DNA from: Gammaproteobacteria bacterium
GTDB taxonomy: Bacteria > Pseudomonadota > Gammaproteobacteria > Enterobacterales > Psychrobiaceae
DNA: 64,000 nucleotides
Direction: 5' to 3'
Assembly: GCA_013214965.1 (NCBI GenBank)
Contig: JABSRU010000026.1
Location: forward strand, 1-64,000
In this document: one piece after another, positions 1-64,000 of the stretch
Layout of the letters: each line of letters opens with the position of its first letter
Numbering within the stretch: position 1 is the stretch's first letter
The notes under the pieces: model-generated
The model's database searches: none
The model's input: the letters and a program-made list of their open reading frames with translations, nothing else
What the model was told of the DNA's origin: nothing
Made by a program: the position numbers and the translations under genes

Positions 1-689
1 GGGTTGGTGCCCCTAACATCGAGCCAAGATTGCAGTGCACTGACGGTTTTTTGGTGCATCGCAACTTGTCTTACTTTTCCACCCTTGCCTCGGAACCTTA
101 ACCGGTTATTCACTAAATCGAGATTACTGATCATTAAATTAGTTAACTCGAATCGGCGTAAGCCACAGCCAATCAATAATGAAAAAATAGCCATGTTACG
201 ACGATTGGCCATAGAGCCTCGATTAAATTGTGATAAAAACAATTCAAATTCTTCGAAATCAATTATTTGATGTTCTTTTTTTCCACCGCCTAATGGTAAG
301 TTAACCGAGCAAACTCGATCATAATGAAGCTGGGATATTTGCTCTAACAGGTAGGATTTTTTGAGCACGCCTTTAATCACTGCCGCATATAACACGATGG
401 TGTCGGGTGCCAATTGTGCTGATTCAAGAATAATGATCAGTTGATTCATGGAATGTAAATCGAAGTTCGCCCATCGGATATCGGCAATGCTTTGTTGCTT
501 TAAATGTCGAGCAACCGATTGCAGCACTGATCTGGCCGTTGCTTGTGAAGATTTTTTTCTCAAGCCATTAATGTAAAGATACACCGGGCAGTTCGCATCA
601 ATTTGGATTAAGCTTGGCTGTTGTTTAATCGAGTATTTGGTGAGATGTTTTTGGTTAAGAATCTTAGATAATCGATGTTCTGTGCTCAC
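1..689 (-). CDS. Tyrosine recombinase / phage-integrase family protein, C-terminus cut by window edge
   Basis: The minus strand is open from a GTG at 689 through the left edge, giving 229 residues without a stop. Residues about 30-125 look like the N-terminal SAM-like DNA-binding domain. Residues from about 140 on begin the catalytic domain. GCGLRRFEL (174-182) carries the first catalytic arginine (R178), and the RFRGKGGKVR segment (198-207) is the beta-hairpin with the catalytic lysine (K202). The HxxR and tyrosine motifs would lie beyond the window. The enzyme should cut and rejoin DNA at a specific site, but whether it serves a transposon, a genomic island or a chromosomal function cannot be told. 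Lack of an upstream partner gene and of integron features keeps the class open. No strong ribosome-binding site precedes the GTG, so the exact start is less certain than the family. Confidence 0.8.
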   Translation of the reverse strand, partial: MSTEHRLSKILNQKHLTKYSIKQQPSLIQIDANCPVYLYINGLRKKSSQATARSVLQSVARHLKQQSIADIRWANFDLHSMNQLIIILESAQLAPDTIVLYAAVIKGVLKKSYLLEQISQLHYDRVCSVNLPLGGGKKEHQIIDFEEFELFLSQFNRGSMANRRNMAIFSLLIGCGLRRFELTNLMISNLDLVNNRLRFRGKGGKVRQVAMHQKTVSALQSWLDVRGTN

Positions 690-746
690 GCCCTGCTCAC
701 TGCTTTAAAAAATCGACTCATTATACCTAATTATCGTTATTATTAC

Positions 747-770
747 TTTCCTAAATGTGTATTTAGGAAA
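747..770. repeat. Perfect 10-bp inverted repeat upstream of the recombinase gene
   Basis: TTTCCTAAAT, then GTGT, then ATTTAGGAAA form a perfect 24-base palindrome 58 bases upstream of the recombinase start. Read as 8-bp arms it leaves an 8-base centre, the geometry of a tyrosine-recombinase core site. It could equally be an operator or a small hairpin terminator. There is no experimental basis for choosing. Confidence 0.6.
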
Positions 771-917
771 CTTAATATTATGTTAAATATAACTAATTAA
801 AATTAAGCTCAATAAATAACAGTTCACAACACAAACATTACATTAATGCTTTTTTATATCGTGTTATTCGGGTAAGATTATCGCCATAATAACAAGGATA
901 TAAGAATTTTAAACAGT

Positions 918-1289
918 ATGATCGACACTTGGTTACAGTATCTTCAACAGGGTAAACATTTATACCTTAATAGCAAAGAACACATGGAGGAAAATGAGCT
1001 AGAAACTCTAACCTTTAGCGAAAATTTTATTGCCAATGATAGAAAACGGTCACTAAAAAATATTAAACGAATCATCAAACCGTTATCTTATAAAAATTTT
1101 TTAAATCAATACCGTGTCTATAAAAGTAGATTACTATGTGATGGTGTTGAGATTAATATTAGTAAAAATAATTTTAACAACATAAACTCATTAACAAAAA
1201 TTTTGGGTTACCAAACGAAAAATGAAACACTTGAATTGCTCTGTCAATATTATGCTGAAAGTCATCATATTAATATTAAAGAACAGTAA
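918..1289 (+). CDS. Small protein of unknown function with a ribbon-helix-helix-like C-terminus
   Basis: This 123-residue protein is not recognised. It has no signal peptide or membrane segment, and is rich in Asn, Lys and Ile with AT-rich codons like the lipoprotein gene that follows. Its C-terminal part, from VEINISKNNF (about 80) through LTKILGYQTKNETLELLCQY (about 92-112), has the pattern of one strand followed by two helices. That recalls ribbon-helix-helix DNA-binding folds, and a basic stretch (DRKRSLKNIKRIIK) precedes it. This is a fold guess only. It ends 19 bases before the lipoprotein gene, so the two are probably co-transcribed. The spacing alone does not make it a toxin-antitoxin pair. 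Confidence 0.6.
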   Translation: MIDTWLQYLQQGKHLYLNSKEHMEENELETLTFSENFIANDRKRSLKNIKRIIKPLSYKNFLNQYRVYKSRLLCDGVEINISKNNFNNINSLTKILGYQTKNETLELLCQYYAESHHINIKEQ

Positions 1290-1308
1290 TAAAATTTAGG
1301 ATTGAAGA

Positions 1309-2109
1309 ATGAAAATAATTAAATGCTTGGCGGTATTAGGCTGCTTATCAATAACCTCTTGTGCAACCTTGCAACAGCAAATTTCTGACAATATTAAACA
1401 GCCCCAAGTTAGCTATAAAACAATGTCGATTGGCCAACTAACTTCGAGTTCTATCGAACTATTTCCTGTGTTTTCAGTGTATAACTCAAATATGTTTGAT
1501 ATACCGGTGACCAAAATATCATACAATGTCACAGTAAATCAGCAAAAAGTAACGTCAGGAATAGCGAAAAATATCGGTACTTTACCTGCTAATCAGGATA
1601 AAGACATTCAATTAGCGATGCGGTTTGAGCAACAGGCGTTGAACACATTAAAAAATATGCTGTTAAATGTTGGAAAAGTTGATTTGGTCATCGACGGTAA
1701 AATTAACGTGTTAGGGCTGCCAATTCCATTTGAAAAGCGGGCAACAATATATATGCCGTCAGTTAAATTGGGTAAAATTAAGGTAAAAAAAGCTTCATTT
1801 AATCAAGTTCAGTTAAATTTAGAACTCATTGTTGATAACAAAAATGACTTTTCATTTCCACTTAATAACGTGAAGTATAATGTCTCGAGTCGAAACGCAT
1901 CATTGTTTAATGGTCAAATATCGTCGCAAAAGATGACGACAGGCCAACAAACATTAAATGTTCCGTTATCTATTAATCCATCACAGCTATATTCTAATAT
2001 CTTGGGTTTATTAAGAAGTCCTATCATTCCGTTGACGATTAAGATCGACGGTCCCCTGTTTTCCTCTGAACATACCCTGTCAGTTAATTTGAATGACCTA
2101 CTAAAGTAA
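1309..2109 (+). CDS. LEA14-like (LEA type 2 / WHy domain) lipoprotein
   Basis: A 266-residue lipoprotein. The N-terminus is a short hydrophobic signal ending in the lipobox ITSC, with Cys18 as the predicted lipidation site. The mature part is beta-rich and has two WHy-like repeats, about residues 35-145 and 150-265. Each contains the pattern of a conserved Asn followed by a hydrophobic-proline strand (VYNSNMFDIPV and VDNKNDFSFPL) that is typical of late-embryogenesis-abundant type 2 proteins. The biochemical role of bacterial LEA14-like lipoproteins is not settled, and an envelope stress role is an inference. It lies 19 bases behind the unknown small protein and converges on the receiver gene, 7 bases away. 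Confidence 0.75.
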   Translation: MKIIKCLAVLGCLSITSCATLQQQISDNIKQPQVSYKTMSIGQLTSSSIELFPVFSVYNSNMFDIPVTKISYNVTVNQQKVTSGIAKNIGTLPANQDKDIQLAMRFEQQALNTLKNMLLNVGKVDLVIDGKINVLGLPIPFEKRATIYMPSVKLGKIKVKKASFNQVQLNLELIVDNKNDFSFPLNNVKYNVSSRNASLFNGQISSQKMTTGQQTLNVPLSINPSQLYSNILGLLRSPIIPLTIKIDGPLFSSEHTLSVNLNDLLK

Positions 2110-2116
2110 TCATAAA

Positions 2117-2506
2117 TTATCTTGTTAATTGCCGTTGGTGGTATTTTTTAAATTTTAATAAAGACCCTTCTATCATTTGAAGGGTAAAGGGTTTAACAAT
2201 AAAACCTCTGGCGCCAAGTGAGAAAGCTTGCTTAACATTATTAGCAGTACTGGCACTGCTAATAATGACAACATAGGTGCTTGAACATAGCTTTTTAACA
2301 CTCTTTAGCGTTTCCATACCACCCATACCGGGCATTTCAAGATCCAGAAACATCAGATCGACTTTATGTTTAGTAAATAGTTCAACGGCTTTTGAGCCAT
2401 CATCAACCGTTTTAATATTTTGAAATCCCATTTGTATGATGCTGCTGCTTAACACTTGGCGCATCGACAGTGAATCATCAACAATAAGAACTTTTACGTC
2501 ATCCAT
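2117..2506 (-). CDS. Single-domain CheY-like response regulator
   Basis: A 129-residue stand-alone receiver domain with no output domain. The acidic pocket is D10/D11, the phospho-acceptor is D55 in FLDLEMPGMGG, the switch Ser is S83, and the conserved lysine is K105 in FIVKPF. All the residues needed for phosphorylation are therefore present. Proteins of this type relay signals by protein contact, for example to motors, phosphotransfer proteins or diguanylate cyclases. No histidine kinase or chemotaxis gene is adjacent, so its partner is unknown. The true cheY normally sits among flagellar genes, and this is more likely an orphan receiver. It faces the LEA-like lipoprotein gene convergently. 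Confidence 0.88.
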   Translation of the reverse strand: MDDVKVLIVDDSLSMRQVLSSSIIQMGFQNIKTVDDGSKAVELFTKHKVDLMFLDLEMPGMGGMETLKSVKKLCSSTYVVIISSASTANNVKQAFSLGARGFIVKPFTLQMIEGSLLKFKKYHQRQLTR

Positions 2507-2934
2507 AACCTTTCCATATCCTTAAGACATAAATCATAGTGAGTTTTATTTTCGTAATATTATATAATACATTGCCTTATCAATTGATAATCGTCAATGT
2601 ATTATGGCAGTTTTGTGACTTACCCCGACAATAAGTGCCCCTATGTATGCTCTATAACTAATACAAAAATTAATTTTAGATCCTTTATTTTTGAGTAAAC
2701 GATATTTTTAAATATCAATTAATGTATCCTCTTTTACGCTGATAAATCACAATTAAAAACTTTAGTCTAAGCTCCGTAATAAAACTACATACAGTACTTT
2801 AGTATTGATGATTTTTGGGTATACTATTGGCACATTAAAAATGTTTCTTTCTGTGATAAAAACGCTGGAATATCGTTAAATATTAACTTTAGTTTTTGTT
2901 ACAGTAGCCTTTCTAGAAATTTTAGGGAATTAAA
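2507..2934. other. 428-base intergenic region between receiver gene and icd
   Basis: No gene was found here. The region must hold the divergent promoters of the receiver gene and icd. A TATACT box at 2820-2825, preceded by TGGG, is a candidate -10 for icd, but no good -35 precedes it. AGGGAA at about 2923-2928 is the icd ribosome-binding site. Confidence 0.4.
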
Positions 2935-5169
2935 ATGTCGAAAAATAACAACACCATTTATTACACGCTCACCGACGAAGCGCCATCGTTAGCGACTTGT
3001 TCTTTGTTACCATTATTACGTACTTTTACTACCGCTGCCGGGATTGATGTAAAGTTAAGCGACATATCTCTTGGGGCGCGCGTTTTATCGGCCTTTCCTG
3101 AAAATTTGACCGAACAACAACAGGTCGAAGATGGATTAAAATTTCTTGGTGCACTGACCCAAGACCCTAGTGCGAACATCATCAAGTTACCGAACATTAG
3201 TGCGTCGATTCCACAGTTAAATGACTGTATTAAAGAACTACAATCTCAAGGATATCAAATCCCAGATTTAGTATTGAATCCTGTGACTGATGAAGACAAA
3301 GCTAATGCAGCTCGTTATTCAAAAATATTAGGCAGTGCGGTTAACCCCGTATTACGTGAGGGTAACTCAGATCGTCGTGCTCCACCTGCTGTTAAGGCCT
3401 ATGTGAAAAAATTCCCACACTCAATGGGAAAATGGAGCCAAGCTTCACGTACCCATGCTGACTTTATGCGTGAAGGTGATTTTTTCTCAAGTGAACAATC
3501 AGTGACTGTTGATGAAGCAACTGACATTCGTATAGAGTTCACCCCTACTGGTGGAATAACTCAAGTGATGAAAGAATTTTCGCTTGAGAAAGATGAAATC
3601 ATTGACGGCATGTTTATGAGCAGTAAATCGCTACGTGCCTTCTTCGAGAAAACACTTGAAGATTGTAAAAGCACCGGCGTTATGTGGTCTCTTCACGTAA
3701 AAGCCACCATGATGAAAGTGTCACACCCCATTGTATTTGGTCATGCTGTTTCAGTTTTTTATAAAGATGTTTTTGAAAAGCATGCTGAAACCTTTACTAA
3801 GTTAGAAGTGAACCCAAACCTTGGTTTAGGTAATATTTACGACAAAATTCAAAATTTACCACGAACAGCTCGTGAACAAATCGAACGTGATATTCAAGCT
3901 TGTTATCAATCAAGACCTGAAATGGCGATGGTTGATTCAGTCAAAGGTGTTTCAAACCTTCACGTACCAAGTGATGTGATCGTTGATGCTTCAATGCCAG
4001 CAATGATCCGTAATTCTGGGCAAATGTGGGGTGCTGACGGCAAATTAAAAGATACTAAAGCTATCATGCCTGAAAGCACTTATGCGCGTATCTACCAAGA
4101 AATGATCGACTTTTGTAAAACTCACGGAGCTTTCGATCCAACCACAATGGGTACTGTACCAAACGTTGGCTTAATGGCTAAAAAAGCAGAAGAGTATGGT
4201 TCTCATGACAAAACATTCGAAATGGAATGTGATGGTGTGATGAAGATTGTTACCTCTGCGGGTGTTGTGCTTACTGAACATAATGTTGAGAAAGGTGATA
4301 TTTGGCGTGCTTGTCAAACTAAAGATGAGCCAGTTAAAGATTGGGTTAAGCTAGGCGTAACTCGTGCTCGTAATTCTAATACTCCTGCTATCTTCTGGTT
4401 AGATCCTGAACGTGCCCACGATATGGAATTAATGAAGAAAGTCGACAAGTACCTTCTTGATCATGACACCGATGGTTTAGACATCACTAAGATGGACTAT
4501 AACCAAGCGATTCGCGTATCAATGGAACGCCAACGCCGCGGTTTAGACACTATTTCAATCACTGGTAATGTACTACGTGATTATTTAACTGACTTATTCC
4601 CAATCATGGAACTTGGTACTTCTGCTAAAATGCTATCAATTGTTCCAATGTTATCTGGTGGTGGCATGTACGAAACAGGTGCTGGCGGTTCAGCCCCTCG
4701 CCATGTTCAACAGGTTGTTGAAGAAAACCACTTACGTTGGGATTCTTTAGGTGAGTTTATGGCGATTGCTGTTTCTCTAGAAGACATGGGAATGAAGCAA
4801 AATAATACTCGTGCTGCAATTCTTGCAACAACGCTAGATAAAGCAACCACAGTATTGTTACAAAATAACAAATCACCTTCACGTAAAACCGGTGAATTGG
4901 ATAACCGCGGCAGTCATTTTTATCTAACCATGTATTGGGCACAAGAACTTGTTGCTCAAACTGATGATAAAGAGTTTGCCTCTAAATTTGTTGAATTGGC
5001 CAAGTCTCTAACTGACGCCGAAGACAAAATTATTGCAGAAATGAAAGCTGCCCAAGGTCGTCCGACGGTTCCTGGTGGTTATTACCATCCAAATCGTGAT
5101 GCAGTAAAAAAGATTATGCGTCCAAGTAAAACGCTAAATGCAATCATTACAAAATTTAATGCAAAATAA
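2935..5169 (+). CDS. icd: Monomeric NADP-dependent isocitrate dehydrogenase
   Basis: At 744 residues this is the size of the monomeric (type II) isocitrate dehydrogenases, roughly twice the dimeric Icd. It oxidises isocitrate to 2-oxoglutarate and CO2 with NADP in the citric acid cycle, in the cytoplasm. The N-terminus ([15 protein letters not shown]) and the substrate-site segment EGNSDRRAP near residue 140 are characteristic, as are TGAGGSAP and LDNRGSHFY in the C-terminal half. Monomeric IDH is found in Azotobacter, Corynebacterium and cold-adapted Colwellia, where it may coexist with the dimeric enzyme. The gene stands alone with its own ribosome-binding site (AGGGAA) and a hairpin terminator after it. 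Confidence 0.97.
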
Positions 5170-5192
5170 CTTATCTTTAGTTATTTGATTTT

Positions 5193-5227
5193 AAAGGTCT
5201 GCTATTTAACAATGCCAGACCTTTTTT
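5193..5227 (+). terminator. Rho-independent terminator of icd
   Basis: The stem AAAGGTCTG / CAGACCTTT (5193-5201 with 5216-5224) runs straight into a T run, 24 bases after the icd stop codon. Confidence 0.85.
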
Positions 5228-5259
5228 ACAATTAAAACCGCTGTTTTAATTGTAAAAAA
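5222..5259. repeat. Perfect 17-bp inverted repeat downstream of icd
   Basis: TTTTTTACAATTAAAAC (5222-5238) and its exact complement at 5243-5259 flank CGCT. The left arm begins in the T run of the icd terminator. It may be a second, bidirectional terminator or the folded end of a transcript. Confidence 0.7.
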
Positions 5260-5348
5260 TAGCTTGAATATTGATTTTATGTTAAATTTACTACATATTA
5301 TGTTTTTTAAATAAAGTAAAAATTAATTTATATTGTGGTAATTGTTTA

Positions 5349-7856
5349 ATGAATAAAGTTTGTGAATCCTTGTTAGCTGACCTCTCACTATCTTCAACCG
5401 AAAATGATTTTCACCAATTAAAGCAGTACTTACTCGCGACGCAGTTGATCAGTCAGTTGACGCTTAATTGCACCAATATTAACCGTTATTATCAAAGCCT
5501 CGAACGGATCTTAAGCAAAGGTTTTGCGATTAAGACCTTTGCTGTGTTACAGATTTGTGAAATGACCGAATTGGTTGAAGTCGCTTATGAAAAAGAAAAT
5601 AATTCTATCCATTGCGACAGCCTTTTTACGCTCGAAGAACTCAATATGCCGCCGCTCAACCAAATGTGGCTAGATAATGTGACGGTAGTAACCCCCCACC
5701 CTGATCCCACTATTCATATTTTTAACTTAAGTGCCCATGCCGATGATGCTAGTGCCTTAATCATAAAAATAGAACAATCTAATAAGTTATTAGCGGCTTT
5801 ATTTTCATTTTGTGCCCAACAGATTTTATTAGTCAAAAATATTATTAAAAAGGATCAGAGTAACGACAAAAATTCAGTGTTAGAAATACAAAACCTTAAG
5901 CAACAAATTAGAGAACAAGAAAATAGTGAATTACTTCAAGAGTCTCTCTTACATATATCAGAACTCAGTAGTAAAAATTTAACCGAATACACTTTCTATA
6001 ATCAAGTTCGAAATATCATCGGTCAATTGCTTAGTTCTTCTAATTTTTATGTGGCCAAGCTAGATCAAAATAAACAGGTCATTGAGTTTGTTTATTTTGT
6101 TGACCAGTTTATGGAAGATGGTGGTGAATCGATGGCGGGAGTTCAACGTCAATGTAGCAACTCCTTAACCGACTATGTTATCAATCAATCAAAAGTGGTT
6201 TTATTAGGACGCCAAGAAATTGAGGAATTACACGATCAAGGAATTATTCAGAAGTCAGGTGTGTATTGTACTTCCTGGTTAGGTGTACCTTTAATCAGTG
6301 AAGGCATTACCATCGGCGTTATCGCCGTTCAGAGCTATAACTCTGAAATTATATTTACTGATAAAGACGCCGACATCTTAAAGTTTGTTTCACATCACGT
6401 CTCCATGGCGATTAAGAAAAGAGAAAACCTTGAATATAAGGAACGGGTAAAGGAAATACTCGAACAAAAAGTCCAGAAACGGACGAGAGAGCTAAAGCAA
6501 GAAATAGAGCGACGACAGCTGATTGAGAAAAAGCTACAGTATTCCGCCTCCCACGATGCTTTAACCAAACTCCCTAATCGCGCTTATTTTTTAGAGTCAT
6601 TAGGTCAAGCAATCAAAACTCGAATCGCTGATCAATCAAGGCACTTTGCAGTGCTATTTTTAGATTTAGATCGGTTTAAAATGGTGAATGATAATTTGGG
6701 ACATCATGTGGGTGATATTTTATTGCAGTTAGTTGCTAGCGATCTTAATAGCATGGTGCGAGAGTCAGATATGGTTGCACGTTTAGGCGGTGATGAATTC
6801 GTATTACTGCTTAACAATATTGATAATAATACTGAAGCAAGCGATGTTGCTAAAAGAATAACCAGTCAACTATCACAACCTTATGTTATTGAACAACAAG
6901 AAGTTAAAATTGGAGCCAGTATCGGTATTCTATATGGTGCAGACCGATACAGCGATGCATTAGTCATGCTACGAGATGCCGATACAGCACTGTATCAAGC
7001 AAAAGGGGCAGGAAAAGGTTGTTTTGAAATATTCGATATGAGGATGCATCAAGAGATGCAAGATGCCTTTGTACTAGAAGCTGATTTACGTACAGCCGTC
7101 GAACATCAGCAATTTGAACCTTATTTCCAACCTATTGTTGACTTAAACACTAACAGAATTGTCGGTTTTGAAGCATTAGCACGGTGGAAGTGTCCCAAAA
7201 GAGGCACTGTTTTTCCTGATGGCTTTATTACTAAGGCTGAAGAGTCTGGTATTATATGCACCATCGATTTACAAATTTTAGAAAAAGCCATTGCGCAACT
7301 AAAACAGTGGCAAGACAATTTTTCAGACAGTGAGTTATACATCAGTAGCAATTTTGACTATACCCAGTTTTTCGATCAATCAATGCCTGGGATCGTTGAA
7401 TCTATGTTGCTTAAGTCAGACGTTAGGCCGAGCTGTTTATTGCTTGAACTGACCGAACGTGGGTTATTAGAAAACTCCGATTTAGTCCAAAATAATATGC
7501 AAGCCCTTAAAAATATAGGTATTAGATTGGCCCTAGATGATTTTGGTACCGGTTATTCATCGCTAAGTTATTTATACCGCTACCCGATTGATATTCTCAA
7601 AATAGATCGATCTTTTGTGCTCAATATCGAGCAAAACCCTAGTAACAAGGCGATTGTTAAAACTATTATTGATCTTGCTAGTAATCTAAACATGAAAACA
7701 ATTGCCGAAGGGATCGAAAATCAATACGAGGCAAATTATCTCAATTTGGTTAAGAGCAGTTTTGGTCAAGGTTATCATTTTTCAAAACCAGTTTGTGCCA
7801 GTGAAGCATTCGCCTTGCTACAAGAACAATATTACGAGTCGATTGAGATAGAGTAA
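5349..7856 (+). CDS. GAF-containing GGDEF/EAL dual-domain c-di-GMP enzyme
   Basis: An 835-residue cytoplasmic protein with no membrane segment. Order of parts: an N-terminal region of about 190 residues without clear assignment, possibly a degenerate GAF; a GAF domain at about 200-355; a charged coiled coil (KERVKEILEQKVQKRTRELK) at about 360-400; GGDEF at about 405-560; EAL at about 575-830. The diguanylate cyclase signature GGDEF is intact at 480-484. The phosphodiesterase signature EAL is intact at 608-610, followed by ELTERGLL, DDFGTGYSS, KIDRSF and EGIEN. Both activities are therefore possible, and such proteins often favour one under control of the sensory domain. A hairpin terminator follows, and the gene is probably monocistronic. 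The ligand sensed is unknown. Confidence 0.93.
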   Translation: MNKVCESLLADLSLSSTENDFHQLKQYLLATQLISQLTLNCTNINRYYQSLERILSKGFAIKTFAVLQICEMTELVEVAYEKENNSIHCDSLFTLEELNMPPLNQMWLDNVTVVTPHPDPTIHIFNLSAHADDASALIIKIEQSNKLLAALFSFCAQQILLVKNIIKKDQSNDKNSVLEIQNLKQQIREQENSELLQESLLHISELSSKNLTEYTFYNQVRNIIGQLLSSSNFYVAKLDQNKQVIEFVYFVDQFMEDGGESMAGVQRQCSNSLTDYVINQSKVVLLGRQEIEELHDQGIIQKSGVYCTSWLGVPLISEGITIGVIAVQSYNSEIIFTDKDADILKFVSHHVSMAIKKRENLEYKERVKEILEQKVQKRTRELKQEIERRQLIEKKLQYSASHDALTKLPNRAYFLESLGQAIKTRIADQSRHFAVLFLDLDRFKMVNDNLGHHVGDILLQLVASDLNSMVRESDMVARLGGDEFVLLLNNIDNNTEASDVAKRITSQLSQPYVIEQQEVKIGASIGILYGADRYSDALVMLRDADTALYQAKGAGKGCFEIFDMRMHQEMQDAFVLEADLRTAVEHQQFEPYFQPIVDLNTNRIVGFEALARWKCPKRGTVFPDGFITKAEESGIICTIDLQILEKAIAQLKQWQDNFSDSELYISSNFDYTQFFDQSMPGIVESMLLKSDVRPSCLLLELTERGLLENSDLVQNNMQALKNIGIRLALDDFGTGYSSLSYLYRYPIDILKIDRSFVLNIEQNPSNKAIVKTIIDLASNLNMKTIAEGIENQYEANYLNLVKSSFGQGYHFSKPVCASEAFALLQEQYYESIEIE

Positions 7857-7883
7857 ATTTATCCTCCGTCATTAGAAACAGCT

Positions 7884-7912
7884 CGGCATAGCGACACTAT
7901 GCCGTATATTTT
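7884..7912 (+). terminator. Hairpin terminator between the GGDEF/EAL gene and ptrB
   Basis: CGGCATAG / CTATGCCG (7884-7891 with 7897-7904) form a perfect 8-bp stem with loop CGACA, followed by TATATTTT. The hairpin ends 19 bases before the GTG start of the next gene, so it could also act in that leader. Confidence 0.6.
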
Positions 7913-7923
7913 GGAATATATTA

Positions 7924-9987
7924 GTGCCTAAACATAACCTTTCTATTATCGCCCCGGTTGCCGAAAAAATATCATTTGAACATAATATCCATGGTCAAAC
8001 TCGCCAAGATAATTATTATTGGATGCGTGATGATAGCCGTAGCGATGAAAAAGTCATTCAACATTTAAATATCGAGAATAAATATTGTGATGACATGCTA
8101 GCCCCGCAGCAAAAGATTCAGGGCGAAATATTACAAGAGCTTAAAGCACGAATCGTTGAAGATGACAACACATTACCAGTTAAAGATGGTGATTTTTGGT
8201 ACCACAGTGAAATCAATGGCAGCCAAGAGTTTTCCAGTTATTATCGTGCCACTACGGCTGATGGTGCTAATAAACTGTTGTTACTAGATGTTAATGTTTG
8301 TGCCGAACCACATGAATATTATGACATTGGTGACTTGTCGATTAGTCCCAATGATAAATACCTCGGCTATTCTGAAGATATTGACGGCCGCCGGATATTT
8401 ACTATCTTGTTTAAAGATATCGCCAATGACACATTATTAAACGATCGGTTAGAAGACACCGAAGGTCAAGTGGTGTGGAGCAATGACAATAAAACGGTAT
8501 TTTATGTCCGAAAAGATCCTGAAACATTATTAGGCACTCAGGTCTATCGTCACCGACTTGGCACTGCACAAGATGATGACGAGTTAGTCTATGAGGAAGA
8601 GGATCACCAATTTTACCTTAGTCTTGATAAAAGCCGCGATGAATCATTAATTATGATTTGTTTGGAGGCCACCGAGTCATCACAAACCTTAGTGCTCGAT
8701 GCGAACAATGCCAATGGCGAGTTTGGTGATTTATTTGATTATCAAGAGAACCATGAATGCCAAATTGATAAACTCGGACAGCTATTTTATATCGTTAGTA
8801 ACTTAGACGCGGTTAATTTTAAAATAATGACCGCAACGGTCGCTACAATATCCGACCCACAGCAATGGCAAACGTTAGTTGCGCATCGTGATGATGTATT
8901 AATCGAAGGCATCGACCTGTTCAAAGATTTTGTCGTTGTTACCGAGCGCTTTCTTGGTCAAGTTCGCTTTGTTGTCCACCATAACGATGGTTCAACCAAC
9001 ACCCTTGAATTTGATGATCCTTGTTATTTTGCCGCGCTTGGTGATAATCCTGAGCCAGATAGTCATCAAATTAGAATTTTCTATTCGAGTTTAACCACTC
9101 CCAATACTATTTTTGAATGTGATATTAAAACCCAACAGCGTAAAGCGTTAAAACAGCAGCAAGTATTGGGTGGTTTCTTGAGTGATAATTACCGTTCTCA
9201 ACGGATATTTATTGACGCTCGCGACGGTCAAAAAATACCCGTATCGTTGGTTTATCATAAAGAAAAATTCAAGCAAGATGGGTCTAATCCCCTGGTACAA
9301 TATGGCTATGGTGCTTATGGCATCACCATTGATCCAAGCTTTTGTGCCAATACCGTGAGTTTATTGGATCGAGGTTTTGTTTATGCGATTGCCCATATTC
9401 GAGGCGGCGAGATGCTTGGGCGCCAATGGTATAATCAAGGTAAAAAGTTAGCAAAAATGAACAGTTTTAACGACTTTATCGATGTGACCAATGGCTTAGT
9501 AAACCAGAGCTACTGCGCCGAAAATAAAGTGTTTGCCAGTGGCGGCAGTGCTGGCGGATTATTGATGGCGACCATTGTTAATCAAGCCCCGCATTTATAT
9601 TTAGGGGTTGGCGCTCATGTGCCATTTGTCGACATTGTCACCACCATGCTCGATGAATCTATTCCGCTAACCACCAACGAATATGATGAATGGGGCAACC
9701 CTAACGACAAGACCTATTATGATTACATGATGACCTACTCACCCATTGACAATATCACTGCTCAAGACTACCCAAATTTGTTAGTCACAACAGGCTTACA
9801 TGATTCGCAAGTGCAATATTTTGAGCCGATGAAATGGGTTGCAAAACTGCGTGAATACAAGACTAACGATAATATGTTGGTGTTCAAAACTGATATGGAA
9901 GCCGGACACGGTGGTGCATCGGGTCGCTATAAATCGTTGGAAGAAAAAGCACTAGAAATGGCCTTCTTTATTCAATTACTCGATTAA
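7924..9987 (+). CDS. ptrB: Oligopeptidase B (S9A prolyl-oligopeptidase family)
   Basis: A 687-residue serine peptidase that cleaves short peptides after Arg or Lys. The N-terminal half (about 75-410) is the beta-propeller that limits access to small substrates. The C-terminal alpha/beta-hydrolase domain holds the catalytic triad: S542 in GGSAGG, D627 in GLHDSQV and H662 in EAGHGG. There is no signal peptide, so it is cytoplasmic. The reading frame opens at GTG, with GGAA about 12 bases upstream and no better ATG nearby, and the first residues align with the family start. It stands alone between a hairpin and the efflux operon. Confidence 0.94.
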   Translation: MPKHNLSIIAPVAEKISFEHNIHGQTRQDNYYWMRDDSRSDEKVIQHLNIENKYCDDMLAPQQKIQGEILQELKARIVEDDNTLPVKDGDFWYHSEINGSQEFSSYYRATTADGANKLLLLDVNVCAEPHEYYDIGDLSISPNDKYLGYSEDIDGRRIFTILFKDIANDTLLNDRLEDTEGQVVWSNDNKTVFYVRKDPETLLGTQVYRHRLGTAQDDDELVYEEEDHQFYLSLDKSRDESLIMICLEATESSQTLVLDANNANGEFGDLFDYQENHECQIDKLGQLFYIVSNLDAVNFKIMTATVATISDPQQWQTLVAHRDDVLIEGIDLFKDFVVVTERFLGQVRFVVHHNDGSTNTLEFDDPCYFAALGDNPEPDSHQIRIFYSSLTTPNTIFECDIKTQQRKALKQQQVLGGFLSDNYRSQRIFIDARDGQKIPVSLVYHKEKFKQDGSNPLVQYGYGAYGITIDPSFCANTVSLLDRGFVYAIAHIRGGEMLGRQWYNQGKKLAKMNSFNDFIDVTNGLVNQSYCAENKVFASGGSAGGLLMATIVNQAPHLYLGVGAHVPFVDIVTTMLDESIPLTTNEYDEWGNPNDKTYYDYMMTYSPIDNITAQDYPNLLVTTGLHDSQVQYFEPMKWVAKLREYKTNDNMLVFKTDMEAGHGGASGRYKSLEEKALEMAFFIQLLD

Positions 9988-10001
9988 GTTCGATAGAGAA
10001 T

Positions 10002-10017
10002 GAGGGGCCCTCCCCTC
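10002..10017. terminator. GC-rich hairpin after ptrB
   Basis: GAGGGG, CCCT, CCCCTC form a compact 6-bp stem 14 bases after the ptrB stop. There is no T run, so it is at best a weak or factor-assisted terminator. Confidence 0.4.
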
Positions 10018-10091
10018 TAAATTGCTAATGATTTACTCAGTCAAAACTGACTTATTACCCTGCCAAATATAATTTACATCAGCTTTCCTGA

Positions 10092-10142
10092 TTGACATTC
10101 TTCCTAAAATACCTAAGATAACGCCATTCGAATGACGTTATC
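10092..10142 (+). promoter_or_regulatory. Promoter with overlapping TetR-type operator for the efflux operon
   Basis: A consensus -35 TTGACA (10092-10097) is followed after 16 bases by TAAGAT (10114-10119). A 26-base near-perfect palindrome at 10117-10142 starts at this -10 and runs over the expected transcription start. Its half site is GATAACG and its centre is ATTCGAAT. Only one symmetric position pair is mismatched. A repressor bound here would block transcription, which is the usual arrangement for autoregulated TetR genes. The TetR gene itself starts 23 bases downstream. Confidence 0.8.
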
Positions 10143-10164
10143 TACATTATAGTGAGAGTCAATT

Positions 10165-10890
10165 ATGGCACCAGCACCAAAATATAACTTGCAAGAGCAA
10201 GAGAATATAATCCTAAACGCGGCGGCACAATGTATTGAGCAAACCTCGCTGATTGACTTTACCATGTCGGCTGTTGCTAAGGCGGCAGGGATGTCAATGG
10301 GATCGATCTACAAACATGTGCAATGCAAAGAAGACATTGTTTTTGCTCTCGCGGTGCAGGTATACCTGCATCAAAGTCAGGTGTTCGAGCAAGTCATGGC
10401 GCTGGAGTTAACCACCCCCGAAAAGCTGATTGGCATCACCTTATTAAATCCGCTTAAAACACAGATTTACGCGTTCGATGCCCATTTAGATGCCTTTGTC
10501 ACTAATGAGTTAGTGGTTCAACGGACTTCCCCACGGTGGCGAGAGCGGATGATCGACGCCCAACAGCATTGTGAAGAGCTATTTAGTCGTTGTATGAGCC
10601 AAGCTGCTCACTCAGGTGAACTATCAGGAGCCGGTGATATTGAGCAAGTTATCGAGGAAATTAACCTCGGCGGCTGGGCATTAACCGTGGGTTACCAGAC
10701 TGTCATGCGAATGGTACAAATTCGTGAGATTGCTCAAGGTGATGCCAAATTATATGAGCTGGTGACCGTTGATGCGCCCATTGTTCGCATATTTACTCGG
10801 TTGTTTAATTCTTATCAGTGGCAAAAGCCACTCGATGCCGCTGGTATTAAGCATACCGCGCAATTATTAACCCAACATAATTTACGCTAG
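10165..10890 (+). CDS. TetR/AcrR-family repressor of the downstream RND pump
   Basis: A 241-residue regulator. The N-terminal helix-turn-helix spans about residues 25-60 (FTMSAVAKAAGMSMGSIYKH), with the typical GSIYKHV recognition-helix end. The remaining 180 residues form the helical ligand-binding and dimerisation domain, whose inducer cannot be read from sequence. It is the first gene of a tetR-MFP-RND operon. It lies immediately behind a palindromic operator that overlaps the promoter, so autorepression with release by a pump substrate is the likely mode. That mode is inferred from layout, not shown. Confidence 0.9.
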   Translation: MAPAPKYNLQEQENIILNAAAQCIEQTSLIDFTMSAVAKAAGMSMGSIYKHVQCKEDIVFALAVQVYLHQSQVFEQVMALELTTPEKLIGITLLNPLKTQIYAFDAHLDAFVTNELVVQRTSPRWRERMIDAQQHCEELFSRCMSQAAHSGELSGAGDIEQVIEEINLGGWALTVGYQTVMRMVQIREIAQGDAKLYELVTVDAPIVRIFTRLFNSYQWQKPLDAAGIKHTAQLLTQHNLR

Positions 10891-10908
10891 TTTATCAGGA
10901 GAACTATT

Positions 10909-12027
10909 ATGAGTTTACGTCGTTGGAGTGTTGCGGTCATTATTGTTGTGGTTAGCATAGGCTCTTTAGCATTTATCAAGTTTCAACAGGTACAAGCTGC
11001 TATTGCATTTGGTGAATCTTTTCCTGAGCCGTCTACCACGGTAGAAACATTGTTGATCCAATCATCAAACTATCAACCAACTTATCAAGTGACCGGACAG
11101 GTTAGAGCAATCCAAGTCGTGACACTGCATAACCAATTGCCTGGTACTATTGAGAAAATTAATTACATCGCTGGTGGTCATGTTGAGCAAGGACAATTAT
11201 TGATTTCACTCAATACCAGTGGGGAGCAAGCGAAACTGCAAGCCGCTAATGCTTCATTTAAGTTAGCTAAGGCAACGTTAGAGCGTAATAAAAAGCTACT
11301 TGATGGTAACAAAGTGAGTCAACAGCTGATCGATTCTGCTTTAGCTGATTATCAGGTTAGCCGAGCTAATATCGCTAGCTTGGAAAGCGTCATTAGTAAA
11401 AAACAAGTTGTTGCGCCTTTTAGTGGCACCATGGGACTAGAAACCTATGAAGTGGGACAGTTTCTAAACGCCAATGCAAGCCTAACGACCTTGGTTGATG
11501 ATAACCAAGACATGTGGGTCGATTTTAAATTACCACAGACTATGGATAAATTATCACTTGATAGCCACGTTGCGATTAAAAAAATCAGTAAATCGACTAA
11601 ACCGCAAGTAATGCCTGCAACTGTTATCGCCAAGAATAGTCAAATGGATGCTGCTCGACACTTAACCTATCGCGCGCAAATCAATGCCAGTCGCCAACTG
11701 TTATCGCATAATGAATTAGTTAAGGTAGTGATCCCTACCACTCCCGAGCAAGTGGTGATGGTGCCAAACTCAGCCATTGTCAGAAGTCCATTTGGGTCTT
11801 TTGTCTTTGAATTGATTAAAGATGAGCAAGGGCAATACCGGGCGAAAAAACGTGATGTTGAGCTGGGACAACGTGACGGTAATAATCATGTGGTGCGCCA
11901 TGGGTTAGAGAGCGGCATGTTAATCGCGACCATCGGCGCATTTAAATTAAGACCATACTTGCTAGTTTATATCGAGCAAGCGAATAAAGCAGCGCCGATG
12001 TTAGCTGATGTTGCGGGGGTAAAATAA
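10909..12027 (+). CDS. RND efflux periplasmic adaptor (membrane fusion protein)
   Basis: A 372-residue HlyD/AcrA-family adaptor. One N-terminal hydrophobic segment (about 6-24) is either a signal or a membrane anchor, without a lipobox cysteine. Next come the half-lipoyl segment (GTIEKINYIAGGHVEQGQLL), a helical hairpin (about 95-160), the second lipoyl half (VVAPFSGTMGL), and beta-barrel and membrane-proximal domains to the end. It should link the inner-membrane RND pump to an outer-membrane channel. An AGGAG ribosome-binding site lies 8 bases before the ATG. Its stop overlaps the pump start (TAATG), indicating translational coupling. Confidence 0.93.
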   Translation: MSLRRWSVAVIIVVVSIGSLAFIKFQQVQAAIAFGESFPEPSTTVETLLIQSSNYQPTYQVTGQVRAIQVVTLHNQLPGTIEKINYIAGGHVEQGQLLISLNTSGEQAKLQAANASFKLAKATLERNKKLLDGNKVSQQLIDSALADYQVSRANIASLESVISKKQVVAPFSGTMGLETYEVGQFLNANASLTTLVDDNQDMWVDFKLPQTMDKLSLDSHVAIKKISKSTKPQVMPATVIAKNSQMDAARHLTYRAQINASRQLLSHNELVKVVIPTTPEQVVMVPNSAIVRSPFGSFVFELIKDEQGQYRAKKRDVELGQRDGNNHVVRHGLESGMLIATIGAFKLRPYLLVYIEQANKAAPMLADVAGVK

Positions 12028-15000
12028 TGATCGCCGGCCACGAAAATAACAAGTCGATTATGGACATCTTTGTCGCGAAACCACTGTTGGCGATTGTGTT
12101 GTCATTGCTGATAATAATTGCTGGTATTTATTCATCGAGCAGTATTTCGGTGCAGCAATTTCCTAAAATTGAAAGTACTTCCTTGGTGATTAACACGGTT
12201 TACACTGGCGCCTCAGCGGAAGTGATTAAAGGATATATTACCGAACCTATTGAGCGTGTTGCCTCTACTGTACCAGGCGTTGATTATGTTGATTCAGTAA
12301 CCATAGCTGGCAGTAGCAAGGTTACCGCTTGGCTCGATCTTAACTATGACTCAACGGCCGCACTGGCAGAACTTAGCGCTCAGCTTAGCCAAATAAGATT
12401 TGAACTTCCGCAAGGGGCGCAAAATCCCACAATATCGGTGGTACGTGCAGATAGAGTAAACGCGTTATTTTATTTGAATATTGAGTCTGGCGATTTAGCA
12501 CGGAGCAAGGTTAGCGATTATTTTAGTCGTAATATCATTCCAGTATTAAGTGATATTGATGGCGTGCAAAAAGTTACCCTTGAAGGCGGACGCAATCCTG
12601 CGATGCGCATATGGATTGATTCTAACAAGCTAGCCGCATTTAATATTAGTGCCAGTCAAGTGTTAGCCGCACTGCGAGATAATAATACCATTGCCACGCT
12701 TGGCTACAGTAAAAATGGTAGGCAACGAGTTGACTTAATGGCCAACACATTACTAAGCACCGTGGCAGAATTTCAACAATTGGTGATTGTCAGTATTGAT
12801 GGCACACAAATCAGATTAGCAGATGTTGCCATTATCGAAGAAGGTGAAGAAGAAGGACTTGCCGATGCCCGTCTCGATCACAAGCAAACGACGTTTATCG
12901 CAGTGTGGCCGCTATCTGGCGCGAATGAGATAAATATTGGCGACGAACTTTATAAAAAAATTAACAACATAAATCAGCACCTGCCCGATCAAATACGTAT
13001 CTCTATTGGTTATGACGGCACACTATATATGCGAGACGCAATTAAGGAAATATTTACGACTCTACTTGAAACGGTGTTTTTGGTGGGCATTGTGGTGATC
13101 TTAATGATGGGATCCATAAGAAGTGCGTTGGTGCCACTGATCACCATTCCTATCTCGATTTTAGGCGCAATTGGTGTGATGTCGTTAATGGGATTTTCGC
13201 TCAATCTATTGACCATTCTAGCAATAGTTTTATCGGTTGGTTTAGTGGTGGATGATGCCATCGTTGTCGTGGAAAATGTCGCGCGGCACATGCGTGAGGG
13301 TAAAGGACGCTTTGAGGCGGCACTCATTAGTTCGCGTCAGTTGCTAGTACCTGTGATTGCCATGACTTTAACCTTAGCGGCGGTATATGTACCGATTGGT
13401 TTTTTATCTGGGCTGACAGGTTTCTTATTTAGAGAGTTTGCCTTTACCCTCGCTGTTGCGGTACTGATCTCAGGGCTAGTCGCAGTGACACTATCTCCAA
13501 TTATGAGTGCATTTGTTTCGCCACAAGGAGGGTCTGAAGGTAAATTTACGCAAATGATTAATTGTTATTTTGAGCGCTTACAGCAACAGTATGTCAGCGC
13601 ATTAGATGTATTGTTTAGCTGGCGTGTGCAAGTGATATTTTGTGCCATTATCTTTAGTTTACTAGTGGTACCGTTTTATTTATTATCACAGCAAGAGCTG
13701 GCACCGGTTGAAGATCAAGGTGAAATCAATGTCGTGATTACCGCGCCACCTGAAGCCTCGTTAGATTATACCACCAGTCAAATGTTCCAAGTAGCCGATG
13801 TGATGAACAGTGTCGATGATGGTAAATTCACCTGGCAAATCGTGTTTAAAAATGCCGGTTTTGGTGGTGTTAAACTCGAAGACTTAGATAAACGTGAGAA
13901 AACTGTACATCAAATAGTGCCGCAGTTATTTGGTCAACTTGGCACGGTCAGTTCATTAAATTTATTTCCAATATTACCTGCGGCGCTGCCGACCGCTGGA
14001 CAGTTTGATGTCGAAGTCGTGATCCGTGCTAATGATAGTTATCAAAACATGTTGGGATATGCGCAACAAATTATCAATAAAGCGTATCAGTCGGGAAGCT
14101 TTATGTTTGTCGATACCGACTTGAAAATCGATTTGACACAGAGTCAATTAGTGATCGATAAAGCGATTATTGCCGATTTAGGCTTAACCATTGCAGAGAT
14201 TAATGAGCAGCTGAGCGTTTTATTGTCCAATGACTTTGTCAATCAATACAATGATAACGGTAAAGCGTATCGAGTTATCCCTGTGGTGGATGCGCAAGAA
14301 AGATTGAATCCAGAACTTATTTTGAATCTTAAGGTGACGACTCCCTCTGGCGATGCCGTCACTGTGTCTAGTTTTGCTCATGTTGAGCCCGTAGTAGGTC
14401 CACGACTATTAGGTTCTTTCAATCAGCAAAATTCGTTTAGAATATTCGCTGGTGTATTACCCCATATCACTAAAGAACAGGCGTTATCGCAAGTAGAAGA
14501 TATCGCAACGGAGCTGTTACCCGCTAGTTATTCGATTGATTATGCCGGGCAATCCCGTGAAATACGTAAAGAAGGCACAACCATGATAACGGTGTTGATG
14601 GTATCTCTTATCGCTGTTTATTTTTTGCTGGCCATTCAATTTAATAGTTTTAGAGATCCCTTAGTCGTATTACTTGGCTGTGCGCCATTAGCGCTTTCTG
14701 GCGCATTAATGTTAGCGTTTTTAGATTTCACTTCGATTAATATTTATGCTCAAATCGGCTTAATCACGCTGGTGGGTTTAATCACTAAAAATGGTATTTT
14801 AATCGTTGAGTTTGCCAATCAAATGCAGCGGCAAGGCATGGATAAACTTAGCGCGGTGAAAGAAGCTGCTAGCACGAGGTTACGTCCAATATTGATGACC
14901 ACGGCAGCAACTGTTTTGGGTCATTTTCCGTTGGTATTGGTGACCGGTGCTGGCGCTGAGGCACGAAACAGCATCGGTGTGATATTAGTGGCAGGGATGA

Positions 15001-15116
15001 TGATAGGAACGGTATTTACCTTAATAGTGCTGCCTATATTGTATCAGTGGTTGGCGAGAGATCATCGCCAACAAGCACAAGATGACGCGCGTAGTGAACA
15101 ACTAGCGCCAGTCTAA
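12027..15116 (+). CDS. RND multidrug efflux pump inner-membrane transporter (HAE1 type)
   Basis: A 1029-residue proton-driven pump with the RND plan: TM1, a large periplasmic loop (about 40-330), TM2-6, TM7, a second loop and TM8-12. The proton-relay aspartates are present as D409 and D410 in GLVVDDAIVVVEN, in TM4. TTAATVLGHFPLVLVTGAG near the C-terminus is also typical. It belongs to the hydrophobe/amphiphile exporters related to AcrB and MexB. The substrate is unknown. It is the last gene of the tetR-MFP-RND operon. No outer-membrane factor is encoded nearby, so a TolC-like channel from elsewhere must be used. Confidence 0.95.
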   Translation: MIAGHENNKSIMDIFVAKPLLAIVLSLLIIIAGIYSSSSISVQQFPKIESTSLVINTVYTGASAEVIKGYITEPIERVASTVPGVDYVDSVTIAGSSKVTAWLDLNYDSTAALAELSAQLSQIRFELPQGAQNPTISVVRADRVNALFYLNIESGDLARSKVSDYFSRNIIPVLSDIDGVQKVTLEGGRNPAMRIWIDSNKLAAFNISASQVLAALRDNNTIATLGYSKNGRQRVDLMANTLLSTVAEFQQLVIVSIDGTQIRLADVAIIEEGEEEGLADARLDHKQTTFIAVWPLSGANEINIGDELYKKINNINQHLPDQIRISIGYDGTLYMRDAIKEIFTTLLETVFLVGIVVILMMGSIRSALVPLITIPISILGAIGVMSLMGFSLNLLTILAIVLSVGLVVDDAIVVVENVARHMREGKGRFEAALISSRQLLVPVIAMTLTLAAVYVPIGFLSGLTGFLFREFAFTLAVAVLISGLVAVTLSPIMSAFVSPQGGSEGKFTQMINCYFERLQQQYVSALDVLFSWRVQVIFCAIIFSLLVVPFYLLSQQELAPVEDQGEINVVITAPPEASLDYTTSQMFQVADVMNSVDDGKFTWQIVFKNAGFGGVKLEDLDKREKTVHQIVPQLFGQLGTVSSLNLFPILPAALPTAGQFDVEVVIRANDSYQNMLGYAQQIINKAYQSGSFMFVDTDLKIDLTQSQLVIDKAIIADLGLTIAEINEQLSVLLSNDFVNQYNDNGKAYRVIPVVDAQERLNPELILNLKVTTPSGDAVTVSSFAHVEPVVGPRLLGSFNQQNSFRIFAGVLPHITKEQALSQVEDIATELLPASYSIDYAGQSREIRKEGTTMITVLMVSLIAVYFLLAIQFNSFRDPLVVLLGCAPLALSGALMLAFLDFTSINIYAQIGLITLVGLITKNGILIVEFANQMQRQGMDKLSAVKEAASTRLRPILMTTAATVLGHFPLVLVTGAGAEARNSIGVILVAGMMIGTVFTLIVLPILYQWLARDHRQQAQDDARSEQLAPV

Positions 15117-15127
15117 CAGCACTTGGT

Positions 15128-15163
15128 ATCAACAAAGTACAATTCCGGTTGTGCTTTGTTGAT
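15128..15163. terminator. Convergent hairpin between the RND operon and the prmB-aroC operon
   Basis: ATCAACAAAGTACAA pairs with TTGTGCTTTGTTGAT (one G-T pair) around a TTCCGG loop, giving a 15-bp stem. It lies 11 bases after the pump stop and touches the stop of the convergent gene. There is no strong T run, so it is a plausible shared attenuator rather than a textbook terminator. Confidence 0.5.
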
Positions 15164-15546
15164 CACTGTTGATAAAGCTCCAGCGGTAAACCATCGGGAT
15201 CGCTAAAAAAAGTGAATTTTTTATCGGTATAGGGATCAACTCTAATCGGTTCTACCGCCACACCTTGACTAATAAGGTATTGCGCTATTTTATCAACGCA
15301 TTCGACCGTAAAAGCCAAATGTCGTAAGCCTTGAGCCTCGGGAAAACTAGGTCTGATCGGTGCCCCCTCAAAGGAAAATAATTCTATTTGTCCCCCTTCA
15401 GGTAGCTTAAGATCGAGTTTATAAGAGTCTTGTTCGGCTCGATAATTTTCGGCAATGATTTCTAAGCCCAACACCACATGGTAAAAGTGTTTCGATTGTT
15501 GATAATCAGAACATATTATTGCCGCGTGATGTATGGACTTGAGCAT
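15163..15546 (-). CDS. gloA2: VOC / glyoxalase-family protein (YaeR, GloA2-like)
   Basis: A 127-residue vicinal-oxygen-chelate protein that resembles E. coli YaeR along its whole length. The two beta-alpha-beta-beta-beta modules cover about residues 4-60 and 70-125. Likely metal ligands are the His near residue 7 (SIHHAA), the Glu in GGQIELF, the His in LRHLAFTVE and the last Glu in LPLELY. The substrate is not established, and it is not a demonstrated glyoxalase I. It is the last gene of the packed minus-strand operon, one base after yfcL. Confidence 0.85.
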   Translation of the reverse strand: MLKSIHHAAIICSDYQQSKHFYHVVLGLEIIAENYRAEQDSYKLDLKLPEGGQIELFSFEGAPIRPSFPEAQGLRHLAFTVECVDKIAQYLISQGVAVEPIRVDPYTDKKFTFFSDPDGLPLELYQQ

Positions 15547-15547
15547 G

Positions 15548-15820
15548 CTAGCTAAACTTCGCTTTTAACTGTAACCAACAATCTTGCACTAATAACCGGT
15601 CCGGTTGCGCCAGTTCGTTATTTGAATAGGCTAAGGTTAAACTTTGTTCCATTTGTGCCATGAAATTTGTAAAGTCCTGTTGCTCTTGAATACAGCCTTG
15701 CAAAATCAAATCGAGATGCCCCTGTAAATAACCGCTAGCAAATAATTGATCGTCACTGCCATTGGCTAGTATATTTGCCACAAAATCATTAACGGCTTGT
15801 TCTGTTTGTTCTAACTGCAT
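15548..15820 (-). CDS. yfcL: YfcL family protein
   Basis: A 90-residue protein of the YfcL family. FASGYLQGHLDLIL in its first half is the family hallmark. Its function is unknown. In Escherichia coli yfcL sits beside epmC (yfcM), close to aroC and prmB, and the same neighbourhood is kept here, which supports the assignment. Its ATG overlaps the stop of the upstream kinase-like gene (TAATG) and it ends one base before the VOC gene, so it is part of the same transcript. It has no signal peptide or membrane segment. Confidence 0.85.
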   Translation of the reverse strand: MQLEQTEQAVNDFVANILANGSDDQLFASGYLQGHLDLILQGCIQEQQDFTNFMAQMEQSLTLAYSNNELAQPDRLLVQDCWLQLKAKFS

Positions 15821-16968
15821 TAACCTAACCCCTCTGGATTCTTTATTTGATACATCACGTAATCATTGTAACCTGTGGTTATTTTGATGTAACCACCTAA
15901 TTCTTTATCGAGTTCACTATCGCCGGTATCAACGATTAATGGTCGATTATTGAGTGCTTCTAATTTGGTTTTAGTCGCAATAATAATGATATTGTCACGA
16001 CCAATTTTCCGAATAACCCGAGGGCTAAGCTGTTGATTACCACGACCAAACACATGCCCTTGTCCACCAATGAGTGTAATGACTAATTTAACTTGATCGT
16101 GTTGTTCAATGTACTTTAAAATTTGTTGCTCGGTGACATCACTGGCAATCAGATCCTGATCTCGTACTAAATCAACCCCGAGTAAAGTGTTTTTTAAGCC
16201 AAGTTCTTGCATTAAAAACTCGGTGGTGGACCCCGAACCAATCACAAATAGTTGCTCATCCATGTGTTTTATCACGTCTGCGGCAATATCGGCTAACACC
16301 AGTTCATCGGACTCTTTACCACCCATTTTCACTGCTTGCATATAGCGCAATTGTGCGGGTACTTGCATCTCGCCAAACCGACGGGCTTTAACAATGCCTT
16401 GTCTAAATAAGGCTTCATCAATATCCATGACATCAGCTTCCATCAAGGTCACCAATTCGTTGCGCACTAGTAATTCCAACACATGGCCGGCACTCGTGGG
16501 TGTTACCGCATAAACGCCAGAATGAATTTTAACCCCGGCGGGGATCCCCAGTACCGGAAAATAATCACCAATGGCACTATAAATATTGCGTGCTGTGCCA
16601 TCGCCACCAACAAACACCAATAAATCAACCCCAGCCTGTTTAATTGCTCTAGCGGTGTCAATCGTATCTGATTCATTTGAGCTTAATAAATCACTCGTAA
16701 CATTATCATCGCCTTCATAGCTAACAACTTGATAATCAAACCCAAGCTTTTGACACAACGATTCGCCCATATTGTTAGCAGCCGTCAGGATAGTTATTTG
16801 CGAGCGATATGGCACTAAAGCTTGTAAGGCTATTTCGGCTCGAGCATTGGATTTTGCCGTTGCGCCACGCTCTAAAGCCATTTGTGACACGTCATCACTG
16901 CCCTTTAGTGCGACACTACCACCTAACCCGGCAACGGGATTGATCACTAGCCCTAATCTTAAGCTCAT
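15820..16968 (-). CDS. ATP-NAD kinase family protein (COG3199-like)
   Basis: A 382-residue protein related to NAD kinase. The nucleotide-binding signature GGDGTARN is near residue 120, preceded by GVDLLVFV. GLVINPVAGLGG opens the protein, and GIPAGVKIHSGVYAV follows the GGDGT motif. It is longer than canonical NadK (about 290 residues) and belongs to the ATP-NAD kinase-like group that also includes AcoX-type proteins. True NAD kinase activity is therefore not certain, and the physiological substrate is unknown. It lies one base after epmC and overlaps yfcL by one base in the packed operon. Confidence 0.82.
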   Translation of the reverse strand: MSLRLGLVINPVAGLGGSVALKGSDDVSQMALERGATAKSNARAEIALQALVPYRSQITILTAANNMGESLCQKLGFDYQVVSYEGDDNVTSDLLSSNESDTIDTARAIKQAGVDLLVFVGGDGTARNIYSAIGDYFPVLGIPAGVKIHSGVYAVTPTSAGHVLELLVRNELVTLMEADVMDIDEALFRQGIVKARRFGEMQVPAQLRYMQAVKMGGKESDELVLADIAADVIKHMDEQLFVIGSGSTTEFLMQELGLKNTLLGVDLVRDQDLIASDVTEQQILKYIEQHDQVKLVITLIGGQGHVFGRGNQQLSPRVIRKIGRDNIIIIATKTKLEALNNRPLIVDTGDSELDKELGGYIKITTGYNDYVMYQIKNPEGLG

Positions 16969-16969
16969 A

Positions 16970-17515
16970 TTATTGATTCTCTTTTATTTCACAGTAATGG
17001 AATTGGCTTATCGCAATGGCTGGCGTTTGGTAAAATTGATTTAATGCCAATAAAAGCTGTTGAGTTCTGGCATTAAAGCCTTGTTCAATCAACTGTTTTA
17101 CTTGTTGATGTACCTGATGTTGAAAGGCAACCCGATTCGATTGCCAACCATTGAGATTGTCACTACTGACATTGAATCTAAAACCACATGCGGTGGCTAA
17201 TGCCCACTCAATCGCTTGTGGTTTTATTTCAACTTGCTCAAATTTTATTTGAGTTTGTTGATCTCGGCCATCAGGGCAATACCAGTAGCCAAAATCTTCC
17301 AGTAAACGACGACTTTCTCCCGCCACTAACCAGTGAGAAATTTCGTGTAAAGCGCTGGCAAAAAAACCGCGAGCAAAAATAATTCGATGGTAACGATTTT
17401 GTTGATCCGCTGGTAAATAAATCGGTTCATCCCCGCCTTTAACCAGCTCAGTTTGATGGGATGTCAAAAACTGCTGATTAAAAATATCGATCAAATTTTG
17501 ATAACTATGTTGCAA
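16970..17515 (-). CDS. epmC: Elongation factor P hydroxylase
   Basis: A 181-residue protein matching EpmC (YfcM) closely: KGGDEPIYLPAD, RIIFARGFFASALHEISHWL and FGYWYCPDGRD align with the E. coli enzyme. The HEISH segment carries metal-binding histidines. EpmC hydroxylates the beta-lysylated lysine of translation factor EF-P, the last step after EpmA and EpmB. The frame opens at TTG, which overlaps the end of the upstream transporter gene by 11 bases. The N-terminal alignment with E. coli EpmC supports that start. The genes for EF-P, EpmA and EpmB are not in the window. Confidence 0.93.
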   Translation of the reverse strand: MQHSYQNLIDIFNQQFLTSHQTELVKGGDEPIYLPADQQNRYHRIIFARGFFASALHEISHWLVAGESRRLLEDFGYWYCPDGRDQQTQIKFEQVEIKPQAIEWALATACGFRFNVSSDNLNGWQSNRVAFQHQVHQQVKQLIEQGFNARTQQLLLALNQFYQTPAIAISQFHYCEIKENQ

Positions 17516-18701
17516 CTGCTTGGTTCCCAGTTTTTGGTTGTAATGCTTGCGGGCATTGTATCAAGCAAACGAATAACAATGCTAGTACAGAGATCAAGGC
17601 AGCGCCTAACCAAGTGATTGTCGCTCCCTCGCCTCCTTGCCATAAATAGCCCGCGGCTAATACACCAAACGTACCGCCAAAACCAAAACAAACGGAAGCA
17701 TAAATGGCTTGTCCCCGTCCGCGATGATTGCCCGAAAACCAATGATGTAAAAACACCATGGAAGCGGCATGGGCGGTACCAAAACTCGCTGCATGTAGTA
17801 ACTGCACTAGTGCTAATGACCATAGATTATCCACAGCCAATGGCGTTAACAACCACCGAACAATAGTTAATAATGCACTAACCAGCAATAATTTTTTGGC
17901 ACCAAACCGTGCAATTAAACGGGCACAAAAAGTAAACACAACAATTTCTGCAACCACCCCTAGTGATATTTGAGCGCCGGCCACCATTTCACTGTAACCG
18001 TGTTGGGCTAAATACAGCACAAAGAAACTATAATATGGGCCATGGCTTATCTGTAACAACAGATTGGCACCAAAAAAGAGCATAATATTTTTACTTTTTA
18101 GTAATGGCCAAATAGAGGTTTGATTGACTAAAGGCTCTGGGGATTCTTGATAGTTGATCCGCTGGGTAATAAACACTAACCCTAGCATTAGTAAAGCCGC
18201 CAGCGGTAGAATTGCTTCGACCCCAATGGTGGCGACGAACACCCCCGCTATCGTTACCGTGGTGATGTAACCAACACTACCCCATGCTCTAATTTTACTG
18301 TATTGATGACTTGAATTACCTAACGATGCCAGCGTAATCACTTCGATTTGCGGTAATATCGCGCTCCAACAAGAGGCATATAAGGCCAGCACGAGTGCGA
18401 TCCACCAATAATCACTAACAAAAAATAATCCGCAAAAAAATAGTAAAGCAAGCAACACACCGGCTTTAACAATTTCAATTCTTTGACCATTTTTATCAGC
18501 GATACTCGCCCAAATCGTCGGCATAACAATACGAGTGGCCATAAAAATGGCCAACAACTCGCCAATTTCAGCCGAATTGAAGCCGCGGGCATTGAGTAAT
18601 GAACCCCAATAGGGAATAACCAAGCCAAGAAATGCAAAATAGATAAAATAACAACCAGCCAGCATCCGGTGCTGACTGGTCGCTAATAAAATGTTGCTCA
18701 T
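17505..18701 (-). CDS. MFS transporter (HcaT / MFS_1-like family)
   Basis: A 398-residue membrane protein with about 12 hydrophobic segments and the glycine- and Tyr/Trp-rich first helices of the phenylpropionate-permease-like MFS branch (CYFIYFAFLGLVIPYWG near residue 17). Proteins of this branch often sit next to aroC/prmB in marine gammaproteobacteria, which is the pattern here, but their substrate is unknown. The name phenylpropionate permease should not be taken literally. The ATG overlaps the aroC stop by one base and the 3' end overlaps epmC by 11 bases. Confidence 0.88.
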   Translation of the reverse strand: MSNILLATSQHRMLAGCYFIYFAFLGLVIPYWGSLLNARGFNSAEIGELLAIFMATRIVMPTIWASIADKNGQRIEIVKAGVLLALLFFCGLFFVSDYWWIALVLALYASCWSAILPQIEVITLASLGNSSHQYSKIRAWGSVGYITTVTIAGVFVATIGVEAILPLAALLMLGLVFITQRINYQESPEPLVNQTSIWPLLKSKNIMLFFGANLLLQISHGPYYSFFVLYLAQHGYSEMVAGAQISLGVVAEIVVFTFCARLIARFGAKKLLLVSALLTIVRWLLTPLAVDNLWSLALVQLLHAASFGTAHAASMVFLHHWFSGNHRGRGQAIYASVCFGFGGTFGVLAAGYLWQGGEGATITWLGAALISVLALLFVCLIQCPQALQPKTGNQAVAT

Positions 18702-19810
18702 TATAAGGTCTTAGGATCTGCCATGGTGTATGCAGTAGTCGACAATTTAACATCATAGTTTTGGGCACGATGTCTTAATAAATGATCCATTAAGGTAATC
18801 GCCAGCATCGCTTCAGCAATTGGCACCGCGCGTAAACCAACACAAGGATCGTGACGACCTTTGGTCACTAAATTAATTTCGTTACCGTCGTTATCAACAC
18901 TCGCGCCGGGCGTTGTGATGCTCGACGTTGGCTTCAAAGCAATATGGGCAATAATTGGTTGGCCCGAAGAAATCCCTCCTAAAATGCCACCGGCATGATT
19001 AGACAGGAAACCTTTTTTGGTCATTAAATCACGATGAGCAGAGCCCTGTTGATTGATGACTGCAAAACCATCACCAATCTCGACCCCTTTGACGGCATTA
19101 ATACTCATTAAACTGTGCGCAATTTCGGCATCGAGTCGGTCAAAAATAGGCTCACCAAGACCAACCGGAACGTGATGGGCTTCAACCGTCACTTTGGCAC
19201 CAATGGAATCGCCCTGCTTTTTTAACTGGCGGATCAACGCTTCCATCGGCTCTAGTTTATCAATATCAGGGCAAAAGAACGGATTGGTTTCGATTAAATC
19301 AAAATCAACTTTTTCAATTTTAATGTCGCCCATCTGGCTTAAATAGCCACGAATTTCGATCCCAAATTGTTGCTTAAGATATTTTTTTGCAATGGCACCC
19401 GCTGCAACCCGCATCGCGGTTTCACGAGCCGACGAACGACCACCACCGCGATAGTCACGAATACCGTATTTTTGTTGGTAGGTGTAATCGGCATGACCCG
19501 GGCGAAATTGATTTTTAATTTCACCATAATCTTTAGAACGTTGATCGCCATTTTCAATCAATAGACCAATCGGTGTCCCAGTGGTTTTACCTTCAAAGAC
19601 CCCTGACAATATTTTTACTTTGTCGTCTTCGCGTCTAGCGGTGGTAAATTTAGAGGTGCCAGGTTTACGACGATCTAAATCACCTTGTAAATCGAGTTCA
19701 CAAATATCAATACCAGGAGGACAACCATCAATGGTACAACCTAATGCTATCCCGTGACTTTCGCCAAAGGTGGTAATACTAAACAGTTTACCTATGCTAT
19801 TGCCTGACAT
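18701..19810 (-). CDS. aroC: Chorismate synthase
   Basis: A 369-residue enzyme that converts 5-enolpyruvylshikimate 3-phosphate to chorismate using reduced FMN, the final shikimate-pathway step. Signatures are FGESHG (about 15-20), [14 protein letters not shown] with [14 protein letters not shown] (about 105-132), and the late [18 protein letters not shown]. Length is normal. It lies 24 bases after prmB and overlaps the MFS gene by one base. The aroC-prmB order on one strand is conserved in many gammaproteobacteria. Confidence 0.97.
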
Positions 19811-19834
19811 ATATTCCCCTTAATGATTCTGCGC

Positions 19835-20791
19835 TTAGCCTGTTGCTAATGCCGCTTCAAATGTACTACTAAACTCAACCAATTGTGCTTTGGTCAAAAT
19901 AAACACGCCATGGCCGCCTTGCTTAAAGTCGTACCAATGAAATGGCACCGTTGGAAACTGTGATTCCATATGAACCTGAGAATTTCCCACTTCAACCACC
20001 AGAATGCCACCATCATTTAAGCAGTCTTTAGCATCGACTAAAATTCGTCTGACTAAATCTAAACCATCAAAGCCAGCCGCCAACCCTAACGCAGGTTCAT
20101 GAATAAACTCTTGCGGTAAACTGTCCATGTCTTCTTGATCAACATAGGGCGGATTAGATACAATTAAATCGTATCGTTCCCGCAACACTTCGTTCATTAA
20201 ATCGGATGCCATCGGAATCACTCGATCTTCAACACCGTGGCCATATATATTAATATTGGCAACATCTAAGGCATCGTTTGAAATATCGAGCGCATCAACT
20301 TCGGCATCAACAAACTCATGGGCCATGGCAATGGCAATACAAGCACTACCAGTGCATAAATCTAATGCACGCAGCACCGGTTTACCAGCAAGAAAAGGTT
20401 CAAACCTTAGATTAATTAATTCTGCAATAGGCGATCTTGGTACTAACACCCGTTCATCAACATAATATTCAAGGCCAGCAAACCAAGCGACATTAGTGAG
20501 ATAAGAGACTGGCAACCTTTCGTTAATACGGCGACTAAACAATTCAACAATCGTCAGACGCTCTGTTTTGGTTAAACGCGATTCAATCATATGACGTGGA
20601 CTATCAATCGGCAAATAAATAGCATGTAAAGCTAAAGCTACCGCTTCATCCCAAGAGTTATCATTGCCGTGACCATAAAAAATATCTGCTTTATTAAACT
20701 CACTAGCCCCCCATCGTAAAAGGTCATTTATTGTTCTTAATTCATTAACCGCTTCAAGAATTGATTGTTGGCTGACTAGATACTGTTCCAA
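19835..20791 (-). CDS. prmB: Ribosomal protein L3 (uL3) glutamine methyltransferase
   Basis: Methylates the conserved glutamine of ribosomal protein L3 using S-adenosylmethionine. Motif I is [12 protein letters not shown] and the catalytic NPPYVD motif is clear. [18 protein letters not shown] and [14 protein letters not shown] match E. coli PrmB. An in-frame ATG exists at 20845, but I place the start at the TTG at 20791 (318 residues). TAGGAG lies 8 bases upstream of that TTG, and the E. coli protein begins at this point. The extra 18 codons would also overlap the divergent smrB leader. First gene of the operon ending with the VOC gene. Confidence 0.93.
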
Positions 20792-20904
20792 AGAAAATAC
20801 TCCTAAATGTAAGAGTCGATATTGTACCTGAAAAATTGAATCCAACCATCATAAAAAATATCACGTATAATAATGTATATAGTGACTTAAGCGAAATATT
20901 ATCA

Positions 20905-21426
20905 ATGAATAATAACAAAACGGAATCCATGGCCAACTGGATAAAAACAGATGATATTAAAGTCATGATTCAGGATAAGGTTGAGCTAAAGAAACCTAAA
21001 TCCGTGCGCATTAAGCAGCATCTTAAATTAAAAGAAAAACAGGCCGAATTTTACTTTTCCGATGGTTATGTCCCTCACTTTAGCGATGAAGGACCGATGC
21101 GTTTTTGTGCCGAAGATGTCGAAAAATATGAATTGAAAAAATTAAGACGAGGTGATTATCCACCTGAACTTATTCTCGACTTGCACGGGTTAAACCAGGA
21201 AGACGCAAAGCAAGAAATACTGGCGTTGTTTAAGGCCTGTAAAAAACAACAAATTCATTGCTGTTGCATTATCCACGGCATCGGCACTGGCGTATTAAAA
21301 ACGAGAACGCCCTATTGGTTGGCTCAGCATCCTGATGTACTCGCTTTTCACCAAGCGCCGCTCGAATGGGGCGGCCAAGGCGCGCTACTGGTATTACTCG
21401 ACTATGTGGAACCGATAGAATTCTGA
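20905..21426 (+). CDS. smrB: SmrB, endonuclease acting on collided ribosomes
   Basis: A Smr-domain protein of 173 residues from the ATG at 20905. The N-terminal part is basic and divergent. GPMRFCAEDVEKYELKKLRR and GDYPPELILDLHG match E. coli SmrB (YfcN), and the Smr core has LDLHGL and HGIGTG motifs. SmrB cleaves mRNA at the junction of collided ribosomes to start rescue. The frame is open further upstream to a TTG at 20836, but that would overlap the divergent prmB control region. A second ATG at 20929, with GGA 5 bases before it, is an alternative start. The 3' end overlaps convergent sixA by 25 bases. Confidence 0.88.
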   Translation: MNNNKTESMANWIKTDDIKVMIQDKVELKKPKSVRIKQHLKLKEKQAEFYFSDGYVPHFSDEGPMRFCAEDVEKYELKKLRRGDYPPELILDLHGLNQEDAKQEILALFKACKKQQIHCCCIIHGIGTGVLKTRTPYWLAQHPDVLAFHQAPLEWGGQGALLVLLDYVEPIEF

Positions 21427-21899
21427 TGCGCTATGTCATCATAATGTTTATGCCATAGCAGTTTACCCTGCCAGCTATCTAAATCGATATCTAGGCAGGC
21501 AATCGACGAGGGTGGAAAGTGAGTAATAACAGCCCCTGGGCACAAATCAGTAATTAATAAACTAACTAATGGTAAGTGTGACACGACCAAGGCGTTGTCC
21601 ATTTTATGTTGGGCACAATAGGCCAATAAAATATCACCACAACTGGCGGGATCAGACTCTGGCGTCAGTTCGTCAAGTTGCCAACGATTTACAATGCTTT
21701 GGCTGTTTTCGCTCATAATTTCACGGGTCTGTTGCGCTCGAACATAAGGACTAGCGAACGTCGCCTCTATCGTCGTGAGTTTTGCTAACCATTGTGACAT
21801 GCTGTGGGTCTCTTGTTCACCGGCAGTGGTTAACATCCGCTCAGCATCCGTTGGCGCGACCATCTGTGCCTGTCCATGGCGCATTATGTACAATTTCAT
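21402..21899 (-). CDS. sixA: Phosphohistidine phosphatase SixA
   Basis: A 165-residue histidine phosphatase that removes phosphate from histidine in phosphotransfer proteins, such as NPr of the nitrogen PTS. The RHG motif (MRHGQ) places the catalytic nucleophile at H8. SHLPLV holds the second active-site histidine, and LCPGA follows. I start at the ATG at 21899, with AGGAAG just upstream, not at the TTG two codons earlier. It is convergent with smrB, a neighbourhood also seen near prmB-aroC in enterics. Confidence 0.92.
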   Translation of the reverse strand: MKLYIMRHGQAQMVAPTDAERMLTTAGEQETHSMSQWLAKLTTIEATFASPYVRAQQTREIMSENSQSIVNRWQLDELTPESDPASCGDILLAYCAQHKMDNALVVSHLPLVSLLITDLCPGAVITHFPPSSIACLDIDLDSWQGKLLWHKHYDDIAHQNSIGST

Positions 21900-21925
21900 T
21901 AACAACTTCCTACTAACATTTACTT

Positions 21926-21939
21926 TTAAAGTACTTTAA
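21926..21939. repeat. Perfect 14-base palindrome upstream of sixA
   Basis: TTAAAGTACTTTAA is its own reverse complement and lies 27 bases before the sixA start. A binding site is possible, but no known consensus is recognised. Confidence 0.35.
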
Positions 21940-22012
21940 GACTATTTTGGACGCAAAAAATAATAATTTGAATTGGGCAAAAGTCTATAATGGAGATTCT
22001 AGCACTATTGTT

Positions 22013-22026
22013 GTGATTTAAATCAA
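22013..22026 (+). promoter_or_regulatory. FNR/CRP-like palindrome upstream of the insulinase-family gene
   Basis: GTGAT TTAA ATCAA matches the FNR consensus TTGAT-N4-ATCAA at 9 of 10 positions and partly fits CRP. It lies about 71 bases before the start codon. The assignment is sequence-based only. Confidence 0.4.
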
Positions 22027-22097
22027 CCAATTATTTGCTAAAACAGAGTGAAAACGCTAATAATATATATTCAAATACAAAATAGGTGTAACCCTCG

Positions 22098-24863
22098 TTG
22101 ATTCAATCGCAAAATGATCAAAAACAATATCGCCAAATTACATTAAGCAATAAACTTTCTGTGTTACTTATTTCCGATCCAACCACAGAAAAATCTGCTG
22201 CTTCATTGGCGGTCAATGTTGGTCATTTTGATGATCCTCAAGCCTCTCAAGGCTTAGCGCACCTACTTGAACATATGCTTTTTTTAGGCACTAAAAATTA
22301 CCCAGACCCAGACGAGTATCAAACTTTTATTAAGAATCATGGTGGTCAAAATAATGCGTGGACCAGCAGTGAATTTACAAACTTTTTTTTCTCAATTCAA
22401 AATACTCATTTTACTCAAGGGCTCGAACGCTTTAGTGATTTTTTTATTAACCCTTTAATGGATCATGAATGGATCAATAAAGAGCTATCAGCGGTTGAGT
22501 CTGAATACAAACTAAAACTGACCGATGAAAATAGACGAGTACTCGCGGTATTAAAAGAAACAGTCAATCCCGAGCACCCCTTTAGTAAGTTCTCTGTCGG
22601 CAATAAACAAACGCTGAAAGACGATGCGACTAGTAGCTTAGGTGACAAGGTTAATCTTTTTTACCAAACGAAGTATTGTGCGAGCAAAATGAAAGTGGTG
22701 CTTTATAACAACGCCACGCTGGATCAAATGGAAGCCTTGGCAAAAATATATTTTAAACCAATCATCAATCAAGGGCTTACTACGAATTTCCCTCAAATAG
22801 ACCTACTATTAGAGCATCAAAAAAATATTGCTATTTCAATTACTTCCTTAAAAGATATTAAGAAATTGACCTTAAATTTTTCGATGCCGAAAACCGCTGA
22901 TTGTTATCAAAGTAAACCATTGTCGTATATCGCCTACTTGTTAGGGTATGAAGGGACAGGCAGTCTACTTTCTTTACTAAAAGCTAAAGGGCTGGCTAAC
23001 CATTTATCGGCTGGTAGTGGGATTAATGGTTATAACTACCTTGAATTTTCGATCGTCATCGCGCTAACCAATGAAGGGTTAGAAAAAATTGATCTGATCA
23101 TCAAACACGTATTTTCCTTCGTGCGTTTAATCAAGGTTCAAGGCGTTGATTGTTGGCGTTATAGTGAAAAGCATAACATTATTAAAGCTGCTTTCGATTT
23201 TCAAGAAAAAGCCAAACCGATGGATTTGGTCAGTCACTTGGTAATTAACATGTTTAAATATCATAGCGATGACATTATTTATGGTGATTTTGCGATGGCA
23301 AACTTTGAACCTGATTTAATTTTAGAATGCCTTAACGCCATTGTGCCAAGTAATTTAAGACTCATCACCATGGCACCAAATTTTAGTGGTGATTGCTTGG
23401 CTAAATGGTATGACACACCTTATCAAGTTGCACCAATAACACCGTCAGATCATCTTAAATGGCAAGCCTGTAGCAACGACATTCATTTACCTGGACCCAA
23501 TCCTTTTATTGTTGAGCGCTTAAGTTTTCAGGACAACCATAGTCAATGTGCCATTCCCAAGGTATTGCAAGACAAATTAGGCTTAAGACTATGGCATTAC
23601 CGGGATAATGAGTTCAAAGTGCCCCGCGGTCATATATATACCGCCATTGATAGTCCACATGTCGGCAAAAATGCCAGAACCGTCGCGCTATGTCACCTTT
23701 ACGTTGAGATGCTCCACGACAACTTAGCCGAGATGACTTACCCTGCTGAAGTTGCAGGACTCCATTATGATATCTACCCTCATCAGGCAGGTCTTACGAT
23801 GCATGTTAGTGGCTATACCCCAAAATTGTTTTTGTTCTTTGAAATGTTAATCACGCAAATCCAACAACGCAATTTTTGCAACAGTCGTTTTGATGAAATC
23901 AAACAACAGTTAACCACAACATTGCTTAATTCAAAGAAAGACAAGCCTATTAATCAGCTATTTAAAGGATTAGGATCTGTTTTACAGCCCAATCAATATC
24001 CCAGTCAGTTGCTATTAGCTGAGCTTTCTTCAGTGAGCTTAGATGAGCTCCATCAATTTATTAAGAGTCTATATCGCAAGGTTCATCTTGAGTGTTACGT
24101 TCAAGGAGATTGGGAGAAAAAAGAGGTCGAGACATTAGGTCACGGTATTCATCAGCAAATTTCGGCGATTGCGAGTCCACATCCAGCAATCAAACGTCAA
24201 TTAATTGATATTAATAATCGTGGTACGTTAATCAGAGAGTTCGATTGTGGTAGTGAAGACAGCGCCATTATTGTGTATTTACAATCGTCATTGGTCGATA
24301 AGAAAAAAGTAGCTTTATTTAGCATGCTTAATCATATTTGTTCCGCTCATTTCTTTGCTGACATTAGAACAAAACAACAATTAGGCTATTTGTGCGGTAC
24401 ATCTTATATGCCGATTAATCGACATCCAGGGATGATTCTTTATATTCAATCCAATGTAGAAGGCCCTGATTACCTCGTAAACGCGGTAGATACGTTTTTC
24501 AGCACCTTCATCAGTTATCTTGAGCAGCTATCTACATCTGATTGGGAAAAAGCACGTCAGGGCTTATTAAGTCAAATTAAAACGCCAGATCACAGTGCCA
24601 GATCGCGAGCCCATCGTTTTTGGTTAAGTATCGGTAATCGTGATTACCAATTTAATCACCGTAGCCACATAGCATCAGCGGTCGAATCATTAACCAAACA
24701 ACAGCTGATTGAATTCGTGACGTTGAAAATAACGGCTCAGCACAAAGACCGATTAGTCCTATGCACCTATAGTAAAAAAAATCCCAAACAACGCTTCACT
24801 CGTGGCCATGGCATTAGAGAGCTAGACTTGTTTAAGCAGCAAGCCAAAAAGTTTACCCTTTAG
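22098..24863 (+). CDS. Insulinase-family (M16A) zinc metallopeptidase, pitrilysin/insulysin type
   Basis: A 921-residue M16 peptidase. The inverted zinc motif HLLEH is at 55-59 (H55, E58, H59), followed by the downstream glutamate in ELSAVESEY. The second half repeats the M16 fold without a metal site, as in pitrilysin and insulysin, and [11 protein letters not shown] near residue 760 is a substrate-binding signature. Unlike E. coli PtrA it lacks a signal peptide, so it is predicted to be cytoplasmic, like insulysin. The only plausible start is TTG at 22098, with a TAGGTG ribosome-binding site. It overlaps convergent tdk by 4 bases at the 3' end. Confidence 0.93.
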
Positions 24864-25444
24864 TCCTGTAAGCCAACTTGTTGTTGAAAATGGTTGCGGC
24901 ACATTGATACATAACGGTCATTGCCGCCAATTTCAATTTGACTGCCACTACGAACAGCATTACCTTGTTCATCAGTTCTCACCACCATATTGGCTTTGCG
25001 TCCACAGTGGCAAATTGTTTTTAATTCAACCAATTTATCAGCCCAGCTCATTAAGTATAAACTCCCGGTAAAAGGTTCGCCAAGGAAATCAGTTCTCAAG
25101 CCATAGCACAAAACCGGAATGTCTAATTCATCAACTACTCGACAAATTTGCTTGACCTGAAGCTTGGTTAAAAATTGGCTTTCATCGAATAAAATGCAAT
25201 GAATCGGCCCATCGTTAAGCTTTTGGCTGATATTATCAAACAAATCACACTGGCTAGAAAACAAGTCTGCCGGTTGACTTAACCCAATTCTTGAGCTGAC
25301 TTTACCAAGACCATAGCGATCATCGATAGCGGCAGTAAAAATCACTGAACGCATACCGCGCTCTTGGTAATTATAAGCAGATTGTAATAAAGAGGTAGAT
25401 TTACCAGCATTCATTGCTGAGTAATAAAAATAGAGCTGAGCCAA
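24860..25444 (-). CDS. tdk: Thymidine kinase
   Basis: A 194-residue type II thymidine kinase that phosphorylates thymidine in the salvage pathway. The P-loop is MNAGKST (G14, K15, S16). FDESQFL is the Walker-B-like segment, and YGLRTDF with the CHCG/CRNH pairs gives the lasso and zinc site. The TTG start is supported by alignment of the first residues ([16 protein letters not shown]) with E. coli Tdk. It is separated from etfA upstream by a strong terminator, so it has its own promoter. Confidence 0.96.
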
Positions 25445-25489
25445 GGGAGGAATCTCAAAAATAAAAATGAGCCTAATGATAACATGAAA

Positions 25490-25513
25490 AAAAAGCGCCC
25501 TTCGGCGCTTTTT
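25490..25513 (-). terminator. Terminator of the etfBA operon
   Basis: AAAAAGCGCC, CTTC, GGCGCTTTTT form a 10-bp perfect stem. On the minus strand a long T run follows. It lies 30 bases after the etfA stop and before tdk. Confidence 0.9.
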
Positions 25514-25543
25514 ATCAATGACGACAACTTAACTATAAATTAA

Positions 25544-26470
25544 TTATAGTTTTTCATTTAATTCAGGAATCGCATTAAATAAATCAGCTTCTAGACCATA
25601 ATCGGCAACTTGGAAAATTGGCGCTTCAGGATCTTTGTTGATAGCAACAATCACTTTAGAATCTTTCATGCCTGCTAAATGTTGAATAGCACCGGAAATA
25701 CCAACGGCGATATACAGATCAGGAGCAACAATCTTACCCGTTTGGCCAACTTGCATATCGTTAGGAACAAAGCCAGCATCAACCGCAGCGCGTGATGCAC
25801 CAACGCCTGCGCCAAGCTTGTCAGCAAGGGTTTCTAACATCGCGAAGTTTTCACCATTTTGCATACCACGACCGCCAGAAACGATGATTTTGGCACTGCC
25901 TAATTCAGGACGTTCAGATTTTGTTAGCTCAGCGCTAACAAAAGTAGATAAACCAGCATCGTGTACTGCATCTGATGATTCAACCGCAGCACTGCCTGTT
26001 GCATCAACACTATCAAACGCTGAAGTACGTATCGTTAACAACTTAATTGAGTCAGTACTTTTTACGGTAGCAATTGCGTTACCGGCGTAAAATGGACGAC
26101 CAAATGTGTCAGCACTATCTACTCGAATAACATCTGAAATTTGAGCAACATCTAATAAAGCAGCAACGCGTGGTAAAAAGTTTTTACCCGTTGTTGAAGC
26201 GGCAGCTAATACATGGCTGTAATTCTTACCTAAATCAGCCACTAACAAACCTAAATTTTCAGCAAGTTGATGTTCGTAACACGCATGGTCAGCAACGATA
26301 ACTTTTGAAACACCAGTTAAAGCAGCGGCAGCAGTTGCAGCATCGCTACAGTTTGCGCCAGCGACTAAAATCTCAATATCACCACCAATCGCTGTTGCTG
26401 CTGCAACAACTTTAGCGGTATCATCTTTTAATGATGCGTTGTTATGTTCTGCAATTACTAATATAGTCAT
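25544..26470 (-). CDS. etfA: Electron transfer flavoprotein alpha subunit
   Basis: A 308-residue FAD-binding subunit of ETF. It accepts electrons from acyl-CoA and related dehydrogenases and passes them to ETF-quinone oxidoreductase. The C-terminal FAD domain carries SGGRGM (about 193), LGAGVGASRAAVDAGF and QVGQTGKIVAPDLYIAVGISGAIQH. Length is normal. Its ATG overlaps the etfB stop by one base, so the two subunits are translationally coupled. ETF-QO is not in the window. Confidence 0.97.
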   Translation of the reverse strand: MTILVIAEHNNASLKDDTAKVVAAATAIGGDIEILVAGANCSDAATAAAALTGVSKVIVADHACYEHQLAENLGLLVADLGKNYSHVLAAASTTGKNFLPRVAALLDVAQISDVIRVDSADTFGRPFYAGNAIATVKSTDSIKLLTIRTSAFDSVDATGSAAVESSDAVHDAGLSTFVSAELTKSERPELGSAKIIVSGGRGMQNGENFAMLETLADKLGAGVGASRAAVDAGFVPNDMQVGQTGKIVAPDLYIAVGISGAIQHLAGMKDSKVIVAINKDPEAPIFQVADYGLEADLFNAIPELNEKL

Positions 26471-27219
26471 TAGAGCACCTTCGCTTCGTTACGTAGTTTT
26501 TCGATTAGCTCATCAACTGATTCAACCATAATCCCAGCACTGCGACTAGCAGGACTTTCAACCTTGACGTATTCAAGTCCTGAGGTGATTTCTACCCCTA
26601 AGTCGCTTGGTGTTTTGACATCAATAGGCTTACGCTTAGCTTTCATGATATTTGGTAATGATGCATAACGTGGCTCATTTAAGCGTAAATCAGTGGTAAT
26701 GACTGCTGGAAGCTTTAACTCAACGGTCATTAAACCGCCGTCAACTTCACGAGTGACTTGTACTTTATCGCCATCAACTTTAACTTCAGAAGCAAAAGTA
26801 CCTTGACCCATACCGGCTAACGCGGCAAGCATTTGGCCAGTTTGGTTATTATCACCATCGATGGTTTGCTTACCCATTAAGACGATAGATGGTTGCTCGG
26901 CTTCAACTATTTTGTGTAATAATTTTGCAATAGTTAATGGTTGAACTTTTTCGCTAGTATCAATTTGAATACCACGATCAGCACCCAAAGCTAACGCAGT
27001 ACGCAGTTGTTCTTGACATACTTTCCCGCCAACTGTAACAACAATAACTTCACTCGCTACGCCAGCTTCTTTTAAACGAACCGCTTCTTCAACCGCAATT
27101 TCACAAAATGGATTAATTGCCATTTTTAAATTGCTTAGATCGACATCGGTATTATCAGATTTAACACGTACTTTAACATTAGCGTCAACTACGCGTTTAA
27201 TCGGCACAAGAATTTTCAT
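26470..27219 (-). CDS. etfB: Electron transfer flavoprotein beta subunit
   Basis: A 249-residue AMP-binding partner of EtfA. MKILVPIKRVVD opens the protein. NPFCEIAVEEAVRLKE and the ALALGADRGI segment are typical, and VLMGKQTIDGDNNQTGQMLA is the nucleotide-binding and subunit signature. First gene of the two-gene operon. AAGGAT lies about 7 bases before the ATG. The operon serves beta-oxidation and amino-acid catabolism, so fatty-acid-responsive control would be expected. Confidence 0.97.
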   Translation of the reverse strand: MKILVPIKRVVDANVKVRVKSDNTDVDLSNLKMAINPFCEIAVEEAVRLKEAGVASEVIVVTVGGKVCQEQLRTALALGADRGIQIDTSEKVQPLTIAKLLHKIVEAEQPSIVLMGKQTIDGDNNQTGQMLAALAGMGQGTFASEVKVDGDKVQVTREVDGGLMTVELKLPAVITTDLRLNEPRYASLPNIMKAKRKPIDVKTPSDLGVEITSGLEYVKVESPASRSAGIMVESVDELIEKLRNEAKVL

Positions 27220-27565
27220 AAATACTATCCTTTACCATTAAAATTGACCAAATAACTTGGCATAATAAAACATACGTTTAAATTAACTTAATGTTGACCA
27301 TTACGTCAATAAAAACTTGCAACTAAATTAGTTTCCCCCGAGGTTAAGTTGATGAGAAATATCACATTACAGCATTGGAATGAGTGTTATTATCATTTGT
27401 TAGTTATTGATATTACGTATTAAAATAACATTTAGTTGTTAGATTTAATTGAAATTTAAATATTTAACCAATAATTTAGTGATAAAAAAAATATCAATTA
27501 TTTATCTTTGTTAGTGAATACATTAAGATAAATTTCAAACATTACATCACCTATAAGATATCATC
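27220..27565. promoter_or_regulatory. 346-base AT-rich region between etfB and the CreA-like gene
   Basis: No gene is visible. It must hold the divergent promoters. A short palindrome with half sites AAAC and GTTT (27268-27279, centre ATAC) lies 49 bases upstream of the etfB start. It loosely recalls PsrA/FadR-type operators that control etf genes in related bacteria, but the match is too short to name a regulator. Confidence 0.3.
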
Positions 27566-28015
27566 ATGACCAAATTTAAATTGAGTGTCCTCGTTTCTCT
27601 ACTTTTACTTAGCGGCTGTAGCGACGATGTCGGAAAAGTTAGCCTCGGTATGTTCACCACCAAAGACATATTTATCGACGCTAAACGCGATCCGAAAATT
27701 GCAGGAGTTACCTGCCACATCACCCATGTTGAAGCAAATTTTGATTTATCTGACCCATCGAACACTAGCATCGCTTGTCGCCAAACGGGCCCAATAACGG
27801 CTGCTGATATAGCCAATATTGATAAATCAGCAAATGGTGAAGTTATCTTTAGGGAATCATTAAGCGTATTATTTAAAAGCTTAAAAATAAGACGTATCTA
27901 TGATCAGAAAAATAATACGCTTCTTTATTTGTCATATTCAACCAAAGAGACTAATGGCAGCTACAAACATTCGCTGTCTAGTGTCAGTTTGTATACCGCT
28001 AGTTTAGGTAAGTAG
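27566..28015 (+). CDS. creA: CreA family lipoprotein
   Basis: A 149-residue protein matching E. coli CreA: VTCHITHVEA, SIACRQTGPI, GEVIFRESLSVLFKSLKIRRIYD and LLYLSYS align in order. CreA function is unknown despite its position by creBC in E. coli. Here the N-terminus ends in a lipobox (LSGC, Cys18), so it should be membrane-anchored, whereas E. coli CreA has a cleaved signal peptide. No creBCD genes are nearby. The two conserved cysteines of the family are kept. Confidence 0.88.
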   Translation: MTKFKLSVLVSLLLLSGCSDDVGKVSLGMFTTKDIFIDAKRDPKIAGVTCHITHVEANFDLSDPSNTSIACRQTGPITAADIANIDKSANGEVIFRESLSVLFKSLKIRRIYDQKNNTLLYLSYSTKETNGSYKHSLSSVSLYTASLGK

Positions 28016-28147
28016 TTTGACTTCAATTTGGTCTGATTTACCATTTCCACAAATTTAAACTTAAAAAACTGTTTAATATCAACGCAATGAAGTTGGCATG
28101 ACAATTGTACTATTAGTGGAAATACAATTTATAATTAAGGAAATAAT

Positions 28148-28402
28148 ATGTCTGTCTTTACTATGGTTGTTTGGATTGTAGCCATTTGTGTTATTGGTGA
28201 TATATTCAAACGAAAGATGAGCACAAAAAACTCGAAGAGTGATGATAAAAATCATATCAATAATGACCAAGTTGAAAAATTGATTTCAATTAACCAGCAG
28301 TTAAACCAACAGGTCAAATCATTAGAGAGCAGAGTCATTCATCTCGAAGCTATCGTTACAGATGAAGGTTATGATTTAAAACAAAAAATAAGCAGCTTAT
28401 AA
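28148..28402 (+). CDS. PspB-like small membrane protein
   Basis: An 84-residue protein with one N-terminal membrane helix (about 4-18) and a cytoplasmic part that is charged and then coiled coil (QQLNQQVKSLESRVIHLEAIVTDEG, about 52-75). The ending, heptads followed by LE.IV.DE, is that of phage-shock protein B, which sits in the inner membrane and relays envelope stress with PspC. No pspA or pspC is adjacent, so the name is a resemblance and not a proven role. AAGGAAA is the ribosome-binding site just before the ATG. Confidence 0.65.
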   Translation: MSVFTMVVWIVAICVIGDIFKRKMSTKNSKSDDKNHINNDQVEKLISINQQLNQQVKSLESRVIHLEAIVTDEGYDLKQKISSL

Positions 28403-28524
28403 CTTTTTATTATATACCAATCGTTAAAATAACCAATTATTCTAAGCAACTCTCGCTATTTTGTTATTATATCTATCCTTATGACGTACGGGTAAATGCA
28501 TATTTCTATTAGCGGGAGAATCAG

Positions 28525-28722
28525 ATGAATATCGTCATAGAAGCTCATGCCAACAAACTAGCAACTTTAGATTGCAATCTCAACACGACATCCTGTCACC
28601 TTTACCTTGATAACTGCCATTTTCCGGTCAACATTCAAGACAAAATTTTAAACTCGGTTTCAAAACTCCAAGTGGTTAGCGTTGAGAACATCGCCCAAAT
28701 TATCGATCATTGTTATGATTAA
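28525..28722 (+). CDS. 65-residue protein of unknown function
   Basis: It opens with a good ribosome-binding site (GGGAGA) 7 bases before the ATG, which supports a real gene despite its size. It contains four cysteines (DCNLNTTSCHLYLDNCHF and a final HCYD). The sequence looks like a short beta-rich fold followed by a helix (VENIAQIIDHC). It has no signal peptide or membrane helix, and I recognise no family. It overlaps convergent DUF2919 by 4 bases. Confidence 0.55.
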   Translation: MNIVIEAHANKLATLDCNLNTTSCHLYLDNCHFPVNIQDKILNSVSKLQVVSVENIAQIIDHCYD

Positions 28723-29204
28723 CCCTCTGCATCCTTAGGAAATTGTTGAGCAGCATCTTTTAAATGTTGGCTGTAGAGGCTATAAAATACGATAGCCACC
28801 AACATCGATAATTCAACCAAGACTATCCAGATTGTCACCATGGGTGTCAGTCTGTGTATTTTGGTCAGCATAGACAAATGAAAAAGTAATTGAATAACTC
28901 CACTAACAAATAACAAGTTAGGAATTACCCGACAAATTTTTTCAACCCACAACGGCATATTGACCCGTCTAATACTGACAACGACTAACAACATTAATGC
29001 CGGTAATGAAATAATCAACGCAGCAATAAAACTTGGACTGTCAGGATAAAACAAACTCAGTAACCTTGCGGTATCTTGACGAAAAGACAGCGCGGCAATC
29101 CACACTAAATAACTTTTTAATAAAAAAAACAAGCTTACATACAGCCCAAAGGGTAACTTTAGGCTGCCATGTTTATCGTAATGGGTAAAAGGATTATATT
29201 TCAA
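28719..29204 (-). CDS. DUF2919 / YfeZ-like inner-membrane protein
   Basis: A 161-residue protein with about four membrane helices. The N-terminal segment YDKHGSLKLPFGLYVSLFFLLK is the DUF2919 hallmark, and the helix 2 to 3 region around YPDSPSFIAALI also fits. Function is unknown. The start is TTG, with a purine-rich stretch (AGAGATTGG) upstream. It lies 38 bases after the DNA ligase gene on the same strand and may be co-transcribed with smc-zipA-ligase. Confidence 0.8.
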   Translation of the reverse strand: MKYNPFTHYDKHGSLKLPFGLYVSLFFLLKSYLVWIAALSFRQDTARLLSLFYPDSPSFIAALIISLPALMLLVVVSIRRVNMPLWVEKICRVIPNLLFVSGVIQLLFHLSMLTKIHRLTPMVTIWIVLVELSMLVAIVFYSLYSQHLKDAAQQFPKDAEG

Positions 29205-29242
29205 TTAACCAATCTCTAATCTATTAAGCATCCGAGTTCAGG

Positions 29243-31189
29243 TTAGCTAGAAATCATTGACAGATACTGAGATTCAGTCATTACTTCAACGCCCTTATCT
29301 TTAGCAGCATTGATTTTGTTTTCACCAACCTTCTCACCTGTGACTAAAAACGATGTTTTACCGGTGACGGACTTAGCAACTTTAGCACCAAGCGCTTTCG
29401 CGTGTTTCTCCATATCGCCCCTTGAACCTTGGGTCATCGTGCCAGTAAAGACGATAATTTTACCGGCAATCGGTGACTGAGTATTCACTTGCTCTGACCG
29501 TTTAGGAGTAACCGCTAAATTAAAGCCTAAGTTATACACCTTAAAAAACTCTTCTCTGATATTAACTAACCCTTCGACTATCGCTTCTGCGCTGACATTA
29601 GCAAAGCCATCAACTTTAACCATGTCATCAACAGAAAGGTCAAACAATTCAACGATAGAGTGATGTTGCAGTAATTTTTCACAATTGCCCCCGGCCAAGC
29701 GACTAACTCCAAAGGCGGCAAGAAATCGCCAATCTTCTATTTCGATTTCTAGACTCGCTCGTAATTGATCGACCAAGTTTTGAGCTGTTTTATCACCAAA
29801 GCCAAACGTTAAATATTGATGCTTTGGAATAGCATAAATCTCATGAATGCGTTTAATGGAGTATAAATGAAGTTTTTCAATGACCTTAGGACCAAAGCCA
29901 TCATTATTAGCTAGGGTTCTAAAAAAGTGCACCAGGGTATTTTCCGTTTGAGCTGGACAGTCTGTTTTGTTGGGACACACTAAATGATCGGCCTCCCAAA
30001 TAAGGTGAGTGTGACAACTAGGACATTGATCAGGAAGTTCCGGCTCAGCACCTTTAATGACTTTTTCAATTTTAGGGATCACAAGTCCACTTCGCACCAG
30101 TTGTACAATTGCGCCAGGACCGACCCTGTTCGTTTTTACCATATTATAGTGATGCACAGTAACACGACTGATGGTCGCACCACTTAACTTGGTTGGCTCT
30201 AACTCTGCAACGGGAGATATTCTGCCAGTGCGAGACGTTTGCGGAACAACTTTTAGTACTTTAACTTCCGCTGACTCAGCATTCACTTTAAAAGCAATTT
30301 GCCACCGATGATGATGTCTGGTCGCCCCCATGTGCTGCTTTATGACATCGTTTGTTACCTCGAGAATCACGCCATCAATATCATAATCAACAGAGTTCCA
30401 GATTTTTTCAACGATATGGTCAAAATCACTCAAAATATCTTTAAAGTGACTGGTCTGATTTTCAATTAATGAAAAAGGAAAGAAGACACATGCCCCTTTA
30501 TTGATTGCTTTTTGAATTGATTCATCGACTTTTTTCTCTGCAATAATAGCAGCTTGAATGTTTCTTGAATTCTCAAATGTATCACTAAGAAAAGCGTCAA
30601 AATAACTTTTCTTAATCACTATTTCACCAGGACCTAATCCGCGAACGCCATTTTCTGCAACCTTCAAACCCTTAGTAAAAGCTCTGGTAATATCCTGGCC
30701 TCGGATGCCATCTCCCCTTGTATAAAGAGTTTTTCCGTCATCATAGGCAGCATAGCCATCTAATTTTGGGGTCACTCTGATCAAGATATTACTTTCGTTA
30801 ACATCCAGTTCTTTAGCTGCTTTTAACAGTCGATCGATCCACCTTTTTATCTCGTCAAATGAGTATGCTTTGTCCGTCGAGAGCATTTTTTTAGGCAAAA
30901 CTACCGTTTTACTATCGCTGGTAACTTCAGGCTCAATCGTCGACAAATAGGGATGACTTGGCTCTCGAGACTTTAATTCAGCAATATAGCTATCATAGAT
31001 GTTATCACTGACAATTTGAGTGCTAGAACGATATAAAGCGTTTGCTATTTTCAGAAGACTTAATAGGTCATCTAACGACAAATCATCGATCGTGCGACCA
31101 AACATCGCTTCAAGTGAGCTGGCTTCAATAGTGTTATCGATTTGTTCAATAACAGCTAGTTGTTCTTTATTAAAATTAATTTTTGACAT
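29243..31189 (-). CDS. ligA: NAD-dependent DNA ligase, divergent LigA
   Basis: A 648-residue NAD-type ligase that seals nicks through a lysine-AMP intermediate. The adenylation domain carries TPKLDG, with the catalytic lysine at K142, followed by TRGDGIRGQDIT. The OB domain, a CPSC...CPNKTDCP zinc finger, helix-hairpin-helix motifs (DGFGPKVIEKL, VDGFANVSAEAI) and a C-terminal BRCT domain (about 570-645, GKIIVFTGTM) follow. It sits right after zipA, where gammaproteobacterial ligA normally sits. However, the N-terminal Ia segment is unusual: the common YxYYxxDxP pattern is replaced by LYRSSTQIVSDNIYDSY. It could be a replacement or a second ligase, and whether the genome holds another ligA is not known here. 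Confidence 0.9.
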   Translation of the reverse strand: MSKINFNKEQLAVIEQIDNTIEASSLEAMFGRTIDDLSLDDLLSLLKIANALYRSSTQIVSDNIYDSYIAELKSREPSHPYLSTIEPEVTSDSKTVVLPKKMLSTDKAYSFDEIKRWIDRLLKAAKELDVNESNILIRVTPKLDGYAAYDDGKTLYTRGDGIRGQDITRAFTKGLKVAENGVRGLGPGEIVIKKSYFDAFLSDTFENSRNIQAAIIAEKKVDESIQKAINKGACVFFPFSLIENQTSHFKDILSDFDHIVEKIWNSVDYDIDGVILEVTNDVIKQHMGATRHHHRWQIAFKVNAESAEVKVLKVVPQTSRTGRISPVAELEPTKLSGATISRVTVHHYNMVKTNRVGPGAIVQLVRSGLVIPKIEKVIKGAEPELPDQCPSCHTHLIWEADHLVCPNKTDCPAQTENTLVHFFRTLANNDGFGPKVIEKLHLYSIKRIHEIYAIPKHQYLTFGFGDKTAQNLVDQLRASLEIEIEDWRFLAAFGVSRLAGGNCEKLLQHHSIVELFDLSVDDMVKVDGFANVSAEAIVEGLVNIREEFFKVYNLGFNLAVTPKRSEQVNTQSPIAGKIIVFTGTMTQGSRGDMEKHAKALGAKVAKSVTGKTSFLVTGEKVGENKINAAKDKGVEVMTESQYLSMISS

Positions 31190-31201
31190 CGACGATACCT
31201 A

Positions 31202-31336
31202 TTAATAAACGGCTAAACGAGAATTAACGTTTGAGTTTCTAGTGGATAATATAATTAAAAAATGAAGAGATTGATCATTTAAACGATTAAGCCGTTCAAT
31301 GATTTTATGCTGGATTTGCTGGATATCAGATGTCAT
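31202..31336 (-). CDS. Possible 44-residue ORF between zipA and the ligase gene
   Basis: An ATG at 31336 with AAGAG about 8 bases upstream opens 44 codons ending 12 bases before the ligase start. The sequence begins MTSDIQQIQHKIIERLNRLN, an amphipathic helix, and later becomes hydrophobic (LHFLIILS). It matches nothing I know. It could be a leader peptide, a small subunit or a remnant. Confidence 0.3.
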   Translation of the reverse strand: MTSDIQQIQHKIIERLNRLNDQSLHFLIILSTRNSNVNSRLAVY

Positions 31337-31390
31337 TTTGAGCTCTTAAATACTGGCACAACCGCGTTGTGTCATGCCGGCTAGGTCGAT

Positions 31391-32278
31391 TTATTTTTTT
31401 AATAGTAACTTGTGTTCAACGTCTCTTATCCGTGAAACATAATGTTGAGTTGATTGCTTCGTTAACGTTGAACGTTCACCATCGAGTACTTGCCCTGAAA
31501 ATTCCTCAGCAATTTTTGCCGCCGCGTTTAGCATCATATTAAAGGTGGCTAAATTACCGTTGTTATGAGGAATGGTCATAAACAATGAAATACCGGTTGT
31601 GCTAAATTGCGCCATATTATCAATGTCGAAAACACCAGGTTTTACCATGTTTGCTAATGAAAACAATACCTCGCCGTGACCATCGCTGGAAACATGACGA
31701 TGGAAAATATCCATATCACCAAATTTAAAGCCTAATGTTAGTAATAAAGGTAGCAGCTGTGCCCCGTTCAATTCATCGTCGTCACCCGCAATGACATTAA
31801 GCACTAACACATCTAATGGTTGCTGTGGCGCTTTGGTCTCTTGAATTTCATCGATGACAGGTTCGTTGATTTTAATCTCTTCAGTGAATAGCTTTTCAAC
31901 CACTGGTTTTTCTTTAAATATTGGCGATGCAAAAGCCGGTGCTACCACTTCAGGCTCAACATCCATTGTTGGCTCTGACGGTTCAATATTTAATTCAAGA
32001 TCAAAATCAATGATCGGTTCATCGGACAACAATGGCGGTAAATCTAAGTTTTCCGCATGCTCATCGTCTTCGATTACACGAGCAACACCGACCCCATGGC
32101 GATCAAAGCCAGAGCCATCACGTAGCAAATTCCCTTTGTCATCTTCTTCACTTAAGTCGATACCCGATAAGTCAATGGGCTTATTCGCTTTGCGGATCCC
32201 AATTAAACCATGGATTAAAATAGCCGTAATAAAAACGACTCCAATCAGTAATAAGACAGTGCGTAATTCAAATTCCAT
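31391..32278 (-). CDS. zipA: Cell division protein ZipA
   Basis: A 295-residue protein that anchors FtsZ to the inner membrane. It has one N-terminal membrane helix (about 6-24), a basic patch, a long acidic and proline-containing linker (about 35-150), and the C-terminal FtsZ-binding domain (about 155-290). QQPLDVLVLNVIA, FGDMDIFHRH and FSTTGISLFMTIP are the ZipA domain signatures. It lies 18 bases after smc on the same strand, the typical order. Confidence 0.95.
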   Translation of the reverse strand: MEFELRTVLLLIGVVFITAILIHGLIGIRKANKPIDLSGIDLSEEDDKGNLLRDGSGFDRHGVGVARVIEDDEHAENLDLPPLLSDEPIIDFDLELNIEPSEPTMDVEPEVVAPAFASPIFKEKPVVEKLFTEEIKINEPVIDEIQETKAPQQPLDVLVLNVIAGDDDELNGAQLLPLLLTLGFKFGDMDIFHRHVSSDGHGEVLFSLANMVKPGVFDIDNMAQFSTTGISLFMTIPHNNGNLATFNMMLNAAAKIAEEFSGQVLDGERSTLTKQSTQHYVSRIRDVEHKLLLKK

Positions 32279-32296
32279 TAATGCTAACCAATTATT

Positions 32297-35200
32297 TTAT
32301 TCTTGAACCATGGATATAGCTTCTGCTACATCCACTGCGACTACCCGAGATACCCCAGGTTCGATCATCGTGACTCCCGTCAAATGCTGTGCCATTTCCA
32401 TGCTTACCTTGTTGTGGGTAATGAAAATAAACTGGACGGTTGCCGACATTTCTCGGACTAAATTACAATACCTTTCAACATTCGCATCATCTAGCGGTGC
32501 ATCAACTTCATCAAGCATACAAAATGGCGCAGGATTAAGTTTAAATATTGCAAACACTAATGATAATGCGGTTAGCGCTTTTTCGCCACCACTTAACAGA
32601 TGAATTGTACTATTTTTCTTACCCGGTGGTTGTGCCATTATACTAACACCCGATGATAATAAGTCACTGTCTGTTAATGTTAATTGTGCGCTCCCTCCCC
32701 CAAACACTTTAGGGAATAGGATTTTGAAGTCACGATTAACCGCATCAAATGTGTTCTTAAACTTCTCTCTAGACTCCCGATCGATTTTTTTTATCGCCGC
32801 TTCGAGTGTTATTAGTGCATTCTCTAGATCATTAATTTGTTGGGCGAGATAATTACGACGCTCTTTTTGCTCATTGTATTCATTGATCGCGGTTAAATTG
32901 ATCGCCCCAATATTAGCCAACTTATCTTTAACCGCTTGTAAATCTTGTGGCCATTGTTTGGCATTGTCAACACTGGTCAAGTCACGGGCCAACGTGGTCA
33001 TGTCTGCATTTGATATTTCTAACGCTTGGCATTGCGCGCTCAATTTAACTTTCAGCGTTTCACACTTTAACCTAAGATCATTAACCGCTTGATCAATACC
33101 TTGCTTTTTTGTTTGGTATTGCAGTAACAGTTCTGTGGATTGTTTTTTGATCGTTTTTTCATGATCCAGCGATGATATTAATTGTTTATGCTGTTGTTGT
33201 GCTCTTAATAAAGCATGTTCTTCTTTACTCAACAGCGCTTGTTCAATGGTTAAAGGCTCTTTGCTTTGTTCAATCGCGACTTGTAGCGCTGATGTTTGAT
33301 TCGCATCATCTATCACTAGACCATCGATGACTTGCTGTTGTTCAATGGCAGCACTTAATTTCATTTGTTCTTTTTGGAGGATTAATTCTGCATCATGTTT
33401 TTGTTGTTGCCATTTTTGATCTTTGTAACGTGACGAGTTCAACTGTTGCTTAGACTCTTTTAATTGTGTTTGATGCTTCTGGATTATTTCGTTAATCTGT
33501 TTATTTTCAATGCTTAACTGACGAGTTTGGGCACTAAAGTCTTTGAGTTGTTCAAGTTCGATTTGTTCAACGGCTTTAAGTTGATCGATTTGTTTACTGA
33601 TATCTTGTAGCTGATTATTGATATGCTGCCAGCTTTGCTGTTCCAATAACCATTGTTGTTTGGCATCCACCACCTGTTGATTAATGGCGTTAACATTATC
33701 AAGACAAATAACCAATGCAGCTTGCTGTTGTTCGACCTGTAATTCAAGTTGATGATCCAAATCAAATAATTGATCGGATTTGAGTTGCAGTTGTTTAATC
33801 GCCGATTCAATGGACACCATCTGTTGTTGGATTTCAAGGATCCCTTGACCACTGTTATCAGTGCTATTATTTTTAATGACCGCAAAACGAGGACCAAACC
33901 AACAGCCATCAGCCGTAATTACCGATTCACCAGCACTAAGTTGGCCAACAATCTTTTGCGCTTGTTCGATATTAACGGCGCAATAGACCCCAGTAAGCAT
34001 CGCGTTGACACCATAATGACTGTGAACATGTTGCGATAACAGCGGATAATTAAGTGATGGGGTTGGCAGAACAAGGTCTGATGCTTTAGACACTAGGGCA
34101 TGATTAAAGTGAGTCGCTAACTGGTTTAGATCATCGACACAGTAGGCATTTAAAAATTCACCCAGCACCATTTGCGCTGCTAACTGCCATTCTTTGACGA
34201 TAGTAACATTTTTCCAAAGCTGCTCATCACAATGGTAATGCTCTTTAACCACCGCATCATTAGTGGGGGTTAAATTATCAATCCATCGTAAACAACTCAC
34301 CAATTCATGCTCTTTAGTGGCCACCGCTATCTGATGCTGCTGCATTTGTTGTTGATGATTCGCTAATTCTTGCACTAGGTGGTCATTTTTTTGCTGTTGT
34401 TGTACTTGCTTTTCCAATGCTTGATGATGGGTGACTTGAAGCTGCTGGAATTTAAGTTCTTTTTGCTGTGGCAATAACTGCTGAAGTTGATGCTGGTTAG
34501 TCGCTAATTTATCAAGTAATAACTCTCGTTGACTGAGCATTTTAAGCTTATCTTTTTCGATCCGCTCAATCGAGTGTTGCGCTAATTCAGTCTGCTGCCT
34601 GATGGTGTGCTGCTGATTAAGGTGTTTATTTAACCCTAATTCTGCCGCTTCAATATCACGCTCACTTATCTGATTAAGCTGGGCAAGTTCGCTTAATTGT
34701 TTGATAAGCTTCGGCAGTTGCGGAGAAATATCATCGACCAGTAGTGATAACTGAGCGACCTGATGTTGCTGCTGCTTTTGACGGTTAAGATGGTTGGATT
34801 GCTTAAAGCTTAACTTATCCAGTTGTTCTATTTGGTGATTGCGCTGCTCATTTAATGATTGTAACTGTGATGATAACTGCGAAATTTTCGCTTGGTGTTG
34901 ATAGGTTAATTTTAATTGATGATTGATGTCGCTATTGAGTTTATTGATCTCGCTCTCATTACGATGATGATCACTATTGCTGTCATCAAGGCTGGTTTGC
35001 AATAAACAATGTTGTTGCTGTGATTCAACCAATTTCTGTTGATTAGCCGCTAATTCCTGACTAAATTTTTGCCACCGATTAACGACAATATTCTCATTTA
35101 AACAACGTTCCTGTTGCTTAAGCTGCGTGTACAACTCCGCTTCATGAGCCTGTGTTTCCAATTTAGACACTTGGCTGTCTAACCCAAACTTAATGTCGGT

Positions 35201-35782
35201 TAAACGATCTAGGTTTTCCCGACTGTGCTTAATCCTGTTTTGGGTTTCACGACGTCGTTCTTTGTATTTTGTGATCCCCGCCGCTTCTTCAATAAAAACG
35301 CGCAACTCTTGGGGTTTTGATTCGACTAAGCGAGAAATAGTACCTTGTTCAATAATCGCATAGCTGCGTGGACCCAATCCTGTGCCCGACAATAAATCGG
35401 TGACATCACGGCGACGGCATTTCTGACCGTTAATAAAATAGTCAGACTGGCCATCGCGATTAACTTGGCGCTTAATCGCTATTTCACCATAGCTTTGCCA
35501 CGGCCCTTGTGCTCGGTTGTCACTATTATCAAAGATCAGTTCGACGTTAGCTTGTGAAACCGGTTTTCTTGTGGTTGAACCATTAAAGATAACATCCGTC
35601 ATCCCCTCGCCTCGAAGGTTTTTGGCGCTGCTCTCTCCCAAAACCCAACGTACGGCATCGATAATATTAGACTTGCCACAGCCATTTGGTCCAACGACAG
35701 CCGACAAGGCGTGAGTCATCACAATTTTAGTGGGATCAACAAAGGATTTGAAGCCAGAAAGTTTGAGTTGTTTTAAGCGCAT
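32297..35782 (-). CDS. smc: Chromosome segregation protein SMC
   Basis: An 1161-residue SMC ATPase that loops and segregates chromosomal DNA. The Walker A motif GPNGCGKS is at 31-38, then LGESSAKNLRGEGMTDVIFNGS. Two long Gln-rich coiled coils flank the hinge (about 500-640, around AAQMVLGEFLNAYCVDDL). LSGGEKALTALSLVFAI is the ABC signature, and FCMLDEVDAPLDDANVERY is Walker B plus the D-loop. Complete and of normal size. The coiled coils are unusually rich in glutamine and histidine. Head of an operon with zipA and the ligase. Confidence 0.97.
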   Translation of the reverse strand: MRLKQLKLSGFKSFVDPTKIVMTHALSAVVGPNGCGKSNIIDAVRWVLGESSAKNLRGEGMTDVIFNGSTTRKPVSQANVELIFDNSDNRAQGPWQSYGEIAIKRQVNRDGQSDYFINGQKCRRRDVTDLLSGTGLGPRSYAIIEQGTISRLVESKPQELRVFIEEAAGITKYKERRRETQNRIKHSRENLDRLTDIKFGLDSQVSKLETQAHEAELYTQLKQQERCLNENIVVNRWQKFSQELAANQQKLVESQQQHCLLQTSLDDSNSDHHRNESEINKLNSDINHQLKLTYQHQAKISQLSSQLQSLNEQRNHQIEQLDKLSFKQSNHLNRQKQQQHQVAQLSLLVDDISPQLPKLIKQLSELAQLNQISERDIEAAELGLNKHLNQQHTIRQQTELAQHSIERIEKDKLKMLSQRELLLDKLATNQHQLQQLLPQQKELKFQQLQVTHHQALEKQVQQQQKNDHLVQELANHQQQMQQHQIAVATKEHELVSCLRWIDNLTPTNDAVVKEHYHCDEQLWKNVTIVKEWQLAAQMVLGEFLNAYCVDDLNQLATHFNHALVSKASDLVLPTPSLNYPLLSQHVHSHYGVNAMLTGVYCAVNIEQAQKIVGQLSAGESVITADGCWFGPRFAVIKNNSTDNSGQGILEIQQQMVSIESAIKQLQLKSDQLFDLDHQLELQVEQQQAALVICLDNVNAINQQVVDAKQQWLLEQQSWQHINNQLQDISKQIDQLKAVEQIELEQLKDFSAQTRQLSIENKQINEIIQKHQTQLKESKQQLNSSRYKDQKWQQQKHDAELILQKEQMKLSAAIEQQQVIDGLVIDDANQTSALQVAIEQSKEPLTIEQALLSKEEHALLRAQQQHKQLISSLDHEKTIKKQSTELLLQYQTKKQGIDQAVNDLRLKCETLKVKLSAQCQALEISNADMTTLARDLTSVDNAKQWPQDLQAVKDKLANIGAINLTAINEYNEQKERRNYLAQQINDLENALITLEAAIKKIDRESREKFKNTFDAVNRDFKILFPKVFGGGSAQLTLTDSDLLSSGVSIMAQPPGKKNSTIHLLSGGEKALTALSLVFAIFKLNPAPFCMLDEVDAPLDDANVERYCNLVREMSATVQFIFITHNKVSMEMAQHLTGVTMIEPGVSRVVAVDVAEAISMVQE

Positions 35783-35952
35783 TGGTCTCTTTTGAAAAAT
35801 AGTTAAGCAAACTTGGCTATTATTGCATAGCCCTTGTTATTTTTGGAATGTTTCCTGCTACAGAACGCTCAAACGCTTAATTTGTAGCATTTACCCGGTC
35901 AAATTGGCTAGAATACGCGTATTATGACTATTTATGTATCAAGGAGTATCAT

Positions 35953-36684
35953 TTGTTAAATCCATCACAAAGCGGGGCCAGTTATTTTCTTAAGGGTTTC
36001 GATATCATCCAAATTAAAGGCTTAAGAACCTTTGTTTTAGTGCCATTACTGATCAATCTGGTGTTGTTTTCATCCGCTTTTTACTACTTATATCTACAAC
36101 TTGAGGATTTATTTTCTTATATTAATGACTTTATTCCAGCGATGTTAAGTTGGCTTAATTTCATTTTATGGCCATTAGCTATTATCGTGGTGCTTGTGGT
36201 ATTTTCCTTTCTATTTAGTTCCGTTGCCAATTGGATTGCTGCACCTTTTAATGGTCTATTAGCAGAGAAAGTTGAGTGTCATTTAACCGGACAGCCGGCA
36301 CCAGAAGGTACCATGGCCGATATTATTAAGGATATTCCTCGCACCCTATCGCGGGAATGGATCAAACTAAAATACTATTTACCCAAAGCCATTGGCTGCT
36401 TGGTGTTGTTTTTGATCCCGGTGATTGGTCAGACCGTCGCCCCGATCCTATGGTTTTTATTTTCAGCTTGGATGATGGCAATTCAATATTGTGATTATCC
36501 ATTTGATAATCACAAAGTTGGCTTTAATGAAATGAAATCACAACTGCAACAAGATCGTAGCTCATCGTTGTCTTTCGGATTTATGGTCACTATTTTTTCA
36601 ATGATCCCGATCGTCAATTTAGTCGTAATGCCTGTGGCTATTTGTGGTGCGACTGCCCTTTATGTCGATCGTTATCGCAACTAA
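35953..36684 (+). CDS. cysZ: Sulfate transporter CysZ
   Basis: A 243-residue inner-membrane protein that brings sulfate into the cell for cysteine synthesis. It opens with GASYFLKGFDIIQIKGLRTFVLVPLLINL, the CysZ/EI24 start, shown here as the hallmark between residues 8 and 36. It has four to six hydrophobic segments, and the late YCDYPFDNHKVGF motif is diagnostic. The start is TTG, with AAGGAG 7 bases upstream. It is divergent from smc, as cysZ is from zipA in E. coli. No other cys genes are present. Confidence 0.93.
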   Translation: MLNPSQSGASYFLKGFDIIQIKGLRTFVLVPLLINLVLFSSAFYYLYLQLEDLFSYINDFIPAMLSWLNFILWPLAIIVVLVVFSFLFSSVANWIAAPFNGLLAEKVECHLTGQPAPEGTMADIIKDIPRTLSREWIKLKYYLPKAIGCLVLFLIPVIGQTVAPILWFLFSAWMMAIQYCDYPFDNHKVGFNEMKSQLQQDRSSSLSFGFMVTIFSMIPIVNLVVMPVAICGATALYVDRYRN

Positions 36685-36779
36685 CCTAACAATAAATCAA
36701 CCTTTTGTTACATTTAAAAATTATATTTAAAGGTTAGATAAGATATCCTGTGTTTACTAACTTAAGCACAGGAATTTTC

Positions 36780-39092
36780 ATGACATTTTTCAAACGTCGT
36801 TTGCTGTCCACGACCATTTTTTCGATATTATCTACCTCTGCATTCGCTGGTGACAGCACCAATGGTCAATTTAATATTCCGACAATTTCTTCAGCAATTA
36901 CCGTCGATGCAACGCTTGATGAAGCCGCTTGGCAATCGGCCACAAAAATATCGGTTAACATCGAAATGTCACCGGGCGACAACATTACTGCGCCAGTCAC
37001 CACCACCGCTTATATTATGGCTGACGCCGACACGCTTTATGTCGCTTTTAAAGCCTTAGATCCCAACCCAGATCAAATTAGGGCCTATTTTAGGGAACGT
37101 GACCAAATATGGAATGATGATGTCGTGGGGATAAAAATAGATCCTTATAATGATGGTAATAAGGCCTATCAGTTTTTTGTTAACCCGCTAGGTGTTCAAT
37201 CCGATGCGATTGAAAATGAATTAATTGGCCGTGAATCAACCGCTTGGAATGTCATTTGGGATGCCGAAGCAAAAATTACCGATCAGGGCTATATTGTCGA
37301 AATGGCCATTCCATTGCGCGTGCTCAATTTTGAGCAAAAAGCAGGTCTTCAAGATTGGGGCATTGAATTAGTGCGTTTTTATCCTCGCGATATTAAGCAT
37401 CGAATCTCTAATTCTAATCGTTCTCGTGAACGTTCATGCACCCTCTGCCAAATGACGGTTGCTCACGGCTTAGAAGGCATTAAAGCGACTTCTCAAGTGC
37501 AAGTGGTTCCAACGTTAACCGCTGGCCGCTCACAAACTCGTGATGTGGAAGCTGGCATGGATTGGCAATCAGATAGTAATTCAGATGTCGGATTAGATCT
37601 TAAATGGGCAATTAGCCCAGATGTTTCATTATACGCCACCATTAATCCTGACTTTTCGCAAATCGAAGCCGATTCGGGACAATTAAATGTGAACAACAGT
37701 TTTTCGTTGTTCAACGAAGAACGTCGTGGTTTCTTTCTCGATGATGCCGATTTTTTTGAAGTGCCTTTTCAAAACTTATTTTATACCCGCAATGTTGTTG
37801 CCCCGAAAGCTGGCGTCAAGCTCGCCGGTCGACAAGGTAAACATAGCTTCGCCCTCTTCGGTGGCCAAGATAAAGAAACCTTGTTTGTCTTACCTGGTAA
37901 TTTAGCTTCAACGGTAATTAATCTAGATCAAGAAGGCACCAGTGGCGCGTTTCGCTACCGTTTTGATGCCAGCAGTAACTTGTCAATTGGCGGTTTGACT
38001 ACCATTAGGCAATCAAGTGGCTATCATAATTATGTCGGAGGCATTGACGTTAAATATCAACCAACCGATTATGATACGATTAAAGCGATGATGGTGACAT
38101 CAAACACTCAATATCCTGATGATTTTGTCACTAATCAAGGTTTAAGTGGCGAATTGGCGCTTCGCGCTGCATCAACCGATAGTTTTACTGGTTATTCCTA
38201 CGATTTTTACTATCAGCACAGTCGACGTGATTGGAATGCGAATATTAGTTATCGCAAAAAATCGGCGGGTTACCGTGCCGATCTCGGTTTTATCACTCAA
38301 GTGGACAGTGATAAATTAGTGATAGGTGGCGAAAAAATTTGGTATCTTGATAATAACTGGTTTAATAAAGTCCGTTTCGGCGGAGATTGGGATCAATCAA
38401 AGACCAATGATGGCGATTTGATCGAAAGAGAAAAAGAGATTTATGTTAAATTAAATGGCGAATATCAAAGTTTTGTCAGACTATCAGCCTATACTCGTCA
38501 ACACGTTGGTTTACGAGCCAGTGTTTATGACGACACATTATCCAACACCCTCGCAATTACCGGTAATAGTAAAATGTTCACAGAGAAAGGTCTGTGGATG
38601 TGGTCAGAAGCAACCCCTATGGCCGGTGTTACCGTTAGGTTATTTGCAGAAAGTGGCGAAACGATTGATTTATCAAATAACGCAGTGGCTGATTTGGTCA
38701 AAATTAGACCCGAGTTCGATTGGAACATTACCGATCATCTGCTCTTTAAATTTACCCACCGTTATCGCACGTTAGATTCTGCGACCGGACAGATATTTAA
38801 AGCAAATCTCACTGATATTCGGCTAACCTATCAATTTAATATCCGCAGCTCATTGCGCTTTAGTGCCGTTAATTTAGATATTGAACGAGATCCGAGTCAA
38901 TACCTCTACTCCAATGTTGATAACACCAAAAAATCACTGGGAACTCAATTACTCTATTCTTATAAAGTTAATCCGCAAACCTTGTTTTACCTCGGTTACA
39001 GTGATCATGGTTATCAAAACGATGACTTAGACAAAATACACAAAGATCAACGCAGCGTATTTGCGAAGTTCAGTTACGCCTGGCTTAATTGA
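36780..39092 (+). CDS. DUF5916 outer-membrane protein with N-terminal CBM9-like domain
   Basis: A 770-residue exported protein. A signal peptide ends at SAFA near residue 23. The N-terminal domain (about 30-225) is like family 9 carbohydrate-binding modules (VDATLDEAAWQSA, FYPRDIKHRIS). The rest is the DUF5916 region of amphipathic strands, probably an outer-membrane beta-barrel, with SLFNEERRGFFLDDADFF as the family hallmark. The ligand and function are unknown. I start at the ATG at 36780, with AGGA 7 bases before it. An upstream in-frame GTG at 36750 would spoil the signal peptide. Confidence 0.85.
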   Translation: MTFFKRRLLSTTIFSILSTSAFAGDSTNGQFNIPTISSAITVDATLDEAAWQSATKISVNIEMSPGDNITAPVTTTAYIMADADTLYVAFKALDPNPDQIRAYFRERDQIWNDDVVGIKIDPYNDGNKAYQFFVNPLGVQSDAIENELIGRESTAWNVIWDAEAKITDQGYIVEMAIPLRVLNFEQKAGLQDWGIELVRFYPRDIKHRISNSNRSRERSCTLCQMTVAHGLEGIKATSQVQVVPTLTAGRSQTRDVEAGMDWQSDSNSDVGLDLKWAISPDVSLYATINPDFSQIEADSGQLNVNNSFSLFNEERRGFFLDDADFFEVPFQNLFYTRNVVAPKAGVKLAGRQGKHSFALFGGQDKETLFVLPGNLASTVINLDQEGTSGAFRYRFDASSNLSIGGLTTIRQSSGYHNYVGGIDVKYQPTDYDTIKAMMVTSNTQYPDDFVTNQGLSGELALRAASTDSFTGYSYDFYYQHSRRDWNANISYRKKSAGYRADLGFITQVDSDKLVIGGEKIWYLDNNWFNKVRFGGDWDQSKTNDGDLIEREKEIYVKLNGEYQSFVRLSAYTRQHVGLRASVYDDTLSNTLAITGNSKMFTEKGLWMWSEATPMAGVTVRLFAESGETIDLSNNAVADLVKIRPEFDWNITDHLLFKFTHRYRTLDSATGQIFKANLTDIRLTYQFNIRSSLRFSAVNLDIERDPSQYLYSNVDNTKKSLGTQLLYSYKVNPQTLFYLGYSDHGYQNDDLDKIHKDQRSVFAKFSYAWLN

Positions 39093-39094
39093 CA

Positions 39095-39130
39095 TATAAA
39101 GGTCCTAACGCCACTCGTTGGGACCTTATA
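39095..39130. terminator. Bidirectional terminator between the DUF5916 gene and thiH
   Basis: AAGGTCCTAACG pairs with CGTTGGGACCTT around CCACT, with A/T-rich flanks on both sides. It begins 3 bases after one stop codon and overlaps none of the genes. Confidence 0.8.
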
Positions 39131-39131
39131 A

Positions 39132-40253
39132 TCACAGCCCCAGTTGCCAATCCTTCCAAATCACTTCATAACCTTTACTTTTTATCATGGTCGCGACCGC
39201 TAGCGGGCTACGAATATCGTCAATGCTAAATTGTTCGAGACTTTTATCGTCACTGGCATAGCCACCGGGTTGGGTTTTAGAACCTGCACTCATGCTGGTC
39301 ACGCCAAGGCTAAGCATATTGTCTCTAAACACCGCTGACTCACGGGTTGACAAGGAGAGTTCAACTTGATTGTTGAACAGGCGATAAGCACAAATCAATT
39401 GCACCAATTGCCGCTCTGACATCGGAGAGTTAACCTCTGCCCCGCCTTCGCAAGGTCTTAGCCGAGGAAACGACAATGAAAACTTCATTTTCCAATATTT
39501 TCGTTCCAAAAATTGCAGTTGCATCGCCACATGATAGGCATCGCTGCGCCAATCTTCTAGCCCAAGTAGACAGCCAATGCCCACTTTAGTTATCCCTGCG
39601 TCACCGACACGCTCTGGCGTTGCTAAGCGAAAGTCAAAGTCTGCTTTACGCCCTTTTAAATGGTATTTCGCGTATTTTCCTCGATGATAGGTCTCTTGAT
39701 ACACTAAAATCGACTCAACGCCCCATTGACGCAACTGAATATACTCATCGGTTGTTAAGGGCTGAACTTCCATTGAAATATGGCTAAAATACTGTTTAAG
39801 CACTTTTATCGCTTGTTCAAAATAGGCTAACCCGACTTTACGCTCCGACTCGCCGGTCACGATCAAAATATGATCAAACCCTAAGGCTTTAATTGCAATC
39901 GCTTCTTTAGCCACCTGATCCATATCTAAGGTGGTGCGACGGATTTTATTTTCCATACTAAAACCACAATAAGTACAAATATTCGAACACATATTCGACA
40001 AATATAGTGGCACAAACATTTGAATGGTTTTACCAAATCGTTGCTGAGTTAATTGCTGACTCAATGCCGCCATGTGCTCTAAATAAGGCTCCGCCGCCGG
40101 TGATATCAGCGCTTTGAAATGTTCTAACGATAACGCTTTACCCGCTTTTGACTGATTGATTGCTGCCACTACCGCTGCTTCATCGCACTGATAAATGCTG
40201 TCTTTGCGGGCATACCAGCTTTGACTATCGAGTTGCTGTTGAAAAATTGCCAT
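39132..40253 (-). CDS. thiH: 2-iminoacetate synthase ThiH (radical SAM)
   Basis: A 373-residue radical SAM enzyme that cleaves tyrosine to dehydroglycine (2-iminoacetate) and p-cresol, for the thiazole ring of thiamine. The cluster-binding cysteines are C89, C93 and C96 in CSNICTYCGF. The GESERKVG and FPRLRPCEGG motifs follow the family. The presence of ThiH rather than the oxidase ThiO shows the tyrosine-based, anaerobic-type route. Last gene of the thi operon, 19 bases after thiG, and followed by a terminator. Confidence 0.96.
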   Translation of the reverse strand: MAIFQQQLDSQSWYARKDSIYQCDEAAVVAAINQSKAGKALSLEHFKALISPAAEPYLEHMAALSQQLTQQRFGKTIQMFVPLYLSNMCSNICTYCGFSMENKIRRTTLDMDQVAKEAIAIKALGFDHILIVTGESERKVGLAYFEQAIKVLKQYFSHISMEVQPLTTDEYIQLRQWGVESILVYQETYHRGKYAKYHLKGRKADFDFRLATPERVGDAGITKVGIGCLLGLEDWRSDAYHVAMQLQFLERKYWKMKFSLSFPRLRPCEGGAEVNSPMSERQLVQLICAYRLFNNQVELSLSTRESAVFRDNMLSLGVTSMSAGSKTQPGGYASDDKSLEQFSIDDIRSPLAVATMIKSKGYEVIWKDWQLGL

Positions 40254-40272
40254 GCTATTGATCCAAAAAATA

Positions 40273-41052
40273 TTAATCCAAAAATGCGGTTAACGGGCTG
40301 GTCGCAATCGCCTGACTATTAACACTGCCTAAGCCCGCTAAATAAGCTTGCCGACCGGCTTGAACCGCAAGCGCGAATGCACGGCTCATGGCGACTGGAT
40401 CTGGTGACACCGCCATTGCAGTATTGACTAACACAGCATCGGCACCCATTTCCATTGCAAGCGCCGCATGTGATGGCGCGCCGATGCCCGCATCAACAAT
40501 CACTGGCACCGTGGCTTGTTCAATAATAATTTCTAAAAAATCACGACTCACTAGCCCTTTGTTGCTACCAATCGGTGCTCCTAATGGCATCACCGCGGCG
40601 CAACCGACTTGTTCTAGGCGCTTGGCTAACACGGGATCGGCATGAATATAGGGTAAAACGATAAAGCCGTCTTGGCATAATTGCTCGGCCGCTATTAATG
40701 TTTCAATCGGATCTGGCATTAAGTATTTTGGATCAGGGTGTATTTCTAATTTTATCCAATTGGTTCCTAAAGCCTCACGGGTTAAGTGAGCAGCGAAAAT
40801 CGCATCGTTGGCCGTTTTTGCGCCGGAGGTATTAGGCAGCAGTTTGAAATTGTTGGCCAGCAGTGGTGCTAAAATATCATCGTCTTGATTAACGGTATCA
40901 ATCCGTTTTAATGCCATCGTGACCAATTGAGATTGAGAGGCTACTAATGCAGCCATCATCGTTACTTGATCGCTAAATTTACCGGTTCCCGTAAACAGTC
41001 GAGAGTTAAACCCATGACCGGCTATGATTAACTTATCTTGTTGATTATCCAC
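40273..41052 (-). CDS. thiG: Thiazole synthase
   Basis: A TIM-barrel enzyme of 259 residues that joins 1-deoxyxylulose 5-phosphate, the ThiS thiocarboxylate sulfur and dehydroglycine into the thiazole phosphate. [30 protein letters not shown] and [15 protein letters not shown] are typical. The frame is open to a TTG at 41067, but I favour the GTG at 41052. GGAG lies 9 bases before it, and the family begins near there. It then overlaps the thiS stop by 8 bases, implying coupled translation of the two partners. Confidence 0.93.
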
Positions 41053-41251
41053 CAGCAATTGCTCCAAAAATATTTATATTGTCATTGTCACACAGCAGGT
41101 GTTCAGACCATTTTTCTTTGGTAATGATATGATTATTGACCGCAACGGCAATATCATCACCGCTTGCAATGGTGGTCACTAACGTCGCTAATGTTGTTTT
41201 GCCATCTTCAATCTCGATGGTTTGTTGCTGATTTACTAACACGCTACTCAT
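41045..41251 (-). CDS. thiS: Sulfur carrier protein ThiS
   Basis: A 68-residue ubiquitin-like sulfur carrier. The C-terminal Gly-Gly (GAIAGG) is adenylated by ThiF and converted to a thiocarboxylate, which donates sulfur to thiazole synthase. The N-terminus is slightly longer than usual. It lies 3 bases after thiF and overlaps thiG, so the three interacting proteins are encoded as one block. Confidence 0.95.
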
Positions 41252-41254
41252 GTC

Positions 41255-42034
41255 TTATTCTCCTGCCACTGTATGACAAACACTACACTGGGCATTTTTA
41301 CTGCGTTGTAGTAGTTTGATCCCTAAGGTATCGCCATCAATAAGCGCAATCTGATCACTTAGCTGACAGTGTTGCCTAGTTAAATACGCCAGCGCTTGGC
41401 TCGCCTGAAAAGCACCAATAACGCCAACCATCGGTCCAATCACCCCAATAGTGTTGCAATTACCTTCGCTAGCTTGGTCCTGACTAAACAAACAACGATA
41501 ACAACCAGCAGCAGGCTGCCTTGGATCAACTAACAACAACTGACCTTGCCACTTGGTCACGGAACCACTTAGTAAAGGAATTCTGTTCACCACGCAATGA
41601 CGATTAAGTAACTGTCTGATTTCGAAATTATCGGTGCAATCAATCACTAAATCGCAGGGGGGGATCAAATGTTGAATATTATCAGCGGTGATATAACCAT
41701 GAAAACCAACAACCTCAACATGATCGTTTTGTGATCGTAACCGCTCCGCTAATTCATAGGCTTTGGAGTTTTCAATTGAATCAATATCAAACGCAATTTG
41801 ACGCGGCAAATTAGACAACTCAACTTCATCGCCATCAACAATAGCAACATAACCAACACCGGCACCCACTAAATAACTAGCAGCGATATTGCCAAGTCCA
41901 CCAGCACCCACGATAATTACCGAAAGTTTCTTTAGTGAAATTTGAGTAGACTCACCCCATTGCTCAATCATAATTTGCCGTGAATAACGGATGTATTCGT
42001 CGCTATTAAGAGATTCTTGCTTATCAGTTAACAT
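41255..42034 (-). CDS. thiF: Sulfur carrier adenylyltransferase ThiF
   Basis: A 259-residue E1-like enzyme that adenylates the ThiS C-terminus. [11 protein letters not shown] opens the fold, and the nucleotide motif [20 protein letters not shown] is near residue 42. [17 protein letters not shown] is the catalytic region, and two CxxC pairs (CYRC and CSVC) form the zinc site. The start overlaps the end of thiDE by 7 bases. MoeB is the main alternative, excluded by the operon context. Confidence 0.95.
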
Positions 42035-43566
42035 AACGTCCCTCCGTCACCCACTTGTTGCAGTAACTGAGCTACCGTTTGTTCAACATCACTGGCATTG
42101 GTTATCGCGGTCACTAACGCAATACTACCAATGTCTGTTGCAACAATACTCGGCACACGGGCAGCACTAATGCCACCAATAGCCACTAAGGCACGCCGAT
42201 GTTTAAACAATTTAACTTGCTGAGCTAAGTTTTCGATCCCTTGCGGCGTGGAAGGCATCGTTTTAGTGGTCGTTGCGTAAATATGACCTAAGGCAATATA
42301 ACTGGGTTGGAGTTGATCAGCGACCACGGCTTCAAATAAACCGTGAGTACTTAAACCAAGGCGTAAACCAGCCGATTTAATCGCACTCAAATCGGCGAGT
42401 TGCAGATCTTCTTGACCTAAGTGAACACCATAAGCGTGATGTTTAATCGCGAGTTGCCAATAATCATTAATATAGACTCGGGCTTGATATTGTTGACCCA
42501 AGGCAATGGCCGTGATGATTTCCGGTTCAACTTGATGCTCGGATAAATCCTTAGCCCGCAGTTGAATGGTTTTCACGCCTAGCTTAAGCAAGCGCTCTAA
42601 CCAAGCAACACCATCAACCACTGGATACAAACCCAGTGGTTTTTTATATTGAGTAAAAGGCTGACCTTGAACGGCTTTTTGGGCTAATAAATACTCATTT
42701 AGGGTCAAAATGGTCGGTAAGTATTCAAAACTAACCGCTGAGGTCATTGCCGTTAAGCCACCATGACTATTACCAAGCGGCTGAGATTGAGCAATCGCAT
42801 AATTAATCATCGCTTTACTTATGATTAAAGCATCACAAACCGTTTGACCTAGTGCTAGATGACTCGAAATTAGACTGGCCATCGCACAACCGGTACCACG
42901 AATATTGGCATTATCAAGCATCGGAGATTGCATCACAAAACTTGCCACTGGTTCCCGACCTAGACTAGAGCCTTCAGGTGAAACATAGCAATCGGCCGCA
43001 TTTTGATCTGTTAAGTGGCCACCTTTAAGCAATACTTTAATGCCATAATCACGACTTAACTTGGTCGCTAGCGTTATAAAATCTTGCTTAGTGCTTAACG
43101 GTTGTCCCGCCAAATAGCTTGCTTCCATGACATTAGGCGTTAACAAATCAATTAACGGCAATAACTCACGCTTAATGAGACTTAGCATCGCTTGATCAAC
43201 CAACTGATGTTCACTACTGGTTAACAGCACCGGATCATAAACCACCAGCATTGCAGGCAGTTGAAGTTTTAAGGCTTGAAGTTGCCCAACTAGCCAAGTC
43301 ACTTGTTCGCCAGAGGCTAATAAACCAATCTTTATCACCTTAGGCTGAGTCTGCTCGATTAACGCATGCCATTGCGCTTGCAGTGAATCAACCTTCATTG
43401 GGTTCAATTGATAAAATAGATGACTGTTTTGAGCCGTCACCGCCGTAATGATGGTGGTGCAATGCACATTGCAGGCATTGGCCGCACGGGAATCGGTCAT
43501 GATCCCCGCCACGCCCAATGGATCAACACCGCCGATAGCCCAAATAACTGGCATCGATGATTTCAT
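42028..43566 (-). CDS. thiDE: Bifunctional HMP(-P) kinase / thiamine-phosphate synthase (ThiD-ThiE fusion)
   Basis: A 512-residue fusion. Residues 1-275 are ThiD, which phosphorylates hydroxymethylpyrimidine and its monophosphate ([43 protein letters not shown]). Residues about 305-505 are ThiE, which couples the pyrimidine and thiazole halves ([43 protein letters not shown]). The N-terminal glycine motif reads [10 protein letters not shown] where E. coli ThiD has GSDPSGGAGI, a mild divergence. Such fusions occur in several Alteromonadales. The gene abuts thiC and overlaps thiF, so expression is coupled. Confidence 0.95.
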
Positions 43567-45522
<1,956 letters not shown>

Positions 45523-45611
45523 TCAGAGAGGCGGCAAGAGAATGGCGTTACTATATTGATCAAAATAATGGCGAAAAAAATTCGTCAGCGATCCTAAAAA
45601 ATAGTAATCCC

Positions 45612-45696
45612 TCTTGTTTCCCTTCGCAGGTATTAGCCTGATCAGGTTCTACGGATCCCGCAATATGCGGTCTCAGCCAGTGGCACTCCGACAAGA
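45612..45696 (-). ncRNA. TPP riboswitch (THI box) of the thiC operon
   Basis: On the minus strand the classic THI-box pieces occur in order: GGAGTGCC, CTGAGA, a short stem, then GAACCTGATCAGGCTAATACC and GCGAAGGGAA (written here in parts of the motif). The P1 helix TCTTGT/ACAAGA closes it exactly at the given ends. Binding of thiamine pyrophosphate should lower thiC expression. The region from the aptamer to the thiC start (about 115 bases) is long enough for an expression platform, but I see no clear intrinsic terminator there, so control of translation start or Rho-dependent termination is possible. Confidence 0.95.
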
Positions 45697-45732
45697 TATC
45701 AAATGTGGCAACACCACATCTGAATTGTGTGA

Positions 45733-45762
45733 AGTATAAGGCGAAGTTGATAAAAATTACAA
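45733..45762 (-). promoter_or_regulatory. Promoter of the thi operon
   Basis: On the minus strand a -35 TTGTAA (45757-45762) and a -10 TATACT (45733-45738) are 18 bases apart. A transcript starting near 45725 would include a small hairpin ATGTGG/CCACAT and then the riboswitch. Confidence 0.6.
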
Positions 45763-45824
45763 GGTCAAAATAAAAACTCATGCTAATATCTCACTAATTA
45801 TTCAGTTCGAAGATGATATAAAAA

Positions 45825-47051
45825 ATGGAATTTCACTTTAAATCAATCATTTTTAGCGCATTTATTTCAATAAATTGTTTCGCACAAGCTCAACCCAATC
45901 AAGAGCAACCGACTGACATCACCCTATTAATTTCAATTGATGGTTTTCGTCATGACTATTTGGACAAATACCGCCCCCCAGAACTACTCACCATTGCTAA
46001 TGAAGGCTTAAGAGTCAGTAAATTATTACCGATATACCCGAGTAAAACATTTCCAAATCATTTGAGTATTATTACTGGGAAATATGCGGCTAATCATGGC
46101 ATTGTCCATAATGAATTTTACAGTAAAGCCAAAGGTAAAGTTTACAAAAAAGGCAGTGCTGCCAAGGATCCTTCTTGGATCAATGGTCTGCCTTTATGGT
46201 TATTAGCACAAGAGCAAGGGGTGCGAAGTGCGGTGGTATTTTGGCCTGAAGCTAATGCCAAATTATCAATTGATTTACCTCAGGATATTATCAAATGGCA
46301 CCGAGGCGTTAGTGATAAAGAATTGATCGATAAGCTGATTAATTTACTTGAACGTGCCCCACAAAAACGCCCTCAATTCATCGCCACCTACTTATCATCC
46401 GTTGATATGGCTGGGCATGCATTTGGACCAAATTCGAAAAAATTAGCGCAAGCAGTGAGCTATATTGATGATCAAATAGCACGTTTACGCCGGCAAATTA
46501 AGCGCTTAAACCTTCAGGTTAATTTGGTGATTGTTTCCGATCATGGCATGAGTGATCTTAGTGATGCAAAAAAAATAATTTGGTCTGATTTAATTAATCC
46601 TAATGAGCAAGTCGTCGTGATTAACGCTGGTACTCAATTAATGATCAGTGGTAAACAGCATGTCAATGCCCAAGCAGAATTAACACGGCTAAAAACACAA
46701 TTACAACATCAAGCCAATGGACGATATCAAGTGCTTGAACCTAACCAATTAGCAGAATTATCCTATGTCGGGCCCAATGTAGCCGATATTATCTGTGAAG
46801 TGCTACCGCCTTATATTTTTACCGACGGCATGTTCTCAATATTAAGTAATGGTAACCATGGTTGGAATGTTAATAACAACCCAGACATGGCCGGCTTTAT
46901 GGTAGCATCAGGTCCAAACTTTACGGCAAACAGCGTGATTAGCGCGACCGAAAACATCAATGTTTATCCGCTGATAGCGACATTGCTAAAACTTACAATA
47001 AAACATAAAATCGATGGCAAACTAACAGTTTTTGCGCCACATCTCGATTAA
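45825..47051 (+). CDS. Secreted nucleotide pyrophosphatase/phosphodiesterase-like enzyme
   Basis: A 408-residue exported enzyme of the alkaline-phosphatase superfamily, NPP branch. A signal peptide ends near residue 22 (NCFAQAQ). ISIDGFRHDY carries the first metal aspartate, YPSKTFPNH carries the catalytic threonine T75, and VDMAGHAFGP and VIVSDHGMSD supply the other metal ligands. It should hydrolyse phosphodiester or pyrophosphate bonds in nucleotides or related compounds outside the cytoplasm. The exact substrate is unknown. It is followed 35 bases later by ggt on the same strand. Confidence 0.9.
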   Translation: MEFHFKSIIFSAFISINCFAQAQPNQEQPTDITLLISIDGFRHDYLDKYRPPELLTIANEGLRVSKLLPIYPSKTFPNHLSIITGKYAANHGIVHNEFYSKAKGKVYKKGSAAKDPSWINGLPLWLLAQEQGVRSAVVFWPEANAKLSIDLPQDIIKWHRGVSDKELIDKLINLLERAPQKRPQFIATYLSSVDMAGHAFGPNSKKLAQAVSYIDDQIARLRRQIKRLNLQVNLVIVSDHGMSDLSDAKKIIWSDLINPNEQVVVINAGTQLMISGKQHVNAQAELTRLKTQLQHQANGRYQVLEPNQLAELSYVGPNVADIICEVLPPYIFTDGMFSILSNGNHGWNVNNNPDMAGFMVASGPNFTANSVISATENINVYPLIATLLKLTIKHKIDGKLTVFAPHLD

Positions 47052-47086
47052 GCTATTATTACACGCGACGAAAAATAGGAATTATT

Positions 47087-48841
47087 TTGTTTAATTTAAA
47101 AAAATTCAATCTTAAAGCTATTGCCCTTATCTCACTAAGTGCTTTGACGATCTCAGTTGCCTCAACTGCTGCAACCACCCAAAATAATCAACAAGCAATT
47201 TACAGCCACATGTCAATTCATCATCCGGTGTGGGCAAAAAATGGCATGGTATCATCTCAAGAAGCATTAGCGACTAATATTGGGGTGAGTATTCTAGCCC
47301 AAGGCGGCAACGCAGTCGATGCCGCCGTTGCAGTCGGTTATGCCTTAGCCGTTACCCTGCCCCGTGCTGGTAATATTGGCGGAGGTGGTTTTATGATGAT
47401 TTATTTAGCCGAACAGAAAAAAACTATCGCGCTAGATTATCGTGAAATGGCGCCACAACAAGCCCATCGAAATATGTTCCTTGATGATAATGGTAATGCT
47501 GATAAAAAGTTATCGCGCTACCACGGCCTAGCCGTTGGGATTCCTGGTACTGTGATGGGTCTTGAACTTGCCCGTGAAAAATATGGCACGATGAGTAGAC
47601 AACAAGTAATGACACCGGCGATTAAATTAGCCCGTAGCGGCATAACAGTTACTCCCGATTTAGCCAACTCATTAAATGCCATGAGTCAGCGATTGGGACA
47701 ATGGTCAAGTACTCAGGAAATATTCTATAAAAAAGATGGTACTAATTATCAAGTGGGTGAAACCTTGGTTCAAACCGAACTTGCTAATAGCCTAGAATTA
47801 ATTGCAAAGCAAGGCAATGCCGGCTTTTACAGTGGGGTCACCGCCACTAAAATTGCTCAGGCCGTTCAAGCTGCCGGTGGCGTGTTAACCGTTGAAGACT
47901 TTAAGCGTTACCGGGTGATAGAACGTCAACCTGTAATGGGCACCTATCGTGGATATACCATAGCATCAATGCCACCACCGTCATCAGGTGGTGTTCACAT
48001 TATTGAAATCCTCAATATGCTAGAGCAATACCCGATCAAAAGAATGGGCCATAACAGCAGTGATACCATTCATGTCATGGCAGAAGCAATGCGCCGAGCT
48101 TATGCCGATCGCAGTGAGTATTTAGGCGATCCAGATTTCAACAAAGTACCCGTTAAGGGCTTAACCGATAAAACCTATGCTAAAAAGCTGGCGGCAACTA
48201 TTGATATCAACAAAGCGAGTTTAAGTAGCGACATTGCTCCAGGTAAAGTCCTGCCTTACGAAAGCAATGAAACCACTCATTTTAGTATTGTCGATAAATT
48301 TGGTAATGCCGTTGCAAATACCTATACCTTAAACTTCAGTTATGGTTCTGGATTAGTCGCTAGCGGCACCGGCATTTTATTGAACAATGAAATGGATGAT
48401 TTTTCTGCTAAGCCTGGCACGCCCAATGGTTACGGCTTAATTGGCGGAGAAGCCAATTCTGTTCAACCGTTTAAACGACCATTAAGCTCAATGACGCCAA
48501 CAATAGTACTTAAAGACAACTTGCCTTACATTGTCACGGGTAGCCCCGGTGGTTCTCGGATTATTACCACGACATTACAAGTGGTCATGAATGTCATCGA
48601 CCATGATATGAACATTGCAGAAGCATCCGCAGCACCAAGAATGCATCATCAATGGTGGCCAGACTATATTCGTCTTGAACGTGGAATAAGCAAAGATACC
48701 ATCGACTTACTCAAGGCTAAAGGCCATAATGTTAGAGTAAAATCATCAATGGGCAGTACGCAAACCATCATGCTTAACGAAAATGGTTTTTATGGTGCGT
48801 CAGATCCAAGACGTCCGGCAGCGTTAAGTAAAGGCTTGTAA
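47087..48841 (+). CDS. ggt: Gamma-glutamyltranspeptidase
   Basis: A 584-residue periplasmic enzyme that cleaves the gamma-glutamyl bond of glutathione. The precursor cuts itself before the catalytic threonine, T396 in NETTHFSIVD. GNAVDAAVAVGYAL, GGGGFMMIY and LDYREMAP are in the large subunit. GTGILLNNEMDDFS and SPGGSRII are in the small subunit. A signal peptide ends around residue 30. Start is TTG with AGGA 7 bases before. It is followed by a terminator, so NPP-like and ggt form a two-gene unit for scavenging extracellular nucleotides and peptides, which is an inference. Confidence 0.96.
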   Translation: MFNLKKFNLKAIALISLSALTISVASTAATTQNNQQAIYSHMSIHHPVWAKNGMVSSQEALATNIGVSILAQGGNAVDAAVAVGYALAVTLPRAGNIGGGGFMMIYLAEQKKTIALDYREMAPQQAHRNMFLDDNGNADKKLSRYHGLAVGIPGTVMGLELAREKYGTMSRQQVMTPAIKLARSGITVTPDLANSLNAMSQRLGQWSSTQEIFYKKDGTNYQVGETLVQTELANSLELIAKQGNAGFYSGVTATKIAQAVQAAGGVLTVEDFKRYRVIERQPVMGTYRGYTIASMPPPSSGGVHIIEILNMLEQYPIKRMGHNSSDTIHVMAEAMRRAYADRSEYLGDPDFNKVPVKGLTDKTYAKKLAATIDINKASLSSDIAPGKVLPYESNETTHFSIVDKFGNAVANTYTLNFSYGSGLVASGTGILLNNEMDDFSAKPGTPNGYGLIGGEANSVQPFKRPLSSMTPTIVLKDNLPYIVTGSPGGSRIITTTLQVVMNVIDHDMNIAEASAAPRMHHQWWPDYIRLERGISKDTIDLLKAKGHNVRVKSSMGSTQTIMLNENGFYGASDPRRPAALSKGL

Positions 48842-48866
48842 GTTATTCGATAGATTTTATCCAATC

Positions 48867-48895
48867 AGGGCGGTTAGTAATAATCGTCCTTTTTC
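48867..48895 (+). terminator. Terminator after ggt
   Basis: AGGGCGGTTA pairs with TAATCGTCCT (with G-T pairs) around GTAA, followed by TTTTTC, 26 bases after the ggt stop. Confidence 0.8.
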
Positions 48896-48911
48896 TATCA
48901 TAAAATAAATA

Positions 48912-48942
48912 TTGACCATCCCCTTGATGGAAGCTTTATATT
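48912..48942 (+). promoter_or_regulatory. CueR-type copper-responsive promoter
   Basis: A -35 TTGACC (48912-48917) and a -10 TATATT (48937-48942) are separated by 19 bases, the long spacing typical of MerR-family promoters. Between them lies a dyad, ACCATCCC...ATGGAAGCT, that agrees with the CueR site of E. coli copA at 18 of 21 positions as I remember that site. Copper(I)-bound CueR would activate here. No cueR gene is in the window, so it must act from elsewhere. Confidence 0.85.
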
Positions 48943-48970
48943 GAGAACTCTTCTTTATTTGGTTGCTATC

Positions 48971-49303
48971 ATGACTCTTAAAACGCTGCAATACGTTGCC
49001 AAAGTAATACTGTTTACATTGATAACCTGTCAATTAGGCAATGCTATATCGAGCTATTCGAGTACGATCTCACAACATCCTATTCATAACCACGATGGTG
49101 CTGATAGCGAAGATAATTGTTGTATTGACGATGATGATACAACAAGATGGTTATCTGATTTAGACGTCGACTCATACACTTTATTACCAAAAAGTATTCA
49201 AATATCAAACCTTGCAATCACCAGCGAACAACATCGTCGCTTGAGTAATTTGGTTCCGATATTCCCTTCACTCTATTTACTGTTTCAGTCATTTCTTGAA
49301 TAA
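48971..49303 (+). CDS. Small exported Cys/His/Asp-rich protein, first gene of the copper operon
   Basis: A 110-residue protein from the ATG at 48971. An in-frame TTG at 48941 is excluded because it lies inside the -10 of the CueR-type promoter. A hydrophobic signal (about 5-25) is followed by HPIHNHDGADSEDNCCIDDD, where three histidines, a Cys pair and clustered aspartates could bind metal. It then ends in a hydrophobic segment (LVPIFPSLYLLFQSFL). I do not recognise a family. Position suggests a periplasmic or membrane copper-binding helper for the oxidase encoded 54 bases downstream, which is inference. Confidence 0.7.
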   Translation: MTLKTLQYVAKVILFTLITCQLGNAISSYSSTISQHPIHNHDGADSEDNCCIDDDDTTRWLSDLDVDSYTLLPKSIQISNLAITSEQHRRLSNLVPIFPSLYLLFQSFLE

Positions 49304-49357
49304 AACTCTATTTTTGCCTTTAATCAATATTATATAACGCAATAATTTGGAGTAATT

Positions 49358-50917
49358 ATGAAAACTCAGATATTGGCATTTCTTGTCATCAGCACTATTA
49401 GCTCAAGTCCAGTACTTGCAGCAACCTATAATTTATCAATCGATGATAAAGTAGTTAATTTTACGGGTACTTCAGCACAGGGAATGGCGGTAAACGATCA
49501 AATTCCCGGTCCCTTACTACGCTTTAAAGAAGGTGAAAAAGTCACCATTAATGTAACCAACAACATGGATATAGATTCATCTATTCACTGGCATGGCTTA
49601 ATTTTACCTTACAAGATGGATGGTGTACCGGGTATTTCTTATGACGGAATCAAGCCCGGCGAAACGTTTACATATCAGTTCACTGTGCAACAAAACGGCA
49701 CCTATTGGTACCATAGCCATTCAGATCTTCAAGAACAAAGTGGCGTTTACGGCCCAATAATTATCGAGCCTAAAGATCAATATCCCCAAAAATTTGATCG
49801 CGAATACATCGTGATGTTATCGGATTGGACCGATGAAGACCCAGTAAAGGTGTTAAAACACCTCAAATCTGAGAGTGATTATTACAAGAAAAATAAACGT
49901 ACCGTGTTCGATATTTTATCTGAAATTGGTCAAGCAGATGGTCTAGATGCAAAAAAAACGGTGATCAAAAAAAGAGCGACTTGGGCTAAAATGCGAATGG
50001 ATCCGAGTGATGTCTCGGATGTCTCCGGTTATCGCTTTTTGCTCAACGGTAAAATAGCAAGCCAACAACCACGATTTACCTTTAAAAAAGGTGAACGAGT
50101 TCGACTGCGTTTTATCAATGCCGCGACCTCAACTTATTTTGATATTAAAATTCCAGGGCTAAAAATGCAGTTGGTTCAATCCGATGGTCAAAATATCGAA
50201 CCCGTTGAAATTGATGAACTACCGATTGCCATTGCAGAAACCTATGACGTAATCATCGAGCCACAAGCTGATGTTGCTTATAGTATCTTTGCGCAGGCCA
50301 AAGACAGATCGGGTTATGTGAGTGCTACGCTAAGTACCGATGCTAATTTACAAGCCAAGGTGCCATCACTATCATCAAGAACTGAGCTTAAATTAGTGGA
50401 GGTAATGGGATCGATGTCGAGCATGAAAATGGACTCGGCAGAATCGCAGCATCAGGGGCATCAAATGGATAGCCGCGAACAAATGAAATCCGAAGGTTGG
50501 AAAATATTTAGTTACGCGGATCTCAAATCACTAAAGCAAACCAGCGATAATGCAACTCCAGATCGAGAAATATTGCTGCGATTAACGGGGAACATGGAGC
50601 GTTATTTCTGGTCGATTAACGACAAAAAATACTCCATGGCTGAGCCAATTAAGTTTAAATTTGGTGAACGTGTGAGAGTCATTTTCAAAAATGAAACCAT
50701 GATGGATCACCCAATGCATTTGCATGGCATGTGGCAAGAACTTGACAATGGTACCGGCAATTTTAAACCGAAAAAACACACTATCAATATAAAACCAGGT
50801 GAAACAGTGGTGGTTGAAGTGCCTGTTGATGCTGTTGGTGAATGGGCTTTTCATTGCCATATTTTATACCACGCAGACACTGGCATGTTCCGTAAAGTCG
50901 TGGTAGAGGGAGAATAA
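49358..50917 (+). CDS. copA: CopA-family multicopper oxidase
   Basis: A 519-residue periplasmic multicopper oxidase of the copper-resistance CopA type (not the P-type ATPase of the same name). A signal peptide ends at VLA (about 21). The copper ligands are complete: H77-W-H79, H119-S-H121, HPMHLHG, and H499-C500-H501 with H505 and the axial M510. A short Met/His segment (MGSMSSMKMDS, QHQGHQM) lies at about 350-375. It probably oxidises Cu(I) to the less toxic Cu(II). Shorter than Pseudomonas CopA (about 600), mainly in the Met-rich part. It has no Tat twin-arginine motif, so Sec export is predicted, which is unusual for this family. Confidence 0.93.
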   Translation: MKTQILAFLVISTISSSPVLAATYNLSIDDKVVNFTGTSAQGMAVNDQIPGPLLRFKEGEKVTINVTNNMDIDSSIHWHGLILPYKMDGVPGISYDGIKPGETFTYQFTVQQNGTYWYHSHSDLQEQSGVYGPIIIEPKDQYPQKFDREYIVMLSDWTDEDPVKVLKHLKSESDYYKKNKRTVFDILSEIGQADGLDAKKTVIKKRATWAKMRMDPSDVSDVSGYRFLLNGKIASQQPRFTFKKGERVRLRFINAATSTYFDIKIPGLKMQLVQSDGQNIEPVEIDELPIAIAETYDVIIEPQADVAYSIFAQAKDRSGYVSATLSTDANLQAKVPSLSSRTELKLVEVMGSMSSMKMDSAESQHQGHQMDSREQMKSEGWKIFSYADLKSLKQTSDNATPDREILLRLTGNMERYFWSINDKKYSMAEPIKFKFGERVRVIFKNETMMDHPMHLHGMWQELDNGTGNFKPKKHTINIKPGETVVVEVPVDAVGEWAFHCHILYHADTGMFRKVVVEGE

Positions 50918-50919
50918 CC

Positions 50920-51618
50920 ATGAAAAAATTATTAGTAATGACCTTAATCACAATGCCTCTGATAGCGAACGCCACAATTAAGGATGATGATTGGTATAAC
51001 TCAGGTCGCTTAGACATTGACTACGGTAATGCAAGAGGGCAAAACCAAACAGGCATTGACGGTCAGTGGCGAATTGGTGACGATTTTAATAAATTTGTGA
51101 TCGAATTCGAAGGAACTCGAGAAGGTGATGAGTGGGATGATGCGGAAGTTCAGTTGCTCTATAGTCGCTACCTTGGTAAATATTGGGACTGGCGAACAGG
51201 CATCAGACAGGGATTAAATTCTGACGGTGAAACATCGCTGATGTTAGGTATTGAAGGGCTTGCTCCTTACTGGTTTGAAACTGAAGCTTCGATATATCTC
51301 GATCAAGACGGCGACTTTTCTGTTGAAACTGAACTGAGCTATGAACTGCAATTGACCCAAAATCTAGTGGCAGAAATATTTAGTAATACGACTTGGTATA
51401 CCAGTGACAAGCTTAATGAAATGCAAGGTAGAGGACTGGTGTCAAACGATATAGGCCTAGGATTACGCTATGAATTTAACCGTCACTTTGCGCTTTATGT
51501 TGAAGGTTATAAAAATCAATATCATGGTAAAACAGCAACCATTAGACAACTCAACGGCTTAGCGACTAGAGAGCAAGGTCTTAGAGTTGGGATCCGCCTG
51601 TTTAACATTATATTTTAA
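50920..51618 (+). CDS. copB: Copper resistance protein CopB
   Basis: A 232-residue outer-membrane protein of the CopB family, starting 2 bases after copA. A signal peptide ends at ANA (about 18). The mature protein has alternating amphipathic strands (FNKFVIEFEGTREGD, WDWRTGIRQG, GLAPYWFETEASIYL, FALYVEGYKNQ) and an aromatic C-terminus, RLFNIIF, suited to barrel insertion. It lacks the Met/His-rich N-terminal repeat of longer CopB proteins. It works with CopA in copper tolerance, and its mechanism is not settled. Confidence 0.92.
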   Translation: MKKLLVMTLITMPLIANATIKDDDWYNSGRLDIDYGNARGQNQTGIDGQWRIGDDFNKFVIEFEGTREGDEWDDAEVQLLYSRYLGKYWDWRTGIRQGLNSDGETSLMLGIEGLAPYWFETEASIYLDQDGDFSVETELSYELQLTQNLVAEIFSNTTWYTSDKLNEMQGRGLVSNDIGLGLRYEFNRHFALYVEGYKNQYHGKTATIRQLNGLATREQGLRVGIRLFNIIF

Positions 51619-51627
51619 GGACTCGGT

Positions 51628-52161
51628 ATGATTACGTTAATATCAAATATTCACCCGGTATTCGTTCACTTTACCGTGGCTTTAATCTCGCTAGCTTTCT
51701 TGACCACCATCTCTACCTATTTTGTGGGTGATGACAAAAAACAAAGGTTGCTGGATTATGCGCTAATAAGCCTCTACTTGGGCGCTTTGTTTACCGTAGC
51801 GACCGTAGCCACCGGTTTATATGCCTTTGGCACGGTTAAGCATGACACGCTATCACATATGGCCATGGTTAATCATCGCAACTGGGCAATTCCAACGGCC
51901 ATACTGATTCTAATAGGTGCAGCGTTAGTATATACAAAACGCAAAACAACGTTAGCCTATCTTCTGCCGATAGTACTCGTTATCCTAACGACAATGGTGA
52001 TTATCACCTCCTTCAAAGGTGGCGAGCTAGTTTACCGCTATGGTTTAGGTGTGATGTCGATACCACAAGCCAGTGAAGAGGGTCATAACCATGAACATGG
52101 TAGTGAAAAAGGCGAGGAAGACCAACACAATGACGGTAAAAATGAATCTCACAATCATTAA
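51628..52161 (+). CDS. DUF2231 membrane protein with His-rich tail
   Basis: A 177-residue inner-membrane protein with four helices of the DUF2231 type (IHPVFVHFTVALISLAF at the start, and GGELVYRYGLGV near the end). The last 30 residues form a soluble tail loaded with His, Glu and Asp (EEGHNHEHGSE, QHNDG, ESHNH) that should bind metal ions. It follows copB by 9 bases in the copper operon, so a role in copper handling is likely though undefined. Convergent with fumC. Confidence 0.85.
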   Translation: MITLISNIHPVFVHFTVALISLAFLTTISTYFVGDDKKQRLLDYALISLYLGALFTVATVATGLYAFGTVKHDTLSHMAMVNHRNWAIPTAILILIGAALVYTKRKTTLAYLLPIVLVILTTMVIITSFKGGELVYRYGLGVMSIPQASEEGHNHEHGSEKGEEDQHNDGKNESHNH

Positions 52162-52199
52162 TCGAACATCAGCCTTAATCGACGCAACGTTGGTAAAGA

Positions 52200-53579
52200 C
52201 TATACTCCGCCATGGGTTAATTTAGCTGGATCGAGCAATTGCTCCAGCTTTTCACGACTAATATCGGTGTGATCGAGTGCCACATCAATAATCGCCCGCT
52301 GCTCTTTGTAAGCAAGTTTGGCAATTTTAGCGGCAGCTTCATAGCCAATAATTGAATTAAGCGCGGTGACTAATATTGGGTTTTTATAGAGTGCCAATTT
52401 AAGATTTTCACCTTGTACTTCAAAGGTGGCAATCGCTTTGTCCGCTAACAATACCGAGGTATTACTTAAAAGTTCAATACTATTGAGTAAATTGTGGCTG
52501 ATCATCGGTAACATGACATTCAGTTCAAAATTACCCGACTGACCACCAATGGTGATTGCGGCATCATTGCCAATCACTTGAGCTGCAACCATTGCGGTGG
52601 CTTCTGGGATCACCGGATTCACTTTACCTGGCATAATCGATGAGCCGGGCTGAAGCGCTTCTAAGGCAATTTCCCCCAAGCCAGAGAGCGGACCGGAATT
52701 CATCCAGCGTAAATCATTGGCAATCTTCATTAATGACACAGCAGTGGTTTTAAGTAAGCCAGAAAGCGCCACGGCGGTATCTTGTGAGCCGATTAACGCG
52801 AAATAATTTTCTGCTGGGGTGAATTGTAAACCCGTGATCTCACTTAATTGTTGATTAAACACTTTAGCAAACTCCGGGTGAGCGTTAATCCCAGTGCCAA
52901 CAGCTGTGCCCCCTTGAGCCAAACTTTGAATCGCCGGTTGCATAGTCTGTAAGTTAACGATGTTTTGCTTAATTTGACTGCTCCAGCTATAAAGACTTTG
53001 GCTCATTCTTACTGGCATCGCATCCATTAAATGGGTACGACCCGTTTTAACATGATGATCAACCGCTGCAGCTTTAATATCGATCACCGCCACTAAGTGT
53101 TTAAGAGCAGGTAATAACTTATTGGCTAGTTCTAATGCTGCACTCACATGGATCGCACTAGGAATAACATCATTACTGCTTTGACCACAATTGACATCAT
53201 CATTGGGTCCAATGTGCTGCTGACTATTTTTAGAAGCAATATTCGCGATAACTTCATTCGCATTCATATTGGTACTAGTGCCTGAACCTGTTTGGAAGAC
53301 ATCGACGGGGAAATGAGACATTAACTGTGGGTCTGATAACAATTGCATTGACGCTTCAACAATCGCATCAGCCGTGCTTGCTGAGATCAAGTCTAGTTCC
53401 ACATTGGCTTTGGCTGCAGCAGACTTTATTTTTAATAAGGCAGCAATAAAACTCTTGGGTAACGTGGTGTGGCTAATGGGAAAGTTATTAACCGCTCGTT
53501 GTGTTTGCGCACCATATAATGCATCAACAGGAACTTGAAGTTCACCCATCGTGTCTTTTTCGATTCTGTAATTGGTCAT
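52200..53579 (-). CDS. fumC: Fumarase C (class II, iron-independent)
   Basis: A 459-residue class II fumarase that interconverts fumarate and malate without an iron-sulfur cluster. GSGTSTNMNANEVIAN, TGRTHLMDAMPVR and the signature GSSIMPGKVNP (about 315) hold active-site residues. It lies 30 bases after the small FagA-like gene, which has a Fur box at its promoter. Iron-limited expression is therefore expected, as in the fagA-fumC-sodA operon of Pseudomonas aeruginosa. Slightly shorter at the C-terminus than E. coli FumC (467). Confidence 0.96.
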   Translation of the reverse strand: MTNYRIEKDTMGELQVPVDALYGAQTQRAVNNFPISHTTLPKSFIAALLKIKSAAAKANVELDLISASTADAIVEASMQLLSDPQLMSHFPVDVFQTGSGTSTNMNANEVIANIASKNSQQHIGPNDDVNCGQSSNDVIPSAIHVSAALELANKLLPALKHLVAVIDIKAAAVDHHVKTGRTHLMDAMPVRMSQSLYSWSSQIKQNIVNLQTMQPAIQSLAQGGTAVGTGINAHPEFAKVFNQQLSEITGLQFTPAENYFALIGSQDTAVALSGLLKTTAVSLMKIANDLRWMNSGPLSGLGEIALEALQPGSSIMPGKVNPVIPEATAMVAAQVIGNDAAITIGGQSGNFELNVMLPMISHNLLNSIELLSNTSVLLADKAIATFEVQGENLKLALYKNPILVTALNSIIGYEAAAKIAKLAYKEQRAIIDVALDHTDISREKLEQLLDPAKLTHGGV

Positions 53580-53609
53580 ATTAATTCTAGGCCTACTTGA
53601 TAATTTAAA

Positions 53610-54023
53610 TTAAAAGGGTGTTCGAGCGAAAGCGATATTTAATTGGCTATTGACGCTAATATACAAATGCCTTAACTCGAAAACCTTGAGATCGGAATGG
53701 GGATAATTTGCCACTAAACGTTTAAGACATAATAAAGGTCGATGTATAGAGTCAAAACATAAACGACGCCAGTGGGCCGGAATAGTGGGATCTTCGATAG
53801 TCTCGATTAAATTATGTAATACACTTTTATAAAATAACCACTGTTGAGGCTGTTCAAGTTCAACCACAATTTGCTCAGCAAGTTCGAAATAACTGTAAAA
53901 TAAATCGGTCCGTTGAGAATGTGTACATTGACGAATAAACAACGACAATTCTTTCCACAACTTAATATGATGCAGCGGAGATTCCGCTTCCAGATCGACA
54001 AAATCAAATATAGAACAACTCAT
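53610..54023 (-). CDS. FagA-like small protein upstream of fumC
   Basis: A 137-residue, probably all-helical cytoplasmic protein. It begins MSCSIFDFVDLEAES, and a later IPAHWRRLCFDSIHRPLLCL stretch (about 83-102) resembles the conserved part of Pseudomonas FagA, as far as I recall it. FagA means Fur-associated gene A, and its function is unknown. The match rests mostly on context: it is the first gene behind a Fur box and the next gene is fumC. There is no signal peptide. The motif is compatible with a protein-protein interaction role, but no activity can be claimed. Confidence 0.6.
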   Translation of the reverse strand: MSCSIFDFVDLEAESPLHHIKLWKELSLFIRQCTHSQRTDLFYSYFELAEQIVVELEQPQQWLFYKSVLHNLIETIEDPTIPAHWRRLCFDSIHRPLLCLKRLVANYPHSDLKVFELRHLYISVNSQLNIAFARTPF

Positions 54024-54041
54024 AAATCACCAAACTCAAAC

Positions 54042-54060
54042 GATAATGATTATCATAATC
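54042..54060 (-). promoter_or_regulatory. Fur box of the fagA-like/fumC operon
   Basis: GATAATGATTATCATAATC agrees with the 19-base Fur consensus at 17 positions and is a near-perfect palindrome. It lies 18 bases before the fagA-like ATG on the minus strand. Iron-loaded Fur should repress here. It is 88 bases from argA on the other side, so an effect on argA is less likely. Confidence 0.88.
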
Positions 54061-54148
54061 GTTTTGTGGTAATAATATCAAGATAAACTTAAGCAATTGA
54101 TGATAAACCCTCATCAATCACATATACTCAAGAAAAGAAAAGTCACCC

Positions 54149-55486
54149 TTGGAGAAAGAGTTGGAGCAAAGAGATACCCGCCTAGTTAATTGGTTTAGAC
54201 AATCTGCCCCTTATGTTAACGCTCATCGCCATAAAACCTTTGTGATCATGATTGGTGGAGAATGTATTGCACACCAAAATTTCTCTAATATTGTCAACGA
54301 TATCGCTTTGCTTAATACCTTAGGGATCAAAATTGTTTTAGTTTATGGTGCCAGACCTCAAATAGAGCAGGCATTAAAAACTAATAATATCGAGAGTCAA
54401 TTTCATCATCAGCAACGCATAACAACTGAACCCGCATTCACTTTAATCAAACAAGTGATTGGTCAGTTGCAACTCGAAATCAATGCCCAATTGTCAAAAG
54501 GGTTAATCAATACCCCAATGCAAGGCGCGAGTATTAATGTCATTAGTGGTAATTTCATTACGGCTCAACCTGTTGGCATCAGTGATGGTATTGATTTATG
54601 CCATACCGGTAAGGTGCGTCGAGTTGATGTTGATGGGATAAAACGTCAACTTGAGCAAAATTCTATTGTTGTGATCAGTGGTATTGGGTATTCAATGACT
54701 GGTGAAAGTTTCAACTTGAGCGCAGAAGAAGTAGCGACCCAATTAGCCATTCGTTTAAAAGCCGACAAAATGATTGGTTTTTGTTCTGATAATGGGGTGT
54801 TAGATATTGAAGGTCGAGTGATCCCTGAAATGTTCCCTGCCGATGCAAAAAAACGGCTCAACGAACTGGAGTATAATGGCGCAATTCTTACTGGTACCGC
54901 GATCTATTTAAGAGCTGCCATTGCCTCTTGTGCCGCGGGGGTGCCTCGCAGCCATTTAGTGAGCTACCGCGAAGATGGTTCATTGTTACAAGAATTGTTC
55001 TCGCGCGATGGTATTGGCACTCAAATTGTGATGGCCAGCTCCGAACAATTACGCGGTGCAACCATAGATGATATCGCTGGAATCGTCGATTTAATTCAAC
55101 CACTCGAAGAACAAGGCTTGTTAGTGCGTCGCTCTCGCGAACAACTTGAAGTTGAAATAAAGTTATTCACTGTGGTTGAGCGAGATGGCTTAATTATTGG
55201 CTGTGCGGCGCTCTACCCCGCCAAAGATCAACAATCTGGTGAGATGGCCTGCGTTGCGACTCATCCTGAATATCGCAAAGCCTCACGAGGTGATGCTTTA
55301 GTCGAGAAAATATCAGAACAAGCCAGAAGAATGGGCTTAAGTAAGTTGTTTGTTTTGACCACTAGCTCTATTCATTGGTTTCGTGAACGTGGTTTTGAGC
55401 CCGTTGAATTAGAGCAATTGCCGGTCGAAAAACAAGCGCTATATAACTTTCAACGTAACTCCAAGATACTGATTAAGCAATTATAA
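54149..55486 (+). CDS. argA: N-acetylglutamate synthase
   Basis: A 445-residue enzyme for the first step of arginine synthesis, acetylating glutamate. The N-terminal amino-acid-kinase domain (about 20-285) has [19 protein letters not shown] and [13 protein letters not shown]. It binds arginine for feedback inhibition and has no kinase activity in this family. The C-terminal GNAT acetyltransferase domain (about 295-440) has [12 protein letters not shown] and [16 protein letters not shown]. It aligns with E. coli ArgA from end to end, supporting the TTG start. No ArgR box was seen upstream. Confidence 0.96.
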
Positions 55487-55493
55487 TTGACCA

Positions 55494-55847
55494 ATGAAAC
55501 ACCTTAAACAATTCCATAAAGCCCCCATGAGAGTGCTTAAGCTTAATCATAAACGCATTAAATTACGTTTTAGATGGAGCATGATTAAGTTAAAAATAGC
55601 GCTAGCACAAGAGAAGAAAGAAACGAAAGAAATGCTTTCTATCTATGCAAAAGTGACCAAAGGTGGGGCCTCAAAAGATGAAATATGCACGGCCAACAAG
55701 CAGTTTCTGGATATTTTAAAAGGCTTAGGACTTGGGGTGTTTGCGGTGCTGCCTTTTGCGCCAATTACCATTCCAATTTTAGTCAAACTGGCCAAGATAG
55801 TTGGCGTCGAGCTGCTACCAAGCTCTTTTTATCAACCTAAAAAATAA
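55494..55847 (+). CDS. Small protein with LETM1-like C-terminal segment
   Basis: A 117-residue protein starting 7 bases after argA. The N-terminal half is very basic (RVLKLNHKRIKLRFRWSMIK). The C-terminal half has a hydrophobic run, LGVFAVLPFAPITIPILVKL (about 79-98), then GVELLPSSFY. The pattern of glycine, hydrophobic helix, proline, KL, then LLPSSF is that of the LETM1 core seen in mitochondrial LETM1 and short bacterial relatives. Its function here is unknown. The argA linkage may be only positional. Confidence 0.65.
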   Translation: MKHLKQFHKAPMRVLKLNHKRIKLRFRWSMIKLKIALAQEKKETKEMLSIYAKVTKGGASKDEICTANKQFLDILKGLGLGVFAVLPFAPITIPILVKLAKIVGVELLPSSFYQPKK

Positions 55848-55852
55848 TAGCT

Positions 55853-57082
55853 TTATAATGTTCGTCGTGGTTGCACCGCGACGTTTGAAAAGATTAAACC
55901 GGCCACCAATGACATAAAAATCATAAAGGCTTGTGTACCAATTTGCTCCGTCCCCAACATGTTTTCACCTGATACTACCGAGTTTAACCCGATATAGACC
56001 TTACTACCTGGCACTAAAATCACTAAGCCTTGCAAAGATACAATAATTGCCGGTGACTTAAATACTCGCGCATAGGTATTGGCATAAATACCAACACAAA
56101 ATGCACCAAAAAATGTACCCAAAGCAATCCCAAAATAACCGGCTGCTAATAAGCTGGTGGAATAAGCAATAAATCCAGAAATAATGCCCCAAAACCCGTC
56201 TTTTAAGCGAGTTTTAAACATCACGACTAAGCTAGCCGACAATAGGAGCACCGCTCCCCAAGCGGTCCAGTCTGGTACTCTGTTCGGCATAACGAACTCA
56301 ACTTGTCCCCAACAGGCATGCCCTAGCGCCATTCCAAGCACTGCTCCAAAGTACAGTTTAAACAGTAACATAATCGCATCCATGACCCTTGCTGTGCCTG
56401 ATAGTAGATCTCTAGCGGCAAGTTCCCGTAAACCAAGGGTTAATGCTAAACCAGGTATAAAAGCAATGATACTCGACAATACGACTAACGAAACATTGAT
56501 GCTAGGATCTAAATGCATGACCCCCGTGGCAATAAATGCTGACACAATCGCGACCAAGGGTTCGAGCATATTGGTGACACGTTTAGAGATAGTCGACCAA
56601 TAGACAAAGCCGTAAACTACTAAACTTAATAGAAAAGACCATAATACGTCATTCCAGCTAGTTCCCATTAGCATCGCAAATGCGCCACCTGAAATACCAA
56701 AAGCAATGAGCGTCACAAAATGAGAATATGGATTCGGTTTATTGGCTATTTCGTCAATACGGGCACTGGCTTCAATCAGTGAACGTTGACCCGTCGCTAA
56801 TTCGTTAACCAGTTCATCGGTTCGAGCCAGAGAGCCAAGATCTAAATCGCCAGGCTTAACCCGAACCACATGATGGTATTCTTGATTATCTTGATTACCT
56901 TTTTCCCACATCACAAATGTCATTGAAGTTGGGGTGATAATAAAGGAACCATCCATCCCTAAAATGTCAGCGACATTAGTTAAGTGCGCCTCCAAGCGAT
57001 AAGCTGGCGTGCCGAATTTGTGTAATGATTTTCCAAGTTTAATAACAAATTTTTGGCGTTGGGCGTAGGTTGACGATGTCAC
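55853..57082 (-). CDS. ThrE-type threonine/serine exporter family protein (fused domains)
   Basis: A 409-residue membrane protein with two joined parts. One is the N-terminal DUF1212 region (about 1-255), with a hydrophilic start (GTPAYRLEAHL, FIITPTSMTFVMW) and five helices. The other is the C-terminal DUF3815 region (about 265-405), with five more helices. Separate proteins in E. coli (YjjP and YjjB) are here one chain, as in Corynebacterium ThrE. Substrates could be threonine or serine, or other small acids as reported for YjjPB, so the substrate is open. GTG start. It is convergent with the LETM1-like gene 5 bases away. Confidence 0.9.
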   Translation of the reverse strand: MTSSTYAQRQKFVIKLGKSLHKFGTPAYRLEAHLTNVADILGMDGSFIITPTSMTFVMWEKGNQDNQEYHHVVRVKPGDLDLGSLARTDELVNELATGQRSLIEASARIDEIANKPNPYSHFVTLIAFGISGGAFAMLMGTSWNDVLWSFLLSLVVYGFVYWSTISKRVTNMLEPLVAIVSAFIATGVMHLDPSINVSLVVLSSIIAFIPGLALTLGLRELAARDLLSGTARVMDAIMLLFKLYFGAVLGMALGHACWGQVEFVMPNRVPDWTAWGAVLLLSASLVVMFKTRLKDGFWGIISGFIAYSTSLLAAGYFGIALGTFFGAFCVGIYANTYARVFKSPAIIVSLQGLVILVPGSKVYIGLNSVVSGENMLGTEQIGTQAFMIFMSLVAGLIFSNVAVQPRRTL

Positions 57083-57302
57083 TATAATCTCATTAAAATT
57101 GTGCTTGTAACTAACAATAGTATTTTTTTATATTTAATCAAGCAAGGTGAATATTTTCCGCGATTTTAGTCTTATTTATCGCGGTGTAAAGTTTTATTTC
57201 ACTTTATATTCCATGCCAAAATAATCGCTGAATATCAGTCCAAAACTATATAAATAACCGCTTAACTACCCTGATAAATTAGATGTATTAATTTTTAACA
57301 TA

Positions 57303-57334
57303 AAAAAACCTAACGTAACAACGTCAGGTTTTTG
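57303..57334 (-). terminator. Terminator of the ACE-like peptidase gene
   Basis: AAAAACCTAACGT and ACGTCAGGTTTTT form a stem with one mismatch and A/T tails, 28 bases past the peptidase stop on the minus strand. The symmetric tails mean it could stop transcripts from either side. Confidence 0.75.
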
Positions 57335-57362
57335 ATAGGTTTACCTTAGCTTAATGCTAAAA

Positions 57363-59198
57363 TTAAAAACCACATTGCTTACCTTGGTTTTTGGCTTTTA
57401 ACCAAGTATGTAATGGCGCAAAGTAATCTAAGATTGCCGTTGCATCCATTTGCTCATTACCGGTCAAAACTTTATACGCTTGTTGCCATGGCTGACTAGA
57501 GCCCATTTCTAACATGGTATTAAGTGCCTGCCCTGCTTCTTTGCTGTTATAAATTGAACAACGGTGGATCGGATCTTTGTTGCCAGCTATTTTACAAAGC
57601 GCACGATGGAATTCAAATTGTTGAATATGTGCTAAGAAATAACGAGAGTATGGCGTGTTCGCCGGTACGTGATATTTAGCACCAGGGTCAAAGGCATTAG
57701 CATTACGGACAATAGGTGCAGCGACACCTTGATATTTTTCACGCAATTCCCACCACGCTGTATTATAATTCTCTGGGGTAACTTCACCAGAAAACACTTG
57801 CCAGCGCCACTGATCGACCATTAAACCAAATGGAATAAACGCAATTTTCTCAAGCGCCATTTTCATTAATAAGCCAATATCTTTAGATTGGTCTGGAATA
57901 GAATCAATTAAACCAATTTCTTTTAGGTATTTTGGCGTCACAGATAAGGCAATCGTGTCACCAATCGCTTCATGAAAACCATCATTAGCACTGTTTTGGA
58001 AAAATACTGGCTGATCTTGATAAGCGCGTTGGTAGAAATTGTGTCCTAACTCATGATGAATCGTCGAAAATTCCTCACCAGTACGCTGAATACACATTTT
58101 AATCCGGATATCGTTCTTAGCATCTAAATCCCAAGCCGAGGCATGACAAATAACATCACGATCCTTTGGTTTAGTAAATAACGAACGTTGCCAAAAAGTC
58201 TCTGGCAGTGCGTCAAAACCTAACGAGGTGAAGAATGCTTCAGCCCCTTTAACCATTTTCACTTCATCATATTGATGAACCGCAAGCTGTTTAGTGATGT
58301 CATAACCTGGATCTGCATTTTTTGGTGCCACTAAATCGTAAATATTGCCCCACGATTGTGCCCACATATTACCCAGTAAATGAGCAGGAATAGGCTTATC
58401 TAGTGCAACTTTATCTTCGCCATAGGTTTGAGATAACTCAGAACGAACGTAACAATGAAGATCATCATATAGTGGTTTTACTTGACCCCAAAGGCGGTTA
58501 AGTTCTTTACCAAAATCATCAGCAGGCATGTCATAGTTTGAACGCCACATCGCCCCAAGATCTTTATAGCCCAAGCCATTAGCGCCTTCGTTAGCCAATT
58601 GAGTTTGACGAGTATATAACTCTTTCATGGGTACACTGATTTGACGCCAACCTTGCCATAAATCGAGTAATTCTTCGTAGTCCCGTGAGGTCGCCATTTT
58701 GGCCGTCATATCACCAAGACTTAATGTTTCACCGGACTTAGTTGTATAAGTACCTTTGCCATAAATACTGCCTAATTTAGCGCCTATTTCAGCCAATTCT
58801 GCTGATTTTTTAGAATCTTGTGGAGCAGGAATAACTAAGCTTTGCTTTAAGAAATTTAACTGACGACGTTGAGTTGGCGTCACATCAATTTGATCAAATC
58901 TCGCAGCGGCCACGGCATAAGCGACACTTGCTTCGGTTGCTTTTTGATTAGTAGTAGATGATAAAGCAGCGGTGTCTTCGGTAATGAAGTTTTGGTAAAT
59001 CCATTCTGCTCTGCTACTTTCAAGATTTAGCGCCACCAATTCTTTAGCCACTTTATCTAAGAAAATTTTAGCATCATCTGATGTTAATGTGCGTTGCTCC
59101 TTGGCAATCGCCTCTTGTTTTACCGGTGTATCATTACAACCAGTCAGTGACGCTGCAACAACCACAGCCAATGCACTCATTTTAAAATAATTATTCAT
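57363..59198 (-). CDS. Peptidyl-dipeptidase A (M2, ACE-like) lipoprotein
   Basis: A 611-residue M2-family zinc dipeptidyl carboxypeptidase, a bacterial homologue of angiotensin-converting enzyme. The zinc motif is HELGH (H382, E383, H386), with the downstream glutamate in NDGFHEAIGD. The N-terminal LTGC lipobox places lipid attachment at Cys21, so it should be membrane-anchored on the periplasmic side. The mostly helical remainder, with LFTKPKDRDVICHASAWD, is family-typical. It probably removes C-terminal dipeptides from imported peptides. It stands alone with its own terminator. Confidence 0.94.
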   Translation of the reverse strand: MNNYFKMSALAVVVAASLTGCNDTPVKQEAIAKEQRTLTSDDAKIFLDKVAKELVALNLESSRAEWIYQNFITEDTAALSSTTNQKATEASVAYAVAAARFDQIDVTPTQRRQLNFLKQSLVIPAPQDSKKSAELAEIGAKLGSIYGKGTYTTKSGETLSLGDMTAKMATSRDYEELLDLWQGWRQISVPMKELYTRQTQLANEGANGLGYKDLGAMWRSNYDMPADDFGKELNRLWGQVKPLYDDLHCYVRSELSQTYGEDKVALDKPIPAHLLGNMWAQSWGNIYDLVAPKNADPGYDITKQLAVHQYDEVKMVKGAEAFFTSLGFDALPETFWQRSLFTKPKDRDVICHASAWDLDAKNDIRIKMCIQRTGEEFSTIHHELGHNFYQRAYQDQPVFFQNSANDGFHEAIGDTIALSVTPKYLKEIGLIDSIPDQSKDIGLLMKMALEKIAFIPFGLMVDQWRWQVFSGEVTPENYNTAWWELREKYQGVAAPIVRNANAFDPGAKYHVPANTPYSRYFLAHIQQFEFHRALCKIAGNKDPIHRCSIYNSKEAGQALNTMLEMGSSQPWQQAYKVLTGNEQMDATAILDYFAPLHTWLKAKNQGKQCGF

Positions 59199-59297
59199 GT
59201 CATCTCTTTATATTTTTATAATCTAGTGCAGTATATAAAATTGTGAGTTGATGACCAATAATTTATTGATCATTATCTGCTAGCAAAGTGTCACCGA

Positions 59298-60776
59298 TTA
59301 TTTACGGATAATATTTGAGACCGCTTTAAGCCAGCCGACATATAGTGCTTGGCGTAAGTCATTATCAATGACGGGACTAAACTTTCGGTCAATATGACTT
59401 AACGTGCTCAGTTGTTCTAGATTGTTAAAGACACCAGCTTTAAGCCCAGCCATATACGCTGCACCTAGGGCCGTCGACTCAATCACCACAGGACGTTCAA
59501 CCTGCGCATTTAACATATCTGATAAAAATTGCAGAAACCATACATTGCCAGCCATCGCGCCATCGACCCGCAATGAATTAATAGTCATACCATCACTCAC
59601 CATTGCTTGCTGTATATCTCGGCACTGATAACAAATTGATTGCAATGCTGCGGTCACTATTTCATTAATGCCCGTGTCCCGCGTTAACCCAAATATTCCG
59701 CCCCGAACATCAGGTTCCCAATAAGGAGCGCCTAGGCCAGTAAAAGCAGGAACAAAATAAACCCCGTGGTCTAATGGTGTTTTCTGGGCTATCGATTGAG
59801 TTTGCTTAGCGTTATCGATCAATTTAAGACCATCCCTTAACCAATTAATGACGGCGCCAGCAATAAATATACTGCCCTCAACCGCATAGGTTACTTGACC
59901 ATCTAAACGATATGCCACGGTAGATAATAAACGATGTTGTGATATTGAGACAGTTTTACCAGTATTTAACATCACAAAGCCGCCGGTACCAAAAGTGCTT
60001 TTTGCCATGCCTGGTTCAAAACAACATTGGCCAAATAAAGCTGCTTGTTGATCTCCGATCATGCCCTGTATAGGAATAGCACCACCGAGTAGCTTTTCAT
60101 TGGTTAGTCCAAAATCGGAAGCACAATCCAGCACTTGTGGCATTAAACTTAAGGGAATATCAAACAAGTCTAGTAACTCTTTATCCCACTGTTGAGTGTG
60201 GATATTAAATAACATGGTTCTTGAGGCATTAGTGGCATCTGTTTTATGAGACTGCCCATTGGTTAACCGCCACAGGATAAATGTGTCAATCGTTCCGAAA
60301 GCTAATTCACCTCTTTGTGCACGCTGATAAGCATCTGGGATATTTTGTAGCATCCAATAAATTTTAGTGGCAGAAAAATAGGGATCAATCAACAAACCAG
60401 TTTTATCCGTTATTAAAGGTTCATGCCCCTGCTCGATTAACTCCTTACAATATTGACTGGTACGACGATCTTGCCACACAATCGCATTATATATTGGTAG
60501 TCCAGTTTTACGATCCCAAATGATTGATGTTTCTCGTTGATTGGTTATTCCGATGGAACAAATATCACTGGCACTAAGGTTAGATTTTTTTAACACCTCG
60601 ATCGAGGTCGCTAACACTGTTTCCCAAATATCTTCAGGGCAATGTTCAACCCAACCGTCTTTAGGAAAACGTTGTGGGTACTCTGTTTGAGCAATCTCAA
60701 CAATATTAGCTTGTTGATCAAAAATAATAGCTCTTGAACTGGTTGTCCCCTGATCGATGACTAAAATATTTGGCAT
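59298..60776 (-). CDS. glpK: Glycerol kinase
   Basis: A 492-residue FGGY kinase that makes glycerol 3-phosphate from glycerol and ATP. DQGTTSSRAIIFD opens the ATP-binding fold. NQRETSIIWD, WQDRRTSQYC and FGTGGFVMLNTG are family signatures, and the glycerol site sits around AIVWQDRR. The usual partners glpF and glpD are not adjacent in the window, unlike in most gammaproteobacteria. The region upstream, beyond the start, is occupied by mobile-element debris. That may have separated it from its former neighbours. Confidence 0.96.
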   Translation of the reverse strand: MPNILVIDQGTTSSRAIIFDQQANIVEIAQTEYPQRFPKDGWVEHCPEDIWETVLATSIEVLKKSNLSASDICSIGITNQRETSIIWDRKTGLPIYNAIVWQDRRTSQYCKELIEQGHEPLITDKTGLLIDPYFSATKIYWMLQNIPDAYQRAQRGELAFGTIDTFILWRLTNGQSHKTDATNASRTMLFNIHTQQWDKELLDLFDIPLSLMPQVLDCASDFGLTNEKLLGGAIPIQGMIGDQQAALFGQCCFEPGMAKSTFGTGGFVMLNTGKTVSISQHRLLSTVAYRLDGQVTYAVEGSIFIAGAVINWLRDGLKLIDNAKQTQSIAQKTPLDHGVYFVPAFTGLGAPYWEPDVRGGIFGLTRDTGINEIVTAALQSICYQCRDIQQAMVSDGMTINSLRVDGAMAGNVWFLQFLSDMLNAQVERPVVIESTALGAAYMAGLKAGVFNNLEQLSTLSHIDRKFSPVIDNDLRQALYVGWLKAVSNIIRK

Positions 60777-61482
60777 AATATCGGCCCCCGCACTTAAATA
60801 AAGATGATATAGATTAAAACTAACCTATATTTATACCCATGACCAATGGAAATACAATATTTAAGCGAGAGTTTAAATACTTAAGTGCAAGGACTTTGTT
60901 GAAGGTAAGTCATCGTGGTAGAGCGACCCATGACTAGGCCAGCTCCACACAGATCCAGACGTGCGGAACTATCGCATAGTATAAAGCCTCCCCCCTGTTC
61001 AGATCTAATATTTATTGGAGCGATACCAGCACTTCAGGGCGATGCAGGATGCAGTCCTTACTGCTGAAAAAATCGCTAATCTCACACTCCGACAAAGGCC
61101 CAACACCCGATACAGCTGGTTCGTAAACCTTGCCTGACTAGGACTTACACCCTGCAACATGATAATACAATGTAATTATGGTGCCTCCATTAGATCACAT
61201 CTTTAATGTAAATGGTAAAAGTTGGTTACATAGAGGGAGTTATAGAACTATAGGTGTCGCAATTCGGCAATACGGAACTGCTTAATGTTTGCACAATTAA
61301 TCCAATGACCTAACACAGAGCTTATGTGAGTTATCGTCATTTAGTTAATAAATACCTCTTTCCTCATCAGCCTTATCACGGTGGAGGTATTACCCAAAAT
61401 TTTTACTATTTTACTTAACTTAGGTATGCCAATGAAACTGATCTCATACCACCATTCTCTAACCTAATAACAGGAGAAAAAA
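60777..61482. other. 706-base non-coding region between glpK and the alkaline phosphatase gene
   Basis: The middle holds the putative intron remnant listed separately. The right part (61164-61482) shows no gene. It must hold the phosphatase promoter, but I recognise no PHO box. A strong ribosome-binding site, CAGGAG, lies 7 bases before the phosphatase ATG. Confidence 0.5.
60912..61163 (-). mobile_element. Putative group II intron remnant (no maturase)
   Basis: On the minus strand the last 100 bases resemble intron domains V-VI: a hairpin ACTAT-GCG-ATAGT, then CGCACGTCTGGATCTGTG, then a domain-VI-like stem GTGGAGC...GCTCTACCAC and an end in CGAT. Farther 5', GGGTGTAAGTCCTAG and GAACCAGCTGTATC resemble domain I pieces. 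No maturase ORF is present. The domain V stem is not canonical as I fold it, so this is a tentative assignment, and both boundaries, especially the 5' one, are uncertain. Confidence 0.35.
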
Positions 61483-63138
61483 ATGAAAAATAAAAAAATG
61501 TTATCTCTAATTGTTTGTAGTGTGCTTATCAGCGCCTGTAGCACCGAAGAAAAAATTGTTGAAGTGGAGAAAATTGTAAAGGTTGAACCGACTCCAGTCA
61601 CCAGCGTTAAAAATGTTATCTTAATGATCGGTGATGGTATGGGTGTTCAACAAGTTGGCTTGCTCGAAGATTACGCACGCCGCGCGCCTAACTCTATTTA
61701 TAACAGTGCCAACAATCAAACCGCATTATCTAAGTTTAGTAAGAACGGACTGATGGGATTGTCTATGACATCACCACACGGCGGTTTAGTCGTTGATTCA
61801 GCCTGCTCAGCAACACAATTAGCCACAGGCATGCCTGCTGGTTCAGAGATGATCGGGCTTGATAACAATGGCAATATCGTTAAAACTATTCTAGAAAGAG
61901 CCAAGGCAGCAGGCAAAGCAACAGGTCTAGTGTCAGACACCAGAATAACTCACGCCACACCAGCATCATTTGCCGCTCACCAACCTCATCGTTCGTTAGA
62001 AAATGATATAGCTGCGCAGATGATCGCCAGTGAAAGTGTTGACGTTTTATTTTCAGGTGGCGCACGTAATTTCTTACCTAGCGATATTAAAACCAATACT
62101 AAAACTCGCGACTTAATGAGCAAGTTGGGCGCATCGAGCAGCATCTATAAGAAATCAAAACGCCAAGATGACCGCAACATCATTACCGAAGCACGTGACG
62201 GGCATGGCTACAATCTTGTATTTGATAAAAAACAACTTACTAGTTATACCGGCGATAAAGTATTAGGCTTGTTTGCAAACTCATCGATGAGCGATGGCAT
62301 CGCTTACACTGCTTGTAAGAAAGCTAACAGCTGTACCCAGCCTTCTCTAACAGAGATGACGATGAAAGCACTCGATATATTGAGTCGAGATCCGGACGGA
62401 TTCTTCTTAATGATAGAAGGCGGCCAAATAGATTGGGCTGGTCATATTAATGATGCAGGTTGGATGCTACACGAACTGATTAAATTTGATGAAGCGGTTG
62501 AAGCAGTTTATCAATGGGTAAAAGATCGCGATGATACCTTGGTGATTGTCACCGCAGACCATGAAACAGGCGGCTTTGGCTTTAGCTATACCAGAAAAAA
62601 TTTACCAAAAGCGAAATCGCTATCTGGCGATGGCATGCTAGGCTATGATTTCCAACCGAAGTTTAATTTCGGACCGTTAGAAACCCTCGATGCATTACAT
62701 GGTCAAACCGGAACTTTCTACGACATGATGAGCCATGTTAATAGCGATTGGGATTTTAGCTCGACAACAGCTCAAGCATGGTCAGATGCGATCAACGCTT
62801 ATAGCCAAATCAAAGTAACCCCAAAACAAGCACAAGGCATTCCAGAGAGAGAGACCAACGAGTACTTTGTCGCAGATCATCCATATTTGGCGGCTGACGT
62901 ATTTCCTAAACTAAATGATTTTAAGGAGTTCTATGTTTATGGTGATGACCTTCATGGTAATCTCATGGGACGTGCCCTTGCTGCAGACCAAAACGTAATT
63001 TGGGGCACTGGTACTCATACTGCCGCTCCAGTACCAGTTTACGCATTCGGACCACAAGGCGTTATCAAACAGTTCTCAACCATGCAACATCATACTGATA
63101 TTGGTCAGAAAATGATCGCAGCACTGTTACCACAATAA
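61483..63138 (+). CDS. Alkaline phosphatase (PhoA-type), lipoprotein
   Basis: A 551-residue phosphomonoesterase. The signal ends in a lipobox (ISAC, Cys19), followed by a short acidic/basic spacer. The metal-binding aspartate is in MIGDGMG (about 51-57). The catalytic serine is S106 in VVDSACSATQLATG. FLMIEGGQIDWAGH, VTADHETGG and GTGTHTAAPVP hold the remaining metal ligands. It should release phosphate from organic esters at the cell surface. The gene is flanked by a putative intron remnant and by a decayed recombinase with an IS91-type element, so its locus has been disturbed by mobile DNA. Confidence 0.93.
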   Translation: MKNKKMLSLIVCSVLISACSTEEKIVEVEKIVKVEPTPVTSVKNVILMIGDGMGVQQVGLLEDYARRAPNSIYNSANNQTALSKFSKNGLMGLSMTSPHGGLVVDSACSATQLATGMPAGSEMIGLDNNGNIVKTILERAKAAGKATGLVSDTRITHATPASFAAHQPHRSLENDIAAQMIASESVDVLFSGGARNFLPSDIKTNTKTRDLMSKLGASSSIYKKSKRQDDRNIITEARDGHGYNLVFDKKQLTSYTGDKVLGLFANSSMSDGIAYTACKKANSCTQPSLTEMTMKALDILSRDPDGFFLMIEGGQIDWAGHINDAGWMLHELIKFDEAVEAVYQWVKDRDDTLVIVTADHETGGFGFSYTRKNLPKAKSLSGDGMLGYDFQPKFNFGPLETLDALHGQTGTFYDMMSHVNSDWDFSSTTAQAWSDAINAYSQIKVTPKQAQGIPERETNEYFVADHPYLAADVFPKLNDFKEFYVYGDDLHGNLMGRALAADQNVIWGTGTHTAAPVPVYAFGPQGVIKQFSTMQHHTDIGQKMIAALLPQ

Positions 63139-63291
63139 CGTCCTAGCCTCAGTTGTTCTTCAATATTCATGAAGTTCAGCTGGGTACATTGTTGAACGAA
63201 GCAGCTCCGCGGCAGAGTTTGTAGCGGCTAACTCATAACGGAATCCAGTAGTACCAATTTCTTTTTCCAAGGCAGTCAAAATATGAAGGTA

Positions 63292-63957
63292 ATCCCAAAG
63301 AACAACACCTTATTAATCTTCGCTTGCAAGGGATAGTCCCTCCACAATAGATGCTTATGCACGTGCCGTACGCCGTATCACTGATTTTTTTGATAAAACC
63401 CTGACATATTAACCACGCAAGATTTAAAAAATTACTTTCATGCACTGAGCCAAACGCATTCTTGGAGCACCATCAAACTCGATCGCAACAGCTTGCTGTT
63501 CTTTTATCGCCACACCCTGAATAAACAAAGGGAGTGGCTCAGTATTGTTAAGCCTCTTCAAGTCAAACGGCTGCCCGACATTTTGTCGTCATTAGAGGTC
63601 GCGCAATTAATTAGTCACACCAAGAAACAACGATACCAAGTGTTCTTCTTAACCCTATATTCCATGGGGCTTCGGCTCAGTGAGGGGTTAAATTTAACCA
63701 TTTTTGATATCGATTCAAAACTTATACAGATGCATATTCGCGATGGTAAAGGGGGCGTTCAAAAAGCGATTAAACAAGTCATGCGTGATTGTGGGATCAA
63801 TAAAAACATTAGCCCTCACTCGCTTCGCCATTGTTTTCCAACTCATTTGCTTGAGCAGGGGCTTGATTTACGTTCACTTTAAGCACTGCTCGGTCATGCC
63901 AGCCTAAACACCACCGCTAAATATACCCATTTAACGTCCGTCAGCGTGGGAGATTAA
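63292..63957 (+). pseudogene. Decayed tyrosine recombinase of an IS91-type module
   Basis: Joining frames restores an integrase. KEQHLINLRLQG in one frame continues, after a missing base near 63331-63334, as YSPSTIDAYARAVRRITDFFDK. After another missing base near 63394-63398 it continues as NPDILTTQDLKNYFHALS and on into the catalytic domain (SMGLRLSEGL). At DGKGG (about 63742-63755) the text jumps to VQKAIKQVM, apparently a deletion of some 50 residues. The HSLRH motif follows. A TAA at 63880 cuts the protein before LLGHASLNTTAKYTHL, which holds the catalytic tyrosine. The longest open part alone (63493-63882) is 129 codons, against about 290 for intact relatives. Confidence 0.85.
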
Positions 63958-63960
63958 CCC

Positions 63961-64000
63961 ATGAACCAATTTATTGAGCTCCTGCGAGAGCACAAAGATG
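63961..64000 (+). CDS. Start of an IS91-family transposase, cut by the window edge
   Basis: An ATG 3 bases after the recombinase remnant opens MNQFIELLREHKD, which resembles the N-terminus of IS91-type (HUH, rolling-circle) transposases. In these, a tyrosine recombinase gene often precedes the transposase. Only 13 residues are visible, so the family call leans on the context. Whether the transposase is intact cannot be seen. Confidence 0.55.
   Translation, partial: MNQFIELLREHKD

Follow-up and report, generated by a model that had tools for sequence, protein, structure and literature searches.

The copper operon and its surroundings

The DNA analysed here, referred to as the window, is a stretch of 64,000 nucleotides in which four open reading frames lie on the + strand between positions 48971 and 52161: ORF1 (48971-49303), copA (49358-50917), copB (50920-51618) and a gene encoding a DUF2231 membrane protein (51628-52161). 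Re-inspection of the window confirmed these ORFs, their order and their coordinates as given in the original prediction, which had described a CueR-type copper operon. A gamma-glutamyltranspeptidase gene (47087-48841) lies directly upstream, and a terminator-like hairpin followed by a T-run (48867-48890, + strand) probably terminates it. On the other side lies fumC, a convergent gene ending 39 nt beyond the DUF2231 gene.

The operon is preceded by a CueR/MerR-type promoter (48912-48942, + strand), in which a -35 element TTGACC (48912-48917) and a -10 element TATATT (48937-48942) are separated by a 19-bp spacer and a dyad, ACCATCCCCTTGATGGAAGCT, spans positions 48915-48935. Its first 25 bases, i.e. 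the -35 element and the spacer (TTGACCATCCCCTTGATGGAAGCTT), are identical at 22 positions to those of the Escherichia coli K-12 PcopA promoter (TTGACCTTCCCCTTGCTGGAAGGTT), bearing out the MerR-family spacing and the likeness to the E. coli copA site that had been proposed. The genome also encodes CueR (150.8 bits with TIGR02044, for a curated NCBIfam cut-off of 147.4), elsewhere and directly after a copper P-type ATPase gene that has its own promoter, TTGACC-19-TATGCT. Because the operon promoter resembles PcopA and the cueR gene adjoins an ATPase gene with a 19-bp-spaced promoter of its own, control of the cop operon by the host CueR is a sound inference from sequence, and the CueR-type assignment is supported. 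A genome-wide scan for CueR boxes allowing one mismatch was uninformative, as it performed no better than a reversed-pattern control. Two related operons (L197 and L199) are accompanied by a divergent gene pair resembling, by eye, a two-component regulator, whereas the window operon has the CueR-type promoter.

The copA product is a copper resistance multicopper oxidase of 519 residues that scores far over the Pfam and NCBIfam cut-offs (665.3 bits with TIGR01480, cut-off 478.95) and retains the copper motifs HWHG, YHSH, HPMHLHG and HCHILYH. The copB product (232 residues) is an outer-membrane copper resistance protein B (165.7 bits with PF05275, gathering cut-off 27) and matches the solved CopB structure 7pge. 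Family scores, copA-copB order and copper-ligand motifs thus liken the two proteins to CopA/PcoA and CopB/PcoB of cop/pco systems. They differ in that the window CopA is of the Sec type rather than the Tat type, is 519 residues long and has a short Met-rich stretch, and in that the window CopB lacks the long Met/His-rich N-terminal extension. Relatives of CopA measure about 600 residues, and the metal-ligand-rich parts of CopA, CopB and the DUF2231 tail are all short compared with those of relatives. In the nearest CopA relative (58% identity over the best segment), from Colwellia (L034:1925-3718), there are tandem Met-rich repeats (MSGMKMDK type), which are missing from the window CopA. The operon is a real CopAB-type periplasmic copper-detoxification operon, of an ordinary kind but with an unusual combination of parts.

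That the oxidase lacks a Tat motif was upheld: no RR motif is present at its N-terminus (MKTQILAFLVISTISSSPVLA), which supports a Sec-type signal. Such a motif is found near the N-terminus of 85 of 108 related oxidases; a twin-arginine signal is typical of many TIGR01480 members but is no criterion of the model. Since the window CopA groups with other Sec-type sequences (L002, L004, L005, L034, L165 and L166, a group that includes Colwellia, Methylobacter, Caulobacterales, Thalassospira and a Pelagibacteraceae MAG), the absence of a Tat signal is, on this grouping of sequences, a trait that marks a lineage or grade rather than this operon in particular.

No CopA oxidase was found in any of the eight congeners searched, and the cop operon is missing from the fumC neighbourhoods of three of them, where the surroundings of fumC differ; the operon was therefore probably acquired horizontally. 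The gamma-glutamyltranspeptidase gene is likewise missing beside fumC in three congeners.

The DUF2231 protein and its gene neighbourhood

The last gene encodes a protein of 177 residues, predicted to form four helices and ending in a His-rich tail (60.3 bits with PF09990, gathering cut-off 26.4), whose predicted structure is of low confidence (pLDDT 56). Five histidines (H9, H14, H72, H77 and H83), together with R84, W86, E133 and R137, are invariant in the 24 DUF2231 sequences compared, and all subfamily members examined have a His-rich tail, which usually ends in HxH. With the DUF2231/His-tail proteins of gammaproteobacterial copper islands, the window protein has in common the core segments IIPNxHPxFVHF, HDxxSHxAMxxHRxWA and GGExVYRxGLGVMSLP, the His-rich tail and the direct adjacency to copB. 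It differs from them by its tail, the shortest of the 24 (34 residues, 6 His, no Met), and by the lack of the SnoaL/DUF4440 domain that is fused in Idiomarina-like relatives.

Fusions of a His-tailed DUF2231 protein to a C-terminal SnoaL/DUF4440 domain occur in copper/metal islands (L157:5636-6691, L158:1129-2190 and L160:7871-8848) of genomes that we take, as a guess at the genus, to be Idiomarina-like. As a free-standing, secreted protein, the same domain is encoded upstream of copA in the Colwellia locus (L034, 795-1800), and it is also found near copA in four other loci (L060, L066, L070 and L074). That the window protein is a truncated fusion could not be shown; as noted, the convergent fumC ends 39 nt downstream.

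A homologue was found in 50 of 369 sampled gammaproteobacterial genomes (E 1e-15 or better, the window's own genome included), with up to 49% identity to the window protein. Within the same order, by contrast, only 5 of 394 genomes have one at a laxer cut-off. A copper or heavy-metal gene (CopA, CopB, metal P-type ATPase, RND, other multicopper oxidase or DUF411, counted over about 1.5 kb on each side) lies within 1.5 kb of the DUF2231 gene at 20 of 29 loci, compared with 1 of 25 control loci, the latter being loci fetched for other reasons and hence a rough yardstick. The direct order copA-copB-DUF2231 recurs in four genomes (G422, G330, G602 and G499; in the last two it was taken from coordinates, the ORF caller having masked DUF2231 there). 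One gene separates copA-copB and DUF2231 in G437, and the orders RND-DUF2231-copA-copB and MCO-DUF2231 are found in G360 and G457 respectively. In a literature library of 5.39 million papers, DUF2231 is named in a single paper and never together with copper.

As the accompanying oxidases are mostly of the Tat type, the DUF2231 protein does not appear to be there to compensate for Sec export, and a role in making up for the missing Tat signal is not supported by these sequences. The proposal that ORF1 and the DUF2231 protein help to load a Sec-exported oxidase is likewise not supported, other Sec-type CopAs being without ORF1 and DUF2231 occurring mostly with Tat-type CopA. On the other hand, the view of the last gene as an uncharacterised copper-linked component was strengthened by the neighbourhood counts, the adjacency to copB and the invariant histidines. 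From gene neighbourhood and residue conservation, the protein is probably a metal-binding accessory.

It might instead be a general membrane or redox protein that is merely carried with metal islands. Its gene adjoins an iron reductase and a cytochrome on a Legionella plasmid and lies near mer genes in Simkania, and 9 of the 29 loci have none of the listed metal genes within 1.5 kb. The strong enrichment in copper and metal genes, the repeated direct adjacency to copB, the invariant histidines and the His-rich tail of all members examined argue against this explanation, which we regard as unlikely. The DUF2231 protein is the stronger lead of the operon compared with ORF1: this widespread and apparently unstudied subfamily, present in roughly one of every seven gammaproteobacterial genomes sampled, points to a conserved component so far missing from the picture of bacterial copper defence.

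Two further kinds of genes were observed around these loci. A P-II-like protein gene adjoins the DUF2231 gene in three of them (L175, by Pfam; L181 and L182, by a similar N-terminus), and a carboxymuconolactone-decarboxylase-like protein (FPWYVRLFFWNQKR type; L168 by Pfam) is encoded beside DUF2231 or copB in six (L168, L172, L176, L178, L182 and L192).

ORF1, a candidate leader

ORF1 has 110 codons and no obvious Shine-Dalgarno sequence at its start. Shuffles of the 516-bp gap yield a + strand ORF of 110 codons or more in only 0.4% of cases, and the codon score of ORF1 (0.077) is above that of 99.6% of wrong-frame windows; ORF1 is therefore probably a real, translated coding frame. The coding signal is weak nonetheless, the score being below that of every 110-codon window of the real genes in the window. 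Judged by inspection, the product carries a Sec-like signal peptide. It has a local His/Asp/Cys cluster (HPIHNHDGADSEDNCCIDDDD), with just a CC following the His/Asp stretch and no CxxC or CxxxC copper motif. Its C-terminus (LVPIFPSLYLLFQSFLE) has no PP within the last 15 residues, VPIFPS being found instead, and no frameshift that would yield an RPP ending was seen when the DNA was searched by eye. A single-sequence model, hence weak evidence, predicts a largely disordered structure with low confidence (pLDDT 55).

No homologue of ORF1 was found in about 425 genomes searched, among 58 relatives including all 8 congeners, or on the plasmids searched, and in 369 genomes of the class searched at E up to 0.5 only scattered matches (E 0.04 or worse) were returned. 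Pfam and NCBIfam gave no family match to ORF1; in particular, neither CopL_fam (NF033807) nor DUF2946 (PF11162) was hit with E allowed up to 1, and whole-genome searches with these two models were negative. The original prediction had presented ORF1 as a candidate for a new copper-handling protein, to be given up if the first ORF were not conserved in related copper operons; within the congeners, the sampled class and the plasmids searched, it is not conserved, and that view of ORF1 is not supported. The best match in the class (L138/G633) was set aside because its neighbours are, by eye, unrelated (phoU/pst, rhodanese and quinolinate synthase-like genes). Alignment of ORF1 with the profile of the leader set gave an hhalign probability of 2% and, although it beat 60 shuffles, covered only 8 columns and is not taken as homology. 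A similar-looking Thermodesulfobacteriota ORF (L067) aligned at E 1.4, which is not significant; this small leader-like ORF ends 45 nt before a multicopper oxidase gene at 4857 and resembles ORF1 in layout. It has CC alone, and its PP comes late, with 11 residues after it.

Small exported first genes of copper operons have known precedents: CutF, CruR and CopL are cis-acting copper-responsive leaders or regulators and not chaperones (PMC9973294, PMC9426467). Like CutF of Rhodobacter capsulatus (cutFOG) and CopL of Xanthomonas/Stenotrophomonas (NF033807), ORF1 is the first small gene of a multicopper oxidase operon, and it shares with them a Sec-like signal, a length within the CutF-like limit of under 150 residues, a Cys/His cluster and a short gap to the oxidase gene (54 nt on the same strand, CutF-like leaders lying within 1000 nt and mostly under 100). 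A possible stem covering the Shine-Dalgarno sequence would be a further likeness. This RNA stem is predicted at 49305-49353 (+ strand), where the arm 49305-49310, beginning 2 nt past the stop codon of ORF1, would pair with 49348-49353; the copA Shine-Dalgarno GGAG (49349-49352) falls within the latter. Its folding energy (-6.8 kcal/mol, z -1.17) was equalled by 23 of 200 shuffles and was not significant when a longer stretch was folded, so that the covering of the Shine-Dalgarno sequence is suggestive only. In contrast to CutF and CopL, ORF1 lacks CxxxC/CxxC and PP near its C-terminus and has no detectable homology to them. CruR of Bordetella pertussis (DUF2946, PF11162) is also an exported small leader heading a copper operon, but it has CXXC and RAPP at fixed spacing and an intergenic region of 162 nt, and it acts through Rho-dependent termination in an uptake operon; ORF1 shows none of these features.

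From this comparison ORF1 may work like a CutF/CopL leader although it falls outside those families, and our tentative preference is for a translated cis-acting leader rather than a chaperone. The missing CxxC/CxxxC and PP motifs, the 2% profile probability and the lack of a CopL_fam or DUF2946 match weigh against a leader, as do a stem not clearly better than chance and the lack of any conservation by which to test it. Nearly as likely is an orphan or decaying ORF of little or no function, either newly arisen or degenerating, perhaps from a former CopL/CutF leader. The lack of homologues, the absence of both hallmark motifs and a codon score lower than that of any real gene in the window fit such an origin; the length of the open frame in the face of the shuffle expectation, the score above nearly all wrong-frame windows, the signal-peptide-like N-terminus, the metal-ligand cluster and a position exactly where leaders sit do not. 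Clearly less probable is the view taken in the original prediction, a periplasmic copper-binding chaperone or buffer delivering copper to the Sec-exported CopA. Chaperones are normally conserved, whereas no homologue of ORF1 was found anywhere in the searches; the nearest Sec-type CopA relatives lack ORF1, the coding signal is weak and the modelled product is largely disordered. The Sec-like signal, the His/Asp/Cys cluster and the place of ORF1 at the head of a copper operon speak for a chaperone, and CutF itself was initially taken for one (PMC9426467).

Proposed working of the operon and leaders in related operons

Taken as a whole, an acquired CopAB operon under a host CueR switch, with the DUF2231 protein as inner-membrane accessory and ORF1 as exported leader, is the reading we consider slightly better than even. 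A rise in cytoplasmic Cu(I) would lead CueR to activate the 19-bp-spaced promoter. CopA would be exported unfolded via Sec, would fold and take up copper in the periplasm, and would oxidise or sequester periplasmic Cu(I) there, with CopB acting in the outer membrane; the roles of CopA and CopB are established for cop/pco systems. In the inner membrane, the histidines and His-rich tail of the DUF2231 protein would bind metal or haem and pass it on or buffer it. ORF1 would be translated and co-translationally exported, and completion or pausing of its translation would open the weak stem over the copA Shine-Dalgarno sequence and so adjust how much CopA is made to the copper in the periplasm, as CutF/CopL do. 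The sequence itself shows what the genes are, the promoter, the recurring order of the last three genes and the Sec signal; CueR control, metal binding by the DUF2231 protein and the entire ORF1 mechanism are the parts of this model that we infer. More speculatively, and with some doubt, the DUF2231/His-tail protein could be a widespread, unstudied integral-membrane part of CopAB detoxification, with a conserved five-His site in or at the membrane and a His-rich tail that binds metal, forming modular combinations with secreted SnoaL-like partners, and ORF1 may be a nascent-chain copper-sensing leader devoid of CxxC and PP. ORF1 may also serve to test whether the known motifs are dispensable for a copper-sensing leader, and it cautions against taking small exported proteins encoded first in copper operons for chaperones, since they are often leaders.

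Many related copA operons have a small exported Cys/His protein in the position of ORF1, ending in RPPI or KPPKIS. Of eight that were tested, seven gave a CopL_fam score, in one case over the cut-off. Exported Cys/His leaders precede Tat-type copA genes at L035, L051, L052, L062, L075, L078, L082, L083, L091, L093, L097, L100 and L103. Five of these were tested (L051, L078, L083, L091 and L093) and all match CopL_fam; because all five score below its cut-off, the model misses a marine gammaproteobacterial branch. In an island of the order RND-DUF2231-copA-copB, a leader-like small ORF ending in DRPPRPFV (L202:1943-2314) also lies between copB and a TolC gene.
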